64,000 nt of DNA from Muricomes intestini (GTDB lineage: Bacteria > Bacillota > Clostridia > Lachnospirales > Lachnospiraceae). The notes under the pieces are model-generated. The model was not told the origin of the DNA. It did no database searches and saw only the letters and a list, made by a program, of their open reading frames with translations. The first letter of the stretch is position 1. The number at the start of each line of letters is the position of its first letter. Positions 1-64,000 of the stretch are shown here, one piece after another. The stretch spans positions 248,001 through 312,000 of the forward strand of contig NZ_SLZZ01000001.1 in the NCBI RefSeq assembly GCF_004346165.1. The letters run 5' to 3'. Both the position numbers and the translations under genes were made by a program.

Positions 1-969
1 ATGGGAAAAGGGGCATTTCCGGGGACAGATAAAAGATATACCGGTATGCTGGGAATGCATGGTACAAAAACCTCCAATTACGGAGTAAGTGGGTGTGACC
101 TCCTGATTGTTGTCGGGGCGCGGTTCAGTGACCGGGTTACAGGAAATACAAAAAAGTTTGCAAAAAATGCTAAAATACTGCAGTTTGATGTGGACGAAGC
201 CGAGATGAACAAAAATGTAATTATAACAGAAGGTGTTACAGGTGATATTAAAGAGGTCCTAAAAAAGGTCAATGAGAAGTTGAAACAGCAGTCACATCCG
301 GAATGGATGAATAAGATTCAGGAATATAAAAGAAAATATCCTCTTCAATATCATGAAAGCGTATTATCCGGCCCCTTTATAGTGGAAGAGATTTACAGAC
401 AGACAAAGGGAGATGCACTTATTGTCACAGAGGTTGGACAGCATCAGATGTGGGCAGCCCAGTATTATCAGTATACAAAGCCGCGCACACTGATTACTTC
501 AGGTGGCCTTGGAACCATGGGGTATGGTCTGGGGGCAGCCCTTGGGGCAAAGACAGGATGTCCGGAAAAGCTGGTGGTAAATATTGCCGGTGACGGATGC
601 TTCCGTATGAATATGAACGAAATTGCCACAGCTGTCAGATATCAGATTCCGGTGATTCAGGTGGTAGTCAATAATCATGTACTGGGGATGGTCCGCCAGT
701 GGCAGGATTTGTTCTACGAAAAGCGCTATTCTTCAACAGTAATAGAAGATGCGGTTGACTTCGTGAAATTGGCAGAGGCTATGGGAGCAGAAGGTATCCG
801 CGTCACTACCCGGGAGGAATTTGAAAAAGCATTTACAAGGGCGCTTGAGCTCAATAGGCCAATTGTCATTGATTGTCAAATCGACAGTGATGAAAAGGTA
901 TGGCCCATGGTGGCACCGGGAGCAGCAATCAGTGATGTATTTGACGAAAGTGATATGAAACAAGAATAA
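1..969 (+). CDS. ilvB: Acetolactate synthase large subunit, C-terminal part (cut by window edge)
   Basis: ThDP-dependent enzyme that condenses two pyruvates to acetolactate (or pyruvate plus 2-oxobutyrate) in branched-chain amino-acid synthesis. The frame is open at base 1, and the family is about 560 residues, so the visible 322 residues are the end of the central domain and the whole C-terminal ThDP domain; the ATG at base 1 is internal. Visible signatures are VGARFSDRVTGN (about 38-49), VGQHQMWAAQYY (145-156) and the ThDP/Mg motif GDGCFRMNMNE (197-207). The stop lies 45 nt before serC in the same direction, so the two may be co-transcribed. A paralogous ThDP decarboxylase is possible but the motifs fit AHAS well. 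Confidence 0.93.
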   Translation: MGKGAFPGTDKRYTGMLGMHGTKTSNYGVSGCDLLIVVGARFSDRVTGNTKKFAKNAKILQFDVDEAEMNKNVIITEGVTGDIKEVLKKVNEKLKQQSHPEWMNKIQEYKRKYPLQYHESVLSGPFIVEEIYRQTKGDALIVTEVGQHQMWAAQYYQYTKPRTLITSGGLGTMGYGLGAALGAKTGCPEKLVVNIAGDGCFRMNMNEIATAVRYQIPVIQVVVNNHVLGMVRQWQDLFYEKRYSSTVIEDAVDFVKLAEAMGAEGIRVTTREEFEKAFTRALELNRPIVIDCQIDSDEKVWPMVAPGAAISDVFDESDMKQE

Positions 970-1014
970 AGCAGGCAGCAACGGGCGACAGTAGAGAACC
1001 CAGGAGGATTAAAA

Positions 1015-2097
1015 ATGAGCAGAGTTTACAATTTTTCAGCAGGTCCGGCAGTATTACCCGAGGAAGTATTGAAGTCAGCAGCGGAAGAAATGCTGGATTA
1101 TAATGGTACAGGAATGTCGGTTATGGAAATGAGCCATCGCAGCAAGGCGTTTGAGGAAATTATCGAAACAGCAGAAGCAGATTTGCGGGAACTCATGAAT
1201 ATTCCTGACAATTATAAAGTCCTTTTCTTACAGGGGGGAGCTTCCCAGCAATTTGCAATGATACCTATGAACCTGATGAAAAATAAAGTGGCAGATTATA
1301 TTATAACAGGTCAGTGGGCAAAAAAGGCTGCCGGTGAAGCGGCAAAATACGGGAAAGTTAATAAAATAGCCTCTTCCGAGAATAAAACATTTTCCTATAT
1401 CCCGGACTGTTCGGATATTCCTATATCAGAGGATGCAGATTATGTGTATATCTGCGAAAATAACACTATTTACGGCACTAAATTTAAAGAGCTTCCAAAT
1501 ACAAAAAGCAAGACTCTTGTGGCGGATGTGTCCTCCTGCTTTCTGTCTGAACCAGTGGATGTGAGCAAATACGGGCTGATCTATGGCGGTGTACAGAAGA
1601 ATATCGGACCTGCAGGGGTGGTTATTGTTATTATCCGGGAAGACCTGATCACAGAAGATGTTCTGCCGGGCACTCCATCCATGCTTACATATAAGATACA
1701 TGCAGATGCAAAATCTCTTTATAACACGCCCCCTGCCTATGGAATTTATATTTGCGGCAAGGTGTTTAAATGGCTGAAGGAAATGGGGGGGTTGGAAGTC
1801 ATGAAAGCCCGCAATGAAAAAAAAGCAAAGCTTCTATACGATTTTCTGGATCAGAGTAAGTTATTTAAAGGAACCGTGGAGGTGAAAGACCGCTCCCTTA
1901 TGAATGTTCCTTTTGTCACTGGAAATGCTGACCTGGATGCAAAATTTGTAAAAGAATCAAAGGAAGCAGGGCTTGAGAATCTAAAAGGGCACAGAAGTGT
2001 AGGTGGTATGCGTGCAAGTATTTATAATGCTATGCCCTATGAAGGAGCAGAGGCGCTTGTTGCATTTATGAAGAAATTTGAGAAGGAGAATTTGTAA
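1015..2097 (+). CDS. serC: Phosphoserine aminotransferase
   Basis: PLP enzyme converting 3-phosphohydroxypyruvate and glutamate to phosphoserine and 2-oxoglutarate, the second step of serine synthesis. It has 360 residues, the normal family length. It opens with the SerC signature YNFSAGPAVLP (5-15), has FLQGGASQQF near residue 70, and the PLP-binding lysine is K195 in YGGVQKNIGPAGV. The C-terminus GHRSVGGMRASIYNAMP is typical. The ATG is fixed by an AGGAGG at 1002-1007. serA follows after a single base, so serC-serA is a translationally close pair and the serine pathway lacks only serB here. Confidence 0.97.
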   Translation: MSRVYNFSAGPAVLPEEVLKSAAEEMLDYNGTGMSVMEMSHRSKAFEEIIETAEADLRELMNIPDNYKVLFLQGGASQQFAMIPMNLMKNKVADYIITGQWAKKAAGEAAKYGKVNKIASSENKTFSYIPDCSDIPISEDADYVYICENNTIYGTKFKELPNTKSKTLVADVSSCFLSEPVDVSKYGLIYGGVQKNIGPAGVVIVIIREDLITEDVLPGTPSMLTYKIHADAKSLYNTPPAYGIYICGKVFKWLKEMGGLEVMKARNEKKAKLLYDFLDQSKLFKGTVEVKDRSLMNVPFVTGNADLDAKFVKESKEAGLENLKGHRSVGGMRASIYNAMPYEGAEALVAFMKKFEKENL

Positions 2098-2098
2098 A

Positions 2099-3262
2099 AT
2101 GTATAAGTATCATTGCCTGAACCCAATTGCCCCTGTGGGTTTGGAAAAATTTGACGAGGACTTTACAGGCACAGAAAAAGTCCAGGATGCCGATGCAATT
2201 CTGGTTCGGAGCGCTTTAATGTGTGACATGGAATTTGACAGTAAGCTAAAAGTAATTGCCCGTGCGGGGGCAGGGGTCAATAATATTCCCCTGGAGAGGT
2301 GCGCCGAAGAGGGGATTGTTGTATTTAACACTCCCGGCGCCAATGCCAACGGTGTTAAAGAACTTGTCATCGCGGGGATGCTTCTTGCAGCTCGTGATAT
2401 TATAGGCGGAATCAACTGGGTGCAGGAGCATGAAGAAGACGGAGATATTGCAAGGATTACAGAGAAGAAGAAAAAGCTTTTTTCCGGAACTGAACTGGAC
2501 GGGAAAAAGCTGGGTGTCATCGGTCTGGGAGCTATCGGTGTTCTGGTGGCAAATACGGCAACCCATCTGGGGATGGAAGTATATGGGTATGATCCTTACG
2601 TTTCTGTAGATTCAGCGTGGAAGCTTTCCAGAAGTATCCAGCATGCAAAAACAGTAGATGAGCTTTATAAAGAATGCGATTACATTACCATCCATGTTCC
2701 CGCTACAAATGACACAAAGGGGATGATTGATAAGGATAGTATCAGTCTTATGAAAAAGGGTGTGGTGATTTTAAATTTTGCAAGGGATATTCTTGTAAAC
2801 GGAGAAGATATGGTGGATGCACTGGTATCCGGAGCAGTAAAGCACTATGTGACGGATTTTCCAACTCCTGAGATAGCTGGGGTCAAAGGGGCAATTGTGA
2901 TTCCTCATCTCGGTGCATCCACGGAAGAGTCCGAGGATAATTGCGCAAAAATGGCAGTAAAGGAAATCATGGATTACCTGAAAAATGGAAATATTGTACA
3001 TTCTGTAAATTATCCGGACTGCGATATGGGAGAGAAGGGAGAAAACCCCAGGATTACGATTCTTCACCGTAATATTCCAAATATGCTGGGACAGTTTACT
3101 GCATTGCTTGCAAAAGCTAATATGAACATTTCTCTTTTAACCAATAAAAGCAGAAAAGAATATGCATATACTATGATAGATACGGAGGGAGAAGTCACCG
3201 AAGAAGTCGAAAAGGCGATTTCACAGATAGATGGTGTGCTTAAAGTAAGGGTTCTTTTATAA
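2099..3262 (+). CDS. serA: D-3-phosphoglycerate dehydrogenase
   Basis: NAD-dependent oxidation of 3-phosphoglycerate, the first step of serine synthesis. The likely start is the ATG at 2099 (387 residues), 1 nt after the serC stop and about 10 nt after AGGAG at 2084-2088; an in-frame earlier start at 2078 lies inside serC and has no site of its own. Domains: substrate-binding half with RAGAGVNNIPL, Rossmann NAD domain with GVIGLGAIGVLVA, the catalytic-histidine segment PHLGASTEESEDN, and a C-terminal ACT-type domain (about 315-387, RITILHRNIPNMLGQFT) that probably mediates serine feedback. It is the short SerA type without the extra ASB domain. Confidence 0.96.
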   Translation: MYKYHCLNPIAPVGLEKFDEDFTGTEKVQDADAILVRSALMCDMEFDSKLKVIARAGAGVNNIPLERCAEEGIVVFNTPGANANGVKELVIAGMLLAARDIIGGINWVQEHEEDGDIARITEKKKKLFSGTELDGKKLGVIGLGAIGVLVANTATHLGMEVYGYDPYVSVDSAWKLSRSIQHAKTVDELYKECDYITIHVPATNDTKGMIDKDSISLMKKGVVILNFARDILVNGEDMVDALVSGAVKHYVTDFPTPEIAGVKGAIVIPHLGASTEESEDNCAKMAVKEIMDYLKNGNIVHSVNYPDCDMGEKGENPRITILHRNIPNMLGQFTALLAKANMNISLLTNKSRKEYAYTMIDTEGEVTEEVEKAISQIDGVLKVRVLL

Positions 3263-3272
3263 AAATGTCAAT

Positions 3273-3317
3273 AAAAATGCTGTGCAATGACCTGCAGGTC
3301 ATGGTACAGTATTTTTA
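3273..3317 (+). terminator. Hairpin terminator after serA
   Basis: Eleven bases after the serA stop there is a long stem whose apex is the perfect 16-bp palindrome ATGACCTGCAGGTCAT (3287-3302). The flanks also pair: AAAAATGCTGT on the left with ACAGTATTTTT on the right, ending in a T-rich run. This should end the ilvB-serC-serA transcript before the next promoter. Confidence 0.75.
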
Positions 3318-3357
3318 TGTAAAATGAAACTTTATTCCAGTTCAGTGCGTTAATGTA

Positions 3358-3386
3358 TTGACAAAGAGTGTATAACTGTATACAAT
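3358..3386 (+). promoter_or_regulatory. Sigma-A type promoter of the citrate synthase-like / gntR / icd cluster
   Basis: Perfect -35 TTGACA (3358-3363), 17-nt spacer, -10 TACAAT (3381-3386). The start ATG of the next gene is at 3455, giving a leader of about 60 nt with AGGAGGT at 3439-3445. A 26-bp palindrome covers the spacer and the -10. Confidence 0.8.
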
Positions 3387-3393
3387 TATACAC
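3368..3393 (+). promoter_or_regulatory. 26-bp palindromic operator over the -10, candidate GntR-family site
   Basis: GTGTATAA (3368-3375) and TTATACAC (3386-3393) are exact reverse complements, and the centre TGTATACA (3377-3384) is itself palindromic on the same axis (3380/3381). Only one base pair of 13 (3376/3385) does not match. The site covers the spacer and -10 of the promoter, which suits repression. FCD-type GntR regulators are known to use TGTATACA-like sites, and such a regulator is the second gene downstream, so autoregulation is the likely reading (inference). Confidence 0.7.
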
Positions 3394-3454
3394 GGATGCA
3401 AAACGCAGAATATTACGATTGACTTGCAGTCTAAGCACAGGAGGTAAAGAGAAC

Positions 3455-4843
3455 ATGGAAGAAAGAAAAGTATTTTTGAACACGCATACAAATTTATTGG
3501 AATTGGAAGAACATATGTACCCGCTCGTAGATGTGGATTCTCCCAATACATTTCAAAATTTGTTCCGGTATGATCAAATACCTAAAATTGCTTTTAACGA
3601 TAGAATCGTTCCTCATCATATGCCGGACGAAATATGGCTCACAGATACAACCTTCCGTGATGGACAGCAGTCACGGGCCCCATATACAACAGAACAGATT
3701 GTAACAATTTATGATTACCTGCATAAATTAGGCGGCCCGAATGGAAAAATCAAGCAAAGTGAGTTCTTCCTGTACAGCAAGAAGGACAGAGACGCAGTAT
3801 ATAAATGTCTGGAGAAGGGGTATAAGTTTCCGGAAGTTACAAGCTGGATACGGGCCAGCAAAAAGGACTTCGAACTGGTGAAGAATATCGGACTGAAAGA
3901 AACAGGTATTCTTGTAAGTTGTTCGGACTACCATATTTTCTATAAACTTAAGATGACTAGAAAAGAGGCACTGGAGCATTATCTGTCTGTGGTACGTGAG
4001 TGTATGGAGACGGGGATCAGGCCAAGGTGCCATCTGGAGGATATTACAAGATCTGATATATACGGATTTGTGATTCCTTTCTGCGTTGAGCTGATGAAGC
4101 TTAGGGAAGAGTACCAGATTCCGGTGAAAGTCCGTGTCTGTGATACTCTTGGGTATGGAGTGAATTACCCGGGAGCAGTAATCCCCAGGTCAATCCCGGG
4201 TATTATTTACGGCCTTATGACACACGCAGGTGTTCCAAGTGAGCTGATAGAGTTCCATGGCCACAATGATTTCTATAAAGCGGTAAATAATTCTACTACA
4301 GCCTGGCTTTACGGTTCCTCAGGGGTAAACTGTTCTTTGTTCGGGATCGGAGAACGCACCGGCAATACGCCCCTGGAGGCTATGGTATTTGAGTACGCAC
4401 AGCTCCGCGGTACTCTGGACGGGATGGACACCACCGTTATCACAGAGCTTGTAGAATATTATGAAAAAGAATTAGGCTACCGGGCTCCCTCAAGAACTCC
4501 CTTTGTGGGAAAAAATTTTAACGTAACAAGAGCGGGAATTCACGCAGACGGTATGCTGAAAAATGAAGAAATTTATAATATATTTGACACCGATAAGTTT
4601 TTAAACCGTCCGGCTCTGGTTTCCGTATCCAATACATCGGGAACTGCAGGTATTGCTTATTGGATTAATACATATTATAAACTTCCACCTAAAAGGCAGG
4701 TTGACAAAAGCTCTGTGCTTGTACAGGAAATTAAAAAATGGGTAGATAAAGAATATGAAGATGGGCGTATTACAGTTTTGACAGATGATGAATTAGTTGC
4801 TAAAATAAACAATGTATGCGGCAACCTGCACATTGAACTCTAA
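3455..4843 (+). CDS. Probable Re-citrate synthase (isopropylmalate/homocitrate synthase family)
   Basis: HMG-CoA-lyase-like TIM-barrel protein of 462 residues. The metal/substrate loop is DTTFRDGQQSR, and the metal-binding histidine pair is EFHGHNDFYKAVNN; GIGERTGNTPLEAMVFEYA is the usual downstream motif. It is longer than a bare catalytic domain and lacks an obvious full LeuA regulatory dimer domain. Clostridial Re-citrate synthases belong to this family and are encoded next to icd; here icd is two genes downstream, so condensation of acetyl-CoA and oxaloacetate is the best guess. The alternative is a 2-isopropylmalate or homocitrate synthase. Start set at 3455 by AGGAGGT at 3439-3445; an upstream in-frame codon at 3368 lies within the promoter. 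Confidence 0.72.
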   Translation: MEERKVFLNTHTNLLELEEHMYPLVDVDSPNTFQNLFRYDQIPKIAFNDRIVPHHMPDEIWLTDTTFRDGQQSRAPYTTEQIVTIYDYLHKLGGPNGKIKQSEFFLYSKKDRDAVYKCLEKGYKFPEVTSWIRASKKDFELVKNIGLKETGILVSCSDYHIFYKLKMTRKEALEHYLSVVRECMETGIRPRCHLEDITRSDIYGFVIPFCVELMKLREEYQIPVKVRVCDTLGYGVNYPGAVIPRSIPGIIYGLMTHAGVPSELIEFHGHNDFYKAVNNSTTAWLYGSSGVNCSLFGIGERTGNTPLEAMVFEYAQLRGTLDGMDTTVITELVEYYEKELGYRAPSRTPFVGKNFNVTRAGIHADGMLKNEEIYNIFDTDKFLNRPALVSVSNTSGTAGIAYWINTYYKLPPKRQVDKSSVLVQEIKKWVDKEYEDGRITVLTDDELVAKINNVCGNLHIEL

Positions 4844-4864
4844 TTTTGGAGGAAATATAATAAC

Positions 4865-5524
4865 ATGGAAGAATATCAGGATCATTCTCTGAGTGGACGT
4901 GTTTTTCAAAAGATCCGGGAAGACATTCTTAAAGGCAAGTATGAGGAGCACGACGAATTAAGAGAAAACACAATTGGAAAGGAGCTTGGAGTAAGCCGGA
5001 CGCCCGTGCGTGAAGCACTTAGACAGCTTGAGCTGGAGGGTTTAGTTTCTATTATTCCAAATAAAGGTGCATATGTAACAGGAATCTCAGGGAAAGATGT
5101 GAGAGATATTTATGTTATCCGCTCCATGCTGGAAGGGCTTTGTGCCAGATGGGCAACTGAGAATATAACGGCGGCACAACTGGATGAGCTGGATGAAATT
5201 ATGCTGCTCTCCGAATTTCACATTAAAAAAGAAGGAAACATCAATCCGGAACAGGTAACAGAGCTGGACAGCAAATTTCATAACGTTTTGTATGAGGCAT
5301 CTGACAGCAGGATACTTTCTCATGTGCTGACAGATTTTCACGGATACGTTAAGAGGGCCCGCAAGTTTTCTGTAGTGTCGGAGGAGAGGGCAAGAAAGTC
5401 CATACGGGAACACAGGCAGATATTGCGTGCAATCAAAGAGAAAGATGCCGATTTAGCAGAACAGCTGGCAAATGAACATATGCTGCATGTAATGCAGAAC
5501 CTGAAAAAACAGGGATATGAGTAA
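4865..5524 (+). CDS. GntR-family transcriptional regulator, FCD type
   Basis: 219-residue DNA-binding regulator. The N-terminal winged helix-turn-helix (about 10-75) carries ELGVSRTPVREALRQLELEGLV, a textbook GntR recognition helix. The C-terminal all-helical FCD domain (about 85-210) has LDSKFHNVLYEAS and EHRQILRAIKEKDAD, whose Asp/His residues normally bind a metal that contacts a carboxylate ligand. It sits between the citrate synthase-like gene (21-nt gap) and icd (44-nt gap), so it probably senses a citrate-cycle metabolite and binds the palindrome at 3368-3393. Ligand and targets are inferred. Confidence 0.9.
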   Translation: MEEYQDHSLSGRVFQKIREDILKGKYEEHDELRENTIGKELGVSRTPVREALRQLELEGLVSIIPNKGAYVTGISGKDVRDIYVIRSMLEGLCARWATENITAAQLDELDEIMLLSEFHIKKEGNINPEQVTELDSKFHNVLYEASDSRILSHVLTDFHGYVKRARKFSVVSEERARKSIREHRQILRAIKEKDADLAEQLANEHMLHVMQNLKKQGYE

Positions 5525-5568
5525 AACACTTGGCGAAACATTGAACATTTAACGAGGAGACTGACGAG

Positions 5569-6765
5569 ATGGAAAAGATTAAGATGAGTACCCCTATTGT
5601 TGAGATGGACGGAGATGAGATGACGAGAATACTCTGGAAGATGATTAAAGATAATCTTCTGGAGCCGTACATTGAGCTGAATACAAAGTATTATGACCTG
5701 GGTCTGGAAAAGAGAAATGAGACAAATGATCAGATTACAGTTGACTCGGCCAATGCTACTAAGAAATATGGGGTAGCCGTCAAATGTGCGACCATTACAC
5801 CAAATGCAGCGCGCATGAAGGAATATGACCTGAAAGAAATGTGGAAAAGTCCAAATGGGACGATCCGTGCAATTCTGGATGGGACTGTTTTCCGGGCCCC
5901 TATTGTTGTGAAGGGCATTGAGCCCTGCGTAAAAAACTGGAAGCAGCCAATCACTATTGCAAGACATGCATATGGGGATGTTTACAAAGGCTCTGAGATG
6001 AAAATACCGGGACCGGGGAAAGTGGAGCTTGTTTATACAGCAGAAGACGGATTGCAGACAAAAGAGCTGGTGCATAATTTTACCGGAGAGGGGATTGTAC
6101 AGGGAATGCATAACCTCAACTGGTCAATTCAAAGTTTTGCGAGAAGCTGCTTTAATTATGCTCTGGATACAAAGCAGGATATCTGGTTTGCCACAAAGGA
6201 TACAATTTCCAAAAAGTATGACCACACATTTAAAGACATCTTCCAGGATATTTATGATACAGAATACGATGAAAAGTTTAAGGCTGCTGGGATTGAATAT
6301 TTCTACACTCTGATTGATGATGCGGTAGCCAGAGTTATGAAGTCAGAGGGCGGATACATCTGGGCGTGCAAAAATTATGACGGGGATGTAATGAGTGATA
6401 TGGTATCATCCGCATTTGGCTCACTTGCCATGATGACATCTGTGCTTGTATCTCCGGAAGGTTATTATGAATATGAGGCAGCTCACGGAACTGTGCAGAG
6501 ACATTATTATAAGCATCTGAAAGGAGAAGAAACGTCCACTAACTCTGTGGCAACCATTTTTGCATGGACAGGAGCACTCAGAAAACGCGGCGAACTGGAC
6601 AAAAATAAAGAATTGATGGAATTTGCAGACAGGCTGGAAAAAGCGACAATTGATACAATTGAAAATGGAAGCATGACAAAAGACCTTGCTTTGATTACAA
6701 CCATAGCAAATCCCACTGTGCTAAATAGCGAGGACTTCATAAAGGCAATTGCCGATCGGCTGTAG
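5569..6765 (+). CDS. icd: Isocitrate dehydrogenase (NADP+), homodimeric eukaryote-like type
   Basis: Oxidative decarboxylation of isocitrate to 2-oxoglutarate with NADP. At 398 residues it fits the type II (mitochondrial-like) IDH rather than E. coli Icd. Visible motifs are [11 protein letters not shown] at the N-terminus, the substrate loop [21 protein letters not shown] (about 92-112), [24 protein letters not shown] with the metal aspartates, and [30 protein letters not shown]. It is the third gene of the citrate synthase-like cluster. No aconitase gene is in this window, so that step must be encoded elsewhere. Confidence 0.95.
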
Positions 6766-6907
6766 AGCTTGACAATCTTAATTTAAAGGTTATTCATTAT
6801 GATATGAGCAAGCGATATATAGGTTCTATGGAGCTATTCATAAAAAAACGGTAAACATAATAAAAAGAGACAATAAAATCAAGAAAAGTACAGAAGAAGG
6901 GGGCTGG

Positions 6908-8854
6908 CTAAATGCTTGCCAGTTCCTCCCATCTTTCATAGAGTTCTTCCAATTCTTTTGCCTTTTCGGCTTTTTCTAGAGATAATTCCTGACATTTGAC
7001 AGAATTAGAATAGATATCCTTCCTCGTCATAAGCTCATCAATTTCTGTATTTCTGTCCTCAAGAGCGGCAATGCGCTCCTCAGTCTTCTTCAATTCATTC
7101 TGCCGTTTTCGCTCTTTTGCCTGCAGCTCTTTCTGCTCCTGCCAGCTTAATTTTCCTTCTGATACAGATTCTGCCGCACCTGCACTTAACGGCTTTCCAT
7201 TTGAAGGCACGGTGGAGGAGGAGCCTGATGAAGCGTAGGCTTTCGTCAGCTCATCTTTCTTTTCCAGATAGTAGTCATAGTTGCCGATATAATTTACAAA
7301 GGTCTGGCTCACAAGTTCCAGGATACGAGTGGCGGTCTGATTGATGAAATAGCGGTCATGGGACACATAAAGGAGAGTTCCTGTGTAGTCGTTCAATGCT
7401 TTTTCAAGAATCTCTTTTGAAGTAATGTCCAGGTGATTTGTGGGCTCATCCAATATCAGAAAATTTGCTTCAGAGAGCATAAGTTTTGCAAGAGATACTC
7501 TACCTTTCTCGCCGCCGCTCAAGTCTCCGATCAGCTTATAGACATCGTCACCGGTGAACTGGAATGCGGCCAGTGTACTGCGTATCTGAGTGTTGGTCAG
7601 AGACGGATACTCATCAGAAATCTCATCAAATATATTTTTTTGCTCATGGAGAACATGGTGCTCCTGATCGTAGTAACCAATAGTAACCTTTGATCCCAGT
7701 GTAAAGGAACCTGTATCCGGCGGGTGAACCTGATTTAAAATTTTTAGAAGGGTAGTTTTCCCTGTCCCATTGTCGCCGATTACAGCCACGTGCTCGCCCC
7801 GTCTGATTTCAAAGTTGACATTCCTAAACAGAGTCTGACTTCCGAAGCTCATTGACAGTCCTTCCACCCGCAGTACATCATTGCCGCTGATGCAGGAGGG
7901 CTCCAGGGAAAAATGCATTTCTCCCGCCGCTTCACGGGGTTTTTCTATAGGAGTTATCTTGTTCAGCATTTTTTCACGGCTCTGGGCACGCCGTATGGAC
8001 TTTTCACGGTTGAACTGGCGGAGCTTTTCTATAACAGCCTCCTGGTGTTTGATTTCATGCTGCTGATTTAGATATTCTTTCATCATCGCGTCGCGTATCT
8101 GCTGTTTCTTGTCGGCATAAGCTTTATAGTTACCCGAATACATACGGATAGCGCCGTTTTCTATCTCAATTACCTTTGATACCACACGGTTTAGAAAGAA
8201 CCTGTCGTGGGATACGATGAGCACGGCACCGGGGTAATTTGTCAGATAGGTTTCCAGCCATGTAATAGAATTTAAGTCCAGATGGTTTGTGGGCTCATCC
8301 AACAGCAGTATATCCGGTTTTGTGAGAAGCAATTTGCCAAGGGACACTCTTGTTTTTTGTCCCCCGGACAATGTAGCAGTCTGTTTGTCAAATTCCTCCT
8401 CCTGAAATCCCAGGCCTTTCAGAACTCCAACCAATTCACTTTTGTAGGCATAACCGTTTTCCGACTCGAACCGGGACATCAGCCGATTATATGTGGAAAG
8501 TCTGTTTTGTAATTCTTTACCTTTTAGAAGTTTTAATTCTTTTTCAATATCCCGGATCTGTTGTTCAAGCTCAATGATGTCTGCCTTTGCAGTTTTTACT
8601 TCTTCATAAATGGTGCGGCCAGGCTCCAAATCCTGCTGCTGGGCCAGGTATCCTAAAGTTTTGCCCTTTGTCAGTATAACTTCACCGCTATCCAGGGGTT
8701 CTTCCTTTATAATCATTTTTAATATGGTTGACTTTCCTGCCCCGTTTACCCCTACCAGTGCGGCCTTTTCTCTGTCCTCTATGTGGAATGCGCCATCTTT
8801 TACAATCAGCTGTTCGCCGAAGAATTTATTAATATTATGACATGCAAGTATCAT
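6908..8854 (-). CDS. ABC-F family ATPase (ribosome-associated)
   Basis: Cytosolic protein with two ABC domains and no membrane segment, the ABC-F layout of translation factors that act at the ribosomal E site. Domain 1 has GVNGAGKST, LSGGQKTRVSLG and LLLDEPTNHLD; a charged helical linker follows (KHQEAVIEKLRQFNREKS); domain 2 has GDNGTGKTTLL, LSGGEKGRVSLA and ILDEPTNHLD. The last 90 residues form a coiled coil rich in Lys/Glu. The start at 8854 (648 residues) is set by CCTCCT (reverse-strand AGGAGG) at 8861-8866; an upstream in-frame start at 8917 has no such site. It resembles housekeeping YdiF/Uup-type proteins more than a dedicated antibiotic-resistance factor, but this cannot be settled here. 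Confidence 0.9.
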   Translation of the reverse strand: MILACHNINKFFGEQLIVKDGAFHIEDREKAALVGVNGAGKSTILKMIIKEEPLDSGEVILTKGKTLGYLAQQQDLEPGRTIYEEVKTAKADIIELEQQIRDIEKELKLLKGKELQNRLSTYNRLMSRFESENGYAYKSELVGVLKGLGFQEEEFDKQTATLSGGQKTRVSLGKLLLTKPDILLLDEPTNHLDLNSITWLETYLTNYPGAVLIVSHDRFFLNRVVSKVIEIENGAIRMYSGNYKAYADKKQQIRDAMMKEYLNQQHEIKHQEAVIEKLRQFNREKSIRRAQSREKMLNKITPIEKPREAAGEMHFSLEPSCISGNDVLRVEGLSMSFGSQTLFRNVNFEIRRGEHVAVIGDNGTGKTTLLKILNQVHPPDTGSFTLGSKVTIGYYDQEHHVLHEQKNIFDEISDEYPSLTNTQIRSTLAAFQFTGDDVYKLIGDLSGGEKGRVSLAKLMLSEANFLILDEPTNHLDITSKEILEKALNDYTGTLLYVSHDRYFINQTATRILELVSQTFVNYIGNYDYYLEKKDELTKAYASSGSSSTVPSNGKPLSAGAAESVSEGKLSWQEQKELQAKERKRQNELKKTEERIAALEDRNTEIDELMTRKDIYSNSVKCQELSLEKAEKAKELEELYERWEELASI

Positions 8855-8934
8855 AAGAATCCTCCTTGATTTGTGGTTACAGTTTAACTGCAGATCAATT
8901 CCTCTGAACCGCAGCATATTTACACACTTCTTTA

Positions 8935-8962
8935 ATTATAGCGAAAATACTATAAAATACAA
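8935..8962 (-). promoter_or_regulatory. Candidate promoter of the ABC-F gene, divergent from rex
   Basis: On the reverse strand TTGTAT (8957-8962) is followed after 16 nt by TATAAT (8935-8940). The rex promoter -35 lies only 8 bases away on the other strand, so the two polymerases would compete for this AT-rich stretch. Confidence 0.5.
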
Positions 8963-8969
8963 CTAAAAA

Positions 8970-8998
8970 TTGACTTTATGGATACTATTCTATATAAT
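8970..8998 (+). promoter_or_regulatory. Promoter of rex
   Basis: -35 TTGACT (8970-8975), 17-nt spacer, perfect -10 TATAAT (8993-8998). The start codon lies 32 nt after the -10, leaving a short leader with GGAGG at 9016-9020. No Rex-type palindrome is visible here, so I see no sign of autoregulation. Confidence 0.8.
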
Positions 8999-9029
8999 AA
9001 ACCTAGACTAAATTTGGAGGAAAACAGTA

Positions 9030-9677
9030 GTGGAAGATAGAGAAATATCACGCGCAGTGATTGGGAGACTACCAAGATATTATCGATATCTGGGTGAATT
9101 GTTGGATGAAGGTGTAGAGCGTATCTCTTCTAGTGATCTAAGCAAGAAGATGCGTGTTACAGCATCTCAGATTCGCCAGGATTTGAATAATTTCGGTGGT
9201 TTTGGCCAGCAGGGATACGGATATAATGTCAAATACCTATACACAGAGATAGGTAAAATATTGGGACTGGACCGGACACACAATATTATTATTATAGGAG
9301 CCGGAAATCTTGGACAGGCTCTTGCCAACTATGTAGGGTTTGAAAAAAGCGGTTTTATATTGAAAGGTCTTTTTGATGTAAACCCAAGGCTGGAGGGCGT
9401 TACAATACGCGGTATACCAATCAGAAGGATGGATGAACTCAAAGCTTTTATCAGACACAATGATATTGAAATAGCCGTTCTGACAATCCCAAAGTCGAAG
9501 GCGGAAGAGGTGGCTGGGGTATTGGTCGAAGGCGGCATTCAGGGAATCTGGAACTTTGCACATACAGATTTGGTTCTGCCTGATAATGTAATAGTAGAGA
9601 GCGTGCATTTATCTGATAGTTTATTAGAACTCTCTTATAACATCAGCAGCTCGGAAAAAGACACAGAAAATAACTGA
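9030..9677 (+). CDS. rex: Redox-sensing transcriptional repressor Rex
   Basis: Repressor that leaves DNA when NADH rises, controlling fermentation genes. It is 215 residues, as usual. The N-terminal winged helix (1-80) contains ISSSDLSKKMRVTASQIRQDLNNFG, matching the conserved Rex DNA-binding segment, and the NAD-binding Rossmann fold starts at GAGNLGQALANY (from G90), with a C-terminal swapped helix. The start is GTG at 9030, placed 9 nt after GGAGG. A likely target, GTTAA-N4-TTAAC, is present in the ADH promoter at 21990-22003, and a weaker candidate precedes the LDH-family gene. Confidence 0.96.
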   Translation: MEDREISRAVIGRLPRYYRYLGELLDEGVERISSSDLSKKMRVTASQIRQDLNNFGGFGQQGYGYNVKYLYTEIGKILGLDRTHNIIIIGAGNLGQALANYVGFEKSGFILKGLFDVNPRLEGVTIRGIPIRRMDELKAFIRHNDIEIAVLTIPKSKAEEVAGVLVEGGIQGIWNFAHTDLVLPDNVIVESVHLSDSLLELSYNISSSEKDTENN

Positions 9678-9685
9678 CAATGCAG

Positions 9686-9724
9686 GACGTGTAATAAAGA
9701 CGGCAGTCTTTTTACACGTCGTTT
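9686..9724 (+). terminator. Hairpin terminator after rex
   Basis: GACGTGTAATAAAGAC (9686-9701) pairs with GTCTTTTTACACGTC (9706-9720) around a GGCA loop. The T-run is inside the stem and the tail is only short (GTTTC), so termination may be modest. Confidence 0.6.
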
Positions 9725-9732
9725 CACATTTT

Positions 9733-9875
9733 GCAACTGTTCAGAACCAAGCAGATATATTTAGAAATACTCCGTGAAAGCTTGCTTTCTAAGGTGTATT
9801 TCTAAATATATCTATTTGGCGAGAGCCAAACAGTGAGAAAACCGTAGATTTTCGAGCTTGGTTCTGAGCAGTTAC
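9733..9875 (+). repeat. Intergenic hairpin repeat element, copy A
   Basis: About 143 bp with nested inverted repeats. The outer ends AACTGTTCAGAACCAAG (9735-9751) and CTTGGTTCTGAGCAGTT pair imperfectly. Inside, AGATATATTTAGAAATAC (9753-9770) and its exact 18-bp reverse complement (9796-9813) flank the loop motif GAAAGCTTGCTTTC (9776-9789). The same loop, inverted, and related flanks recur at 23343-23465, so this is a dispersed element rather than a simple terminator. It contains no credible gene. Confidence 0.7.
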
Positions 9876-9908
9876 ATTTAAGAATTGATTTAGGAGGATG
9901 ATAGAAAG

Positions 9909-11414
9909 ATGAGATATCTGCCAACAGGAGAATGGATGCAGAAAGCAGACAGGTACACAATTCAGGAGATTGGTATTCCTTCCATGGTGCTGATGGAACG
10001 GGCGGCGCTTAAAACCGTTAATATTATGGAAAGGAAACAGGTGAATCTGGACAAAACGCTGGTTGTCTGTGGTTCGGGAAATAACGGAGGCGACGGTTTT
10101 GCCATTGCACGACTGTTGAAAGAAAAAGGATATGAAGTGACTGTCTCTTTCATTGGCAGAGAGGCTTCTATGAGTGAGGATTGCAGACAACAGTTGAAAA
10201 TCGCTGAAAAATGCGGTGTTTCTATAGTAACATCCATAAAGCGGGAGGAATATACTAGTGTAGTGGATGCAGTTTTTGGAGTGGGATTGAACCGGGATAT
10301 TGCGGGGACTTACCGGGAGAACATTGAAAAGATGAATCATCTGCCGGGACAGAAGGTTGCTGTAGACATCCCCTCGGGTATTTGCTCTGCTACAGGAAAG
10401 GTATTAGGGACTGCCTTTTCGGCAGATCTGACAGTGACTTTTGCATGTGAAAAGCTGGGGTGCATCCTGTACCCCGGACATGTGTATGCAGGGGAGAGCG
10501 TTGTTGCAGACATAGGTATCAGCAGGAAGATTTTTGAAAAAGACTCCTCTGTCTGCTATACCTTTGACGAGACAGATCTGCCAAAACTGCTTCCAGTAAG
10601 GAAACCAGATTCTCACAAGGGTACCTATGGCAAAGTACTGATGATTACCGGGAGTTCAGGGATGGCGGGGGCGGCCTACTTAAGTGCAAAGGCGGCATAT
10701 ATTACCGGTGCAGGACTGGTACAGATTTACACAGCAAAAGAAAACAGGGGTATTTTGCAGCAGCTTTTGCCGGAAGCTATTATTTCCACTTATACAGAAT
10801 ATGATGTAGAAAACCTGCACAGGCTTCTCGGCTGGGCCGATGTTGTGTGTATAGGGTGCGGTCTGGGGAGGACAGATATTTCGGAAAAGCTTGTTATTGA
10901 GACTGTGAAGTCGACCAAAACTCCCTGTGTTGTCGATGCGGATGCTTTGTATGTGCTGGGCCGGCATATGGAACTTTTAAAAGGGCAGGAGTGGCCGTTT
11001 GTCCTGACGCCTCATATGAAAGAGATGACTGGTCTGCTGGGATGCGCCGTACAGGAGCTCCAGGAAAAGCGCTTTGAAAAAATTCGGACGTTCACAGAGC
11101 AATACGGTGTGGTTTGCGCCCTGAAAGATGCACGGACTTTAGTATCAAAGATGCACAGACAGATATTTGTAAACATAGCCGGCAATAGTTCTTTGGCTAA
11201 AGCCGGATCCGGAGATGTACTTGCAGGTGTGATTGCCGGTCTCATGGCTCAGGGCCTTGATTGTTATGAGGCTGCTGTCTGCGGGGTATATCTGCACGCC
11301 TGCGGAGGAGACGAGGCAAGGGAAGCGAAGTGCTCCTACAGTACATTGGCGGAAGATTTAATTACAGGAATTGGGACCTGTATAAAAAAAACAGAGGAGA
11401 AGATGGCAAAATGA
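9909..11414 (+). CDS. nnr: Bifunctional NAD(P)H-hydrate epimerase / ADP-dependent NAD(P)H-hydrate dehydratase
   Basis: Repairs hydrated NADH and NADPH. The N-terminal YjeF-type epimerase domain (1 to about 215) has GSGNNGGDGFAIARLL and VDIPSGICSATG. The C-terminal ribokinase-fold dehydratase (about 225-495) has KGTYGKVLMITGSSGMAGAAYLSAKAA and the nucleotide/catalytic motif GSGDVLAGVIAGLMAQG. Both domains look complete in 501 residues. An AGGAGG at 9892-9897 precedes the ATG by 11 nt. The stop overlaps the alr start as ATGA, implying translational coupling. Often acpS precedes this gene in Firmicutes; here a repeat element takes that place. Confidence 0.95.
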   Translation: MRYLPTGEWMQKADRYTIQEIGIPSMVLMERAALKTVNIMERKQVNLDKTLVVCGSGNNGGDGFAIARLLKEKGYEVTVSFIGREASMSEDCRQQLKIAEKCGVSIVTSIKREEYTSVVDAVFGVGLNRDIAGTYRENIEKMNHLPGQKVAVDIPSGICSATGKVLGTAFSADLTVTFACEKLGCILYPGHVYAGESVVADIGISRKIFEKDSSVCYTFDETDLPKLLPVRKPDSHKGTYGKVLMITGSSGMAGAAYLSAKAAYITGAGLVQIYTAKENRGILQQLLPEAIISTYTEYDVENLHRLLGWADVVCIGCGLGRTDISEKLVIETVKSTKTPCVVDADALYVLGRHMELLKGQEWPFVLTPHMKEMTGLLGCAVQELQEKRFEKIRTFTEQYGVVCALKDARTLVSKMHRQIFVNIAGNSSLAKAGSGDVLAGVIAGLMAQGLDCYEAAVCGVYLHACGGDEAREAKCSYSTLAEDLITGIGTCIKKTEEKMAK

Positions 11415-12577
11415 AGCAATACAACAGAGTGTATGCCGGGATAAATCTGGATGCAGCAGTTTACAATATGGAGCAGATGAAGAAGAACATTGGAGACGGA
11501 GCTCAGATGGTTGCTGTTCTTAAGATGGATGGATACGGGCATGGAGCCGGCCCTCTTGCCAGGATCTTTGAAGAAAAAGAATATATATGGGGATATGCCA
11601 CGGCGAGTCTGGAGGAGGCTGTGTCTCTTAGAAATACTGGTGTGAAAAAACCGATTCTGGTTTTGGGCTGTATTTTCCCTGACCAGTATGAGGATATGCT
11701 CTGCAACGATATCCGTGCTACAGTTTATATGAAGGACATGGCCCGGGCTATGTCTGAGGCTGCTGCCAAATTAGGCAAAACGGCGTATTTTCATATCAAG
11801 ATTGATACGGGGATGGGAAGGCTTGGATTCATGCCAAATGCCAGGAGTGTAGAGGATATCTGTGAAATAAGCAGTTTCCCGAATGTAAAACTGGAAGGAA
11901 TATTCACGCATTTTGCGAAAGCTGATGAGACAGACAAAAGCTACACAATAGAGCAGCATGAAAAGTTTATGTGGATGGAGAAGTTACTGAAAAGTGAAGG
12001 GGTAAACATTACATATTATCACTGTGACAACAGTGCGGGAATCATTGATTTCCCGGAAATGAAACATAATCTTGTGCGGGCAGGAATCTCTATCTATGGG
12101 ATATATCCTTCTGACGAGGTTTCTACGGAGTCAGTACATTTAAAGCCTGTGCTTGAACTGGTCAGCCACATTACCTTTGTGAAAGAAGTTGAGGCGGGAA
12201 CCTCGGTAAGCTATGGCGGTACTTTTGTGGCGGAGAAAAAAATGAGGGTGGCAACCATTCCTGTGGGTTATGGGGACGGTTATTCCAGAGGGCTTTCTAA
12301 TAAAGCAGACGTGCTGATACATGGAAAGCGCGCCAGAATACTGGGACGTGTCTGCATGGATCAGTTTATGGCCGATGTCACTGATATACCTGAGGCAAAG
12401 TACATGGATCCAGTTGTGCTTATTGGCTTTGACGGTGAGGAGCACATTTCTGTAGAAGAATTAAGCAGTATATGCGGGCGTTTTCCCTATGAGTTTTTAT
12501 GCTGTCTTGGAAGGCGGGTTCCCAGAGTTTATACAGAAAATGGAGAAGTTGTAGAACAGGCAGAGTATCTGTCCTAA
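11411..12577 (+). CDS. alr: Alanine racemase
   Basis: PLP enzyme making D-alanine for peptidoglycan. Start at 11411 (388 residues), overlapping the nnr stop by 4 nt with GAGGAGA just upstream; an earlier in-frame start at 11330 lies within nnr. The PLP lysine is K38 in AVLKMDGYGHGAGPLA, a variant of the common KANAYGHG. The second catalytic region reads SVSYGGTFVAEKKMRVATIPVGYGDGYSRGLSN, and CMDQFMADVTD is present as expected. The alr-mazF order is like that in Bacillus. Confidence 0.96.
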   Translation: MKQYNRVYAGINLDAAVYNMEQMKKNIGDGAQMVAVLKMDGYGHGAGPLARIFEEKEYIWGYATASLEEAVSLRNTGVKKPILVLGCIFPDQYEDMLCNDIRATVYMKDMARAMSEAAAKLGKTAYFHIKIDTGMGRLGFMPNARSVEDICEISSFPNVKLEGIFTHFAKADETDKSYTIEQHEKFMWMEKLLKSEGVNITYYHCDNSAGIIDFPEMKHNLVRAGISIYGIYPSDEVSTESVHLKPVLELVSHITFVKEVEAGTSVSYGGTFVAEKKMRVATIPVGYGDGYSRGLSNKADVLIHGKRARILGRVCMDQFMADVTDIPEAKYMDPVVLIGFDGEEHISVEELSSICGRFPYEFLCCLGRRVPRVYTENGEVVEQAEYLS

Positions 12578-12691
12578 GGTTTAATACATTGGTTTATAAA
12601 AAATCACCCCGGTCAATTTTTCTGCCGGTTTGCATACATCCGAAAAAAAGCGGGAATACTCAAGTATCAAAGTGAAGAATCGGAGTGTGAA

Positions 12692-13063
12692 ATGGTTTTG
12701 GTAATTAAAAGAGGAGATATATATTACGCGGATCTAAGTCCTGTTGTGGGGTCGGAACAGGGAGGCATCCGTCCGGTGCTGGTTATTCAGAATGATGTGG
12801 GGAACAAACACAGTCCCACAGTTATCTGTGCAGCAATTACATCCAGGATGAATAAAGCAAAATTGCCGACCCATATTGAAATCAGTGCACAGAAATATAA
12901 TATAGTAAAAAATTCTGTGATACTGCTGGAGCAGATACGTACCATCGATAAACAGAGACTGAAGGAATTTGTCTGCCATGTAGACAGCCAGATGATGAGG
13001 AGAGTAGACGATGCAATCAGAATCAGCCTGGAACTTCCTACATATACAGAAAGGAATATGTGA
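12692..13063 (+). CDS. mazF: MazF/NdoA-type endoribonuclease toxin
   Basis: Type II toxin of 123 residues that cuts mRNA at a short sequence. From residue 5 it follows Bacillus NdoA closely: [30 protein letters not shown], then [18 protein letters not shown] and [16 protein letters not shown], which carry the conserved Arg and Thr of the active groove. Bacillus has alr, then the antitoxin ndoAI, then ndoA. Here the 114 bp between alr and mazF are too short for an antitoxin of about 90 residues and I see no small open frame with a ribosome site. The start is ATG at 12692 with a weak GGAGTG site. Confidence 0.93.
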
Positions 13064-13071
13064 AGAAAGAA

Positions 13072-13100
13072 TTGAAATATCACAAAAAGAATGATAAAAT
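13072..13100 (+). promoter_or_regulatory. Promoter of yebC
   Basis: -35 TTGAAA (13072-13077), 17-nt spacer, -10 TAAAAT (13095-13100), placed just after the mazF stop and 57 nt before the yebC ATG. Confidence 0.65.
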
Positions 13101-13157
13101 TGTAAGGCGAGCTTAACAGACAGAGTACGTTAAGAAAAGAAAAAGAGGAGATTTGAG

Positions 13158-13889
13158 ATGTCAGGACATTCTAAATTTGCAAACATTAAACATAAAAAAG
13201 AAAAAAATGATGCCGCAAAGGGCAAGATTTTTACCAAGCTTGGACGTGAACTTGCCGTTGCGGTAAAGGAGGGGGGCGGTCCGGATCCGGACAATAACAG
13301 CAGGCTGCGTGATGTGATTGCAAAAGCGAAGTCCAATAACATGCCCAATGATACCATTGACAGGAACATTAAGAAGGCTGCCGGGGAAGGTGCAGGGGAC
13401 AATTATGAGCATATTACATATGAAGGTTATGGACCGGGGGGCACGGCGATCATTGTAAAAACATTGACAGACAATAAGAACCGCACTGCTTCTAACGTAA
13501 AGAATGCATTTACCAAAGGAAGCGGAAATGTAGGGACTCCGGGGTGTGTATCCTTTATGTTCGATGAAAAAGGACAGATACTGGTTGACAGAGAAGAGTG
13601 TGATATGGATGTAGATGAACTGATGATGCTAGCTCTGGATTCCGGAGCGGAGGACTTTTTGGAGAATGATGACAGCTACGAAATTATTACATCATCGGCT
13701 GATTTCAGTGCGGTCCGTCTCAAACTGGAGGAAGCGGGAATTGTCATGGCAGATGCCGAGATAACCATGATTCCTCAGACCTATGTGGAACTGCCGAATG
13801 AGGAAGATATCAAAAATATTCAAAAGACATTAGATTTACTTGATGAAGATGATGATGTACAGGATGTCTATCATAACTGGGACGAGTAA
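13158..13889 (+). CDS. yebC: YebC/PmpR family protein
   Basis: Conserved cytosolic protein of 243 residues. YebC-family members act as transcriptional regulators or, in the recently described YebC2 group, help ribosomes through proline-rich stretches; which role applies cannot be read from sequence alone. The signature is the N-terminal [23 protein letters not shown], followed by [16 protein letters not shown] and [19 protein letters not shown] precedes the ATG at 13158. The gene is followed 11 nt later by the CFI-box protein gene. Confidence 0.95.
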
Positions 13890-13900
13890 AGGAGAAGAAA

Positions 13901-14659
13901 ATGGATCAGAAGAATCTACAGGCCAATATGATTTCCCTGTTTCAGGAAACAGGGAAATATGCTCAAAAATTCCATAAAAAAACTTATGAATCGGATATGG
14001 AAACTCTCAAAGAAAGATACAGCAATCTTCTTGATGAAATAAAGGGCATCATTGAGGAGTCTGACGATGATATGGAGGAAATTGCAGCCTATGTTCCTGA
14101 CTATGTGGCAGAACAGCTTTCAAATATATCCTCAAAAAGAAAGAAAGATATCGCATGTCTGGACAATAATATGAATATGGTATCTTACTATGTTCCTCTA
14201 ATGGGAGAGATTATCAGTGTAAAAACCAAACCTTTTACAGAGAAGATGGTGGAGATTTGGAACAAAAATATGCCGGAGTATAAGATTGGCCATTCCACCC
14301 GGGAACACATCCAGGGAGGATTTAAAAAGGGACTGTTCTGTTATATTACAACTGCAGTCTGCAGAAGCCTTAACAAGACTGATGATTGTTATGAACTGAC
14401 ACTTCTTCGTGACTACAGGGATCATTATCTTATGAATTCTGAAAATGGCGAGGAACTTGTAAAGGAATACTACAACATTGCACCAACAATTGTAAAGAGA
14501 ATAGACACAGGAGACAATTCGGCTGAAGTATATGCCAGAATCTGGCAGGACTACTTAAATCCCTGTATTCATTTGATTGAAGAAGAAAAGAAAGAAGAAT
14601 GCAGAGAGTTATACAGTGATATGGTTCGGAAACTAGAAAAGAAATACTTATATTCTTGA
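13901..14659 (+). CDS. Uncharacterised protein with a C-terminal CFI-box-like domain
   Basis: 252-residue protein of unknown function, no signal peptide or membrane segment. The N-terminal 130 residues are helical and charged. Residues about 146-205 read CYITTAVCRSLNKTDDCYEL, then LLRDYRDHYLMNSENGEELVKEYY and NIAPTIVKRID, which match the CFI-box pattern C-[FY]-I-x-T-A ... LR-x-[FY]-RD-x-YL ... G-x-x-LV-x-x-YY-x-x-[SA]-P. That motif is widespread as a C-terminal tail, but its function is not established. Two short cysteines (CYITTAVC) could be a metal or redox site. It follows yebC by 11 nt and has a strong terminator after it. Confidence 0.75.
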   Translation: MDQKNLQANMISLFQETGKYAQKFHKKTYESDMETLKERYSNLLDEIKGIIEESDDDMEEIAAYVPDYVAEQLSNISSKRKKDIACLDNNMNMVSYYVPLMGEIISVKTKPFTEKMVEIWNKNMPEYKIGHSTREHIQGGFKKGLFCYITTAVCRSLNKTDDCYELTLLRDYRDHYLMNSENGEELVKEYYNIAPTIVKRIDTGDNSAEVYARIWQDYLNPCIHLIEEEKKEECRELYSDMVRKLEKKYLYS

Positions 14660-14667
14660 TGTAAACC

Positions 14668-14709
14668 AAATGGTATGGATGTATACAATTTACATTCATA
14701 CCATTTTTG
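14668..14709 (+). terminator. Terminator after the CFI-box gene
   Basis: AATGGTATGGATGTA (14669-14683) pairs with TTACATTCATACCATT (14690-14705), followed by a T-run. One of the clearest intrinsic terminators in the window. Confidence 0.85.
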
Positions 14710-14794
14710 TAACCTGAAGTCGGTATAATTCCGGCCTTTTCTCCAGACACTATCCTTATAAAAACAGGTAACTGTATCGGAAAGGCAGGATAAT

Positions 14795-15529
14795 ATGGAA
14801 TATGATTTGAACAACAACCAGGAAGAGCAAATTCAGGAAAAGCAGGCGGCAGAAAATGAGGAAATAGAAAACACAGGCACCTTGCGGCTTGGAAAGGAAA
14901 AGGGCAGGCACAACATTCAGCTTATTACCATTATCGGTGAGATTGAGGGGCATGAAGCTGTTTCGGGAAATGTAAAGGCCACTAAGTATGAACATTTAAT
15001 TCCCCGCCTTGCGGAGGCGGAGGACAATGATGACATAGAAGGGATTTTGATTTTACTGAATACCCTGGGAGGCGATGTGGAGGCAGGGCTTGCCATTTCG
15101 GAAATGATAGCATCTTTAAGCAAACCTACAGTTTCACTTGTCCTTGGGGGGAGCCATTCCATTGGAGGCCCTCTCGCAGTTTCAGCGGATTACTCTTTTA
15201 TTGTCCCCACCGGAACTATGATTGTGCACCCGGTGCGCTCTACAGGGATGTTTATCGGGGTGATTCAAAGCTACCGAAATATGGAAAGAACCCAGGATCG
15301 GATTGCGAAATTCATAGCCGATCATTCCCGCATTACAAAAGAACGTCTGGAAGAGCTGATGCTGGATTCCACGCAGCTTGTAAAAGATGTGGGGACTCTT
15401 CTGGAGGGGGATGAGGCTGTTAAAGAAGGCATTATAAATGAGGTCGGAGGCATCAGCCAGGCTCTGGGAAAGCTCCATGAGATGATAGAGGAAAAGCAAA
15501 ATAAACTACTAATGTCTAGTAAGATATGA
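14795..15529 (+). CDS. tepA: ClpP-like serine peptidase of the TepA family
   Basis: 244-residue ClpP-fold protein. A charged Gln/Glu-rich N-terminus (1-38) is followed by the crotonase-like fold: LLNTLGGDVEAGLAISEMI (about 88-106), the nucleophile serine S122 in LGGSHSIGGPLA and a histidine H145 in GTMIVHPVRS. Bacillus TepA, an assistant of protein export and also linked to spore protein degradation, lies directly upstream of spoIIIE, as here (ftsK starts 42 nt downstream). The N-terminal extension is unlike housekeeping ClpP. Function is by family only. Confidence 0.88.
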   Translation: MEYDLNNNQEEQIQEKQAAENEEIENTGTLRLGKEKGRHNIQLITIIGEIEGHEAVSGNVKATKYEHLIPRLAEAEDNDDIEGILILLNTLGGDVEAGLAISEMIASLSKPTVSLVLGGSHSIGGPLAVSADYSFIVPTGTMIVHPVRSTGMFIGVIQSYRNMERTQDRIAKFIADHSRITKERLEELMLDSTQLVKDVGTLLEGDEAVKEGIINEVGGISQALGKLHEMIEEKQNKLLMSSKI

Positions 15530-15571
15530 TATACTAAAATAAGTATGTGTAATTATCAAGGGGGAAGTACT

Positions 15572-18016
15572 ATGGCTACAAAGTCAACAAAAAAGAAAAA
15601 AAACACTAGAAATAAGCCGAAGAAATCCACTGAAAATAATGCCCTGAAGGAGGAAATCGCGATACTTTCGGTATTGGCGGTGTGTATCCTGCTGGCAATC
15701 AGTAACTTCGGCCTGGGCGGAATTGCAGGGGAGACGGTTTCGTCGGTTATATTTGGATTATTTGGATTTATAGCATATATTTTGCCATTTGTCCTGTTCG
15801 GTGTGGTTGCCTTTCTCATTTCTAATAAAGGCAACACACACGCATACATAAAAGCCGGGGCAGCTATTGTTTTGACACTGCTCCTCGCGGCATTTTTAGA
15901 ATTGATCATGAACCCGTATGACTCCGGGGCAGGCTTAATGTCTTACTACAAAGCTTCCAGCCGGCACAGAAATGCAGGCGGCCTTATGGGAGGGTGCGCC
16001 GTAAAGCTGCTTTGTCCGCTGATTGGACGTGTTGGGTCATATGTGGTAGTGATTATTCTGATGATTATCTGCGTGATACTAATTACGGAAAAATCTCTCC
16101 TTTCCCCGTTAACTTACAAAAGCAAGGAAGCTTATGAGGAGGCGAAAAAGCGAAAAGAAATATCTGTACAAAGGCGTACCGACAGGCAGTCCAAAAAAGA
16201 AGCCAGACAGCAGGAAAAAGCGGACAGGAAGGCAAATGGCAACACTAGAAGGCAGGAACATAAGGTGTCCGGCGTTTCTTTTGCCACTACACTGACAAAA
16301 AGAAAGTCTCCAGATTTAAGGGAACTGACGGTATCTGATGATAACGATACTAAAGCACCGCCTGTCGCCTCTCCTTTTGAGGACCTGGTGATTGAACGGC
16401 CAGAGTCCGTCGAAGAAGTTGTTCCCGGGGAGGCGGACCAAACAATACAGGAAGCCGGTAAAAGGCAAAAAACAAAAGAAAGCGCCCGCCAGGTTGCCGC
16501 GGAAACTGCCCGTGTTGCAGAATCTGTTAAACAACAGGAGGAGCAGCAAAAGGTCGGTTACCAAAAACCACCTTTGACTTTATTGAGCCGGGGAAAGAAA
16601 GCAGGCGGAGATTCAGAGGCTCATCTTCGAGCAACGGCTTTAAAGTTGGAACAGACACTCCAGAATTTTGGAGTACAGGTGCATGTAACGAATGCAAGCC
16701 AGGGTCCTTCGGTAACGCGGTATGAGATTCAGCCGGAGCAGGGGGTCAAGGTAAGTAAGATTGTGGGACTTGCGGATGATATTAAACTGAATCTGGCTGT
16801 TACAGATTTGAGGATTGAGGCTCCGATTCCAGGAAAAGCTGCTGTAGGAATAGAGGTTCCAAACAGCGAAAATACTGCGGTCATGTTGAGAGACCTTCTG
16901 GAATCTAATGAATTTAAAAATAGTAAGTCAAGTATTCCCTTTGCGGTGGGGAAAAATATTTCCGGGAAAGTGGTAGTGGCAGACATTTCCAAGATGCCTC
17001 ATCTCCTTGTGGCAGGAGCCACAGGTTCGGGAAAATCTGTCTGTATCAACACTTTGATTATGAGTATTATATATAAAAAAGACCCTGAGGATGTGAAATT
17101 GATTATGATAGACCCCAAAGTGGTGGAACTCAGTGTCTATAATGGAATTCCTCACCTTTTAATTGAAGTTGTTACCGACCCTAAGAAAGCAGCAGGAGCG
17201 CTGAACTGGGCGGTGGCAGAAATGGAAAAGCGGTATAAACTGTTTGCGGAATACAACGTAAGAGATTTAAAGGGATTTAATGAGAAAGCGAGTCGGATGA
17301 ATACGGATGAAGATGCCCTGAAAAAGATGCCTCAGATTGTAATTATTGTGGATGAGCTGGCGGATTTGATGATGGTGGCCCCCGGAGAAGTGGAAGGGGC
17401 AATCTGCCGTCTGGCACAGCTGGCGAGAGCAGCGGGACTTCATTTAATACTGGCAACCCAGAGACCTTCCGTCAACGTTATTACGGGGCTGATTAAGGCA
17501 AACATGCCTTCGAGAATCGCATTTTCTGTATCTTCCGGTGTGGATTCAAGAACCATTATTGACATGAACGGTGCAGAGAAGCTTCTTGGAAAAGGAGATA
17601 TGCTGTTTTATCCCACAGGATACCCTAAACCGGTCAGAGTGCAGGGCTCCTTTGTTTCAGATAAGGAGGTGCAGAAGGTGGTGGATTACTTAATTCAAAA
17701 CTACGGAAATGTTTCTTACAATGAAGAGGTGGAGGAACACATGAATTCCAGTGCTGCAGGAAACCAAAGTCCAGGAGCATCTGATGACGACGACAGAGAT
17801 GCTTATTTTGTAGAGGCAGGGAAACTAATCATAGATAAAGAAAAAGCTTCTATTGGAATGCTCCAGCGAATGTTTAAAATTGGATTTAACAGGGCTGCCC
17901 GGATTATGGACCAACTTGCCCAGTGTGGGGTGGTTGGACCGGAGGAAGGCACAAAGCCGAGAAAAATACTGATGTCAAAAGAGGAATTTGAACAATACAT
18001 AGATGAGAACATATAA
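15572..18016 (+). CDS. ftsK: DNA translocase FtsK/SpoIIIE
   Basis: Membrane-anchored motor that pumps chromosome through the septum. Start at 15572 (814 residues), after AGGGGGAAG at 15559-15567; the earlier in-frame ATG at 15545 precedes that site. A basic start (TKKKKNTRNKPKK) leads into four hydrophobic segments (about 30-175), then a low-complexity Lys/Gln/Glu linker (about 190-340), then the RecA-like motor with Walker A GATGSGKS at 482-489 and Walker B IIVDELADLMM. A C-terminal winged-helix gamma domain (about 745-805, IGMLQRMFKIGFNRAARIMDQLAQCGVVG) should read KOPS/SRS sites. In spore formers this protein often serves as SpoIIIE. Confidence 0.95.
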   Translation: MATKSTKKKKNTRNKPKKSTENNALKEEIAILSVLAVCILLAISNFGLGGIAGETVSSVIFGLFGFIAYILPFVLFGVVAFLISNKGNTHAYIKAGAAIVLTLLLAAFLELIMNPYDSGAGLMSYYKASSRHRNAGGLMGGCAVKLLCPLIGRVGSYVVVIILMIICVILITEKSLLSPLTYKSKEAYEEAKKRKEISVQRRTDRQSKKEARQQEKADRKANGNTRRQEHKVSGVSFATTLTKRKSPDLRELTVSDDNDTKAPPVASPFEDLVIERPESVEEVVPGEADQTIQEAGKRQKTKESARQVAAETARVAESVKQQEEQQKVGYQKPPLTLLSRGKKAGGDSEAHLRATALKLEQTLQNFGVQVHVTNASQGPSVTRYEIQPEQGVKVSKIVGLADDIKLNLAVTDLRIEAPIPGKAAVGIEVPNSENTAVMLRDLLESNEFKNSKSSIPFAVGKNISGKVVVADISKMPHLLVAGATGSGKSVCINTLIMSIIYKKDPEDVKLIMIDPKVVELSVYNGIPHLLIEVVTDPKKAAGALNWAVAEMEKRYKLFAEYNVRDLKGFNEKASRMNTDEDALKKMPQIVIIVDELADLMMVAPGEVEGAICRLAQLARAAGLHLILATQRPSVNVITGLIKANMPSRIAFSVSSGVDSRTIIDMNGAEKLLGKGDMLFYPTGYPKPVRVQGSFVSDKEVQKVVDYLIQNYGNVSYNEEVEEHMNSSAAGNQSPGASDDDDRDAYFVEAGKLIIDKEKASIGMLQRMFKIGFNRAARIMDQLAQCGVVGPEEGTKPRKILMSKEEFEQYIDENI

Positions 18017-18040
18017 AAATATATGCAGGGAGGAAAATGT

Positions 18041-19711
18041 ATGAAAACAGATATTCAAATTGCCCAGGGGGCGGAGCTGCTCCCTATTAAGGATGTGGCA
18101 GCCAGTATTGGAATTTCAGAGGAGGATCTTGAGCCTTATGGGAGATATAAGGCAAAACTGTCAGAATCTTTGTGGAACAAAATAAAAAGATGCAAGGATG
18201 GAAAGCTTGTTCTTGTGACAGCTATCAACCCCACTCCGGCCGGTGAGGGAAAAACTACAACTACGGTGGGGCTTGGACAGGCTATGGCAAAGCTGAACAA
18301 AAAGGCCCTGATTGCCCTGCGAGAACCTTCGCTTGGCCCATGCTTCGGCATCAAGGGAGGCGCTGCAGGAGGCGGGTATGCACAGGTTGTCCCCATGGAA
18401 GACCTGAATCTGCATTTTACAGGGGATTTCCATGCGATTACTTCAGCAAACAATCTTCTTGCCGCAATGCTTGATAATCATATACAGCAGGGAAACACGC
18501 TTCAAATTGATCCCCGCCAGATTGTCTGGAAACGCTGTCTGGATATGAATGACAGAGTTTTGCGCAACATTGTAGTGGGACTTGGGAACAAAACGGATGG
18601 CATGGTACGTGAAGATCATTTTGTAATTACAGTGGCCTCTGAAATTATGGCAATTCTGTGTCTGGCCGACGATCTGGCCGATTTGAAACGACGTCTTGGC
18701 AGAATCATTGTTGCCTATAATTTTGAAGGGAATCCCGTGACCGCAGAGGACTTACAGGCTACCGGGGCAATGACTGCACTTTTGAAAGACGCTCTCAAAC
18801 CAAATATTATACAGACACTTGAACATACCCCGGCGCTTGTGCATGGAGGGCCCTTTGCAAATATCGCTCATGGCTGCAATAGCGTGCGTGCAACAAAAAT
18901 GGCGTTGAAACTCAGCGATATTACCATTACGGAAGCTGGTTTTGGTGCAGATCTTGGGGCTGAAAAATTCATGGATATTAAATGCCGCAAAGCAGGCCTT
19001 AAACCAGATGCTGTAGTTTTAGTTGCAACTGTACGTGCTTTGAAGTATAATGGTGGAGCTGAAAAAGGCAATCTGGGCGAAGAGAGCCTTAAGGCCCTTG
19101 CAAAAGGCATTGTGAATTTGGAAAAGCATATAGAAAATATTCAGAAATATGATGTACCAATAGTAGTTGCATTGAATTCATTTGTAACAGACACCGCTGC
19201 CGAACATGAATTTATCCGCACATTCTGTGAAGAACGGGGATGTGAATTTGCACTTTCAGAGGTTTGGGAAAAGGGCGGTGAAGGCGGTATCCGGCTTGCA
19301 GAAAAGGTACTTGAGACACTGGAAAACAAAGAAAGCCATTTTCGTCTGCTCTATGAAGATGAATTATCTCTGAAAGATAAAATAGAAACGATAGCAAGAG
19401 AGATTTACGGTGCCCGTGGTGTCGTATATGAAGCTGCTGCCAAAAAGCAGCTTGCAAAAATTGAGAATATGGGATTTGGCTCTTTCCCTGTCTGTATGGC
19501 CAAGAATCAATATTCTTTGTCGGACGACGCCGGCAAATTAGGCCGTCCTGAAAATTTTGACATTCATATCCGGGAGGTCTATGTGAGTGCGGGAGCCGGG
19601 TTTGTGGTTGCATTGACAGGAGCCGTTATGACAATGCCGGGACTTCCGAAAGTGCCGGCGGCTAACCAGATTGATGTGACAGAAGACGGCAAAATTACCG
19701 GTTTATTTTAA
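18041..19711 (+). CDS. fhs: Formate--tetrahydrofolate ligase
   Basis: ATP-dependent synthesis of 10-formyl-THF from formate, for purine synthesis and, in acetogens, the methyl branch of the Wood-Ljungdahl pathway. 556 residues from ATG 18041, set by AGGGAGGA at 18027-18034. The phosphate-binding loop is [18 protein letters not shown], followed by [23 protein letters not shown] and [12 protein letters not shown], all FTHFS signatures. folD starts 11 nt after the stop, so the two one-carbon enzymes form an operon. Confidence 0.97.
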
Positions 19712-19722
19712 GGAGGATGCAG

Positions 19723-20562
19723 ATGGCACGGATAATTGACGGAAAATTAATTTCCAGCCAGATAAAGGATGAGCTTAAAGCAGAAGTTAATAAAATAAAG
19801 GAGGCAGGAGGGCATATTTGTCTGGCTGTTGTGCAGGTAGGAGAGGATCCTGCATCCACTGTATATGTAAGAAATAAAAAAAAGGCCTGTGCATATGTGG
19901 GGATTGAGTCCAGTGCTTTTGAGCTGCCGGAGACAACTACGGAGAAAGAGCTTGTGAATCTGGTGGAAAAGCTCAATGCTGACACAAGTGTCAACGGGAT
20001 TCTTGTACAGCTTCCGTTGCCGCCCCACATTGATGAGGATAAGATTATACGTACTATTTCACCGGACAAAGATGTGGACGGTTTTCATCCGGTCAGTGTG
20101 GGCCGTCTCTGGATAGGGGAAAAGGGATTTGTGTCCTGTACTCCTGCCGGAATCATTCAGCTTTTGAAACGCTCGAATATTGAAATTGCGGGAAAAGAAT
20201 GTGTCATAATTGGAAGAAGCAATATTGTGGGTAAGCCGATGGCTGCACTTTTGCTTCGTGAAAATGGAACGGTGACAGTGGCGCATTCACGTACAAAAGA
20301 GCTGAAGAAGGTTGCAAAAAGAGCTGATATTTTAATTGTTGCTGTAGGGAAAAAGCAGTTTATCAATTCTGAGTATGTAAAAGCCGGGGCTGTTGTCATT
20401 GATGTGGGCATGCACCATGACAAAGACAATAAGCTCTGTGGAGATGTGGATTATGAAGATGTAGCCCGCAAGACATCCGCAATTACTCCTGTTCCTGGAG
20501 GAGTCGGACCAATGACAATAGCCATGCTGATGAATAACTGTGTGGAAACTGTACGCAAATAG
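19723..20562 (+). CDS. folD: Bifunctional methylene-THF dehydrogenase / methenyl-THF cyclohydrolase
   Basis: Interconverts 5,10-methylene- and 10-formyl-THF using NADP. 279 residues from the ATG at 19723, six bases after AGGAGG (19711-19716); an ATG at 19717 abuts the site and is less likely. Signatures are YVRNKKKACAYVGIES with the catalytic lysine, NGILVQLPLPPHID, CTPAGIIQLL, VIIGRSNIVGKPMAALLL in the nucleotide-binding fold, and TPVPGGVGPMTIAMLM. It directly follows fhs, and formyl-THF cyclo-ligase is encoded at 34.4 kb. Confidence 0.97.
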   Translation: MARIIDGKLISSQIKDELKAEVNKIKEAGGHICLAVVQVGEDPASTVYVRNKKKACAYVGIESSAFELPETTTEKELVNLVEKLNADTSVNGILVQLPLPPHIDEDKIIRTISPDKDVDGFHPVSVGRLWIGEKGFVSCTPAGIIQLLKRSNIEIAGKECVIIGRSNIVGKPMAALLLRENGTVTVAHSRTKELKKVAKRADILIVAVGKKQFINSEYVKAGAVVIDVGMHHDKDNKLCGDVDYEDVARKTSAITPVPGGVGPMTIAMLMNNCVETVRK

Positions 20563-20573
20563 GAGGAAACAAT

Positions 20574-21857
20574 ATGAGGTGTACACATTGTGGTGCCATA
20601 ATTCCGGATGATATGTTATATTGCCCGGAATGTAATATGGAAGTTCAGATTGTACCAGATTATAATCCTCTGGAAGATGTCCTTGCACGGGAAGTGAAGG
20701 GCTCTGTTGAAGATGCCACAAGACAGATTAAGACGGATGATATCAGAAGATACCGCCGGGGAGAAGCTTTAGAGTATAATAATTCCACGAGAGTCCTCAG
20801 TCAGAACGAACTAGATGAGATACGGGCAAGAAGAAATGCTGCAAGCCAGGGGCCAAGAAACAGACAGACGACAGGGGCTATGAGGCAGGGCAGGGCAGAA
20901 GCGGAGGAAAAGAGACGCCAGCAAATAGCCCGCAAAAAACGGCTGGCAAAGAAGCGCCGTAAGAGAGCACTGATTATTCTGCTGGTTTTTGCTGTTCTTG
21001 CTGGCATGTCCGGTTTTTTTCTTTATCAAAATTCCTATGCGGGACAGATGAGCAAAGGAAATCAGGCCCTGCGGTCCGGAGATTATACAGCGGCGGAAAA
21101 CTATTTTAATAGTGCAATTTCTAAAAATGAAAAAAAGCCCGAAGGCTATACCGGATTGTCAAAGGTATATATCCAGCAGGACGATTTAGATGGGGCAGAA
21201 GCAGTATTTCTGACGGCAATCAGTTCGCAGCCGTCCAATGTGGAGTTGTACAGGGCGGTGATTAGTTTTTATGTAGACACCGACCAGCTTCTCAAAGTGT
21301 CTGAACTTTTAGATGATTGTGAGGATGATGAAGTTTTAAAAGGGGTGCAGGCTTATGTATCCAATGCACCTGAGTTTAGCCTGGAAGAAGGTACATATTC
21401 TGAGGTGCAGGAGGTTTCCTTAAACTCCTCGGGTGAAACAATTTATTATACTACAGATGGCTCAGAGCCTGATACATCTTCTGAAAAGTATACGGAGCCC
21501 ATTCTTTTGCAGGAGGGCGAGACTACCGTTATGGCTATTTCAGTGAATAAAAGGGAAATTCCAAGCCTGACAGTCTCTAAAGTATATACAATTAATATTC
21601 CTGTTGCAGACGCGCCTGCGGTCACTCCTTCGACGGGGCAGTATGATGCGGCAACACAGATTACCATCAATGTTCCCGAAGGATATACAGCGTATTACAC
21701 ACTGGACGGCAGCGAGCCATCGGACACATCGGCAAAATACGAAGGGCCTATAGATATGCCGGAAGGACAGACCATGTTTAGCGCGGTTCTTGTCAGCAAA
21801 CAGGGTAAATATACTCAGGTAACAAAACGAAACTATGTATTGGAGCCGGCAGGCTGA
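20574..21857 (+). CDS. Membrane protein with zinc ribbon, TPR repeats and two chitobiase-type domains
   Basis: 427 residues, function unknown. Order: zinc ribbon with CTHC...CPEC (3-23); a polar and strongly basic stretch (about 100-140, EKRRQQIARKKRLAKKRRKR); one membrane helix (about 142-162, LIILLVFAVLAGMSGFFLY); two TPR-like units (about 168-245, GNQALRSGDYTAAENYFNSA); and two copies of a chitobiase C-terminal beta domain, marked by YYTTDGSEPDTSSEKY and YYTLDGSEPSDTSAKY. The topology would put the zinc ribbon in the cytosol and the TPR and beta domains outside. It lies 11 nt after folD with a good ribosome site (AGGAGGAAAC). Confidence 0.85.
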   Translation: MRCTHCGAIIPDDMLYCPECNMEVQIVPDYNPLEDVLAREVKGSVEDATRQIKTDDIRRYRRGEALEYNNSTRVLSQNELDEIRARRNAASQGPRNRQTTGAMRQGRAEAEEKRRQQIARKKRLAKKRRKRALIILLVFAVLAGMSGFFLYQNSYAGQMSKGNQALRSGDYTAAENYFNSAISKNEKKPEGYTGLSKVYIQQDDLDGAEAVFLTAISSQPSNVELYRAVISFYVDTDQLLKVSELLDDCEDDEVLKGVQAYVSNAPEFSLEEGTYSEVQEVSLNSSGETIYYTTDGSEPDTSSEKYTEPILLQEGETTVMAISVNKREIPSLTVSKVYTINIPVADAPAVTPSTGQYDAATQITINVPEGYTAYYTLDGSEPSDTSAKYEGPIDMPEGQTMFSAVLVSKQGKYTQVTKRNYVLEPAG

Positions 21858-21877
21858 TATACCACACCCCAAAAACA

Positions 21878-21934
21878 TGATATAATAGAAAGACAATAGG
21901 CCATCGTGAAATTATATTTTTCGCGATGGCCTAT
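21878..21934 (+). promoter_or_regulatory. Extended -10 followed at once by a strong hairpin
   Basis: TGATATAAT (21878-21886) is an extended -10 without a good -35. A transcript would start close to ATAGGCCATCG (21896-21906), which pairs perfectly with CGATGGCCTAT (21924-21934) over a 17-nt loop. The hairpin may be the terminator of the folD operon, a leader structure or a small RNA. There is no clear U-run. Confidence 0.4.
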
Positions 21935-21985
21935 AATTGTACTGGATTTTGTGCAAGCTTTTATAAGAAATTCACGGCATAATGG

Positions 21986-22014
21986 TTGCGTTAAAAGTTT
22001 AACGGTGGTATAGT
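21986..22014 (+). promoter_or_regulatory. Promoter of the iron-containing alcohol dehydrogenase
   Basis: -35 TTGCGT (21986-21991), 17-nt spacer, -10 TATAGT (22009-22014), 45 nt before the ATG. The spacer holds a Rex-type palindrome. Confidence 0.65.
21990..22003 (+). promoter_or_regulatory. Rex-type operator in the ADH promoter
   Basis: GTTAAAAGTTTAAC is a perfect GTTAA-N4-TTAAC inverted repeat, the core of the clostridial Rex consensus TTGTTAA-N4-TTAACAA; the outer TT/AA bases differ. It lies between -35 and -10, where bound Rex would block polymerase. Rex is encoded 12 kb upstream. Assignment is by motif and context. Confidence 0.7.
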
Positions 22015-22059
22015 ATGGTTGTTAAGAGAATAACAAGACTGTAAAGGAGATGCAATTAA

Positions 22060-23241
22060 ATGAGCAGGTTTACGTTACCAAGAGACATTTATCACGGAAA
22101 AGGAAGTCTGGCAGAACTCAAGAACTTAAAGGGGAAAAAAGCTGTTCTTGTAGTCGGAGGCGGTTCCATGAAGCGCCAGGGATTTCTTGACAAAGCGGTA
22201 GGATATCTAAAAGAAGCCGGGATGGAAGTTAAACTTTTTGAAGGCGTGGAGCCGGACCCATCAGTTGAGACAGTTATGAAGGGCGCAGAGGTAATGCGGG
22301 CTTTTGAGCCGGACTGGATTGTTTCCATGGGCGGAGGGTCTCCGATCGATGCAGCCAAGGCGATGTGGGCTTTCTATGAATATCCTGATGTAACATTTGA
22401 AGATTTATGTATTCCGTTTAACTTTCCTGAATTGAGACAGAAAGCAAAATTCGCTGCAATCCCCTCTACTTCAGGTACTGCAACAGAAGTCACGGCATTT
22501 TCAGTCATTACAGATTATCATACAGGTGTAAAATATCCGCTGGCTGATTTCAATATTACCCCCGATGTAGCAATCGTGGACGCAGAGCTAGTAGAGGCAC
22601 TTCCTGTAAAACAGGTAGCCTATACTGGGATGGATGCACTGACTCATGCGATTGAAGCTTATGTATCCACTTTGAATTCCCCTTTCACAGATCCACTGGC
22701 AATCCAGGCAATCGAGATGGTATTTGATTATCTGCCAGAATCTTATAAGGGCAATCAGAATGCAAGAGAGCAAATGCACACTGCCCAATGTCTGGCAGGA
22801 ATGGCATTTTCCAATGCCCTGCTTGGTATTGTACATTCTATGGCACATAAGACAGGGGCTGCTTTTTCTACCGGACACATTACACACGGATGTGCAAATG
22901 CAATGTATCTGCCATTTGTTATTAAGTACAATGCAAAAGACCCTGTGGCTGCGAAACGTTATGCTGAAATTGCACGCCGCACAGGACTTCCCGGAACTTC
23001 TGAGAAGGCCCTGATCAACAGCCTGTGTGAAAAGATAGATGATTTCAATGTACAGCTCAAAATACCTAAAACCTTGAAGGAATTTGGAATTGTGGAAGAT
23101 GAATTCAAAGAGAAGATTGCTCATATTTCTGAACTGGCTGTAGGGGATGCCTGTACAGGCTCTAATCCAAGAAGCATTACGCCTGTGGAGATGGAAAAGT
23201 TGTTTTATTGTATTTATTATGGGACTGAAGTGGATTTCTAA
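22060..23241 (+). CDS. Iron-containing alcohol dehydrogenase
   Basis: 393-residue group III metal-dependent alcohol dehydrogenase, NAD(P)H-linked reduction of an aldehyde (probably butanal or ethanal) to the alcohol. It has the nucleotide motif VSMGGGSPIDAAKA, the segment STSGTATEVTAFSVI, and the metal-binding aspartate and histidines in TPDVAIVDAELVEALP, GMDALTHAIEAYVS, GIVHSMAHKTGAAF and GHITHGCANA. All ligands appear present. It stands alone between terminators and has its own promoter with a Rex-type site, consistent with induction when NADH builds up. The true substrate is not determined by the sequence. Confidence 0.93.
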   Translation: MSRFTLPRDIYHGKGSLAELKNLKGKKAVLVVGGGSMKRQGFLDKAVGYLKEAGMEVKLFEGVEPDPSVETVMKGAEVMRAFEPDWIVSMGGGSPIDAAKAMWAFYEYPDVTFEDLCIPFNFPELRQKAKFAAIPSTSGTATEVTAFSVITDYHTGVKYPLADFNITPDVAIVDAELVEALPVKQVAYTGMDALTHAIEAYVSTLNSPFTDPLAIQAIEMVFDYLPESYKGNQNAREQMHTAQCLAGMAFSNALLGIVHSMAHKTGAAFSTGHITHGCANAMYLPFVIKYNAKDPVAAKRYAEIARRTGLPGTSEKALINSLCEKIDDFNVQLKIPKTLKEFGIVEDEFKEKIAHISELAVGDACTGSNPRSITPVEMEKLFYCIYYGTEVDF

Positions 23242-23265
23242 TGAAAATGCCAAGTCTTTCAAAAT

Positions 23266-23293
23266 TTGACAGAATCTAAGAGAATCTTATATA
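23266..23293 (+). promoter_or_regulatory. Candidate promoter just before a terminator
   Basis: Perfect -35 TTGACA (23266-23271), 16-nt spacer, TATATA (23288-23293); TATACA at 18-nt spacing is the alternative. The hairpin at 23304-23340 begins almost at the expected start site, so any product would be about 40 nt. Confidence 0.4.
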
Positions 23294-23303
23294 CATAGAG
23301 TTG

Positions 23304-23340
23304 GGGGGCAGGCAAACCAAAATGCCTGTCCCTGCTTTTT
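23304..23340 (+). terminator. Terminator after the ADH gene
   Basis: GGGGCAGGCA pairs with TGCCTGTCCC across AACCAAAA with one mismatch, followed by CTGCTTTTT. It ends the ADH transcript about 100 nt after the stop. Confidence 0.75.
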
Positions 23341-23342
23341 AT

Positions 23343-23465
23343 ATACTGGTGCTGCGCTTCATCTCGCTGTGGCAGAGCGCCATATGAATTTTCGGCAGCA
23401 TATGCATACGAAAGCAAGCTTTCTCCTGCCTACGCTGTCGGAAATTCGCATGGCTGAACTGTTAC
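23343..23465 (+). repeat. Intergenic hairpin repeat element, copy B (in a 332-bp gene-free gap)
   Basis: The 23242-23573 gap has no gene. After the terminator it holds this element: CCATATGAATTTTCGGCAGC (23380-23399) pairs with GCTGTCGGAAATTCGCATGG (23434-23453) with a few mismatches, and the loop has GAAAGCAAGCTTTC (23410-23423), the reverse complement of the loop in copy A at 9776-9789. The segment TCTCGCTGTGGCAGAGCGCCAT also resembles part of copy A read on the other strand, and the end CTGAACTGTTAC matches the ends of copy A. Confidence 0.65.
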
Positions 23466-23505
23466 ATATACTGTCAAAACAGGTGGGCTCTATAAAAAAG
23501 AAGAC

Positions 23506-23534
23506 TTGCCAAGCCCCTGTTTATGTCGTATTAT
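23506..23534 (+). promoter_or_regulatory. Promoter of nfnAB
   Basis: -35 TTGCCA (23506-23511), 17-nt spacer, -10 TATTAT (23529-23534), 40 nt before the nfnA ATG. No Rex-type palindrome is visible; TTGTTA follows downstream but its partner half is missing. Confidence 0.6.
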
Positions 23535-23573
23535 AGAAAGGGTTGTTATTTATAGGGGACAAGGAGGAATAAG

Positions 23574-24464
23574 ATGTATAAGATATTAAAAGCAGAAACA
23601 CTTGCTGACAAGACGTATCTGATGGATGTACATGCACCGCGTGTTGCCAGTCATTGTCAGCCGGGTCAGTTTATAATTGTAAAGATGGACGATAAAGGAG
23701 AGAGGGTTCCGCTTACGATTTGTGACTATGACAGGGAAAACGGAACGATCACAATCGTATTTCAGGCAATAGGAGCTTCCACGACCAGAATGGCGGAGCT
23801 TAAAGCAGGGGACAGCTTCCGCGACTTCGTGGGACCTTTGGGCCAGCCGTCTGAGTTTATCAGTGAGGATATTGAAGAGTTAAAGAACAAAAAGATATTA
23901 TATGTGGCCGGTGGTGTCGGCGCTGCCCCTGTTTATCCACAGGTGAAATGGCTGCATGAGCGCGGGATTGATGCGGATGTTATTGTCGGGTCTAAAACAA
24001 AAGATTTATTAATTTTGGAAAAAGAGTTGGAGGTTGTGGCAGGTAACTTGTATATAACTACAGATGATGGCTCTTATGGCCGTTCCGGTATGGTTACCTC
24101 TGTCATAGAGGATCTTGTGCAGAATGAGGGCAAACACTATGATGTATGTGTAGCCATCGGCCCCATGATTATGATGAAATTTGTCTGTCTGCTCACCAAG
24201 AAGCTGAATCTTCATACGATTGTCAGCATGAATCCAATCATGGTTGACGGAACCGGTATGTGCGGAGCCTGCCGTCTCCAGGTAGGTGATGAAGTGAAGT
24301 TTGCATGTGTGGACGGTCCCGAGTTTGATGGGCATCTTGTGGATTTTGATCAGGCTATGGCAAGATCCCGCATGTACAAGACAGAGGAAGGCCGTGAAAT
24401 TTTGAGATTGCAGGAAGGGGACACCCATCACGGCGGCTGTGGTGTCTGTGGAGGTGATAACTAA
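23574..24464 (+). CDS. nfnA: NfnA-type ferredoxin:NADP+ oxidoreductase subunit alpha (SudB family)
   Basis: 296-residue flavoprotein of the ferredoxin-reductase fold: FAD domain with ERVPLTICDYDRENGT, NAD-binding domain with YVAGGVGAAPVYPQVKWL, and a C-terminal [2Fe-2S] site marked by DGTGMCGACRLQVGDEVKFACVDGPEFDGH. With NfnB it forms the bifurcating enzyme that couples NADH, reduced ferredoxin and two NADP+. The pairing, order and one-base overlap with the next gene support Nfn over a glutamate-synthase or dihydroorotate-dehydrogenase electron-transfer subunit, to which the same folds also belong. AAGGAGGA precedes the ATG. Confidence 0.88.
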   Translation: MYKILKAETLADKTYLMDVHAPRVASHCQPGQFIIVKMDDKGERVPLTICDYDRENGTITIVFQAIGASTTRMAELKAGDSFRDFVGPLGQPSEFISEDIEELKNKKILYVAGGVGAAPVYPQVKWLHERGIDADVIVGSKTKDLLILEKELEVVAGNLYITTDDGSYGRSGMVTSVIEDLVQNEGKHYDVCVAIGPMIMMKFVCLLTKKLNLHTIVSMNPIMVDGTGMCGACRLQVGDEVKFACVDGPEFDGHLVDFDQAMARSRMYKTEEGREILRLQEGDTHHGGCGVCGGDN

Positions 24465-25858
24465 TGGCAGATATGTTAAAGAAGGTACCTGTAAGAGAAC
24501 AGGCGCCGGAAGTAAGAGCAAAGAATTTTGAAGAGGTTTGTCTTGGATATAATAAAGAAGAAGCGATGGATGAGTCTACCCGCTGCCTGGAGTGTAAGAA
24601 TGCAAGATGTATCCAGGGGTGTCCGGTGGCAATCAATATTCCTGGATTTATCAAGGAAGTAAAAGCAGGTAATATTGAAGAAGCTTACAAGGTAATCAGT
24701 GAATCCTCCGCACTGCCGGCTGTCTGCGGACGTGTATGTCCCCAGGAATCACAATGTGAACAGAGATGTATCCGCGGAATTAAAGGTGAGCCGGTGTCTA
24801 TCGGAAAGCTAGAAAGATTTGTGGCAGATTATGCCCTGGAGAATGATATTAATCCGGAAGGCCCCAAGGAAAAGAACGGACAGAAGGTAGCAGTCATCGG
24901 TTCCGGTCCCTCAGGACTTACCTGTGCCGGAGACTTGGCAAAGATGGGCTATGACGTGACAGTTTTTGAAGCGCTTCACGAGTTGGGCGGTGTGCTTGTA
25001 TATGGTATTCCTGAATTCCGTCTTCCGAAGCAGAGGGTTGTGGCAAAGGAAATAGAAAAGGTAAAGGGTTTAGGAGTTAAATTTGAGAAAAACGTTGTAA
25101 TCGGCAAGTCTGTTACGATTGACCAGTTATTGGATGAAGAAGGTTTTGAGGCAGTATTTATAGGCTCGGGAGCAGGTCTCCCCATGTTTATGGGAATTCC
25201 GGGAGAGAACGCAAATGGTGTATTTTCCGCAAATGAATATCTGACAAGAAGCAATCTGATGAAGGCTTTTGATGATTCCTACGACACTCCTATTGCCGCA
25301 GGAAAGAAGGTTGCAGTTGTCGGGGGCGGAAATGTAGCTATGGATGCAGCAAGAACTGCTTTGAGGCTTGGCGCAGAAGTGCATGTTGTATACAGAAGAA
25401 GTGAAGAAGAACTTCCAGCCAGAGTTGAAGAAGTGCATCATGCGAAGGAAGAGGGGATTATCTTTGACCTCCTTACCAATCCAAAAGAAATACTTGTAGA
25501 TGAGAACGGCAATGTCCGGGGGATGAAAGTGGTTAAGATGGAACTGGGGGAACCTGACGCATCAGGCAGGAGGCGCCCCATAGAGATTCCCGGCTCTGAG
25601 TATGAGATTGAAGTAGACACTGTGATTATGTCTCTTGGAACATCACCTAATCCGTTGATTTCTTCTACTACAATCGGACTGGATGTAAACAGAAGGAAAT
25701 GTATCATTGCGGAAGAAGAAACCGGACAGACTTCAAAAGAAGGCGTATATGCAGGCGGTGATGCCGTAACCGGAGCAGCTACCGTTATTCTTGCTATGGG
25801 TGCAGGAAAAGCCGGTGCAAAGGGAATTGATGAATATCTGCGCAATAGAGACAAATAA
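24464..25858 (+). CDS. nfnB: NfnB-type subunit beta (NADPH-dependent, GltD-like)
   Basis: 464 residues, homologous to the small subunit of glutamate synthase. The N-terminal Fe-S domain has CLECKNARCIQGCPV and CGRVCPQESQCEQRC, two [4Fe-4S] clusters. FAD- and NADPH-binding motifs are VAVIGSGPSGLTCAGDLAKMGYDVTVFE and VAVVGGGNVAMDAARTALRLGAEVHVVYRRS, and the C-terminal GVYAGGDAVTGAATVILAMGAGK closes the FAD site. The ATG shares one base with the nfnA stop, so the subunits are coupled. No glutamate synthase large subunit is nearby, which also favours Nfn. Confidence 0.9.
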   Translation: MADMLKKVPVREQAPEVRAKNFEEVCLGYNKEEAMDESTRCLECKNARCIQGCPVAINIPGFIKEVKAGNIEEAYKVISESSALPAVCGRVCPQESQCEQRCIRGIKGEPVSIGKLERFVADYALENDINPEGPKEKNGQKVAVIGSGPSGLTCAGDLAKMGYDVTVFEALHELGGVLVYGIPEFRLPKQRVVAKEIEKVKGLGVKFEKNVVIGKSVTIDQLLDEEGFEAVFIGSGAGLPMFMGIPGENANGVFSANEYLTRSNLMKAFDDSYDTPIAAGKKVAVVGGGNVAMDAARTALRLGAEVHVVYRRSEEELPARVEEVHHAKEEGIIFDLLTNPKEILVDENGNVRGMKVVKMELGEPDASGRRRPIEIPGSEYEIEVDTVIMSLGTSPNPLISSTTIGLDVNRRKCIIAEEETGQTSKEGVYAGGDAVTGAATVILAMGAGKAGAKGIDEYLRNRDK

Positions 25859-25867
25859 TGGATGTAA

Positions 25868-26347
25868 ATGAAGATTACACTTTTGACAGTAGGAAAGATA
25901 AAAGAAAAATATCTGAAAGACGCTATTGCGGAATACACTAAACGCCTGAGTAAATATTGCAAACTTGAAGTTATAGAAGTCGCAGATGAAAAAACGCCTG
26001 ACCAGATCAGTGAGACTGTTGAGAACAGTATCAGGGAAAAAGAGGGAGAGCGCCTTCTGAAATATCTCCGGGATGATGCTTTTGTCATCACTCTGGAGAT
26101 ACAGGGATGTCAGCTTACCTCCGAAGACCTGGCAGGAAAGATAGAAGGACTAGGCATATCCGGCATCAGCCATATCATCTTTGTCATTGGCGGTTCTATA
26201 GGTCTTAGTAGAAAAGTCACGAAACATTCAGACTATGCACTCAGTTTTTCATGTATGACATTCCCACATCAGCTGATGAGGGTTATTTTGCTGGAACAAA
26301 TTTACAGAAGTTACCGGATTATACAAGGAGCACCCTATCATAAATAG
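25868..26347 (+). CDS. rlmH: 23S rRNA (pseudouridine1915-N3)-methyltransferase RlmH
   Basis: 159-residue SPOUT methyltransferase that modifies helix 69 of 23S rRNA. Conserved blocks: KITLLTVGKIKEKYLKDAI at the N-terminus, IIFVIGGSIGLS in the SAM knot, and the very conserved end SFSCMTFPHQLMRVILLEQI followed by YRSYRIIQGAPYHK. It begins 9 nt after nfnB, with no clear ribosome site of its own, and ends at a hairpin terminator. Confidence 0.97.
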   Translation: MKITLLTVGKIKEKYLKDAIAEYTKRLSKYCKLEVIEVADEKTPDQISETVENSIREKEGERLLKYLRDDAFVITLEIQGCQLTSEDLAGKIEGLGISGISHIIFVIGGSIGLSRKVTKHSDYALSFSCMTFPHQLMRVILLEQIYRSYRIIQGAPYHK

Positions 26348-26349
26348 GT

Positions 26350-26379
26350 CCCGGGAGAAACAATTCTTCTGGGATTTTT
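26350..26379 (+). terminator. Terminator after rlmH
   Basis: CCCGGGAGAA pairs with TTCTTCTGGG using two G-U pairs, then ATTTTTC. It closes the nfnA-nfnB-rlmH unit. Confidence 0.65.
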
Positions 26380-26458
26380 CTGGTTAACTGGTCATACATT
26401 ATCCGGATGCAGAATTCGCAGAAGAATATTGCCCAACAAAAGTTTTTTATACAAACAT

Positions 26459-26487
26459 TTGACACTTATGCTGTAATGTGATAGACT
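26459..26487 (+). promoter_or_regulatory. Promoter of the LDH/MDH-family gene
   Basis: -35 TTGACA (26459-26464), 17-nt spacer, TAGACT (26482-26487). The leader would be about 110 nt. Another TTGACA at 26522 has no good -10. Confidence 0.5.
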
Positions 26488-26495
26488 TGCGTAAA

Positions 26496-26513
26496 AAGTG
26501 ATTTTTTTAACAA
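26496..26513 (+). promoter_or_regulatory. Possible Rex site in the LDH/MDH leader
   Basis: Downstream of the -10, near the expected start site, AAGTGATTTTTTTAACAA contains one perfect Rex half (TTAACAA) and a poor second half (AAGTGAT). It matches 3 of 7 bases in the weak half, so this is only a candidate. Confidence 0.35.
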
Positions 26514-26602
26514 GGTCACATTTGACATTTAATTATAGGCTTTACATCAAGTTCTTAAAAACCTGAAATGCCAAAAAATATTACAGCAAAAGGAGTGCAA
26601 AT

Positions 26603-27550
26603 ATGCAAAGTACAAACGGAAAAAAGATTGTTGTAGTCGGAGCCGGGAATGTAGGGGAGGCAATTGCCTATACCCTCATGGCAAAAGCCCAGGCTGAGGA
26701 TATTGTTCTGGTGGATGTAAACCAGGACAGAGCGAAAGGTGCAGCTCTTGATATTGCACATGGAACCAGCTTTCATCATCAGGTACAGGTCAGGCAGGCC
26801 GGATACGAGGAATGTGCAGGTGCAGATATCATTATTATTACTGCCGGAATCGCAAGAAAGCCGGGGCAGACCCGCCTGGAGCTGGCGAAGACCAATGTTT
26901 CCATTATCAGAAGTATTACAGAGAGTATCATGAAATATGCTGAAAACCCGCTAATTATTGTTGTTTCCAATCCTGCGGATGTTATGACTACGGAGGTAAA
27001 AGAATTTTCAGGACTCCCGGCCCACCGGGTAATCGGAAGCGGGACTTCTTTGGATACTGCCAGGTTCCGTTATAATATCAGTACAGAACTTGGTGTGAAT
27101 GTAAAAGATGTTCAGGCATATATTGTCGGAGAGCATGGAGACAGTCAGGTGCCGGTATGGAGCTCGGCCATAGTAGGCGGCCTTCCTATGACGGAGTATG
27201 AAGAACAGACAGGAATCTCACTTGACAAAGCAGCAATTGCAGAACATACGAAGGTAGGCGGAGCCGAAGTAATCGGACTGAAAGGTGCAACTTTCTACGG
27301 GGTTGCAATGTCAGTGTCAACAATCGTAGAAGCAATCACGAAGGATGAAGGCGCCATACTCCCTGTGGCTCACGTGCTGGATGAGAGCTTTGGAGAGTGG
27401 GCAGGTGTCGCTGTTTCCCTTCCATGCCGCATCGGAGGAGAAGGAATTGAAAAGAGCTTTAGAATTCCTATGAATGAAGAAGAAACGCAGGCAATGAACC
27501 ATTCTGTTGAAATATTAAAAGGTTTTTGGAGACAGGTAAAAGAACAATAA
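26603..27550 (+). CDS. L-lactate/malate dehydrogenase family protein, Arg at the substrate-specificity position
   Basis: 315-residue NAD-dependent 2-hydroxyacid dehydrogenase. The Rossmann motif is VVVGAGNVGEAIAY, the catalytic histidine H178 is in VGEHGDSQVPVWSS, with D151 and R154 in SLDTARFRY. The mobile loop reads GIARKPGQTR (82-91): R91 aligns with LDH Arg109, and R85 sits where LDH has Gln102. In this family Gln102 selects pyruvate and Arg selects oxaloacetate. On the other hand T230 (GATFYGVAM) is the LDH-like residue at position 246. Such proteins are commonly annotated as ldh. A malic enzyme gene follows 37 nt downstream, which would suit malate dehydrogenase. Confidence 0.85.
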   Translation: MQSTNGKKIVVVGAGNVGEAIAYTLMAKAQAEDIVLVDVNQDRAKGAALDIAHGTSFHHQVQVRQAGYEECAGADIIIITAGIARKPGQTRLELAKTNVSIIRSITESIMKYAENPLIIVVSNPADVMTTEVKEFSGLPAHRVIGSGTSLDTARFRYNISTELGVNVKDVQAYIVGEHGDSQVPVWSSAIVGGLPMTEYEEQTGISLDKAAIAEHTKVGGAEVIGLKGATFYGVAMSVSTIVEAITKDEGAILPVAHVLDESFGEWAGVAVSLPCRIGGEGIEKSFRIPMNEEETQAMNHSVEILKGFWRQVKEQ

Positions 27551-27587
27551 AAACAGGTGAAAAGCAATAGAAAAGGAGAGTAAAAAC

Positions 27588-28760
27588 ATGGACAAGAAGG
27601 AATTTGCATTAAAACAACACGAGGAATGGGCAGGCAAGATTGAAGTGACCAGCAGAGCAAAACTTGAGACACCAGAAGATTTGTCTGTTGCCTATACTCC
27701 GGGAGTTGCAGAGCCTTGTTTAAAGATTTCAGAGGATGTAGACTTATCTTACAAATATACACGCCGTGCCAACATGGTGGCAATTATTACGGACGGAACT
27801 GCAGTCTTAGGACTTGGAGACATTGGTCCTGAAGCCGGAATGCCTGTTATGGAGGGGAAATGTGTGCTATTTAAAGAATTCGGCGGCGTAGATGCGTTTC
27901 CTCTGTGCGTACGCACAAAGAATGTGGATGAAATCGTAAAGACGGTAAGTCTTTTGGCAGGAAGTTTTGGCGGAGTGAATCTGGAAGACATTTCTGCGCC
28001 GAGATGTTTTGAAATTGAAAAGAAGCTTAAAGAATGCTGTGATATTCCGATTTTTCACGATGACCAACATGGTACGGCGGTCGTAACAGCGGCAGCGCTT
28101 ATTAATGCCCTGAAGCTGACGGGAAAAAATCTTGACGAGATAAAAGTAGTTACTTCCGGTGCAGGTGCAGCAGGAATTGCTATCATAAAGCTCTTAGTAA
28201 GCCTGGGACTTAAAAACGTTATTATGTGTGACCGGAAAGGTGCTATCTACAAGGGCCGTGAAGGTTTAAATACCGAAAAAGCAGAGATGGCTGAAATCTG
28301 TAACCTTGGCATGGAAAAAGGGACTCTGGCAGATGTATTAGCGGGTGCAGATGTATTTATCGGCGTATCTGCCCCGGGAACTGTTACAGAGGAAATGGTA
28401 AAGAATATGGCCGACAAGCCAATTCTTTTCCCGATGGCGAATCCTGTTCCGGAGATTATGCCGGATCTGGCTAAAAAAGCAGGTGCCGCAGTCATCGGTA
28501 CCGGAAGAAGTGATTTCCCGAACCAGATTAACAATGTACTGGCATTTCCCGGTATTTTCCGCGGCGCACTGGATGTACGTGCGAAGGACATCAACGATGA
28601 GATGAAGGTAGCTGCGGCATATGCTATTGCGGGCTTGGTAGAGGAAGATAAACTGTCACCTGACTATATTATTCCGAATCCATTTGACAAACGCGTTGCA
28701 GATGAAGTTGCTAGGGCCGTTGCAGAAGCTGCAAGAAAGAGCGGTGTGGCCAGAGTCTAA
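27588..28760 (+). CDS. Malic enzyme (oxidative decarboxylation of malate)
   Basis: 390-residue short bacterial malic enzyme, malate to pyruvate and CO2 with NAD(P). Motifs: VAYTPGVAEPCLKI, IITDGTAVLGLGDIGPEAGMPVMEGK, FHDDQHGTAVVTAAALINAL with metal aspartates, the Rossmann segment VVTSGAGAAGIAIIKLL, and MANPVPEIMPDLAKKAGAAVIGTGRSDFPNQINN. No phosphotransacetylase fusion is present. It is 37 nt after the LDH/MDH-family gene with GGAGAG upstream, so the two probably share a transcript. Cofactor choice between NAD and NADP is not settled by sequence. Confidence 0.93.
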   Translation: MDKKEFALKQHEEWAGKIEVTSRAKLETPEDLSVAYTPGVAEPCLKISEDVDLSYKYTRRANMVAIITDGTAVLGLGDIGPEAGMPVMEGKCVLFKEFGGVDAFPLCVRTKNVDEIVKTVSLLAGSFGGVNLEDISAPRCFEIEKKLKECCDIPIFHDDQHGTAVVTAAALINALKLTGKNLDEIKVVTSGAGAAGIAIIKLLVSLGLKNVIMCDRKGAIYKGREGLNTEKAEMAEICNLGMEKGTLADVLAGADVFIGVSAPGTVTEEMVKNMADKPILFPMANPVPEIMPDLAKKAGAAVIGTGRSDFPNQINNVLAFPGIFRGALDVRAKDINDEMKVAAAYAIAGLVEEDKLSPDYIIPNPFDKRVADEVARAVAEAARKSGVARV

Positions 28761-28795
28761 AAATTATATTGACCGTTTTTAGAAGCATAATTATA

Positions 28796-28834
28796 AAGGC
28801 ACAGTTTTTCTTATCCAGGGGAGCTGTGTCTTTT
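28796..28834 (+). terminator. Terminator after malic enzyme
   Basis: AAGGCACAG (28796-28804) pairs with GCTGTGTCTTTT with one mismatch across an 18-nt loop. Moderate strength. Confidence 0.55.
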
Positions 28835-28965
28835 ATCTATTCCTTTATGCAGGCAGTAGGCATGATGAAAGACCACTTGGTATCCTGTGCTTTTTACGAA
28901 GTGAGTTGAAGCAACATAAGAATAAGACAAAATTTCTGCACATATACTACAAATAAAGGGCGTAT

Positions 28966-29265
28966 GTGTGGCATTTTGATATGGGCAAAGAAAGAGAGAA
29001 TGATAGATTAAAGGAGAAGCTTGCATCTGCTGCAAGTATGCCCAAGGACGTAGTTCTCGGGGCGGCTGTCGTGACAATCATCGGGGCGGGGGAGGTTTGC
29101 ATTGAGAATTACAGGGGAATCATAGAATACACAGATGTATTGATCCGTGTACAGACAAAAGGATATCAAATCAAGCTGCAGGGCAAGCATTTGCAGATAG
29201 AATATTATACCAATGATGAAATGAAGATAACAGGCAGGATAGTTTCACTAGAATATTGTAAGTGA
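28966..29265 (+). CDS. yqfC: Sporulation protein YqfC
   Basis: 99 residues, member of the small YqfC family found in spore formers and made under sigma-E in Bacillus. It contains MPKDVVLGAAVVTIIGAGEV followed by CIENYRGIIEYTD, close to the Bacillus pattern (LPQDV...ITMIG...IENHRGL). I prefer the GTG at 28966, five bases after AAAGGG; an ATG at 28981 is the alternative but is 20 nt from any ribosome site. yqfD follows after 12 nt, the standard order yqfC-yqfD-phoH-ybeY. Confidence 0.85.
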   Translation: MWHFDMGKERENDRLKEKLASAASMPKDVVLGAAVVTIIGAGEVCIENYRGIIEYTDVLIRVQTKGYQIKLQGKHLQIEYYTNDEMKITGRIVSLEYCK

Positions 29266-29277
29266 GGTAAGGAAACT

Positions 29278-30573
29278 GTGATTCAGTCAATAATTCGGTA
29301 TATGCGGGGATACGTGAAGATCCGGGTGGAAGGCTACTCCCCGGAACGTTTTTTAAACCTTTGCAGACATCATCAAATTTACATATGGGGACTTACTCCC
29401 TGCGGCAATGCATATGAGCTGTATATGAGCCTGAAAGGATTCCGGAAGCTTAGGCCTATTGTAAGGAAGACGCATACAAGAGTAGTGCTTATCTCGAGAG
29501 TTGGTCTTCCTTTTTTTATATATAAATACAGGAAAAGAAAACTTTTTTTCTTAAGTTTCTTTCTCTGTATGGGATTGCTGTATCTTTACTCTAGTTTTAT
29601 CTGGGACATTCATTTTGAAGGAAATGAGAAGTGGACCAATGAGACATTGCTGGAGTTTTTGGAAACGAAGAATGTTGCCCCCCATATGCCAAAAAGTAAA
29701 GTAGACTGTGCACAGATTGTAAAAGATATCCGAAAGGAGTATGATGATATCGTATGGGTGTCTGCCTCCATTGACGGAAGCAGGCTTAACATACAGATAA
29801 AAGAAAATGAGGATACTTTCCGGGAAGACGGGGAGGATAAGACGGTCAGCCCGGCAAAAGGTGTGGATGCCCAAAGTCAGGAAGATACAGAACAGCCTAA
29901 GGACCTGATTGCCTCCAAAGACGGTGTTATTACCAGTATTATTACCAGAACGGGCGTACCTCAGGTGCATGAGGGGGACACGGTGTCTAAAGGAGATATT
30001 CTGGTATCCGGCAGAGTAGAGGTGGTTAACGACAGCCTGGAAGTTGTCGGATACCAATATCAAAAAGCGGATGCAGATATTTTTGCGGACACGCAGATGC
30101 ATTATAAGGATACAATCAGCACAAAATATAAAAAAAAGTATTATGAAAAGTCCAAAAGATACCAGTATTATGTTAAAATAGGTTCTTGGTTTGTAGATTT
30201 GGGGACACTCAAAAACAATTACAAGGAATGGGATTTGCGAACAAATGAACACCAACTTAAACTGGGTGAAAATTTTTATCTTCCAATATCTTACGGGAGT
30301 AAAGTTATAAAATCTTACACCCCGAAAGAAAAAACATATACAAAAGAAGAGATTCAGAAGCAATTAACTGAAAACTTTGAACAATTTTCCAAAAGGTTAC
30401 AAGAAAAAGGTATTCAAATCAAGGAAAATAGTGTTAAAATACACATAGGCCAAAACGAGGCTTCTGCCACAGGAGAACTCTTTTTGAATGAAAGAATTAC
30501 CCAGGAGGCAGATACGGAAATCATTGAAATTGAAAGGAGCGAACAGGATGAGTCTGTCAGAACTGATAATTGA
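29278..30573 (+). CDS. yqfD: Sporulation protein YqfD
   Basis: 431-residue membrane protein of the YqfD family. A cytosolic N-terminal part (1 to about 85, with EGYSPERFLNLCRHHQIYIWGL) is followed by one membrane helix (about 92-110, FLSFFLCMGLLYLYSSFIW), a FtsQ/POTRA-like segment (IHFEGNEKWTNETLLEFL) and a large outer domain with a beta-barrel-sandwich-like stretch (SKDGVITSIITRTGVPQVHEGDTVSKGDILVSG). The start is GTG at 29278 with GAGGTAAGG upstream. Its 3' end overlaps phoH by 26 nt. Its biochemical role is unknown. Confidence 0.9.
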   Translation: MIQSIIRYMRGYVKIRVEGYSPERFLNLCRHHQIYIWGLTPCGNAYELYMSLKGFRKLRPIVRKTHTRVVLISRVGLPFFIYKYRKRKLFFLSFFLCMGLLYLYSSFIWDIHFEGNEKWTNETLLEFLETKNVAPHMPKSKVDCAQIVKDIRKEYDDIVWVSASIDGSRLNIQIKENEDTFREDGEDKTVSPAKGVDAQSQEDTEQPKDLIASKDGVITSIITRTGVPQVHEGDTVSKGDILVSGRVEVVNDSLEVVGYQYQKADADIFADTQMHYKDTISTKYKKKYYEKSKRYQYYVKIGSWFVDLGTLKNNYKEWDLRTNEHQLKLGENFYLPISYGSKVIKSYTPKEKTYTKEEIQKQLTENFEQFSKRLQEKGIQIKENSVKIHIGQNEASATGELFLNERITQEADTEIIEIERSEQDESVRTDN

Positions 30574-31561
30574 TATACCGGCCGAACATGAGAAAAATGT
30601 ATTCGGCCAGTTTGATGCATACGCGAAAAAACTGGAGCGTGCCTTCCGTGTCACGCTGATACCACGGGACGGGGAGACAAAAATTTTGGGAGAAAGCCCG
30701 GCTGTGGAAAAAGTAAAGAACATTCTGGCTCAGCTTACGGAGCTCTCCCAACGCGGAAATGTCATCACAGAGCAAAATGTAGATTATGCCATATCCCTTG
30801 TTTTTGAAAATCAGGAGGAGAGTCTCGTAGAGATTGACAGGGAGGTAATCTGTCATACTCTCCAGGGAAAACCGATCAAACCTAAGACGCTGGGACAGAA
30901 ACGCTATGTGGATGCCATTCGAAATAGAATGATAACTTTTGGACTTGGACCTGCCGGAACAGGAAAGACCTATCTCGCCATGGCAATGGCAATTACAGCT
31001 TTTAAGCGGGAGGAAGTCAGCCGGATTATTCTGACCCGGCCTGCCATCGAGGCAGGGGAGAAGCTTGGCTTTCTTCCGGGAGACCTGCAGAGCAAAATTG
31101 ATCCTTACCTCAGGCCGCTTTACGATGCTCTGTATCAGATTATGGGGGCGGAAAGTTTTCTGAAGAATTCGGAGAAGGGATTGATTGAGGTAGCTCCTCT
31201 TGCTTACATGAGAGGGCGTACTCTGGACAATGCTTTCATTATACTGGATGAAGCACAGAACACTACACCTGCACAGATGAAGATGTTTCTGACCCGCATC
31301 GGATTTGGCTCTAAAGTAGTGATTACCGGAGACTCCACTCAGAAGGATTTACCTGCCGGTGCCGTTTCAGGCCTGGATGCGGCAGTGAATGTGGTAAAAA
31401 ATATTGAGGATATAAGTATCTGTACACTGACGAGCAAAGATGTCGTGCGTCACCCGCTTGTACAGAAAATTGTAAAAGCCTATGAGGACTATGAGAAAAA
31501 GGGAACTCGATTTGAAAATAAATCAAGTTACAAATCAAAAAAGAATCATAAGAGGAGATAA
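30548..31561 (+). CDS. phoH: PhoH-like ATPase
   Basis: 337-residue cytosolic P-loop ATPase, usually next to ybeY and linked to RNA metabolism. Walker A is GPAGTGKT (134-141) and Walker B FIILDEAQNTTPAQM; a KH-like RNA-binding region may occupy the first 80 residues. The start at 30548 lies within the end of yqfD and follows AAGGAG at 30533-30538; an in-frame ATG at 30488 lacks such a site. ybeY starts 2 nt after the stop. Confidence 0.92.
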   Translation: MSLSELIIDIPAEHEKNVFGQFDAYAKKLERAFRVTLIPRDGETKILGESPAVEKVKNILAQLTELSQRGNVITEQNVDYAISLVFENQEESLVEIDREVICHTLQGKPIKPKTLGQKRYVDAIRNRMITFGLGPAGTGKTYLAMAMAITAFKREEVSRIILTRPAIEAGEKLGFLPGDLQSKIDPYLRPLYDALYQIMGAESFLKNSEKGLIEVAPLAYMRGRTLDNAFIILDEAQNTTPAQMKMFLTRIGFGSKVVITGDSTQKDLPAGAVSGLDAAVNVVKNIEDISICTLTSKDVVRHPLVQKIVKAYEDYEKKGTRFENKSSYKSKKNHKRR

Positions 31562-31563
31562 AC

Positions 31564-32061
31564 ATGAGTTTATACACGGAAGAGGAAGGTACCGCAGTTC
31601 TGCCTTTTGACACAAAACAGACAGCAGAGCTTGTGATCGAAGCTGCGCTGGAATATGAGGGATGTCCATATGAAGCGGAAATAAACCTGCTGCTTACCAC
31701 AGATGAGGATATCCGGGAAATGAACCAAATGTTCCGTCAGATAGACAAGCCTACAGACGTTCTTTCATTTCCCATGCTGGAATATGAGACTCCCGGAGAT
31801 TTTTCTGCCCTGGAGGAGAACACTCAAGATGCTTTTAATCCTGAATCCGGCGAACTGATGCTGGGAGATATTGTCATTTCCAAGGACAAGGTACTTTCCC
31901 AGGCAGAGTATTATGGGCACACCCCGAGGCGGGAATTTGCTTTTCTTATTGCCCACAGTATGCTTCATTTATTCGGATATGACCATATGAAAGACGAGGA
32001 GCGTTTCATTATGGAGAAAAAGCAGAGTGATATTTTACAAAATGTTCAAATATTGAGGTAA
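31564..32061 (+). CDS. ybeY: Endoribonuclease YbeY
   Basis: 165-residue zinc metalloenzyme needed for 16S rRNA 3' maturation and ribosome quality control. The zinc site HSMLHLFGYDHM gives the HxxxHxxxxxH triad; the other family motif, FRQIDKPTDVLSFPM, is at about 58-72, and GDIVISKDKV precedes the zinc site. An acidic insertion (SALEENTQDAFNPESGEL) separates them. AGAGGAGA precedes the ATG. Confidence 0.95.
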   Translation: MSLYTEEEGTAVLPFDTKQTAELVIEAALEYEGCPYEAEINLLLTTDEDIREMNQMFRQIDKPTDVLSFPMLEYETPGDFSALEENTQDAFNPESGELMLGDIVISKDKVLSQAEYYGHTPRREFAFLIAHSMLHLFGYDHMKDEERFIMEKKQSDILQNVQILR

Positions 32062-32082
32062 TGTAAATAACGGAGGATACAT

Positions 32083-33756
32083 ATGGCTGAGTCACATAAG
32101 CGAAAAGCAAAAAAAGATGATTTCCTGATGCAGGGAGCAATACTGGCAGCCGCCGGTGTTATTACAAAAATCATTGGTGTTGTATACCGGATCCCCCTGA
32201 CGAATATTCTGGGAGATGAGGGGATCGGGTTTTACGGGTATGCCTTTGAGGTATATGCTATGGCACTGGTTCTTTCTTCTTTGAGCCTTCCAACTGCCGT
32301 ATCCAAGCTGGTTTCTGCGAGAATGGCAATGAAGCAGCGCAAAAATGCATTTAGGGTATTTACATGTTCCTTAATTTTTGCGATAGTAGTGGGGACCCTC
32401 TTTGCACTGATTATTTTTTTCGGAGCAGATGCGTTCTCCACCCATCTGATGAAATCTCCCTTAAGTGCTTTTGCACTTAAGGTATTGGCACCGGGACTTT
32501 TCATTGTTTCTATTTTGGGAGTGCTCAGGGGATATTTTCAGGGTTTGGGGACTATGGTGCCGACAGCAGTGTCCCAAATAATTGAGCAGATCGTCAATGC
32601 AGTTGTAAGCATTCTCGGTGCAGTGTTTCTTTTTAAAGTCGGGACACGGGCAGCTGAGAAGCAGAACAATGAATTGCTGGGGCCGGCCTACGGTGCAGCA
32701 GGAGCTACTGTAGGTACAATTGTCGGAGCGCTCTTCGCATTATTGTTTCTGATTTTTGCCTTTTTTGTGTACAAGGATGTTATAAAGAGACAGATCCGCA
32801 GGGATAAAAGCCGAAGGACAGAAAGTTACAGCCGGATACTTAAGATTCTGATAGCGACTATTATCCCGGTGATTTTCAGCACGGCAGTTTACAATATTAA
32901 CCAGATTCTGGACATGACACTTTTCAATATGATCATGGCCGCGCAGGGGTTCACAGAAGAAAAGTATATGGCCCTTCTGGGAATTTATTCCGGCAAATAT
33001 AATACATTGATCAGTGTGCCCCTGGCTATGGCGAACGGGCTGGCAGCTTCTGTCATACCCAGTCTGACTGCAGCAGTGACAACAAGTAATAGGCCCCAGG
33101 TTTATAATAAGATTAACCAGTCAATTCGATTCACTATGTTGATTGCAATTCCCTGCTTCGTAGGATTTGTGGTACTTGCATCTCCGATTATGGTTCTTTT
33201 GTTCAACGATGCCAGCACCACCCCGGCCGCACTCCTGGCATTGGGCGCCATTACAATAGTTTTGTACTGCCTTTCCACAGTGTCAAATTCTATTCTTCAA
33301 GGATTGGACAAGATATCAACACCGGCGAAAAACGCGGGAATCTCACTGGTGATACATATCATTGCACTGCTGATTATGCTGATTGTTTTCAAATGGAATA
33401 TTTATGCACTGGTGGGAAGCAATATTGTGTTTGCACTTTGCATGTGCATTCTAAATATGAGTGCCATCCACAAAGCAAGCGGCTATAAACAGGATATGGA
33501 GAAGAACTATGTACGCCCTCTGCTGGCGGCGGTTATTATGGGAGTTGTGACATATGCGGTACATCTGATTCTGGACATCTTGATTGGAGGACGTTTTGCT
33601 ACCATAATTTCCATCCTGATCGCAGTACTTGTCTATGCCGTAAGTGTGTTAAAGCTTGGAGTTCTTTCTGTAGATGATATCCTTGCTTTGCCTCAGGGAA
33701 ATAAGATTCTGCGGCTCTGCAGAAGGTTACATCTGCTCTCTGAAGAGGAATATTAG
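32083..33756 (+). CDS. SpoVB-like MOP-superfamily flippase
   Basis: 557-residue multipass membrane protein, about 14 predicted helices, of the polysaccharide/lipid flippase branch that contains SpoVB and MurJ. The N-terminus DDFLMQGAILAAAGVITKII and VVYRIPLTNILGDEGIGFYG match the SpoVB/YtgP pattern. The role would be export of lipid-linked peptidoglycan precursors, for spore cortex or general growth; which one is unclear. It follows ybeY by 21 nt with GGAGG upstream. Confidence 0.85.
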   Translation: MAESHKRKAKKDDFLMQGAILAAAGVITKIIGVVYRIPLTNILGDEGIGFYGYAFEVYAMALVLSSLSLPTAVSKLVSARMAMKQRKNAFRVFTCSLIFAIVVGTLFALIIFFGADAFSTHLMKSPLSAFALKVLAPGLFIVSILGVLRGYFQGLGTMVPTAVSQIIEQIVNAVVSILGAVFLFKVGTRAAEKQNNELLGPAYGAAGATVGTIVGALFALLFLIFAFFVYKDVIKRQIRRDKSRRTESYSRILKILIATIIPVIFSTAVYNINQILDMTLFNMIMAAQGFTEEKYMALLGIYSGKYNTLISVPLAMANGLAASVIPSLTAAVTTSNRPQVYNKINQSIRFTMLIAIPCFVGFVVLASPIMVLLFNDASTTPAALLALGAITIVLYCLSTVSNSILQGLDKISTPAKNAGISLVIHIIALLIMLIVFKWNIYALVGSNIVFALCMCILNMSAIHKASGYKQDMEKNYVRPLLAAVIMGVVTYAVHLILDILIGGRFATIISILIAVLVYAVSVLKLGVLSVDDILALPQGNKILRLCRRLHLLSEEEY

Positions 33757-33818
33757 TAAAAACTGTATAAAAGCGGTAAAAAAGCCAATACTGTATGAAA
33801 AAAAGGAGTTGAATCCTT

Positions 33819-34178
33819 ATGAAAAAGAAGTATTATGTTGGCTTTTTTACAGGGATATTTTTATTGGCTATTATATTGGGCATTGGATATCAGCTCAGTT
33901 ACCGGCACACAATGAACCGGCAGGAGGCGAAGTCAGAGCAGGAGAAAACAACTGAAAGTGTGACGACAAAGGGCGACGCAACAAAGAATGAGGGATATTA
34001 TATATGTGAACTCCACGGATATGTGGTTGTATACCTATATGACAAAACAACAGTCTACGAGGTTACCAGTATTCTGGTCTCAGATTTGCCCGAGGATGTA
34101 CAAAAAGAAGTGAAAAGCGGAAAGTATGTTGAGAAAGAGTCAGAGGTGTACGGCTTTTTGGAGAACTATTCCAGCTGA
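33819..34178 (+). CDS. Small membrane-anchored protein, unknown, BofC-like C-terminal half
   Basis: 119 residues. One N-terminal membrane helix (about 6-26, YVGFFTGIFLLAIILGIGYQL), a polar linker rich in Thr, Lys and Glu (35-57), then a compact domain (about 58-115) beginning YYICELHGYVVVYLYDKTTV and ending in LPEDVQKEVKSGKYVE. This pattern (a 'x-x-G-Y-V-x-V-Y' strand, then LP-E-x-x-x-x-x-x-x-G) reminds me of the C-terminal domain of the spore protein BofC, but I cannot confirm it. AAAGGAG precedes the ATG. Confidence 0.75.
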   Translation: MKKKYYVGFFTGIFLLAIILGIGYQLSYRHTMNRQEAKSEQEKTTESVTTKGDATKNEGYYICELHGYVVVYLYDKTTVYEVTSILVSDLPEDVQKEVKSGKYVEKESEVYGFLENYSS

Positions 34179-34215
34179 TAAGTGGACGAAATCTATCAAA
34201 TAGTGGGAGAAAAAG

Positions 34216-34437
34216 ATGGACGAACAAAAGATTAAACGAATTAACGCATTATATAGGAAATCCAAGGCTGAAGGCCTGACTGAATGTGAAAAGAAGGAGC
34301 AGAAAGTGCTCCGTCAGGAATATATTGATTCCTTCAAGCGCAACCTGCGCAGTCAGCTTGACAATATTGATATTGAGGAAAAAGACGGAACAATAGTGAA
34401 TCTTGGTGAAAAATATGGAGACAAAAAAGCAAATTAG
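34216..34437 (+). CDS. DUF896 (YnzC-like) small protein
   Basis: 73 residues. KRINALYRKSKAEGLTECEKKEQKVLRQEYI is the two-helix hairpin of the DUF896/UPF0291 family, whose Bacillus member YnzC is a small helical protein of unknown role induced with the SOS gene yneA. The remainder is acidic. The 3' end overlaps the next gene by 23 nt. Confidence 0.88.
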   Translation: MDEQKIKRINALYRKSKAEGLTECEKKEQKVLRQEYIDSFKRNLRSQLDNIDIEEKDGTIVNLGEKYGDKKAN

Positions 34438-35032
34438 AACAAGGATAAGAAATGAGCGGGCCGCACTTAATCCGAAAATGAGACAGGCTTTCAGTGACAA
34501 GATTTTTGAACAGATAATCAGCCATCCGTTGTATAGACATGCCGGAGAAATCTACTGTTATGTTTCCTTCGTGGAGGAGGTGTCCACGGAGAAGCTGATT
34601 TCTTATTCTTTAAAAATGGGGAAAAAAGTTGCGGTTCCGAAGATTATTGTGGATAACTTTGCCGCGAAGGAGAACATTTCTGATTTGCAGGAGAAATCTG
34701 TAACCTTTAAGCAAAAAAGAAAGATGGAATTTTATTACATAGAAGGTACTGATGAATTAAGTGAAGGGTATTTTGGAATTATGGAACCGCCGGAAAAGAC
34801 ACCGGCCTGTGGAGATAATGTTTTGGTTGTCATGCCCGGGGTTGCGTTTGACAGACAATGTAACCGTATCGGCTATGGAAAGGGTTTTTATGATTCTTAT
34901 CTAAAGCAGCACCCCCAATTTCGAAGAATAGCACTTGCCTACTCCATGCAGTGCCTCGACACTTTTCCAGCCGAGGCACACGATATCCGTCCGGAAATGA
35001 TTATTACAGAAGAGGAGACTTATACATGTTAA
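34415..35032 (+). CDS. 5-formyltetrahydrofolate cyclo-ligase
   Basis: 205 residues; ATP-dependent conversion of 5-formyl-THF to 5,10-methenyl-THF. Signatures are an N-terminal KKQIRTRIRNERAALNPK, VMPGVAFDRQCNRIGYGKGFYDSYL with the phosphate loop, and a C-terminal HDIRPEMIITEE. The ATG at 34415 is preferred; GTG 34406 and TTG 34403 are in-frame alternatives, and no strong ribosome site decides. It completes the one-carbon set with fhs and folD. A terminator follows directly. Confidence 0.93.
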   Translation: METKKQIRTRIRNERAALNPKMRQAFSDKIFEQIISHPLYRHAGEIYCYVSFVEEVSTEKLISYSLKMGKKVAVPKIIVDNFAAKENISDLQEKSVTFKQKRKMEFYYIEGTDELSEGYFGIMEPPEKTPACGDNVLVVMPGVAFDRQCNRIGYGKGFYDSYLKQHPQFRRIALAYSMQCLDTFPAEAHDIRPEMIITEEETYTC

Positions 35033-35039
35033 ACGGACT

Positions 35040-35066
35040 TCCGCACTTTAAAAGGTGCGGTTTTTC
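35040..35066 (+). terminator. Terminator after the cyclo-ligase gene
   Basis: CCGCACTT-TAAA-AGGTGCGG followed by TTTTT, 8 nt after the stop. A textbook intrinsic terminator. Confidence 0.9.
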
Positions 35067-35067
35067 G

Positions 35068-35096
35068 TTGAAAAAACAAAGCCCTTAAAGTATAAT
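35068..35096 (+). promoter_or_regulatory. Promoter of miaB
   Basis: -35 TTGAAA (35068-35073), 17-nt spacer, perfect -10 TATAAT (35091-35096). Because the -10 overlaps the earlier in-frame ATG at 35095, that ATG cannot be the miaB start. Confidence 0.8.
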
Positions 35097-35130
35097 GTAT
35101 AAATGTATGATAAGGAAAGGAATATATGTA

Positions 35131-36606
35131 ATGATTGATAATACAAAAAATGAAGAGTTTGAAACAATTCTGGACACTATAGATCTCAGCAAACCGGCAC
35201 CGGTAGACGAACCGAAAAGACAGTATTATTTTATCAAGAAGGCGCGTGGATATGTAAAACAAATGAGTGAAAAGGCAGGGCGCCCGCTTTTCTCACATGT
35301 CACAACCTTTGGGTGTCAGATGAACGCAAGGGACTCAGAGAAGTTGACCGGCATTCTGGAGCAAATTGGTTATCGGGAGGAGACAGAGGAAGAAAAGGCA
35401 GATTTTGTTATTTACAACACTTGTACTGTCCGCGAGAATGCCAATCAGAGGGTCTATGGAAGAATCGGACAGTTAAAAAAGGGGAAGAAGGACAATCCTT
35501 ATATGCTGATAGGCCTATGTGGCTGTATGATGCAGGAAACGGAAGTTGTGGAGAAACTGAAAAAGAGCTATCGATATATAGATTTGATTTTTGGTACTCA
35601 CAACATTTACAAATTTGCTGAGTTGATTGTGACACGTTTAGAATCTCAGGGAATGGTGATTGATATCTGGAAAGATACAGATAAAATTGTGGAAGATCTT
35701 CCGAGTGAAAGAAAGTATTTTTTTAAATCTGGAGTAAATATCATGTTCGGCTGCAACAATTTTTGCAGCTACTGCATCGTACCCTATGTGAGAGGACGGG
35801 AAAGAAGCCGCAATCCCCAGGATATTATCCGTGAGATAGAAGCACTGGTGGCCGATGGAGTAGTGGAAATTATGCTGTTGGGCCAAAATGTGAATTCCTA
35901 TGGTAAAAATCTGAAAACCCCCATGAGTTTTGCTGAGCTTTTACAGGAAATTGAAAAAATAGAAGGACTCAAAAGAATTCGCTTCATGACCTCTCACCCG
36001 AAGGATTTATCTGATGAACTGATCGAGGTGATGGGAAAGTCCCAAAAGATATGTAAACATCTGCATTTACCTGTACAATCGGGAAGCAGCCGGATTCTAA
36101 AAAGTATGAACCGTGGTTATACCAAAGAGCACTATCTGGAGCTTGTAGATAAAATCCGCACAGCTGTTCCTGATATTTCTCTGACTACGGATATTATTGT
36201 GGGGTTTCCAACTGAAACAGAGGAAGATTTCCAAGAGACTCTGGATGTGGTCAGAAAAGTACGCTATGACAGTGCCTTTACTTTCATTTATTCAAAAAGG
36301 ACAGGAACTCCGGCTGCATCGATGGAAAAGCAGGTCGCGGATGCAGTGGTGAAGGATAGATTTAACCGTTTGCTTCAGGAAGTGCAAAAAATTTCCGGGG
36401 AAGTGTGCAGTGTACATACGGATACTGTTCAAGAGATATTGGTGGAGGGCGTGAATGACCACGACTCACTGCTTATGACAGGAAGAATGAGCAACAATCA
36501 GTTAGTTCATTTTCCGGGAGGTGAGAGTTTGATTGGGAAAATTATTGATGTAAAACTGAAAGAATGTAAAGGCTTTTACTATATTGGAGAATTGCTTAAG
36601 AAATAA
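35131..36606 (+). CDS. miaB: tRNA-2-methylthio-N6-dimethylallyladenosine synthase MiaB
   Basis: Radical-SAM methylthiotransferase for A37 of tRNA. 491 residues from the ATG at 35131, after AAGGAAAGG. The N-terminal UPF0004 domain has its three cluster cysteines in TFGCQMNARDSE, YNTCTVRENA and GLCGCMMQ. The radical-SAM motif is CNNFCSYCIVPYVRGRERSR, and a TRAM domain closes the protein (about 420-491). The partner enzyme miaA is encoded 5 kb downstream behind mutSL. The N-terminal 45-residue extension before the UPF0004 domain is common in Clostridia. Confidence 0.96.
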   Translation: MIDNTKNEEFETILDTIDLSKPAPVDEPKRQYYFIKKARGYVKQMSEKAGRPLFSHVTTFGCQMNARDSEKLTGILEQIGYREETEEEKADFVIYNTCTVRENANQRVYGRIGQLKKGKKDNPYMLIGLCGCMMQETEVVEKLKKSYRYIDLIFGTHNIYKFAELIVTRLESQGMVIDIWKDTDKIVEDLPSERKYFFKSGVNIMFGCNNFCSYCIVPYVRGRERSRNPQDIIREIEALVADGVVEIMLLGQNVNSYGKNLKTPMSFAELLQEIEKIEGLKRIRFMTSHPKDLSDELIEVMGKSQKICKHLHLPVQSGSSRILKSMNRGYTKEHYLELVDKIRTAVPDISLTTDIIVGFPTETEEDFQETLDVVRKVRYDSAFTFIYSKRTGTPAASMEKQVADAVVKDRFNRLLQEVQKISGEVCSVHTDTVQEILVEGVNDHDSLLMTGRMSNNQLVHFPGGESLIGKIIDVKLKECKGFYYIGELLKK

Positions 36607-36649
36607 ATTCCAATTATATTTCATATAAAAACGTCCAGACTATATATGA

Positions 36650-36835
36650 ATGATGTAGGGGACAAAAGGTATTTTGCCCCCTGATACCTACGGATTGCTC
36701 CGCACTTTTTGCTCCCGCAATCCTAAAAACATTCGAAATCCGCCCTACTCGGGCTTCTTTCTCATGTTTTGCAGGTCCCAAAGTCATGCTTTTTCATGCA
36801 AGCATGAAACGCATGACCTTGTGACCCTGGTATCA
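36650..36835 (+). repeat. Palindrome-rich repeat region, copy 1 (shares 54-bp core with 63700-63753)
   Basis: The 258-bp gap after miaB holds several hairpins: GGGGACAAAA...TTTTGCCCCC (36657-36685), GGATTGC...GCAATCC (36692-36723) and a 54-bp double palindrome (36774-36827) in which GTCATGC/GCATGAC and TTCATGC/GCATGAA pair. The last unit is 51/54 identical to 63700-63753. Its outer end, CCTGGTATCAT, is the reverse complement of the ATGATACCAGG that opens the other copy. A 64-codon open frame here (36674-36868) is made of repeat sequence and is not a gene. Confidence 0.8.
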
Positions 36836-36864
36836 TATGAATACTATATAGGAGGGCATTTTTT

Positions 36865-37281
36865 GTGAAGAAACTAAGTGAATATTTATTTCTATGGACG
36901 CTGGGAGGCACAATTTATTATGCGTTTGAAATGGTATTCAGAGGGTTTTCCCACTGGTCCATGTTTGTATTGGGAGGAGCGTGCATGGTGTTTTTTGCAC
37001 AGCAGGGACTCTGGATGAAATGGAAAGATCCGCTGTGGCTTCAAGTAATCCGCTGCGCGGTGTTTGTGACTGCGGCAGAATTTATTACCGGAATTATTGT
37101 GAATAAGTGGCTGGGATGGGACGTGTGGGATTATTCAGACCAGATATTCCAACTTTTCGGGCAGATTTGTGTGCCATTTATTATTCTGTTTTCCGGTCTG
37201 TGTGTCCTGGGAATCTTTTTGACAGGTTATTTACTCCACTGGCTCTATGGGGAGGAGAAGCCTCAATTTCACGTGTTGTAA
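36865..37281 (+). CDS. CmpB-type putative ABC transporter permease (small membrane protein)
   Basis: 138 residues with four hydrophobic segments. The pattern GGTIYYAFEMVFRGFSHWSMFVLGG and NKWLGWDVWDYSDQIFQLFGQICVPF matches the family of short integral membrane proteins annotated as putative ABC transporter permeases (PF06541). No ATPase partner is near, so a transport role is doubtful. The start is GTG at 36865, eight bases after AGGAGGG. Confidence 0.75.
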   Translation: MKKLSEYLFLWTLGGTIYYAFEMVFRGFSHWSMFVLGGACMVFFAQQGLWMKWKDPLWLQVIRCAVFVTAAEFITGIIVNKWLGWDVWDYSDQIFQLFGQICVPFIILFSGLCVLGIFLTGYLLHWLYGEEKPQFHVL

Positions 37282-37283
37282 GT

Positions 37284-37312
37284 TTGACAAATAAAACCTC
37301 CTCTTTCATAAT
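37284..37312 (+). promoter_or_regulatory. Promoter of mutS-mutL-miaA
   Basis: -35 TTGACA (37284-37289), 17-nt spacer, -10 CATAAT (37307-37312), 55 nt before the mutS start. Confidence 0.6.
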
Positions 37313-37366
37313 TCATAAAAAAATGCTATACTTAGGGGGAATTTTGGGAACGAAAGGAAGAAAAAA

Positions 37367-40018
37367 GTGGCAGAATTAACCCCTATGATGCAGCAATATA
37401 CGGAGACAAAGTCCCAATATCCCGACTGCATTCTATTTTATAGACTTGGTGACTTTTATGAAATGTTTTTTGAGGATGCACTGACAGCTTCAAAAGAACT
37501 GGAGATTACACTGACTGGTAAAAACTGTGGTCTTGAGGAGCGGGCTCCTATGTGTGGGGTTCCTTATCATGCGGTGGACAGTTACTTGAATAAACTGGTG
37601 ACCAAAGGTTATAAGGTCGCCATATGTGAGCAGATGGAGGACCCGAAGCTGGCTAAGGGGCTGGTGAAGCGGGATGTGGTCCGAATCGTCACTCCGGGGA
37701 CCAATCTTGCAGCCCAGGCACTGGATGAGGCAAAAAACAACTACCTGATGTGTATTGTTTACATAGCTGACAGATACGGACTTTCTATTGCAGATGTCAC
37801 TACCGGTGATTATTTTGTGACAGAATTGCCTGACAGCACAAAACTGTTAGATGAGATTTACAAATTCATGCCCTCTGAAATTATCTGCAATGAGTCTTGC
37901 TATATGAGCGGTATGAATCTGGATGATTTGAGGGACAGGCTGGGGATTGCCATTTATTCCCTGGATTCCTGGTATTTTGATGATGCCATCTGCAGAGAAA
38001 AACTGCTGGAGCATTTTCATGTTTCTACACTTGCGGGATTGGGACTGCAGGATTTTGACAGCGGGGTTATCAGCGCCGGAGCTTTGATGCAGTATCTACT
38101 GGAAACTCAGAAAAATAACCTTTCTCAGCTGACACATATTACACCTTATGTCACAGGAAAGTATATGATGCTGGACAGTTCCACGCGCAGAAATCTGGAG
38201 CTCACTGAAACTCTGAGAGAAAAGCAGAAAAGAGGCTCTCTTCTCTGGGTGCTGGATAAGAGCAAAACTGCAATGGGAGCCAGGACTCTGCGTAAATATG
38301 TGGAACAGCCTCTTATAGAAGTACAGGAAATTCAAAAACGTTTGGATGCTGTGGAAGAGCTAAAAAACGAGGCAATCAGCCGGGAAGAAATCAGGGAGTA
38401 TTTGGCCCCAATTTATGATTTGGAGCGGCTGGTCACAAGGATTACATATGGCTCGGCAAATCCAAGAGATTTGACGGCCTTTCGCAGTTCTCTTGAAATG
38501 CTTCCCCCCATCCGTTATATTCTGGAGGATATGCATTCCCAGTTATTGTCTGAAATCCGGGAGGATATGGATACACTGGAGGATTTGTGTACCCTGATTA
38601 AAGAGGCGATTACAGACGACCCACCTCTTGCCATGAAAGAGGGCGGCATTATCCGAGACGGGTACAGCGAGGAAGCAGATAAACTGCGCCGCGCAAAATC
38701 GGATGGAAAAGAGTGGATTGCCAGGCTTGAGGAAGAAGAACGGGAAAAAACAGGAATTAAGAACCTGAAGGTAAAGTATAACAAGGTTTTTGGGTATTAC
38801 CTGGAAGTGACCAATTCCTATAAAGACATGGTTCCCGATTATTACACCCGAAAGCAGACGCTGGCAAATGCAGAGCGCTATATTACCCCGGAGCTCAAAG
38901 AACTGGAAGATACTATTTTAGGGGCAGAGGACAAACTGTATGCCCTGGAATATGAACTGTACAGTGCAGTGCGGGATACTGTGGCAGGGGAGGTAGCGAG
39001 GATTCAGAAAACAGCCAAGGCAGTAGCTGCACTGGATGTGTTTACATCTCTGGCACTGGTTGCGGAAAGAGGCAATTATGTGCGTCCGGAAATTAATCAA
39101 AAGGGTGTGATTAATATTAAAGACGGACGCCACCCGGTAGTGGAAAAGATGATTCCCAATGATATGTTTATTTCAAACGATACATACCTGGATGATAAAA
39201 AACAGCGGATTTCCATCATCACAGGGCCGAATATGGCCGGGAAGTCCACTTACATGAGGCAAGTTGCCTTGATTGTACTGATGGCTCAGCTTGGCTCCTT
39301 TGTGCCCGCTGCGGCAGCCGATATTGGGCTTGTAGATCGGATTTTCACCAGGGTTGGGGCATCGGATGACCTGGCCTCTGGTCAGAGCACTTTTATGGTA
39401 GAGATGACGGAAGTAGCAAATATTTTGCGCAATGCTACTAATAAAAGCTTGCTGATACTGGACGAAATAGGGAGGGGCACCAGCACTTTTGACGGCCTGT
39501 CTATCGCCTGGGCTGTGGTGGAATACATTTCAGACACCCACCTGCTGGGAGCTAAAACTTTATTTGCGACCCACTATCATGAATTGACTGAACTGGAAGG
39601 CAAAATACAGAATGTAAACAATTACTGTATTGCGGTCAAAGAAAAGGGTGAGGATATTGTTTTCTTGCGCAAAATAGTCAAGGGCGGGGCAGACAAGAGC
39701 TACGGAATCCAGGTGGCAAAGCTGGCGGGAGTACCGGACATTGTAACCACCCGCGCAAAAGAAATTGTAGAAGAATTAAGTAACGAAGATATAACTGCAA
39801 GAGTCAGTGAGATTGCGGCGAAAGAGCACGAAACAAAAAAACAGACAAAGGCAAAAAAATATGATGAGGTCGACATTGCACAGATATCTCTTTTCGATAC
39901 CGTCAAGGACGATGATGTGTTGGAAGAACTAAAAACAATCGATGTCGGAAATCTGACGCCTGTTGATGCATTGAATACTATATACAGGCTGCAGAACAAG
40001 CTGAAAAACAGATGGTAG
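37367..40018 (+). CDS. mutS: DNA mismatch repair protein MutS
   Basis: 883-residue mismatch sensor. The mismatch-binding N-terminus has TPMMQQYTETKSQYPDCILF followed by YRLGDFYEMF with the wedge Phe-x-Glu, then connector, lever and clamp domains, and the ATPase with Walker A GPNMAGKST, STFMVEMTEVANILRNAT, ILDEIGRGTSTFDG and ATHYHEL. The start is GTG at 37367, with GAAAGGAAG just upstream; ATG 37385 is the alternative. mutL follows 10 nt later, so this is a mutSL operon. Confidence 0.97.
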   Translation: MAELTPMMQQYTETKSQYPDCILFYRLGDFYEMFFEDALTASKELEITLTGKNCGLEERAPMCGVPYHAVDSYLNKLVTKGYKVAICEQMEDPKLAKGLVKRDVVRIVTPGTNLAAQALDEAKNNYLMCIVYIADRYGLSIADVTTGDYFVTELPDSTKLLDEIYKFMPSEIICNESCYMSGMNLDDLRDRLGIAIYSLDSWYFDDAICREKLLEHFHVSTLAGLGLQDFDSGVISAGALMQYLLETQKNNLSQLTHITPYVTGKYMMLDSSTRRNLELTETLREKQKRGSLLWVLDKSKTAMGARTLRKYVEQPLIEVQEIQKRLDAVEELKNEAISREEIREYLAPIYDLERLVTRITYGSANPRDLTAFRSSLEMLPPIRYILEDMHSQLLSEIREDMDTLEDLCTLIKEAITDDPPLAMKEGGIIRDGYSEEADKLRRAKSDGKEWIARLEEEEREKTGIKNLKVKYNKVFGYYLEVTNSYKDMVPDYYTRKQTLANAERYITPELKELEDTILGAEDKLYALEYELYSAVRDTVAGEVARIQKTAKAVAALDVFTSLALVAERGNYVRPEINQKGVINIKDGRHPVVEKMIPNDMFISNDTYLDDKKQRISIITGPNMAGKSTYMRQVALIVLMAQLGSFVPAAAADIGLVDRIFTRVGASDDLASGQSTFMVEMTEVANILRNATNKSLLILDEIGRGTSTFDGLSIAWAVVEYISDTHLLGAKTLFATHYHELTELEGKIQNVNNYCIAVKEKGEDIVFLRKIVKGGADKSYGIQVAKLAGVPDIVTTRAKEIVEELSNEDITARVSEIAAKEHETKKQTKAKKYDEVDIAQISLFDTVKDDDVLEELKTIDVGNLTPVDALNTIYRLQNKLKNRW

Positions 40019-40028
40019 GAGGAATGCT

Positions 40029-41948
40029 ATGTCACATATTCAGGTGTTAGATCAAATTACAATTGATAAGATTGCCGCCGGGGAAGTGATTGAGCGCCCT
40101 GCTTCTATTGTCAAGGAGCTGGCAGAAAATGCCATGGATGCCGGTGCTTCTGCTGTAGCAGTTGAAATTCAGGAGGGCGGAATCTCTTTTATCCGTGTTA
40201 CAGATAATGGAAGCGGTATTTCGCGGGAGGATGTGCCCAATGCATTCTTAAGGCATTCTACCAGCAAAATCCGCAGTGTAGAGGATCTTTCCCATATTTC
40301 TTCTCTGGGATTTCGGGGAGAGGCCCTTTCCAGTATTGCCGCAGTTACAAAAGTCGAACTGGTTACAAAAACAAAAGATGAACCATTTGGAACCCGGTAC
40401 GTTATAGAAGGCGGGAAAGAACAGTCACTGGAGGACACAGGGGCTCCTGACGGAACCACTTTTCTAATCCGTCAGTTGTTCTATAATGTTCCCGCCAGAA
40501 GAAAATTTTTAAAAACACCCATGACAGAAGCCGGACATATACAGGATCTTTTAATGCGGCTTGCACTTTCCCACCCCGAAGTTTCGTTTCAGTTTGTCAA
40601 CAACGGACAGGAAAAATTGAGGACATCAGGAAACGGTAAATTAAAGGATGTAATCTACAGTATTTATGGAAGAGAAGCAGCCTCTAATCTGATTGATATG
40701 GATTACGAGAAGGAGGGTGTCAGAATTGCAGGATATCTTGGGCGCCCGTCAGTCAGCAGGGGAAACCGTAATTTCGAGAATTTTTTTGTGAATGGAAGAT
40801 ATGTAAAAAGTGCTATGATTTCTAAGGCGGTTGAAGATGCCTACAAGGATTTTATGATGCAGCACAAATTTCCGTTTCTTGTATTACACTTTTACATAAA
40901 TGGAGAAGATATAGATGTGAATGTTCACCCCACTAAGATGGAACTGCGTTTTCAAAAACAGCAGCAGGTCTATAACTTGGTATATGAAGGTGTACACAGA
41001 ACCCTTCTGGAGCCGGAACTGATTCCGGTGGTGAAGGCACCTGAACCCCCAAAAGTGAAGGAGGACAGGGAGGAGAGCCCATTCCTTCTGAAACCCAGAA
41101 CAGAAATGCCGGAGCACACAGTAAAAGCAGAAGAGGTAAAGGATGAGGAGTATTTTCTTAGAAAAATGAGGGAACGGGTCTTATCTTATCACAATCGTGC
41201 TTCCTCTGCCGAGGTATCTGATACCGGAAATATACACCGGACAGCTTCCCAGTACACTACTGTACGTGAAACAGGAAGCTATCATGCAGAAGAGGCTGTT
41301 GCCCCCGAGACTGAGGAAGCCAGACAAATGGATCTTTTTGAAGAAAAGCTTCTGAAAAGGGATGTGAAAGCAGAGTACAGACTGATTGGGCAGGTGTTTG
41401 GCACTTACTGGCTGGTGGAATTTCAAAATAATCTTTATATTATCGATCAGCATGCCGCCCATGAACGGGTTTTGTATGAAAGAACTTTAAGAGGAATGAA
41501 GGACAGAGAGTTTACTTCTCAATATTTGAGTCCTCCTATCATACTTACATTGTCCATGCAGGAGGAAGAAATACTAAAAGAAAACATGGAGCGGTTTGAG
41601 AGAATCGGTTTTGAAATTGAACCCTTTGGCGGTGATGGATATGCAGTCAGGGCGGTTCCTGACAACCTGTTTAGCATTGCAAAAAAGGAATTGCTGATTG
41701 AGATGCTGGACGGCCTGGCCGATGGATTAAACACCCCCATGACTCCGGAGTTAATTGACGAAAAAGTGGCTTCTATGTCTTGCAAGGCTGCCGTCAAAGG
41801 AAACAGCCGGCTGTCCGTTGGAGAGGTGGATACATTGATCGGGGAATTGCTTTTGTTGGAGAATCCATATCATTGTCCCCACGGCAGGCCTACAATTATA
41901 GCCATGACCAAGCGGGAATTGGAAAAGAAATTTAAGAGGATTGTATAA
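40029..41948 (+). CDS. mutL: DNA mismatch repair protein MutL
   Basis: 639-residue GHKL ATPase and nicking endonuclease. The N-terminal ATPase motifs are KELAENAMDAGA (usually ENSLDAG), DNGSGI, RHSTSKI and FRGEALSSIA. A proline- and acid-rich linker (about 340-440) leads to the C-terminal domain with the endonuclease motif DQHAAHERVLYE, so strand discrimination is of the MutH-less type. CPHGRPT, near the C-terminus, is a further metal-site motif. AGGAGGA precedes the ATG. miaA begins on the next base after its stop. Confidence 0.97.
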   Translation: MSHIQVLDQITIDKIAAGEVIERPASIVKELAENAMDAGASAVAVEIQEGGISFIRVTDNGSGISREDVPNAFLRHSTSKIRSVEDLSHISSLGFRGEALSSIAAVTKVELVTKTKDEPFGTRYVIEGGKEQSLEDTGAPDGTTFLIRQLFYNVPARRKFLKTPMTEAGHIQDLLMRLALSHPEVSFQFVNNGQEKLRTSGNGKLKDVIYSIYGREAASNLIDMDYEKEGVRIAGYLGRPSVSRGNRNFENFFVNGRYVKSAMISKAVEDAYKDFMMQHKFPFLVLHFYINGEDIDVNVHPTKMELRFQKQQQVYNLVYEGVHRTLLEPELIPVVKAPEPPKVKEDREESPFLLKPRTEMPEHTVKAEEVKDEEYFLRKMRERVLSYHNRASSAEVSDTGNIHRTASQYTTVRETGSYHAEEAVAPETEEARQMDLFEEKLLKRDVKAEYRLIGQVFGTYWLVEFQNNLYIIDQHAAHERVLYERTLRGMKDREFTSQYLSPPIILTLSMQEEEILKENMERFERIGFEIEPFGGDGYAVRAVPDNLFSIAKKELLIEMLDGLADGLNTPMTPELIDEKVASMSCKAAVKGNSRLSVGEVDTLIGELLLLENPYHCPHGRPTIIAMTKRELEKKFKRIV

Positions 41949-42893
41949 ATGAAAAAGCCATTGATTATTTTGGCGGGTCCCACTGCTGTCGGAAAGACCA
42001 GGCTGTCGATCGGTCTTGCAAAAACAGTGGGGGGCGAAGTTATTTCAGCAGATTCTATGCAGATTTACAGACATATGGATATTGGCTCAGCAAAAATCCA
42101 TCCCGAGGAGATGGAGGGAGTTGTACATCATCTGGTAGATGTGCTGGAGCCGGAGGAGGAATTTCATGTAGTACGTTTTCAGCAGATGGCTAAAGCAGCC
42201 ATGGAGAAGATTTACGAAAGAGGAAAGATTCCTATTCTTGTGGGCGGCACCGGATTTTATATTCAGGCCCTTCTGTATGATATCGATTTTACTCACAATG
42301 AAAGAGATTCAAAATACCGAGAATATCTGGAAGAACTTGTGCAGCAGAAAGGCTCCGGTTATCTTCATGAAATGTTAAGAAAAGTGGATGCAAAATCCGC
42401 AGAATCAATTCACGCCCACAATAGTAAACGTGTTATCCGGGCGCTGGAGTTCTATAATCAGACAGGAAAAAGGATATCAGAGCACAACGAGAAGGAACGG
42501 CAAAAAGAGTCTCCCTACCGTTTTGCTTATTTTGTACTTTATGATGACAGAGAAAGATTGTACGAAAGAATTAATTGCCGTGTGGATCAAATGCTAAAAG
42601 AAGGATTGGTAGAGGAAGTACAGGCTTTAAAAAAACGGGGCTGTACCAGAGATATGGTTTCTATGCAGGGCCTTGGATACAAGGAAATTCTTGCTTATTT
42701 GGACGGGAATATTGCCCTTTCGGAGGCAGTCTGCAGGATTAAGCGTGATACCCGCCATTTTGCTAAGCGTCAGCTTACCTGGTTCAAACGGGAAAAAGAC
42801 GCTATATGGCTGGATAAAAAAGATTTTGAAAATAACGGGCACCGCCTCCTTGCAAGAATGCAGGAGGAACTGACAAATAGGAATATACTTTAA
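41949..42893 (+). CDS. miaA: tRNA dimethylallyltransferase
   Basis: 314 residues; adds the dimethylallyl group to A37 of tRNAs reading U-starting codons, the substrate for MiaB. P-loop GPTAVGKT at the N-terminus, VISADSMQIYRHMDIGSAK, LVGGTGFYIQAL and the C-terminal DTRHFAKRQLTWFKRE are all present. The ATG directly abuts the mutL stop, so translation is coupled. It has 314 residues, the expected length. Confidence 0.96.
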   Translation: MKKPLIILAGPTAVGKTRLSIGLAKTVGGEVISADSMQIYRHMDIGSAKIHPEEMEGVVHHLVDVLEPEEEFHVVRFQQMAKAAMEKIYERGKIPILVGGTGFYIQALLYDIDFTHNERDSKYREYLEELVQQKGSGYLHEMLRKVDAKSAESIHAHNSKRVIRALEFYNQTGKRISEHNEKERQKESPYRFAYFVLYDDRERLYERINCRVDQMLKEGLVEEVQALKKRGCTRDMVSMQGLGYKEILAYLDGNIALSEAVCRIKRDTRHFAKRQLTWFKREKDAIWLDKKDFENNGHRLLARMQEELTNRNIL

Positions 42894-42910
42894 TTTACAA
42901 GGAGAATTGT

Positions 42911-44212
42911 ATGAGTTTTGAAATTAATCAGATATACGAAAAACTGGGAATCGAAAAGGATGTCTGTCAGTTTGGAAGAAAGGTAGAGGAAAGTCTTATC
43001 CCGCGATTCCGTAAATTTGAGGAAACAGCGGAATTCAATCAGTTAAAGGTGCTTCAGGCTATGCAGAAAAACCGTGTCAGTGAGGCATGTTTCCAGTATG
43101 CAAGTGGTTATGGCTATAATGATTTGGGACGGGACACATTGGAAGCGGTATATGCCTCTGCTTTCCACACAGAGTCCGCGCTAGTGCGGCCTCAAATTAC
43201 CTGCGGGACTCATGCACTGGCACTGGCACTGGCGGCAAACCTAAGACCCGGGGACGAGTTGCTTTCCCCGGTAGGAAAACCCTATGATACGCTGGAAGAA
43301 GTTATCGGTATCAGAGAGTCAAAAGGCTCTCTTGCGGAGTACGGCATCACATACAGCCAGGTGGAGCTCCTGGAGGATGGTAGTTTTGATTATTCCGCTA
43401 TCAGAAACGCCATACATGAGAGGACAAAACTCGTAACGATTCAACGTTCCAAAGGCTATCAGACGCGCCCAAGCTACTCTGTAGGAAAAATCGGAGAGCT
43501 GATCTCCTTCATCAAAGGTATAAAGCCGGATGTCATCTGTATGGTAGATAACTGCTATGGCGAATTTGTAGAAACAGCGGAGCCAAGCGATGTGGGGGCC
43601 GATATGATTGTGGGATCCCTGATCAAAAATCCGGGGGGCGGACTGGCACCTATCGGAGGATACATTGCAGGCAGGGAAAATTTGATAGAAAACTGTGCCT
43701 ACAGATTGACTGCCCCTGGACTGGGGAAAGAAGTGGGGGCCTCATTGGGAGTGATGCAGTCATTTTACCAGGGATTTTTCCTGGCGCCCACTGTTGTGTG
43801 CAGCGCGTTAAAGGGAGCAGTGTTTGCCGCGAATATTTATGAAAAACTAGGCTTTTCGGTAATTCCAAATGGGACAGAAAGCCGTCATGATATTATTCAG
43901 GCTGTAGAACTTGGGACGCCAGAGGGAGTTATCGCTTTCTGTAAGGGAATTCAGTCGGCCGCCCCCGTGGACAGCTACGTAAGTCCGGAGCCCTGGGCTA
44001 TGCCGGGCTATGACAGTGATGTTATTATGGCGGCGGGGGCTTTTGTGCAGGGTTCGTCCATCGAACTAAGTGCAGACGGTCCCATAAAACCGCCATATGC
44101 CGTTTATTTCCAGGGAGGGCTTACCTGGCCCCATGCGAAACTGGGGATTTTGAAATCTCTGCAGAGTCTGATAAATGCAGGAGTCATTTCTGGAGATGTG
44201 CTTTTGAAATAA
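42911..44212 (+). CDS. Methionine gamma-lyase-like PLP enzyme ('aluminium resistance' family)
   Basis: 433 residues, fold type I PLP enzyme of the family PF06838. Signatures include YASGYGYNDLGRDTLE, the PLP-holding ITCGTHALALALAANLRPGD, MVDNCYGEFVETAEPSDVGAD, and the lysine in GSLIKNPGGGLAPIGGYIAGR. Members are annotated either as aluminium resistance proteins or methionine gamma-lyases; the real substrate is uncertain. Conserved next to miaA in many Firmicutes, which fits the 17-nt gap here, with a GGAG ribosome site. Confidence 0.88.
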   Translation: MSFEINQIYEKLGIEKDVCQFGRKVEESLIPRFRKFEETAEFNQLKVLQAMQKNRVSEACFQYASGYGYNDLGRDTLEAVYASAFHTESALVRPQITCGTHALALALAANLRPGDELLSPVGKPYDTLEEVIGIRESKGSLAEYGITYSQVELLEDGSFDYSAIRNAIHERTKLVTIQRSKGYQTRPSYSVGKIGELISFIKGIKPDVICMVDNCYGEFVETAEPSDVGADMIVGSLIKNPGGGLAPIGGYIAGRENLIENCAYRLTAPGLGKEVGASLGVMQSFYQGFFLAPTVVCSALKGAVFAANIYEKLGFSVIPNGTESRHDIIQAVELGTPEGVIAFCKGIQSAAPVDSYVSPEPWAMPGYDSDVIMAAGAFVQGSSIELSADGPIKPPYAVYFQGGLTWPHAKLGILKSLQSLINAGVISGDVLLK

Positions 44213-44227
44213 CAAGGGAGGAAAGTT

Positions 44228-45448
44228 ATGAATAAAATTGCTGTAATCGGGGGCGGCGCTTCAGGACTGCTGGCTGCTATCTCAGCTGCTCAAGAGGGTG
44301 CTGATGTCTGTATCTATGAACATAAGGACAGAATCGGCAAAAAAATTCTTTCCACGGGAAACGGAAGATGCAATTTTACAAATTTAAATCAGGAGCCGAT
44401 CCATTATCATTCTGAGAATATTTTGTTCCCCTGGAGGATTGTGAAGAAATTTGATATTCAGCATACGGTTGCATTTTTTCTGAAACTGGGGATATATTCC
44501 AAAAACAGGAACGGTTATCTGTATCCTCAGTCCGACCAGGCATCCGCAATTTTAGATGTACTCCGCATGGAAGTAAAAAGGCTCGGGATTCAGGTTAAGA
44601 CAGAGGCTAAATGCAAGGAGATTTCTCCTGTAAAGGAGGGGTTTCTGATCCGCACAGAAGCAGGGGATTTTTCTGCACAGAAGGTAATTCTGGCGGCAGG
44701 CTCCATGGCGGCACCTTCTTCCGGCTCAGACGGCTCCGGTTACCGGATTGCCGAAAGCCTTGGGCACCGGCTGGTACCAGTCCTCCCTTCCCTTGTACAG
44801 CTTCGGTGTGAGGAAGGGTTTTACAAAGGAATTGCAGGAGTCCGTGCAGAAGGACTTGTTTCTCTCTGCGTGGGCGGGGAATGTTATGCCAGAGAGCAGG
44901 GAGAAATACAGTTTACAAATTATGGAATATCAGGGATTCCTGTTTTTCAGGTGAGCAGATATGCTGCAATCGGACTGCATGAGGGAAAGCAGGTCATCGC
45001 ACTGCTGAATTTTATGCCGGATTTCACAGAAGAACAGTTTTTAATTTTTCTCAGAAACAGGATAGAAACGCGCCCTCAGAAATCAGCAGAAGAATTTTTG
45101 ACAGGGCTGTTTCATAAAAAACTATCTGATTTATGGATAAAATTATCACATATAAACAGAACGAAGATAATGCAAGATTGTACAGAAAAAGAGATTGAGC
45201 GGCTGGCCCATCTCATACAAAATTTCTCTACAAAGGTTGTGCAGACAAATTCTTTTGAACAGGCACAAGTCTGCAGGGGAGGAATTGACACGAAAGAGGT
45301 AAACCCGGATACACTGGAATCCCTTTTGATTCCCGGACTTTATTTTGCGGGAGAGATTTTGGATGTGGATGGTATCTGTGGGGGCTACAATCTGCAATGG
45401 GCCTGGTCCAGCGGGCACACAGCGGGAAAGGAGGCCGCAGGTGCTTAG
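44228..45448 (+). CDS. HI0933/YhiN-family flavoprotein
   Basis: 406 residues. N-terminal FAD motif KIAVIGGGASGLLAAISAA, then the family signature GKKILSTGNGRCNFTN, and a C-terminal FAD closure LYFAGEILDVDGICGGYNLQWAWSSG. Members are NAD(P)/FAD-dependent oxidoreductases of mostly unknown substrate; BaiN, a bile-acid enzyme, is one relative, but that role cannot be assumed. The 3' end overlaps the next flavoprotein gene by 8 nt. Confidence 0.88.
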   Translation: MNKIAVIGGGASGLLAAISAAQEGADVCIYEHKDRIGKKILSTGNGRCNFTNLNQEPIHYHSENILFPWRIVKKFDIQHTVAFFLKLGIYSKNRNGYLYPQSDQASAILDVLRMEVKRLGIQVKTEAKCKEISPVKEGFLIRTEAGDFSAQKVILAAGSMAAPSSGSDGSGYRIAESLGHRLVPVLPSLVQLRCEEGFYKGIAGVRAEGLVSLCVGGECYAREQGEIQFTNYGISGIPVFQVSRYAAIGLHEGKQVIALLNFMPDFTEEQFLIFLRNRIETRPQKSAEEFLTGLFHKKLSDLWIKLSHINRTKIMQDCTEKEIERLAHLIQNFSTKVVQTNSFEQAQVCRGGIDTKEVNPDTLESLLIPGLYFAGEILDVDGICGGYNLQWAWSSGHTAGKEAAGA

Positions 45449-47093
45449 AATCAGTCAGTTAAACTTACCTCCCGGGCACAGTATGGAAGAGTTGACAGAT
45501 AAAATCTGCAAATTCCTGCGTGTAAGGAGAACAGACCTACTGGATTATGAGATTCAAAAGAAGTCCATTGATGCCCGGAAAAAGCCGCATATTTTTTTTT
45601 CTTACACAGTAGATGTGAAAGTGAAGGATGAGAGACAGGTGCTGCAGAAGACCAGGGGGAAGGCGAAGAAGGTCAGTAGATTACCTTATCAGGCTCCCAC
45701 TCCCGGCGCCGTTCCCCTTATGCGTCGCCCGATTATTGTGGGGAGCGGTCCTGCAGGCCTGTTTTGCGGCTATCTGCTTGCAAAATCCGGTTATTCTCCT
45801 ATTATTCTGGAGAGAGGAAACCCAGTGGAGGAGCGCCTCGCAGATGTGGAAGAGTTTTGGAGAAGCGGGCACCTGAACCTGTCTTCTAATGTACAGTTTG
45901 GAGAGGGAGGAGCAGGAGCCTTTTCAGATGGCAAGCTTAACACACTTGTAAAGGATGCAAAAGGGAGAAATCACTTTGTACTGCAGACTTTTGTAGAACA
46001 CGGCGCTCCCGCCGATATTCTATATGAGCAGAAACCTCATATCGGAACAGATATCCTGATGAACGTAGTAAAAAACATGAGACAGAGCATCCAGAATATG
46101 GGCGGAGAGTTTCGCTTTCACAGTCAGATGACAGATATAAGATTAGAAAACATCGCCCAGATTGATGACGGGAATAAAGGGAACGTCAGAAAGATTAGCG
46201 GTGTTGTCCTGGACGGCGGGGAAGAAATAGCTGCCAATGTCTGTGTACTTGCATTGGGGCACAGTGCAAGAGATACCTTTCAAATGCTCTGTGCCCGGCA
46301 GATTCCCATGGAGACAAAGTCCTTTGCGGTGGGTGTCAGAATTGAACATCCCCAGTCCATGATTACCCAAAGCCAGTATGGGAAAACCATATACAGCGGG
46401 CTTCCTGCCGCTTCCTACAAGTTGACGGCAAAGCTTAAGAATGGACGTGGTGCATATACCTTTTGTATGTGTCCGGGAGGGTATGTGGTAAATGCATCCT
46501 CCGAGAACAAACGTCTTGCAGTCAATGGGATGAGCTATCATAAACGGGATGGCATCAATGCCAACAGTGCAGTGATTGTTACGGTGACTCCGGAAGATTA
46601 TAAAGGCACAGGCCCCCTGTCAGGTATGGAATTTCAGCGTATGCTGGAGGAACGTGCATATACAGTGGGGCAGGGAAAGGTTCCGATACAGTGTTTTAAA
46701 GATTTCAGGGAAAACCAACCCACAAAGGAACTTGGGGGTGTGACACCTCAGATAAAAGGCGATTTTACTCCGGCAAATGTAAGGAGCATTTTTCCAAAAG
46801 AGTTGGGTGACTCTCTGGAGGAGGGGATTCTTTTGATGGAGCATAAAATTCATGGCTTTGCAAGGGCAGACGCTGTTTTGTCCGGTGTTGAAAGCCGCAC
46901 ATCTTCTCCTGTAAGAATCTTGAGGAGCGCAGATTTTGAAAGTACAGTATCTGGTATATACCCCTGTGGGGAGGGGGCCGGATATGCAGGGGGCATTACT
47001 TCCGCTGCTATGGACGGAATAAAGACTGCCGAAGCCATTATTAGGAAATATTCACAGAAACTTAATATTACAGCCCCTGTACATGGATTTTAA
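45441..47093 (+). CDS. FAD-dependent dehydrogenase (COG2509 family)
   Basis: 550 residues. Start taken as GTG at 45441, six bases after AAGGAGG (45428-45434) inside the end of the previous gene; the longer frame from 45345 has no ribosome site. A small N-terminal domain (about 1-75, RISQLNLPPGHSMEELTDKI) precedes the FAD motif PIIVGSGPAGLFCGYLLAKSG; NVQFGEGGAGAFSDGKL and the C-terminal IYPCGEGAGYAGGITSAAMDGIKTAE are family-specific. Substrate unknown. Coupling to the upstream flavoprotein suggests a shared pathway (inference). Confidence 0.88.
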   Translation: MLRISQLNLPPGHSMEELTDKICKFLRVRRTDLLDYEIQKKSIDARKKPHIFFSYTVDVKVKDERQVLQKTRGKAKKVSRLPYQAPTPGAVPLMRRPIIVGSGPAGLFCGYLLAKSGYSPIILERGNPVEERLADVEEFWRSGHLNLSSNVQFGEGGAGAFSDGKLNTLVKDAKGRNHFVLQTFVEHGAPADILYEQKPHIGTDILMNVVKNMRQSIQNMGGEFRFHSQMTDIRLENIAQIDDGNKGNVRKISGVVLDGGEEIAANVCVLALGHSARDTFQMLCARQIPMETKSFAVGVRIEHPQSMITQSQYGKTIYSGLPAASYKLTAKLKNGRGAYTFCMCPGGYVVNASSENKRLAVNGMSYHKRDGINANSAVIVTVTPEDYKGTGPLSGMEFQRMLEERAYTVGQGKVPIQCFKDFRENQPTKELGGVTPQIKGDFTPANVRSIFPKELGDSLEEGILLMEHKIHGFARADAVLSGVESRTSSPVRILRSADFESTVSGIYPCGEGAGYAGGITSAAMDGIKTAEAIIRKYSQKLNITAPVHGF

Positions 47094-47106
47094 TTTATGC
47101 TAAAAT
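47078..47106 (+). promoter_or_regulatory. Extended -10 promoter upstream of radC
   Basis: TGCTAAAAT gives an extended -10 with TAAAAT at 47101-47106; a weak -35 TGTACA lies 17 nt upstream at 47078-47083. It could start transcription of the radC-mre-min cluster. Confidence 0.5.
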
Positions 47107-47147
47107 AAATCATTGTATTGTGACATGTACAGTTGGATACTATCTAT

Positions 47148-47846
47148 ATGAAAGGCAACATTAGAATAAAAGAAATACAGGAAGAAGAACGCCCCTATGA
47201 GAAGTGTATGAGATTTGGAGCGAGTAATTTAACGGATATTGAATTACTGGCTGTTTTGCTGCGTACAGGAACCAGAGGAGAGAATTCCCTGCAATTGGCC
47301 GAAAAGCTTTTGCATCCGGTTTTTTCCCAGGAAGGAATTCTCAACATTCATAAATGGACGCTGGAGCAGCTCCTTCAGGTTAAGGGAATAGGCAAAGTCA
47401 AAGCAGTTCAGATTTTATGCCTCTCTGAGCTTTCAAAAAGGCTCTCCAAGGCAACTGCACAGCCCGGTTTAAGCTTTACAACGCCGTCCACCATTGCAAA
47501 ATATTATATGGAAGATATGAGACATGGCAGCCATGAATCGATGAAACTTCTACTTTTGAACACAAAGACACGCCTGATTGGGGAAACTGATATTTCTAAA
47601 GGAACGATTAATTCTGCAGTGGTTTCTCCCAGGGAATTATTCGTGGAGGCTCTGCAGAAAAACGCAGTGTCTATTATCCTGCTTCACAATCACCCAAGTG
47701 GTGACCCGTCTCCCAGTAAAGAGGATGTTCTCATTACCAGAAGAATCCGGGATGCGGGACAGCTGATAGGTGTGGAACTGCTGGATCACATTATCATCGG
47801 GAACAACTGTTATACCAGTATGAAAGAGAAGGGCCTGCTTTTTTGA
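47148..47846 (+). CDS. radC: RadC family JAB-domain protein
   Basis: 232 residues. A helix-hairpin-helix region (about 65-100, LLQVKGIGKVKAVQILCLSEL) is followed by a JAB1/MPN domain with the intact metal motif HNHPSGDPSPSKED (H180, H182, D193). Long linked to DNA repair, but its actual function is unsettled. The ATG at 47148 is preferred; an in-frame TTG at 47133 is an alternative and neither has a strong ribosome site. radC directly before mreBCD is the ancestral Firmicute order. Confidence 0.92.
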   Translation: MKGNIRIKEIQEEERPYEKCMRFGASNLTDIELLAVLLRTGTRGENSLQLAEKLLHPVFSQEGILNIHKWTLEQLLQVKGIGKVKAVQILCLSELSKRLSKATAQPGLSFTTPSTIAKYYMEDMRHGSHESMKLLLLNTKTRLIGETDISKGTINSAVVSPRELFVEALQKNAVSIILLHNHPSGDPSPSKEDVLITRRIRDAGQLIGVELLDHIIIGNNCYTSMKEKGLLF

Positions 47847-47907
47847 GTCCGGGGGGCACCTGCGGCCTCCTTTAATCAAAGCGTGCCGGGGGGAGAAGAT
47901 TGCAGAT

Positions 47908-48930
47908 ATGGCAAGAAATGTATACGGACTTGATTTGGGAACGTATGAGATAAAAATATATGACAAGAAAAAAGAACAGATATGGAAGATAAAAAATGTA
48001 ATTGCGACACATGATAAAAAGCATATTTTTTCCGTAGGCAGCGAGGCTTATGAGATGTATGAGAAGGCCCCTGACAACATACAGGTTGTATTCCCTATGC
48101 ACAATGGTGTGATCGCACATTTTAATGATATGCAGTATCTGCTGCAGAATCTGCTGGGGCCTAAAAAGCAGTTTTCACGGGGCGCTCAGTATGTGATTGC
48201 CGTTCCCACAGATGTGACAGAAGTTGAAAAACGCGCATTTTATGATTTGGTTTCCCACTCCACAGCAAAGGCAAAGTCTGTCCGCATTGTGGAACGGGGA
48301 ATTGCTGATGCTGTAGGGATGGGCCTGGATATCTGGAATGAGAAGGGGATTTTCGTGGCCAATTTTGGAGGGGAGACAACTGAATTATCTGTATTGGCAT
48401 CCGGAGGAATGGTTCTGAACCGTCTGGTAAAAGTCGGCGGGATTCATTTTGATACAGCAATTGTCAATCTGGTCCGACACAACCGTGACTTTCTGATAGG
48501 CCGGGTTACGGCAGAAAAATTAAGAAAGAAATTCGGTGTATTTGAGCAGGATACCGACACGTCTTTAACCGTTGCGGGGAGAGATCTTATTACAGGTGTT
48601 CCGAAGCAGGAGAGTATTCCCATCAGTCTCGTGCGGGCGGCCATGAAAGAACCTCTGGCAGAATGCGTTCATGCTATTAAAATTATGATAGACAGAACCC
48701 CTCCGGATGTACACAGGAGGATTGAACAAAATGGAATTTATCTGACTGGGGGACTGGCGAATTTGGAAGGCCTCTCTACATATCTTGAGGAGAGTACTGG
48801 CCTTAAGGTGACGATGGCACAGATTCCTGAGCTCTGTGCGGTAACGGGATTAAAGAAGATTATATCAAATAAGGATTACAGGAAGTTGACATATTCTATG
48901 TTAGATGAAGATTACAGGTGGCTGAGATAA
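47908..48930 (+). CDS. mreB: MreB-type actin homologue, divergent
   Basis: 340-residue bacterial actin that guides side-wall synthesis. The phosphate-1 loop DLGT (9-12) is kept, as is the ERGIADAVGMG segment with the catalytic glutamate (E129). The phosphate-2 motif, DIGGGTTE in ordinary MreB, reads NFGGETTE (152-159): Asp to Asn and Gly to Glu. The adenosine loop GGGALLxGL is GGLANLEGL. The usual DIGTANT/RPLKDGVIADF region is also altered (MHNGVIAHF). Position before mreC and mreD supports the assignment, but ATP hydrolysis could be weak or absent. Confidence 0.88.
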   Translation: MARNVYGLDLGTYEIKIYDKKKEQIWKIKNVIATHDKKHIFSVGSEAYEMYEKAPDNIQVVFPMHNGVIAHFNDMQYLLQNLLGPKKQFSRGAQYVIAVPTDVTEVEKRAFYDLVSHSTAKAKSVRIVERGIADAVGMGLDIWNEKGIFVANFGGETTELSVLASGGMVLNRLVKVGGIHFDTAIVNLVRHNRDFLIGRVTAEKLRKKFGVFEQDTDTSLTVAGRDLITGVPKQESIPISLVRAAMKEPLAECVHAIKIMIDRTPPDVHRRIEQNGIYLTGGLANLEGLSTYLEESTGLKVTMAQIPELCAVTGLKKIISNKDYRKLTYSMLDEDYRWLR

Positions 48931-48931
48931 T

Positions 48932-49798
48932 ATGAAAAAGAAAAATCAAACCTCATCATCAAATAAATATTGGCTTGCGGGACTTTCTTTGTTCTGTATT
49001 CTGCTGATGGTCTTGTCTCTGGTTTCAGATAAGCCAGAGGGCCCGTTAAAAGGTATTGCAGGCATAACTGTGATCCCCATGCAAAAAGGCATTAATCAGG
49101 TAGGAATCTGGCTGGGGGATATCAGTGATAACTTTGATACGCTGCAGGATATGAAGAAGGAAAATGACCGGCTTCAAAAAAAGGTAGACGAGCTGATAAC
49201 GGAAAACAATAATCTGCAGGAAGAAAAATATGAACTGGAAAGATTACAGGAGTTATATAAACTGGATCAGAACTATGCAGATTACAAAAAGACTGGGGCC
49301 CATGTTATCGGAAAGGATTCTGGAAACTGGTTCAGTAACTTTACCATCGACAAGGGCAGTAATGACGGAATTAAGGTAGATATGAACGTTATGGCGGGAA
49401 GCGGACTGGTCGGAATTGTTACTAAGACCGGACCGACATGGTCCACGGTCCGCTCCATTATTGATGATTCCAGCAATGTCAGTGGCATGGCTCTTTCCAC
49501 TTCCGATAAATGTATGGTGCGGGGGGACCTGATGCTGATTAATGACGGAAGAATCCGGTTTGAACAGATGGAGAATAATGAGAATAAGGTACAGGTGGGA
49601 GATCAGATTGTAACTTCCCATATCAGCGATAAATACCTGCAGGGAATTTTAATCGGTTATATCAGTGAAATTACTGTGGACTCTAATAATCTTACCCGCT
49701 CTGGATATATCACTCCTGTGGTTGATTTTAAAAACCTGCAGGAGGTGTTGGTCATTACGACTACAAAAGCTGATCTGACCGGTAAAGAAGTAAAGTAG
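48932..49798 (+). CDS. mreC: Rod shape-determining protein MreC
   Basis: 288 residues: short basic cytosolic start, one membrane helix (about 13-30, YWLAGLSLFCILLMVLSLV), coiled coil (about 68-110, DTLQDMKKENDRLQKKVDEL) and the extracellular beta domain, including NWFSNFTIDKGSNDGIKVDM and GLVGIVTKTGPTWSTVRSIID. It connects MreB inside to PBP2/RodA outside. Begins one base after mreB. Confidence 0.95.
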   Translation: MKKKNQTSSSNKYWLAGLSLFCILLMVLSLVSDKPEGPLKGIAGITVIPMQKGINQVGIWLGDISDNFDTLQDMKKENDRLQKKVDELITENNNLQEEKYELERLQELYKLDQNYADYKKTGAHVIGKDSGNWFSNFTIDKGSNDGIKVDMNVMAGSGLVGIVTKTGPTWSTVRSIIDDSSNVSGMALSTSDKCMVRGDLMLINDGRIRFEQMENNENKVQVGDQIVTSHISDKYLQGILIGYISEITVDSNNLTRSGYITPVVDFKNLQEVLVITTTKADLTGKEVK

Positions 49799-49818
49799 AG
49801 AAAAGGAGAACTGTGTAA

Positions 49819-50352
49819 ATGAAGATGAAAAGGGCCAAAAGAATTGTTGTGACTGTAGTCATATTGATTGTATGCTATCTCTTGCAATGTACTATATTTG
49901 GACACCTGACTTTGGCTTCTATTAAACCGAATCTGATGCTTATTGTTACCGCCTCCTTTGGATTTATGAGAGATTCCAGAGAGGGAATGTTTGTGGGCTT
50001 TTTTTCCGGGCTCCTGATGGATATACAGTTTGGAAATATTTTAGGATTTTATGCCCTGATATACCTGCTCATAGGGTTTATCAACGGCTTATTCCAGCAT
50101 GTATATTATGATGAAGACATTAAACTTCCGCTGGCCTTGATTGCGGCAAGTGAATTCCTTTATGGTCTGATTATTTACTTTTTGATGTTCATGCTGCGCA
50201 GTGAATTTCATTTCACCTACTACCTGAGTCACAATATTATACCTGAGCTCATATATACTATTGTTGCTGCGCTGGGAATATACCCGTTGATTTTATATTT
50301 GAACCATAAATTGGAAGCAGAAGAAAAAAGGAGTGCAAGTAAATTTGTTTGA
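49819..50352 (+). CDS. mreD: Rod shape-determining protein MreD
   Basis: 177 residues with about five membrane helices, including VTVVILIVCYLLQCTIF at the start and IIPELIYTIVAALGIYPLIL near the end. The sequence SIKPNLMLIVTASFGFMRDS, then EGMFVGFFSGLLMDIQFG, is the conserved MreD region. Overlaps the beginning of mrdA slightly. It has a GGAG ribosome site. Confidence 0.92.
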   Translation: MKMKRAKRIVVTVVILIVCYLLQCTIFGHLTLASIKPNLMLIVTASFGFMRDSREGMFVGFFSGLLMDIQFGNILGFYALIYLLIGFINGLFQHVYYDEDIKLPLALIAASEFLYGLIIYFLMFMLRSEFHFTYYLSHNIIPELIYTIVAALGIYPLILYLNHKLEAEEKRSASKFV

Positions 50353-53206
50353 GCGTATAAAAGATGCCATTAATCGAATAGTAAAATCCCGGCTGTTTGT
50401 CCTGGTTCTTGTGTTTTGTGTGCTGTTTGCAATATTAATCAACCGTGTATTTTATTTACAGATTGTGAAGGGGCAATATTATCTGGACAACTATAAGCTT
50501 CAGATCAGAAAAACACGGGAAATACCCGGAACCAGAGGGAACATCTATGACAGAAATGGAAACCTGCTTGCTTATAATGAGCTTGCTTATTCTGTAACTA
50601 TGGAAGATAATATCCCCGATGGCCCGCAGAAGAATAAAATTCTAAATGACATTTTAGACAAAGTAATTACTATTGTAGAATCCAACGGGGATTCTGTCAT
50701 CAATGATTTTGGCATTGTTCTGGATTCTGCCGGAAATTATGAATTTTCTCAGACAAATGAAACATTGAGACTTCGCTTTGTGGCAGATGTATATGGACTG
50801 AAGACGATTGAGGAACTTGATGAACAGCAGAAGAACGCATCAGCAGAAGACATCATTAATTATTTGTGTACGGATAAAACATACGGTTATGGACTAAATG
50901 TGAAAAAATCCGATAAGCCATACATTTTGAAGATGGTGAATCTTCGCTATGCCATTAACCTGAACAGTTTCCAAAAATTCATTCCCACAATACTTGCGAC
51001 GGATGTCAGTGATGAGACGGTGGCAGCAATCATGGAGAACCTGGACAAGCTTGAGGGAGTAGATGTGGCAGAAGATTCTATGCGCCGCTATACAGACAGT
51101 AAATTTTTCGCTTCCATTATAGGCTATACAGGCAAGATTTCTCAGGAAGAATATGATGATTTGGATAAGGATAAAAAAAAGCAGTACACCAAGACGGATA
51201 TCATCGGAAAGGCAGGTCTGGAAAAGACAATGGATGAGGTCCTGCAGGGGAAAAAGGGGGAGACAGAGCTGTATGTGGATAGTGTAGGCAAGGTTACGGA
51301 GACTGTAAGCAACAAGGAGCCGGAAGCAGGAAATGATGTTCACCTGACCATTGACAAGGATTTGCAGGAACAGACTTATCAGCTGCTTGAAGAAAAACTG
51401 GCAGGTATCGTATTGAACAAGCTCAGAAATGTAATGAATTATGACCCCAGCACCACGTCTGATGCTAAAGAGATTATTATTCCTGTGGATGATGCCTATA
51501 ATGCGTTTATCGGCAATGAAATTATAGATGAGTCACACTTTGGGACAGATGAAGCCAAGCCGGTGGAAAAACAGGTTTATTCCATCTTCACAGATAAAAA
51601 GGCAGCGGCAGTTAAAGCGATTATCAATGAGATGAATAACAGCGGTGCCGCCGCTTATAAGGACCTGCCGGATGAAATGAAGGCATATATGGACTACATT
51701 TCCATCAACGTACTTCAGAACGACACGGGCATCCTGATGAAGGATGCAATAAATACAGGTGATGAGACTTATCAGCAATGGACAAAAGATGAGACAATCA
51801 GCCTGCATCAGTATCTGAATTATGCAATTTCACAGAACTGGATAGATACCTCAAAACTCTCTGATTATGTGTCTGCAGAAAAATATTCTGATTCCGAGGA
51901 AATTTATCAGGGGATTTTAACATTTTTACAAGATTATTTAGGTTCGGATATCAATTTCGACAAACTTCTCTACAAATATCTTATAAAATCAGGAGGTATT
52001 AGTGGTGGACAGATTTGCGCCATGGTGTATGAGCAAGGTGTACTGCCCATGGATGAGGCAGCATATAACGGCCTGGTCAGCGGTGCTGTGGATTCTTATA
52101 CCTGGTTGTATCAGAAAATCCAGAGTCTGGAAATTACGCCCGGTCAGCTTGCCTTGGAGCCATGTACAGGCTCGGCTGTAGTTAGTGACCCTAACACCGG
52201 GGCGGTGCTGGCATGTGTATCCTATCCCGGCTATGATAATAACCGGCTGTCCAACACTATGGATTCCAAGTATTACAATCAGCTTGTAACCGGACTTTCC
52301 CGTCCTTTCTACAATAATGCAACGCAGGAACGCACAGCACCTGGTTCTACCTACAAAATGGTGTCCGCTGTAGCCGGGCTGACAGAAGGTATTATCGCAG
52401 GAGACACATACATCAACTGTGCCGGGGAGTTTGATAAGGTTACACCAAGTCCCAGATGCTGGATTTATCCGGGGTATCACGGTTCTTTAACCGTAGTAAA
52501 TGCCCTGGAAGTTTCCTGTAATGACTTTTTTTATGAGGTGGGCTATGATTTAGGCACAGACTCAGGAGGAAGTTACGACAGTGATAAGGGTGTGGAGGCT
52601 TTGGCAAAATATGCGAAAGACTTTGGTCTTGGAGAAAAATCAGGTCTGGAAATTCCTGAGTCAGAACCTCAGATTTCGGACGAATATTCCGTCCAGTCGG
52701 CTATTGGCCAGGGAACCAACAACTATACAGTCAGTCAGCTGAACAGATACGTTGCGGCAGTGGCCAACCGTGGGTCGGTCTACAACCTTACACTGTTGGG
52801 CAAGACCACTGATGTAAATGGGAAACTTATTAAACAATATGAGCCTGTTGTTGACCATGAAATGAAAGATGTGAGCAGCAACACATGGGATCTGGTGCAT
52901 CAGGGCATGGAGGCCGTGATTGGCTACAACTCAACAACTTTTTCCGGACTGGAGATTTCCATGGCCGGAAAGACAGGTACCGCACAACAGAGTGCCGTAC
53001 ATCCGGATCACGGCTTGTTTGTCGGATATGCGCCTGCCGAAGCACCGGAAATTGCAATCGCGGTTCGTATAGCAAATGGCTACAGTTCATCCTATGCGGC
53101 TGAGATAGGAAGAGACATTGTGAGAGCAAACTTCAAGCTTGCCGACAAGAATGAATTAATCACCGGAGCCGCCGCAGAACTAGGCAGCGCTATAGCCGGG
53201 GACTGA
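50345..53206 (+). CDS. mrdA: Penicillin-binding protein 2 (elongation transpeptidase), long form
   Basis: Class B PBP that cross-links side-wall peptidoglycan with RodA. I take TTG 50345 (953 residues), 11 nt after AGGAG (50329-50333); the GTG at 50333 overlaps that site. One N-terminal helix (about 15-35), pedestal motif ETREIPGTRGNIYDRNGNLLAY-like (as REIPGTRGNIYDRNG), then the transpeptidase with S668-T-Y-K, SCND and K876TGT. E. coli PBP2 has its serine at 330, so this protein carries about 340 more residues before the active site, mostly acidic and helical (about 360-590). Long clostridial PBP2s are known. It is inserted between mreD and minC. Confidence 0.92.
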   Translation: MFERIKDAINRIVKSRLFVLVLVFCVLFAILINRVFYLQIVKGQYYLDNYKLQIRKTREIPGTRGNIYDRNGNLLAYNELAYSVTMEDNIPDGPQKNKILNDILDKVITIVESNGDSVINDFGIVLDSAGNYEFSQTNETLRLRFVADVYGLKTIEELDEQQKNASAEDIINYLCTDKTYGYGLNVKKSDKPYILKMVNLRYAINLNSFQKFIPTILATDVSDETVAAIMENLDKLEGVDVAEDSMRRYTDSKFFASIIGYTGKISQEEYDDLDKDKKKQYTKTDIIGKAGLEKTMDEVLQGKKGETELYVDSVGKVTETVSNKEPEAGNDVHLTIDKDLQEQTYQLLEEKLAGIVLNKLRNVMNYDPSTTSDAKEIIIPVDDAYNAFIGNEIIDESHFGTDEAKPVEKQVYSIFTDKKAAAVKAIINEMNNSGAAAYKDLPDEMKAYMDYISINVLQNDTGILMKDAINTGDETYQQWTKDETISLHQYLNYAISQNWIDTSKLSDYVSAEKYSDSEEIYQGILTFLQDYLGSDINFDKLLYKYLIKSGGISGGQICAMVYEQGVLPMDEAAYNGLVSGAVDSYTWLYQKIQSLEITPGQLALEPCTGSAVVSDPNTGAVLACVSYPGYDNNRLSNTMDSKYYNQLVTGLSRPFYNNATQERTAPGSTYKMVSAVAGLTEGIIAGDTYINCAGEFDKVTPSPRCWIYPGYHGSLTVVNALEVSCNDFFYEVGYDLGTDSGGSYDSDKGVEALAKYAKDFGLGEKSGLEIPESEPQISDEYSVQSAIGQGTNNYTVSQLNRYVAAVANRGSVYNLTLLGKTTDVNGKLIKQYEPVVDHEMKDVSSNTWDLVHQGMEAVIGYNSTTFSGLEISMAGKTGTAQQSAVHPDHGLFVGYAPAEAPEIAIAVRIANGYSSSYAAEIGRDIVRANFKLADKNELITGAAAELGSAIAGD

Positions 53207-53212
53207 CCGATA

Positions 53213-53270
53213 GTGCTTAGTAAGGTCGTTCTTTGAGCTTAGCGAGGTCCTTCACGAGCTTAGCGAAAAG
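53213..53270 (+). repeat. Short tandem repeats of a GCTTAGCGAGGTC-type unit
   Basis: Three imperfect units spaced 21-22 bases: GTGCTTAGTAAGGTCG (53213), GAGCTTAGCGAGGTCC (53235) and GAGCTTAGCGAAAAG (53256). The same unit, on the other strand, recurs at 61392-61466. The run sits between mrdA and minC, just before the minC ribosome site. Confidence 0.7.
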
Positions 53271-53306
53271 AACTTCCTTATATCCACAGAAAAGGATGTG
53301 AGACAC

Positions 53307-53951
53307 ATGGACAAGCTGGTAAGAATTAAGAGCTGCAGATATGGGATTGAGGTTCATCTGAACCCGGAGGTTCCATTTGATGTCCTGTTGGAAGGTATAG
53401 CTTCCAAATTCAGTGACTCTGCAAGGTTTTTTGAAGGCTCTAAGATGGCAGTTACATTCCTGGACAGAAAACTGTCAAGTGAACAGGAAAAGGAAATCCT
53501 GGAATTGATTACTGAAATTACCGAAATTGATATTGTCTGCGTCATTGACTGTGATGAAGACAATGAAATGACATACAAAAGCATTGTAGAGAATACACTC
53601 ACTAATATTCAGAAAAAGGATGGGCAGTTCTACAGAGGTACTTTAAGAAAAAGACAGGTGCTGGAATCCGATGCGAGCATCATCATACTTGGTGATGTGG
53701 AGCAGGGCGCTAGGGTAATTGCAAAAGGAAATGTTGTTATCGTTGGTTCTCTGTATGGCTCAGTCCATGCGGGGGCGGCAGGAAACAAAGAGGCGTATAT
53801 TGTTTCTTTGACCATGCAGCCGAAGCGTCTTCGAATTGGCGATATAGACGGAAAGCGCCAAATTATTTATCAGGAAAACACCGGGATCAAAGGTCCAAAG
53901 ATAGCAGTAGTCGATGGGAGCCGTATATATGTGGATCCGCTAATAGATTAG
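53307..53951 (+). CDS. minC: Septum site-determining protein MinC
   Basis: 214-residue inhibitor of FtsZ assembly. The N-terminal domain (1 to about 100) is variable; the C-terminal beta-helix has the conserved SDASIIILGDVEQGARVIAKGNVVIVGSLYGSVHAGAAGN (about 125-165), which binds MinD. ATG 53307 is preferred, about ten bases after AAAAGGA; the in-frame GTG at 53298 is too close to it. minD follows after 28 nt. Confidence 0.95.
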   Translation: MDKLVRIKSCRYGIEVHLNPEVPFDVLLEGIASKFSDSARFFEGSKMAVTFLDRKLSSEQEKEILELITEITEIDIVCVIDCDEDNEMTYKSIVENTLTNIQKKDGQFYRGTLRKRQVLESDASIIILGDVEQGARVIAKGNVVIVGSLYGSVHAGAAGNKEAYIVSLTMQPKRLRIGDIDGKRQIIYQENTGIKGPKIAVVDGSRIYVDPLID

Positions 53952-53979
53952 GCATAACACAAGTAGGAGGAAGAAAACC

Positions 53980-54771
53980 ATGGGAGAAGTTATTGTCATT
54001 ACATCCGGAAAAGGCGGGGTCGGGAAGACGACCACGACAGCGAATATAGGAATCGGCCTGGCACAGCTTGGCAAGAAAATTATTGTCATAGACACAGATT
54101 TAGGTCTGAGGAATCTGGATGTAGTCATGGGGCTTGAAAATAGGATTGTCTATAATCTGGTTGATGTGATAGAAGGAAGCTGCCGCCTGAAACAGGCTTT
54201 GATCAAGGACAAGCGTTTTCCTGAACTGTATCTGCTTCCGTCTGCCCAGACTAGAGATAAGACTGCAGTTTCACCGGAACAGATGCGAAAGCTTATTGCA
54301 GACTTGAAGGATGAATTTGATTATATCCTTCTGGACTGTCCTGCCGGAATTGAGCAAGGCTTTGAAAACGCTGTGGCCGGGGCTGACAGAGCAATTATCG
54401 TTACTACGCCGGAAGTATCGGCTATCCGGGATGCAGACCGTATCATCGGTCTTCTGGAGATCCACGGAATCAAGAAAAATGATTTGATTATTAATCGGCT
54501 TCGGATAGACATGGTAAAACACGGGGATATGATGTCCGTGGAGGATGTCACTGAGATTCTGGCAATTCATCTGCTGGGGGTGATTCCTGATGACGAGCAT
54601 GTAGTTATAGCAACGAATCAGGGAGAGCCTATCGTCGGTACGGATTGTATGGCAGGTCAGGCGTATTCAAATGTCTGCAGACGCATTCTGGGAGAAGAAG
54701 TTCCGGCCATGGATTTTGGTAAGACGGAAGGATTTCTTGCAAGATTTTCCAGCCTGTTTAAAAGAAATTAG
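53980..54771 (+). CDS. minD: Septum site-determining protein MinD
   Basis: 263-residue deviant-Walker ATPase that carries MinC to the membrane. Walker A is SGKGGVGKTTTT near the start, switch motifs DTDLGLRNLD and LLDCPAGIEQGFENA follow, and the C-terminus has the amphipathic membrane helix (GFLARFSSLFKR). AGTAGGAGGAA lies before the ATG. Forms minCDE with its neighbours. Confidence 0.97.
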   Translation: MGEVIVITSGKGGVGKTTTTANIGIGLAQLGKKIIVIDTDLGLRNLDVVMGLENRIVYNLVDVIEGSCRLKQALIKDKRFPELYLLPSAQTRDKTAVSPEQMRKLIADLKDEFDYILLDCPAGIEQGFENAVAGADRAIIVTTPEVSAIRDADRIIGLLEIHGIKKNDLIINRLRIDMVKHGDMMSVEDVTEILAIHLLGVIPDDEHVVIATNQGEPIVGTDCMAGQAYSNVCRRILGEEVPAMDFGKTEGFLARFSSLFKRN

Positions 54772-54783
54772 GAGGGAAATGCT

Positions 54784-54993
54784 ATGAGTGTACCATCTGT
54801 TGATGTTGCGAAAGAGAGACTGAAAACTCTGCTGTTGGCAGACAGAATGCAGTGCACACCCGAAACGGCGGAAAAATTTTCCGCGGATATTTATCATACA
54901 ATATCGAAGTACTTGGAAATTAACCCCAAGGATTTTAACATTCAGATAACACATACAGATATACATATTAAGATTACAGGAGAGAAACATTGA
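54784..54993 (+). CDS. minE: Cell division topological specificity factor MinE, short
   Basis: 69 residues, against 88 in E. coli. VAKERLKTLLLADRMQCTPE is the MinD-binding helix/strand, and ISKYLEINPKDFNIQITHTD fits the dimerisation domain. The N-terminal membrane-targeting helix present in E. coli (LLDFF) is missing and the C-terminus is clipped, so membrane binding may be weaker. Located 12 nt after minD, with AGGAGG. Its stop overlaps the next start codon (TTGA). Confidence 0.88.
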   Translation: MSVPSVDVAKERLKTLLLADRMQCTPETAEKFSADIYHTISKYLEINPKDFNIQITHTDIHIKITGEKH

Positions 54994-56120
54994 AATTTAT
55001 TTTTCAGAATATCAGGCAAAGATATCATTTAAAAGACTATAAATTCGGTCTGGCAGCACTTGTGACTGCAATTTCCATTATCGGTATTTTTGTGGTGGGA
55101 AGTGCACAGGCCGCCGTTCAGGGAAAGCAGATTGCAGGGGTCATACTCGGAACCATAGTCATGATTGTTATTTCCTTAATTGATTATGAGTGGGTACTGA
55201 ATTTATATTGGCCGCTGTACGGGCTCAATCTTATCCTGCTTCTGGCAGTCCGGTTTTTTGGTGAAAAGGTGAATGGAGCAACCAGATGGCTGGATCTGGG
55301 CTTTGTTCAATTTCAGCCTTCGGATCTGACCAAAATAATTACTATTTTGTTTTTTGCAAAATTCCTTATGGAGCGAAAGCAGAAAATAAACAATAAAATG
55401 ACGATTATACAGGCGGTTGCTCTTATTTTTCCTTCATTGTTTTTGATTTATAAGCAGCCAAACCTTTCCAATACAATCTGTCTGGCCGCATTGTTTTGTA
55501 TTATGTTATATATGGGGGGCTTAAGTTACAAGTTCATTGGAACGGTGCTTGCGATAGTGATTCCCGCTTCCATTTTACTTCTGGCGGCGGCGGTGCAGCC
55601 AAACCAGCCGTTTTTAAAAGGCTATCAGCAGAAACGTATTCTCGCCTGGCTGGAACCTGAAAAGTATGCTACGGATGAAGCATACCAGCAGATTAATTCT
55701 GTCATGGCTATTGGCTCCGGAATGCTGACAGGCAAAGGATATAATAATAACACAACAACGTCTGTAAAAAACGGAAATTTTATTTCAGAACCCCAGACAG
55801 ACTTTATTTTTGCAATTGTTGGAGAAGAATTAGGATTTGTGGGTTGTTGTATTGTAATAATTTTGTTATTATTAATAGTAATTGACTGCATTTTGATTGG
55901 TACTAAAGCAAAAGACACGGGAGGAAAGCTTATTTGCGGTGGAGTTGCCACACTAATAGCAATACAGACATTTATTAATATTAGTGTGGCAACGCAGATG
56001 TTCCCAAATACAGGAATCTCATTGCCCTTTGTAAGTTATGGACTGACTTCCATAGTGTGCTTTTATATGGGAATTGGTTTTGTTCTGAATGTGGGCTTGC
56101 AGCCTAATAAATATCAATAG
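54990..56120 (+). CDS. rodA: RodA/FtsW-family peptidoglycan polymerase (SEDS), probably RodA
   Basis: 376 residues, about ten membrane helices. SEDS signatures: GATRWLDLGFVQFQPSDLTKI and NTGISLPFVSYGLTSIV near the C-terminus, with the catalytic-region loop in between (KGNF-like NFISEPQTDFIFAIVGEELGF). Context of mreBCD and PBP2 suggests RodA rather than FtsW. The start is TTG 54990, overlapping the minE stop, after ACAGGAGAG. Confidence 0.92.
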   Translation: MKFIFQNIRQRYHLKDYKFGLAALVTAISIIGIFVVGSAQAAVQGKQIAGVILGTIVMIVISLIDYEWVLNLYWPLYGLNLILLLAVRFFGEKVNGATRWLDLGFVQFQPSDLTKIITILFFAKFLMERKQKINNKMTIIQAVALIFPSLFLIYKQPNLSNTICLAALFCIMLYMGGLSYKFIGTVLAIVIPASILLLAAAVQPNQPFLKGYQQKRILAWLEPEKYATDEAYQQINSVMAIGSGMLTGKGYNNNTTTSVKNGNFISEPQTDFIFAIVGEELGFVGCCIVIILLLLIVIDCILIGTKAKDTGGKLICGGVATLIAIQTFINISVATQMFPNTGISLPFVSYGLTSIVCFYMGIGFVLNVGLQPNKYQ

Positions 56121-56132
56121 AGGAGAACAGAT

Positions 56133-56528
56133 ATGAATATAGGATTGGTCGCACATGATGCGAAAAAGAAATTGATGCAGAACTTTTGTATTGCATACAG
56201 AGGGATTTTAAGCAAACATAGCCTGTTTGCCACTGAAACTACCGGGAATCTGGTAGAAAGCGTAACAAACTTAAATATCCATAAATATCTTGCGGGACAT
56301 TTAGGTGGACATCAGCAGATTGGTGCACAAATTGAGCATAATGATATGGATTTGCTGATATTTTTCCGGGATCCGCTGACACCGCGTTCACATGAGCCGG
56401 ATGTCAATGATATTGTAAAGTTGTGTGATATTTATAATATTCCCATAGCAACCAACATTGCGACAGCGGAAGCATTGATTTTAGCACTGGACAGAGGAGA
56501 CCTTGACTGGCGTGAAATGTATAAATAG
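56133..56528 (+). CDS. mgsA: Methylglyoxal synthase family protein with His in place of the catalytic Asp
   Basis: 131 residues. E. coli MgsA converts dihydroxyacetone phosphate to methylglyoxal using Asp71 (GGDQQ) as base. Here the N-terminus IGLVAHDAKKKLM, the phosphate loop ATETTGNL and the FFRDPL...SHEPDV block with two Asp and a His are all present, but the GGDQQ motif reads GGHQQIGA (H60; codon CAT at 56310-56312). Either the base has been replaced or the protein has another activity. The gene sits between rodA (12-nt gap) and a D-Ala-D-Ala carboxypeptidase that overlaps it. Confidence 0.88.
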   Translation: MNIGLVAHDAKKKLMQNFCIAYRGILSKHSLFATETTGNLVESVTNLNIHKYLAGHLGGHQQIGAQIEHNDMDLLIFFRDPLTPRSHEPDVNDIVKLCDIYNIPIATNIATAEALILALDRGDLDWREMYK

Positions 56529-57495
56529 AATAGCCGCTGCTGCAGTATGTGTAGTGCTTACACTGTTTTCAGGCGGGTGCAGTACCTTTGGGGGGACACC
56601 TTCTGCAGCAGAGAAATATGAACAGCAGTATTATAATAAATCATTGTATCAGGACAAGCTATTTGCCTCAGATTTGTGTGTGGCAGATACAGATGTTCCC
56701 TTGGAGGGTTACATGACGGATGAAAGTCTTCATGCAGCTGGACTCTTTGATTTGAAAAATGAAAAAGTTCTTTATTCAGATAAGATACACGAGAAACTTT
56801 TTCCGGCCAGTACAACAAAAATCATGACTGCATATCTCACTCTAAAATATGGCAACCCGGATGACATTGTAACAGTGGGATCTGATGCGGTTCAGTTTTC
56901 ATATGATGAACAAGTATGTGGACTTCAGGCCGGAGATACAGTAACTCTTTATGACCTGCTTTGTGGTCTTGTTTTATATTCAGGCAATGATAGTGCCGTG
57001 GCCATCGCTGAGTATCTGGGAGGAAGTATAGAGGGTTTTGCTGAAATGATGAACAAGGAGGCAAATGCCCTTGGCGCTACTAACACTCATTTTGTCAATC
57101 CTCATGGTCTGCAGGATGACAATCACTACACAACTGCATATGATTTGTATCTCATGTTTAATGCCTGTACAAAGGACCAGCGCTTTCTGGATATTATTTC
57201 CATGGATTCCTATGCCGGCACACTAAAAAGCACTGACGGAACGGTCCGCACAGTGGAATGGATGCCGACAAACTATTATTCTCAGGGATTGGTAAAAGCA
57301 CCTTCAGGCATAAACATATTCGGCGGAAAAACGGGAACAACGGATGAAGCCGGCTCCTGTGTTATCTTATACAGCCAGGATATGGAAAATAACCCTTACA
57401 TATCTATTGTAATGGGTGCGCCTGACAAAGATATTTTGTACAGTGATATGACGTCCCTTCTGACAGCCGGAATCCACGGTACATCAGCAGACTAA
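56512..57495 (+). CDS. D-alanyl-D-alanine carboxypeptidase (penicillin-binding protein, S11)
   Basis: 327 residues; trims peptidoglycan stem peptides. A signal peptide (KCINRIAAAAVCVVLTLFSGGC) ends in a lipobox-like SGGC, though Ser at -3 is unusual, so it could be a lipoprotein. Active-site motifs are S100-T-T-K, YSGNDSA and GKTGTT. The C-terminal extension of DacF-type enzymes seems short. Start taken as GTG 56512, after AGAGGAGA; TTG 56503 is an alternative. It overlaps mgsA by 17 nt and closes the cluster. Confidence 0.88.
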   Translation: MKCINRIAAAAVCVVLTLFSGGCSTFGGTPSAAEKYEQQYYNKSLYQDKLFASDLCVADTDVPLEGYMTDESLHAAGLFDLKNEKVLYSDKIHEKLFPASTTKIMTAYLTLKYGNPDDIVTVGSDAVQFSYDEQVCGLQAGDTVTLYDLLCGLVLYSGNDSAVAIAEYLGGSIEGFAEMMNKEANALGATNTHFVNPHGLQDDNHYTTAYDLYLMFNACTKDQRFLDIISMDSYAGTLKSTDGTVRTVEWMPTNYYSQGLVKAPSGINIFGGKTGTTDEAGSCVILYSQDMENNPYISIVMGAPDKDILYSDMTSLLTAGIHGTSAD

Positions 57496-57545
57496 AAAAT
57501 GTATGGACAAAAAGTGTTAAATTACTTTTTGCCCATACATTTTTA
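57495..57545. terminator. Bidirectional terminator between the carboxypeptidase and DUF378
   Basis: AAAAATGTATGG...AAAAAGT pairs with ACTTTTT...CCATACATTTTT with A/T-rich ends on both sides, so it can serve both converging transcripts. Long stem, good T-runs. Confidence 0.88.
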
Positions 57546-57564
57546 TATAACAATTGCTCTGAAA

Positions 57565-57768
57565 TTACTCTGACATGCCTTTGATTCTTCCGAACAGGCT
57601 GATTAGATAAAGACCGCACAAACCGATGATCGTATAAATTATTCTGGAAAGCCAGCTTAAATTTCCAAAGAGAAAGGCTACTAAATCGAATCGAAAAATG
57701 CCAACCAGAAGCCAGTTGACCGCTCCAATAATCACCAGAGTTAGAGCAGTGTAATCAAACCACTTCAT
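57565..57768 (-). CDS. DUF378 small membrane protein
   Basis: 67 residues with two hydrophobic helices separated by FRFDLVAFLFGN: YTALTLVIIGAVNWLLVGIF and LSRIIYTIIGLCGLYLISLF. This is the DUF378 pattern; function unknown. The start is set by a reverse-strand AGGAGG just upstream. One of only three minus-strand genes in the window. Confidence 0.88.
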   Translation of the reverse strand: MKWFDYTALTLVIIGAVNWLLVGIFRFDLVAFLFGNLSWLSRIIYTIIGLCGLYLISLFGRIKGMSE

Positions 57769-57817
57769 ATTATTTCCTCCTTTTCCATATCGATGCTTTT
57801 ATTATTGCCACAAAAAC

Positions 57818-57846
57818 TGGAAATATACATTTAAAAATGTTATACT
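57818..57846 (+). promoter_or_regulatory. Extended -10 promoter for the HlyD-like/yggS/sepF cluster
   Basis: TGTTATACT gives an extended -10 (TATACT at 57841-57846); a weak -35 TGGAAA lies 17 nt upstream (57818-57823). The next start codon is 42 nt downstream. Confidence 0.5.
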
Positions 57847-57888
57847 AAAGTCTGATTTTATTTTGTACCATTTACAGGAGGGTATATT

Positions 57889-59268
57889 TTGCGGGCCAAA
57901 AAGATTACTTCCATTAACATAAAACAATATAAAAGAAAACGTGAGATGAATATAGGAGTTTTTATTTTTGCCATTGTGTTCATTTATCTTATAATAACAG
58001 TTATCATGTATGCCACGCAGGATAGGGTATCTATCTATGAAGTACGCGAAGGCAGCATTCTCAACGATCATTCTTATAACGGACTTGTTATCAGGGATGA
58101 GACAGTAGTAAATGCAGAAGAATCGGGATACATCAATTATTGCCAGGGTGAAAGCAGCAAAGTAAAATCCGGTGCCAATGTATATGTTGTTTCCTCTAAA
58201 AAAATGTCCTATGATGATAAAGCAAAAGAAGGAGCTGTCCCCTTAAGTCAGGAACAGCAGGATACACTCAGAATTAAAACGCAGAATTTTAATGAGAATT
58301 TTAATACACAAAAATTTTCGTCTGTTTATTCCTTAAAAAATGAGATTGCAAATGCCTTCCTGTTTGCGTCCAATCAGACCCAAACTTCCCGTATAGAAGA
58401 AATGATTGCAGACAGCGGCAGCGATGTAAACATTTACAGGGCCCCTCAGGACGGAATTCTTGTATTAGATTCCGACGGGTATGAGTCTCTGACTGCAGAT
58501 TCCTTTCAGAAAAAGGATTTTGACAAGAGCAGCTACAAGAAAGTAAGCCTTGAAGATAACATGAAGGTTGAAAAGGACAAGCCGGCCTACAAGCTTATAG
58601 CAAGTGAAGACTGGTCCGTTCTTATAGAGCTAGATGAAGATACAGCAAAGAAATTATCCGATTTGAGCTATGTAAAAACGCGTATTGACAAAGACAGTGA
58701 GTCAATATGGGCTGATTTTTCCATTGTGAAGAAGGGTGCAGAATATTACGGAAAGCTGGATTATGATAACTCAATGATTCGTTATGCCGATGACAGGTTC
58801 CTGAATGTAGAGCTTATACTGGAGGATGAACGAGGATTAAAAATTCCCAGGAGCAGTGTAGTAGAGCAGGAGTTTTATGTAGTGCCTCAGGAATATATTA
58901 CCTCAGGCGGCAATAGTTCGTCTTCAGGGGTTATGGTCCGGGGAAAAGGTGGGACAGCTGTTTTTCAGACAGCTGATATCTACAAATCCACAAAGGATAA
59001 AAAAGTGTATTTAAGTCCTCTGGAAATAAAGGCCGGTACAGTGCTCATAAAACCTGAATCTTCTGAGACAATGGAATTGTCTGAAACAAAAGCCTTAAAG
59101 GGAGTCTATAACATTAATAAGGGATATGCTGTATTCAGGCAGGTCACTATTTTAGCTGAAAGTGATGAATATTACATTGTGCAGGAAGGTGATCCATACG
59201 GACTGTACAATTACGACCATATTGCACAGGAGGGTAATTCTGTCAGGGCAGATGAAGTTGTATTTTAA
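57889..59268 (+). CDS. HlyD-like membrane adaptor protein
   Basis: 459 residues. Basic N-terminus, one helix (about 22-42, IGVFIFAIVFIYLIITVIMYA), then a large outer part: strands with a biotinyl-lipoyl-like half (GLVIRDETVVNAEESGYINY), a helical hairpin (about 115-190), the second half (YRAPQDGILVLDSDGYESL) and a long beta region. The layout is that of efflux-adaptor (HlyD) proteins, but no transporter is beside it. It precedes yggS-sepF-ylmH by 17 nt, a place where Bacillus has other ylm genes, so a cell-division or envelope role is possible. Start is TTG 57889 after AGGAGGG. Confidence 0.75.
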   Translation: MRAKKITSINIKQYKRKREMNIGVFIFAIVFIYLIITVIMYATQDRVSIYEVREGSILNDHSYNGLVIRDETVVNAEESGYINYCQGESSKVKSGANVYVVSSKKMSYDDKAKEGAVPLSQEQQDTLRIKTQNFNENFNTQKFSSVYSLKNEIANAFLFASNQTQTSRIEEMIADSGSDVNIYRAPQDGILVLDSDGYESLTADSFQKKDFDKSSYKKVSLEDNMKVEKDKPAYKLIASEDWSVLIELDEDTAKKLSDLSYVKTRIDKDSESIWADFSIVKKGAEYYGKLDYDNSMIRYADDRFLNVELILEDERGLKIPRSSVVEQEFYVVPQEYITSGGNSSSSGVMVRGKGGTAVFQTADIYKSTKDKKVYLSPLEIKAGTVLIKPESSETMELSETKALKGVYNINKGYAVFRQVTILAESDEYYIVQEGDPYGLYNYDHIAQEGNSVRADEVVF

Positions 59269-59285
59269 ACAGAGAGGTGAGAAAA

Positions 59286-59978
59286 ATGATAAAAGAGCAG
59301 TTGGAAGAGGTTGAAAGGAAAATACAGGCTGCCTGTGAGAGAGCCGGAAGAAAGCGGGATGAAGTGACGCTGATTGCTGTAAGCAAAACAAAACCTGTAT
59401 CTGACCTTTGGGAAGCATATAATCATGGCGTACGCTTTTTCGGCGAGAATAAAGTACAGGAACTTACAGAGAAATATGACGCCCTTCCCGGAGACATTCA
59501 ATGGCACATGATTGGGCATCTCCAGACAAATAAAGTAAAATATATTATTGGTAAGGTTGCAATGATTCATTCCGTAGATTCCCTGAAGCTTGCCAAGACT
59601 ATTGAGAAAGAATCTGCAAAGAAAAATTGTGTGACTCAGATCCTGATCGAGGTGAATGTGGCTGAAGAGGAGAGTAAATTTGGACTTAAAATAAATGAAG
59701 TAATTCCATTTGTTGAAAAAATAGCTTTATTTGATCACATTAAGGTTTGCGGGCTTATGACAATTGCTCCATTTGTTGAAAATCCTGAAGATAATCGCTT
59801 AATTTTCGCTAATTTACAGAAATTATCTGTTGACATTAAGAAGAAAAACATTGATAATGTTAATGTAAGTATACTTTCAATGGGGATGACCAATGATTAC
59901 GAGGTTGCAATTGAAGAAGGGGCAACTCTTGTTCGCGTGGGGACCGGAATCTTTGGTGCCAGGAATTACGGCATATAG
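59286..59978 (+). CDS. yggS: PLP homeostasis protein YggS/YlmE
   Basis: 230-residue alanine-racemase-fold protein that binds PLP and keeps its levels balanced. AVSKTKPVSDLWEAYNHG holds the PLP lysine, and FGENKVQELTEKYDALPGDIQWHMIGHLQTNK and MGMTNDYEVAIEEGATLVRVGTGIFG are family motifs. I use ATG 59286, as the GTG at 59277 overlaps the ribosome site AGAGAGG. Part of the conserved yggS-sepF-ylmH group. Confidence 0.94.
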   Translation: MIKEQLEEVERKIQAACERAGRKRDEVTLIAVSKTKPVSDLWEAYNHGVRFFGENKVQELTEKYDALPGDIQWHMIGHLQTNKVKYIIGKVAMIHSVDSLKLAKTIEKESAKKNCVTQILIEVNVAEEESKFGLKINEVIPFVEKIALFDHIKVCGLMTIAPFVENPEDNRLIFANLQKLSVDIKKKNIDNVNVSILSMGMTNDYEVAIEEGATLVRVGTGIFGARNYGI

Positions 59979-60055
59979 TGCATAATAAACTGGAACAGAA
60001 AGTGTCTTTAAAAATATATTTATGCATTGGGAGTGCATAAGATAGGAGTGTAAAG

Positions 60056-60589
60056 ATGGGTGTGTTTGATAAATTTCTGGACATCATGAAATTGAATGAC
60101 GATGAATATGACGATGACGATTTCTATGATGACGAATTTGATAATGACGACTTTGATGAAAAACCTCGTCATTCGCTGTTTGGCAAGAAGTCCAGCAGGG
60201 ACGAATATGACGATTTTGATATCCAGGAGGAGAAAAAATCTGTACCGGCGGGCGGTAAGGTGACACCTATGCGTCAGCCTGTTTCCAGGAGAAGTGCCAC
60301 TATGGAGGTTTGCGTAGTAAAGCCTTCATCCGTGGATGATTCAAGGGAGATTACAGAGACATTGCTGGCAGGACGTACAGTGATTCTGAATCTGGAAGGT
60401 ATGGATCTGGAAATAGCACAGCGCATCATTGATTTTATTTCCGGTGCCACTTTCGCGATTAACGGTAACCTTCAGAAGATATCTAATTATATTTTTCTTG
60501 TGACACCGACGAATGTGGATATCTCCGGTGATTTGCAGGATTTATTGGGGGGATCCATGGAGTCGGCTAATGTAAGGGGAAGATATTAA
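60056..60589 (+). CDS. sepF: Cell division protein SepF
   Basis: 177 residues; anchors and bundles FtsZ. The N-terminal amphipathic helix (VFDKFLDIMKLND) is the usual membrane anchor. A long acidic run follows (about 14-35, rich in Asp, Glu and Tyr/Phe) and then a Lys-rich linker. The C-terminal FtsZ-binding domain (about 85-170) has VVKPSSVDDSREITETLLAGRTVILNLEG and RIIDFISGATFAINGNLQKI. AGGAG sits before the ATG at 60056. Confidence 0.96.
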   Translation: MGVFDKFLDIMKLNDDEYDDDDFYDDEFDNDDFDEKPRHSLFGKKSSRDEYDDFDIQEEKKSVPAGGKVTPMRQPVSRRSATMEVCVVKPSSVDDSREITETLLAGRTVILNLEGMDLEIAQRIIDFISGATFAINGNLQKISNYIFLVTPTNVDISGDLQDLLGGSMESANVRGRY

Positions 60590-60596
60590 GTCTGCT

Positions 60597-61379
60597 ATGT
60601 TGAAGGATGAACAATTATTGGAAAAGCGGTTGATTGAGTTGTCAAGGACGGCCTGCTACCGTAATGTTATTACATATTCGGATTTTTTAAATTTGAATGA
60701 ACTGAATATTTTGCATTCTCTGCCGAAGGATAAGCTTTATACAGCTTATGTAACTTTTGGCGGATATGACTCAGCAGAGCGTCAGATGGCAGCATTTCTA
60801 CCTGATGCTCTTTCTTTTAGTAGAACCGGGAAGATAGATTCGGCAGACCTTGGATTTCCCTTTGTGGCTGTTGGCATAGTGCCGCTCCATGAAAAGTTTG
60901 CGCAGGCTCTCACACACCGTGACTACCTGGGGGCAATTCTTAACCTTGGAATTGAACGCTCTAAATTGGGTGATATTCTAATTGAAGGAGAAAAAGCGGT
61001 TGTTTTTATCGATGACGGGCTTAGTTCTTTTTTGCAGGAGGAATTAAGAAGAGTAAGCCACACCAGTGTAAAACTCAGCAGAATAAATCTTAGAGATTAT
61101 GGGTATTCTCCCCGCTTTGAGGAAATCAAGGGAACTGTCGCATCGGTCCGCCTGGACAGCCTTCTCTCACTGGCTTTTTCTTCTTCACGTACAAAGCTTA
61201 GTGGCCTTATTGAAGGCGGTAAGGTATTCATCAATGGAAAACTCATGACAACTAACTCCTGCCAGGTAAGAGAAGAGGATGTTATTTCCGTCAGGGGAAT
61301 GGGAAAATTCAGGTATAAAGGAATTGTATCACATACAAAGAAGAATAGGATTTTTGTTTTGCTCCATAAATATATATAA
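60597..61379 (+). CDS. ylmH: YlmH, S4-domain RNA-binding protein
   Basis: 260 residues. N-terminal domain (1 to about 185) with LPKDKLYTAYVTFGGYDSAERQMAAFLP and HRDYLGAILNLGIERSKLGDI, as in YlmH, and a C-terminal S4 domain (about 185-250, RLDSLLSLAFSSSRTKLSGLIEGGKVFING). YlmH-type proteins act on stalled large ribosomal subunits in quality control. In Bacillus ylmG lies between sepF and ylmH and divIVA follows; neither is seen here. Confidence 0.93.
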   Translation: MLKDEQLLEKRLIELSRTACYRNVITYSDFLNLNELNILHSLPKDKLYTAYVTFGGYDSAERQMAAFLPDALSFSRTGKIDSADLGFPFVAVGIVPLHEKFAQALTHRDYLGAILNLGIERSKLGDILIEGEKAVVFIDDGLSSFLQEELRRVSHTSVKLSRINLRDYGYSPRFEEIKGTVASVRLDSLLSLAFSSSRTKLSGLIEGGKVFINGKLMTTNSCQVREEDVISVRGMGKFRYKGIVSHTKKNRIFVLLHKYI

Positions 61380-61391
61380 GAACACAACTAT

Positions 61392-61466
61392 GCCGCTAAG
61401 CTCGAAAAAACCTCGCTAAGCCAGCAGGTTGTACTTTACTGCTAGGTTCGAAAGAACCTCACTAAG
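61392..61466 (+). repeat. Tandem repeats of the CCTCGCTAAGCTCG type, inverted relative to 53213-53270
   Basis: GCCGCTAAGCTCGAAAAAAC, then CCTCGCTAAGCCAG, then a spacer and GAACCTCACTAAG. Read on the minus strand these are the same unit as at 53213-53270. The run ends exactly at the lspA ribosome site (AGGAG, 61467-61472) and fills the 99-bp gap after ylmH. Confidence 0.65.
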
Positions 61467-61478
61467 AGGAGTATAAGC

Positions 61479-62009
61479 ATGAGGGAAAAAATGAACAATA
61501 AGAAAATAAAAAACATTCAAAGTTATTTACTGGCTGTACTAGGGTGTGCCGCACTGATATTAGCAGACCAGTTTACGAAGCATCTAGCCGTCCTGCACTT
61601 GAAAAATCAGGAGCCTTTTATTATCTGGAAAGGCGTATTCAAATTGGAGTATTTGGAAAATCGAGGAGCCGCCTTTGGTATTATGCAGAACAGACAGGTT
61701 TTGTTCAGTCTGGGAGCCATCCTGATTGTCTGCCTGATTGGATATTTTTATGGCCGTATGCCGCATACGCCCCGGTTTTATCTGCTTCGTATCTGTTCAG
61801 TCATGGTTTGCGCAGGTGCTGTGGGAAATCTGATAGACAGGGTGCGGCAGAATTATGTGGTGGATTTTTTCTATTTTGAACTGATAGATTTTCCTATTTT
61901 CAATGTAGCTGACTGCTATGTTGTGGTTTCCTGCATTTTGTTTGGATTTGCGATTCTTTTCTATTATAAAGAAGAGGAATTAAGCTGTTTCACTCACAAG
62001 AAAGAATAG
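61479..62009 (+). CDS. lspA: Lipoprotein signal peptidase
   Basis: 176 residues, about four membrane helices; removes signal peptides from prolipoproteins. The catalytic aspartates are D120 (GNLIDRV) and D145 (FNVADCYVV), and LEYLENRGAAFGI is the conserved segment. Start ATG 61479, seven bases after AGGAG. A lipoprotein-like protein is encoded at 56.5 kb. rluD follows 26 nt later, the common lspA-rluD pair. Confidence 0.95.
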   Translation: MREKMNNKKIKNIQSYLLAVLGCAALILADQFTKHLAVLHLKNQEPFIIWKGVFKLEYLENRGAAFGIMQNRQVLFSLGAILIVCLIGYFYGRMPHTPRFYLLRICSVMVCAGAVGNLIDRVRQNYVVDFFYFELIDFPIFNVADCYVVVSCILFGFAILFYYKEEELSCFTHKKE

Positions 62010-62035
62010 ACGCAGAATAGAAAGGAGGGAAACAG

Positions 62036-62941
62036 TTGGAAAATTTACTTTTTACAGCAGAAGAAGCAGGGGTGAGAATTGATAAGTTCCTCTCAAATGC
62101 TGTTCCCGACATTTCCAGGTCTTATATCCAAAAATTAATTGACAATGGGGCAGTCACTGTGAATGGAAAAAACATTAAATCCAATTACAAAACAAGCTCC
62201 GGGGACCTAATTGCCATGTACCTCCCAGAACCGGAAATTCTGGACATTCAGCCGGAAGATATTTCTCTGGATATTTTATACGAGGACAATGATATCTTGG
62301 TTGTAAATAAGCCCAAGGGCATGGTAGTTCACCCGTCACCCGGACATTACAGTCATACACTTGTCAATGCGGTTTTGTTTCACTGCAGGGATAATCTGTC
62401 TGGGATCAATGGTATATTAAGACCAGGAATTGTGCATCGGATAGATAAAGATACAACAGGCTCTTTACTCATCTGTAAAAACGATGCCTCACACCGAAAA
62501 CTGGCAGCTCAGCTTAAGGAACATAACATCACCAGGAAGTATCATGCCATTGTACATGGAAATTTGAAAGAAGATACTGGTACTATCGATGCTCCTATAG
62601 GTCGCCATCCGACAGAACGGAAAAAAATGAGCATAAATGCCCCTCATGGACGCAGTGCTGTTACACATTACAGGGTCCTGGAGCGTTTCGGAAACTTTAC
62701 CTACACTGAATGTGAACTGGAAACCGGGCGCACACATCAAATACGAGTCCACATGGCAGGTATCCATCATCCGATAGTAGGAGATACTGTCTATGGACCG
62801 GCAAAATGTCCGTTTAAATTGGAGGGACAGACCCTTCATGCAAAAACTCTTGGCATCATACATCCAACTACCGGAAAATATATGGAATTTGACGCTCCAC
62901 TCCCGGAATACTTTTTAGAGTTGCTGAATAAGCTGAGATAG
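62036..62941 (+). CDS. rluD: RluD-family 23S rRNA/tRNA pseudouridine synthase
   Basis: 301 residues. An S4 domain (about 10-60, RIDKFLSNAVPDISRSYIQKLI) is followed by the RluA-type catalytic domain with PGIVHRIDKDTTGSLLICKN (catalytic aspartate in HRIDKDT) and ETGRTHQIRVHMAGIHHPIVGD. The start is TTG 62036, after AAAGGAGGGAAACAG. Which uridines it modifies is uncertain among the RluA/C/D types, so rluD is used in the general sense. Confidence 0.9.
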   Translation: MENLLFTAEEAGVRIDKFLSNAVPDISRSYIQKLIDNGAVTVNGKNIKSNYKTSSGDLIAMYLPEPEILDIQPEDISLDILYEDNDILVVNKPKGMVVHPSPGHYSHTLVNAVLFHCRDNLSGINGILRPGIVHRIDKDTTGSLLICKNDASHRKLAAQLKEHNITRKYHAIVHGNLKEDTGTIDAPIGRHPTERKKMSINAPHGRSAVTHYRVLERFGNFTYTECELETGRTHQIRVHMAGIHHPIVGDTVYGPAKCPFKLEGQTLHAKTLGIIHPTTGKYMEFDAPLPEYFLELLNKLR

Positions 62942-62944
62942 ACA

Positions 62945-62973
62945 TTGTAAAATTTTCCGACATCTTGTATAAT
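62945..62973 (+). promoter_or_regulatory. Promoter of the cytidylate kinase-like gene
   Basis: -35 TTGTAA (62945-62950), 17-nt spacer, perfect -10 TATAAT (62968-62973), 64 nt before the ATG. Confidence 0.7.
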
Positions 62974-63037
62974 AATTAGTGTAACGACCACATAGGTGGA
63001 ATAGAAAAGCTGTTTGACGTGAAGGAGAGTGACTGAT

Positions 63038-63685
63038 ATGAAAACAAACACGATTATTACGATTGGCAGACAGTTCGGTAGTGGAGGCCGTGAAATAGGC
63101 TATAAAGTTGCTGATGATTTTGGAATTAAGTTATATGATAAAGAGATGCTGGCGCGTGCAGCAAAGGAAAGCGGAATCAGTGAAGAGATATTTGAGACTC
63201 ATGATGAAAAGCCTACTAACAGCTTTTTGTATTCTCTGGTAATGGACACCTATTCTATGGGGTACAGCGGCAGTACTTATGCAGATATGCCGATTAATCA
63301 CAAAGTTTTCCTGGCACAATTTGACGCGATTAAAAAAATTGCCGATGAGGGGCCATGTATCTTAATAGGCCGGTGTGCAGATTATGCCCTGGAATCCTAT
63401 GAGAATGTGGTCACCGTGTTTATAAATGCAGATATGGATATTCGAATCCGCAGAATTGCACGGAAATATGACCTTACAGATGCCAAGGCAAAGGACATGA
63501 TCGCGAAGACTGACAAGAAGCGCTCCAGTTATTATAATTATTATACCAATAAGAAATGGTCAGATGCAGAAAGTTATGAATTATGCCTGAACAGCGGTGA
63601 ACTCGGCGTGGAAGGGACTGCAAAGGCAATTGAACAATATGTAGCGCTCAAGGAAAGTATTAAAGCTGAAGATAAAAAACTCTAA
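63038..63685 (+). CDS. Cytidylate kinase-like protein
   Basis: 215 residues, P-loop kinase of the cytidylate-kinase-like family. The phosphate loop region is IGRQFGSGGREIGYKVADDFG, then YDKEMLARAAKESGIS, CILIGRCADYAL and KRSSYYNYYTNKKWSDAESYEL, which is how these proteins differ from true Cmk. The substrate is not known. ATG 63038 is used, ten bases after AAGGAG; GTG 63029 is the alternative. The repeat at 63690 follows the stop directly. Confidence 0.85.
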   Translation: MKTNTIITIGRQFGSGGREIGYKVADDFGIKLYDKEMLARAAKESGISEEIFETHDEKPTNSFLYSLVMDTYSMGYSGSTYADMPINHKVFLAQFDAIKKIADEGPCILIGRCADYALESYENVVTVFINADMDIRIRRIARKYDLTDAKAKDMIAKTDKKRSSYYNYYTNKKWSDAESYELCLNSGELGVEGTAKAIEQYVALKESIKAEDKKL

Positions 63686-63689
63686 TTTT

Positions 63690-63762
63690 ATGATACCAGG
63701 GTCCCAAAGTCATGCTTTTTCATGCAAGAATGAAACGCACGACCTTTTGACCCCAACATCAT
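63690..63762 (+). repeat. Palindromic repeat, copy 2 (core 63700-63753)
   Basis: The 54-bp core matches 36774-36827 at 51 positions. It is a double hairpin: GGGTC.../...GACCC, with GTCATGC and TTCATGC segments pairing across the centre. Outer bases ATGATACCAGG (left) and CCAACATCAT (right). It is wedged between the stop codons of the kinase-like gene and the minus-strand integrase and may act as a terminator for both. Confidence 0.8.
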
Positions 63763-63763
63763 T

Positions 63764-64000
63764 TTATGGCTCTCTAAGCTTTACAGCTCCGGCAGCCTGC
63801 CTGCGGCGGTTCTCATCGATAGCCGCATAGTGTTTCTTGGTGGTATTTACATCTTTGTGGCCCAGAACATCGGCCACAAGGTAAATATCACCGGTTTCTT
63901 TATACAGCGAAGTGCCATAAGTGCTGCGCAGCTTGTGAGGAGTAATTTTCTTATTTGGTGTAACTTGTCTGGCATATTTTTTTACCATATTTTCTACAGC
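63764..64000 (-). CDS. Tyrosine recombinase/integrase, C-terminal end (cut by window edge)
   Basis: The last 78 codons of a phage-integrase-family protein whose start lies beyond base 64000; the frame stays open upstream of the first ATG. Visible catalytic residues are H and R in TPHKLRSTYG, the H in VLGHKDVNTT, and the nucleophile Y in KKHYAAIDENRR. So the box-II region is intact. It could be a chromosomal XerS-like recombinase or the integrase of a mobile element; the part seen here does not decide. Confidence 0.85.
   Translation of the reverse strand, partial: AVENMVKKYARQVTPNKKITPHKLRSTYGTSLYKETGDIYLVADVLGHKDVNTTKKHYAAIDENRRRQAAGAVKLREP

Follow-up and report, generated by a model that had tools for sequence, protein, structure and literature searches.

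A palindrome in the citrate gene promoter of the gut bacterium Muricomes intestini very probably binds the GntR regulator encoded next but one downstream

To our knowledge, little is known about how strict gut anaerobes regulate the half-cycle supplying 2-oxoglutarate for glutamate. In the DNA of Muricomes intestini analysed here (a stretch of 64,000 nucleotides, hereafter the window), a palindrome is embedded in the promoter of a cluster of citrate synthase-like, gntR and isocitrate dehydrogenase (icd) genes. Does the gntR product, encoded two genes downstream, bind this palindrome and repress its own operon, as was originally predicted from the window alone? The comparisons described below indicate that this regulator very probably binds the palindrome; the switch appears to be common to many Clostridia and, in some relatives, to control aspartate-making genes as well.

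The palindrome, its promoter and the operon

The palindrome (3368-3393) reads GTGTATAACTGTA to the left and TACAATTATACAC to the right of its axis, with 12 of 13 pairs matching, inside a TTGACA-17-TACAAT promoter; sequence and coordinates agreed with the original description (Table 1). The two arms, 3368-3380 and 3381-3393, form a gapless inverted repeat with 92 % complementarity, and the promoter hexamers, 17 nt apart, match the consensus at 11 of 12 bases. In the 64-kb window, 12 or more of 13 pairs match in two 26-mers, this palindrome and one at 13932; no such 26-mer was found in 25 simulated windows of the same length (Markov-1). No second copy with up to 3 mismatches occurs in the 3.7 Mb of its own genome. 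It scored 37.3 with the matrix trained on relatives (see below), and the next non-overlapping place in the window scored -5.7. The second strong palindrome of the window, at 13932-13957, has the sequence TTTCCCTGTTTCAGGAAACAGGGAAA and also pairs at 12 of 13 positions.

Table 1. Features of the promoter region and the operon (positions in the window)
Feature	Position	Strand	Remarks
Abutting 24-nt inverted repeat, probable terminator of the preceding serC-serA unit	3271..3318	.	88 % complementary
-35 hexamer TTGACA	3358..3363	+	6/6 at the same offset in 68/69 relatives' loci, 5/6 in one
26-bp palindrome, predicted GntR operator	3368..3393	.	axis 3380/3381
Outer half-site TGTAT, left arm, in the -35/-10 spacer	3369..3373	+	at least 4/5 bases in 130/141 sites
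Core TGTATACA, near-invariant	3377..3384	.	site positions 11, 13-16 and 19 identical in 141/141 distinct upstream regions scoring at least 10
-10 hexamer TACAAT	3381..3386	+	overlaps the right palindrome half; identical in 68/69 relatives' loci
Outer half-site ATACA, right arm	3388..3392	-	at least 4/5 bases in 136/141 sites
Citrate synthase-like gene, HMGL-like family, likely Re-citrate synthase	3455..4843	+	PF00682, 113.5 bits
FCD-type GntR regulator gene, predicted operator owner	4865..5524	+	PF00392 and PF07729; AlphaFold2 model, pLDDT 88.9
NADP-dependent isocitrate dehydrogenase gene (icd)	5569..6765	+	NF006156, 683.8 bits (cut-off 335)

Domain and family matches bore out the reading of the cluster as citrate synthase-like gene, gntR and icd. 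The product of the first gene matched models of isopropylmalate, homocitrate and citramalate synthases, all under their curated cut-offs; it is likely a Re-citrate synthase, which fits the neighbouring icd and, in other families, aconitase. The segment 3262-3325, between serA and the promoter, was predicted to fold as RNA with -26.4 kcal/mol (z -7.06). Since the hairpin at 3271-3318 probably ends the serC-serA unit, the promoter at 3358 should open a new transcription unit.

Conservation of the site and its tie to gntR

Footprinting of the same gap in relatives agreed with the original prediction: the palindrome is kept upstream of the orthologues, also outside the family, and is tied to this gntR. 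Of 518 loci with gntR relatives, the best 80 were used. Sites were first searched for with the window sequence alone, 16 loci with less than 60 bp upstream of the citrate synthase gene being omitted. The scoring matrix was then based on 69 of the 80 loci (seven had no citrate synthase in the stretch and four were too short upstream), the sites of these same 69 having first been found with the window sequence alone. Among these best 80 loci, the site preceded the citrate synthase-like gene in all 69 relatives with enough upstream DNA, the lowest score belonging to L007, with a decayed left arm. TTGACA stood 10 nt ahead of the palindrome with 6/6 bases in 68 of the 69 and with 5/6 in the remaining one.

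On a larger scale, 141 of 153 distinct upstream regions scored at least 10, and a -35 hexamer with at least 5/6 bases was present at offset -10 in 126. The 141 sites, among which identical ones were counted once, include the matrix-training loci and one ortholog-less genome (G016), and some of their genomes are the same records as loci of the 80-locus set. The 12 regions scoring below 10 comprised seven ortholog-less genomes, L245 (site one gene upstream), L179 (weak site ahead of icd, the first gene there) and three loci with weaker sites (L178, L181 and L188). Conservation was high across the -35 hexamer, both arms and the core, and at most 0.6 bit elsewhere; the left arm, though situated in the spacer, was nearly as conserved as the hexamers. 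Both outer half-sites were kept at 4/5 bases or better in 125 of the 141 sites. The two outermost pairs covaried, being complementary in 70 of 141 sites against 43.6 expected and in 102 against 90.7, with the reservation that related species are not independent; neither count was reached in any of 1000 shuffles. Most inner pairs were too invariant to judge covariation. FadR-type operators have a GT...AC core as their consensus, and its short-spacing form, GTATAC, was found in 140 of the 141 sites, the one departure being at T.

Some loci deserve separate mention. L084 looked site-less because the locus is cut off; the same genome (G104) carries the site. L081 has no site before gntR, and the same contig (G024:C76) has one before the citrate synthase gene further upstream. 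At G051:C304:15096-15146 (L112), two sites 27 bp apart lie ahead of citrate synthase.

Presence of the site followed presence of the gntR ortholog. Among 397 family genomes, a site with up to 3 mismatches was found in 127 of 174 with the ortholog versus 5 of 223 without it, counts that are inflated by related species. In a 120-genome family set the corresponding figures were 36 of 51 and 1 of 69, the single exception having a different core; the 51 carriers had orthologs with at least 49 % identity, and other matches listed were at or below 39 %. Because the site usually sits within the gntR operon, such co-occurrence is partly expected and further tests of the tie were needed. Citrate synthase without the gntR ortholog occurred in 8 of the 120 genomes, and the site was absent in 7 of these. 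Four of the seven are weaker controls, since their citrate synthase is more distant (60-63 % identity). G016 has a weaker site despite lacking the ortholog; this genome is 87 % complete. The reverse situation, gntR without citrate synthase, occurred in 9 of the 120 genomes, and in eight of them (G022, G026, G036, G041, G060, G086, G102 and G116) the site, with 1-6 mismatches, directly preceded gntR; none was found ahead of gntR in the ninth, G044. Where citrate synthase is not beside gntR, the site likewise usually stands ahead of gntR (L031, L037, L053 and L054). Two loci of the order serA-gntR-icd (L030 and L041) had no site, and citrate synthase was also absent from the stretch. With serA directly ahead of gntR-icd, the regulator may in these two cases have joined a serine unit or be decaying.

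The exceptions on both sides were inspected. No site with up to 3 mismatches was found in 47 of the 174 gntR-positive genomes. Fifteen such genomes belong to the 120-genome set: two are cut by contig ends (G018 and G057), 11 carry more degenerate versions (4-6 mismatches), and none was seen before gntR in G044 and G112. In G112 citrate synthase lies elsewhere, with a site one gene upstream. Five of the 397 genomes were site-positive and gntR-negative. In G460 a GntR with 37 % identity and citrate synthase adjoin the site, in G615 the citrate synthase is cut by the contig end, and in G492 a site with a TTTACA core precedes isocitrate dehydrogenase. No explanation was found for the sites of G612 and G009; the latter, with a different core and next to a large protein that has carbohydrate-binding and Ig-like domains, was rejected as an operator and taken as a chance match.

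Beyond the family, the gntR ortholog (E <= 1e-40) was detected in 55 of 245 Clostridia genomes sampled. Forty of the 55 matches were studied, three of them from the same family; G000 (the M. intestini genome) and G022 were already covered and 13 were left out. The core [TA]TGTATACAA was present upstream of gntR in 33 of the 40 loci versus 0.73 expected from shuffled sequence. As to the seven core-less loci, the operons of L200, L201, L202 and L214 apparently extend past the stretch analysed and L210 is cut by a contig end; L235 and L236, with 38-39 % identical proteins and other neighbours, have no such technical excuse. The operon took the forms synthase-gntR, synthase-aconitase-gntR, synthase-aconitase-isocitrate dehydrogenase-gntR and aconitase-gntR, and, in a further form, a Si-type citrate synthase (PF00285, tested on L204) came after gntR. 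A regulator shared by two unrelated citrate synthases would seem to go with the reaction rather than with the gene.

Probable further targets and the proposed switch

Sites outside the operon were classified as well. Of 100 classified sites (44 from the 120-genome set and 56 among the matches listed in a wider genome search), 74 precede citrate synthase or gntR, 17 aspartate aminotransferase and 9 other genes; one more listed site, ahead of citrate synthase (G145:C13), was not counted. Among the matches listed, aspartate aminotransferase thus accounts for 17 of the 26 classified non-operon sites, all 17 in ortholog-bearing genomes. The nine remaining sites precede genes of an Amt-PII fusion, a 5-oxoprolinase subunit, a DUF4914 protein, an NMT1-like protein, the G009 protein, a pyruvate formate-lyase-like protein, asparagine synthase and an AMP-binding protein, and a glyS-like gene (identified by eye). 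Thirteen of the aminotransferases belong to PF12897 and four to PF00155; Pfam was run on L154, L155, L159 and L253, and all 17 matched one of two of these in tblastn. In 14 of the 17 aminotransferase genes a TATAAT-like hexamer (5/6 bases) starts 12-16 nt ahead of the site, a control frequency being 4.1 % of 1870 positions in the same flanks. The aminotransferase site would therefore begin about where transcription starts. Its geometry differs from that at the citrate promoter, yet it would be equally blocking if the protein were bound there. The regulon in some relatives is thus likely wider than the operon, including aspartate aminotransferase and, in single genomes, Amt-PII, 5-oxoprolinase and asparagine synthase.

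The M. intestini genome itself yielded no convincing second target, and its aconitase-family gene (PF00330, L312) is without a site. The TTGTATACAA core occurs at 13 places in this genome against 3 for the reversed control. A wider regulon in this genome was looked for and not found; one of the 13 places had a score that would fit an extended site. It belongs to a pair of TTGTATACAA cores, spaced 81 bp, near a ybaK-like gene (by eye) at G000:C1:321685-321775 (L143/L144); the one at 321766, with a good left arm and a score of 18.5, was the sole candidate second target seen in this genome. At G000:C2:33759-34171 (L145/L146), another GntR-like gene, divergent to an acylphosphatase-like gene with a proC-like gene behind it (both by eye), is ringed by TTGTATACAA and TGTATACA words and is perhaps a second GntR autoregulatory unit with the same core.

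Taken together, the comparisons demonstrated a conserved dyad in fixed register over the -35 and -10 hexamers whose presence and position track this gntR ortholog. The proposal that the gntR product represses its own operon is thereby supported beyond what one sequence allows. In our estimation the probability is roughly 80 % that the palindrome serves the FCD-GntR protein as operator, this protein being an autoregulatory repressor of the branch from oxaloacetate to 2-oxoglutarate. A GntR dimer on TGTATACA would cover the spacer and the -10 hexamer and keep RNA polymerase off, so that the citrate synthase-gntR-icd operon would repress itself. The site can also be read as TGTAT/ATACA half-sites set in 8-bp steps around the central TGTATACA, and further dimers might occupy these flanking half-sites; by analogy with NanR, of which three dimers bind cooperatively to repeated half-sites, the operator may take up more than one dimer. 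The affinity for DNA would be altered by a small carboxylate bound through a metal ion in the FCD pocket. In relatives with aspartate aminotransferase sites, the same protein might balance oxaloacetate between the 2-oxoglutarate/glutamate and the aspartate routes.

Other explanations of the palindrome were weighed against this one. Conservation of nothing more than a strong promoter, with symmetry as a by-product, might be suspected since the right half is partly the -10 hexamer, and an RNA hairpin or terminator since the minus-strand reading is terminator-like and folds at -11.9 kcal/mol (z -3.1). Neither accounts for a left arm in the spacer that is nearly as conserved as the hexamers, for arms that covary, or for the recurrence of the site in a different promoter geometry at aspartate aminotransferase genes; moreover, transcripts from the TTGACA/TACAAT promoter should start after the palindrome, and the terminator-like stem has just 3 G-C pairs. 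The hairpin was rejected on the conserved, covarying arms and the weak stem, and this whole group of explanations is hardly credible. The site might instead be owned by a paralogous FCD-GntR, the adjacent gntR being a bystander: paralogues with at most 39 % identity are common, TTGTATACAA-like cores adjoin at least one other GntR gene and TTGTATACAA itself is in excess in the M. intestini genome. Against this, the extended site is rare without the ortholog (1/69 versus 36/51, the former with a different core) and stays with this gntR where citrate synthase is absent. Paralogue ownership was rejected on this co-occurrence and is very unlikely.

That the protein binds the site as an activator or dual regulator is improbable, if a little less so. 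The precedent is CitO of Enterococcus faecalis, an FCD-GntR protein which activates the cit operons and binds DNA better with citrate. The regions protected by CitO, -41 to -65 and -51 to -74, lie upstream of the promoter according to the excerpts of PMC4746285, whereas the palindrome covers the spacer and the -10 hexamer. At the aspartate aminotransferase genes, too, the site begins about where transcription should start, and a promoter this close to consensus should work without an activator. The activator reading was disfavoured by the position of the site.

Returning to the repressor operator, a fuller picture can be drawn tentatively, at somewhat short of even odds. The regulator would sense a tricarboxylic or 2-oxo acid through the pocket metal and bind as cooperating dimers to an operator of four half-sites. 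Throughout Clostridia it would decide how much oxaloacetate goes to aspartate aminotransferase and how much into the citrate-to-2-oxoglutarate branch, with its Re- or Si-citrate synthase, aconitase and isocitrate dehydrogenase; in single lineages, nitrogen genes (Amt-PII, asparagine synthase, 5-oxoprolinase) would have come under its control as well. One gene and one 26-bp target emerge from the evidence, a function is proposed for an FCD-GntR family of 55 of the 245 sampled Clostridia genomes, and the citrate branch is predicted to be linked to aspartate synthesis.

The regulator and comparison with known systems

The gntR product is a member of the FCD-GntR group by PF00392 (69.6 bits, cut-off 27), PF07729 (100.7 bits, cut-off 24.3) and fold match. 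In the AlphaFold2 model, built from 49 sequences with a pLDDT of 88.9, the first helix starts at residue 9. The nearest solved relatives are PmiR (7xp0) and 7u5q and, by fold, also Atu1419; PmiR was the best solved sequence match with 29 % identity and a fold TM of 0.81/0.88. Residues R45, R86, H139, H183 and H205 were invariant in 156 of 156 distinct sequences, and position 135 was D in 148 and N in 8. The predicted metal site D135/H139/H183/H205 aligns, at the level of residues, with N137, H141, H192 and H214 of Atu1419, and R45 and R86 align with its guanine-reading and citrate-contacting residues. In view of these pocket residues, the metal-dependent citrate binding of CitO and the 2-methylisocitrate reported as the ligand sensed by PmiR, a carboxylate ligand is likely. 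Citrate, isocitrate and 2-oxoglutarate are the most plausible candidates, followed by another carboxylate; as far as citrate is concerned, the pocket is just compatible with it.

In Bacillus, citrate genes (citrate synthase/aconitase) are controlled by CcpC-type LysR regulators. The likeness to the present system lies in the control of these genes in a Gram-positive bacterium and the difference in the regulator family. Two ortholog-less relatives (L241 and L243, genomes G079 and G004) have citrate synthase divergent from a LysR-type gene (PF00126/PF03466), and LysR and GntR solutions may therefore replace each other.

In the open-access literature searched, no description was found of this regulator or its site, of their reach in Clostridia or of the aspartate aminotransferase link. 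PMC6469976 was the sole open-access paper found with both 'Re-citrate synthase' and 'GntR', and in its excerpt GntR concerns allantoinase genes. The kind of system, an FCD-GntR operator in the regulator's own promoter, is familiar; the particular regulator is undescribed in the open-access papers searched.

Known members of the family are compared here from excerpts of the papers cited. CitO shares the FCD-GntR type, the citrate genes and the binding of citrate, which requires a divalent metal (PMC4746285); it differs in being an activator bound upstream of -35 and in serving citrate breakdown, not synthesis, whereas the site described here lies over the spacer and the -10 hexamer. NanR of Escherichia coli is a GntR repressor with repeated TATA-containing half-sites in a row, to which three dimers bind cooperatively (PMC8012715). 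Its repeats read GGTATA and its N-terminus is extended by 32 residues; in the present system the site is symmetric and the model is without such an extension. PmiR of Pseudomonas aeruginosa, likened by the protein alone, has a close fold despite 29 % identity, and the 2-methylisocitrate it senses, according to the title of Cui et al. 2022 (cited in PMC13086498), is near isocitrate in shape. Atu1419 of Agrobacterium fabrum, a VanR-type protein, is an FCD repressor of ATGTATACAT sites placed over -10 boxes or the -10/-35 gap; its Arg45 reads the guanine of ATGTATACAT, the residue aligned with R86 holds citrate, and N137, H141, H192 and H214 bind zinc (PMC7797058). It differs in its hydroxycinnamate region, its methylenetetrahydrofolate effector and its 10-bp site, for which no outer half-sites are mentioned in the excerpt of that paper. 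With 26-27 % identity and a place among the top folds, it shares with the regulator described here the FCD-GntR repressor type (predicted in our case), the promoter palindrome, Arg45 and the Asn/His3 metal site.
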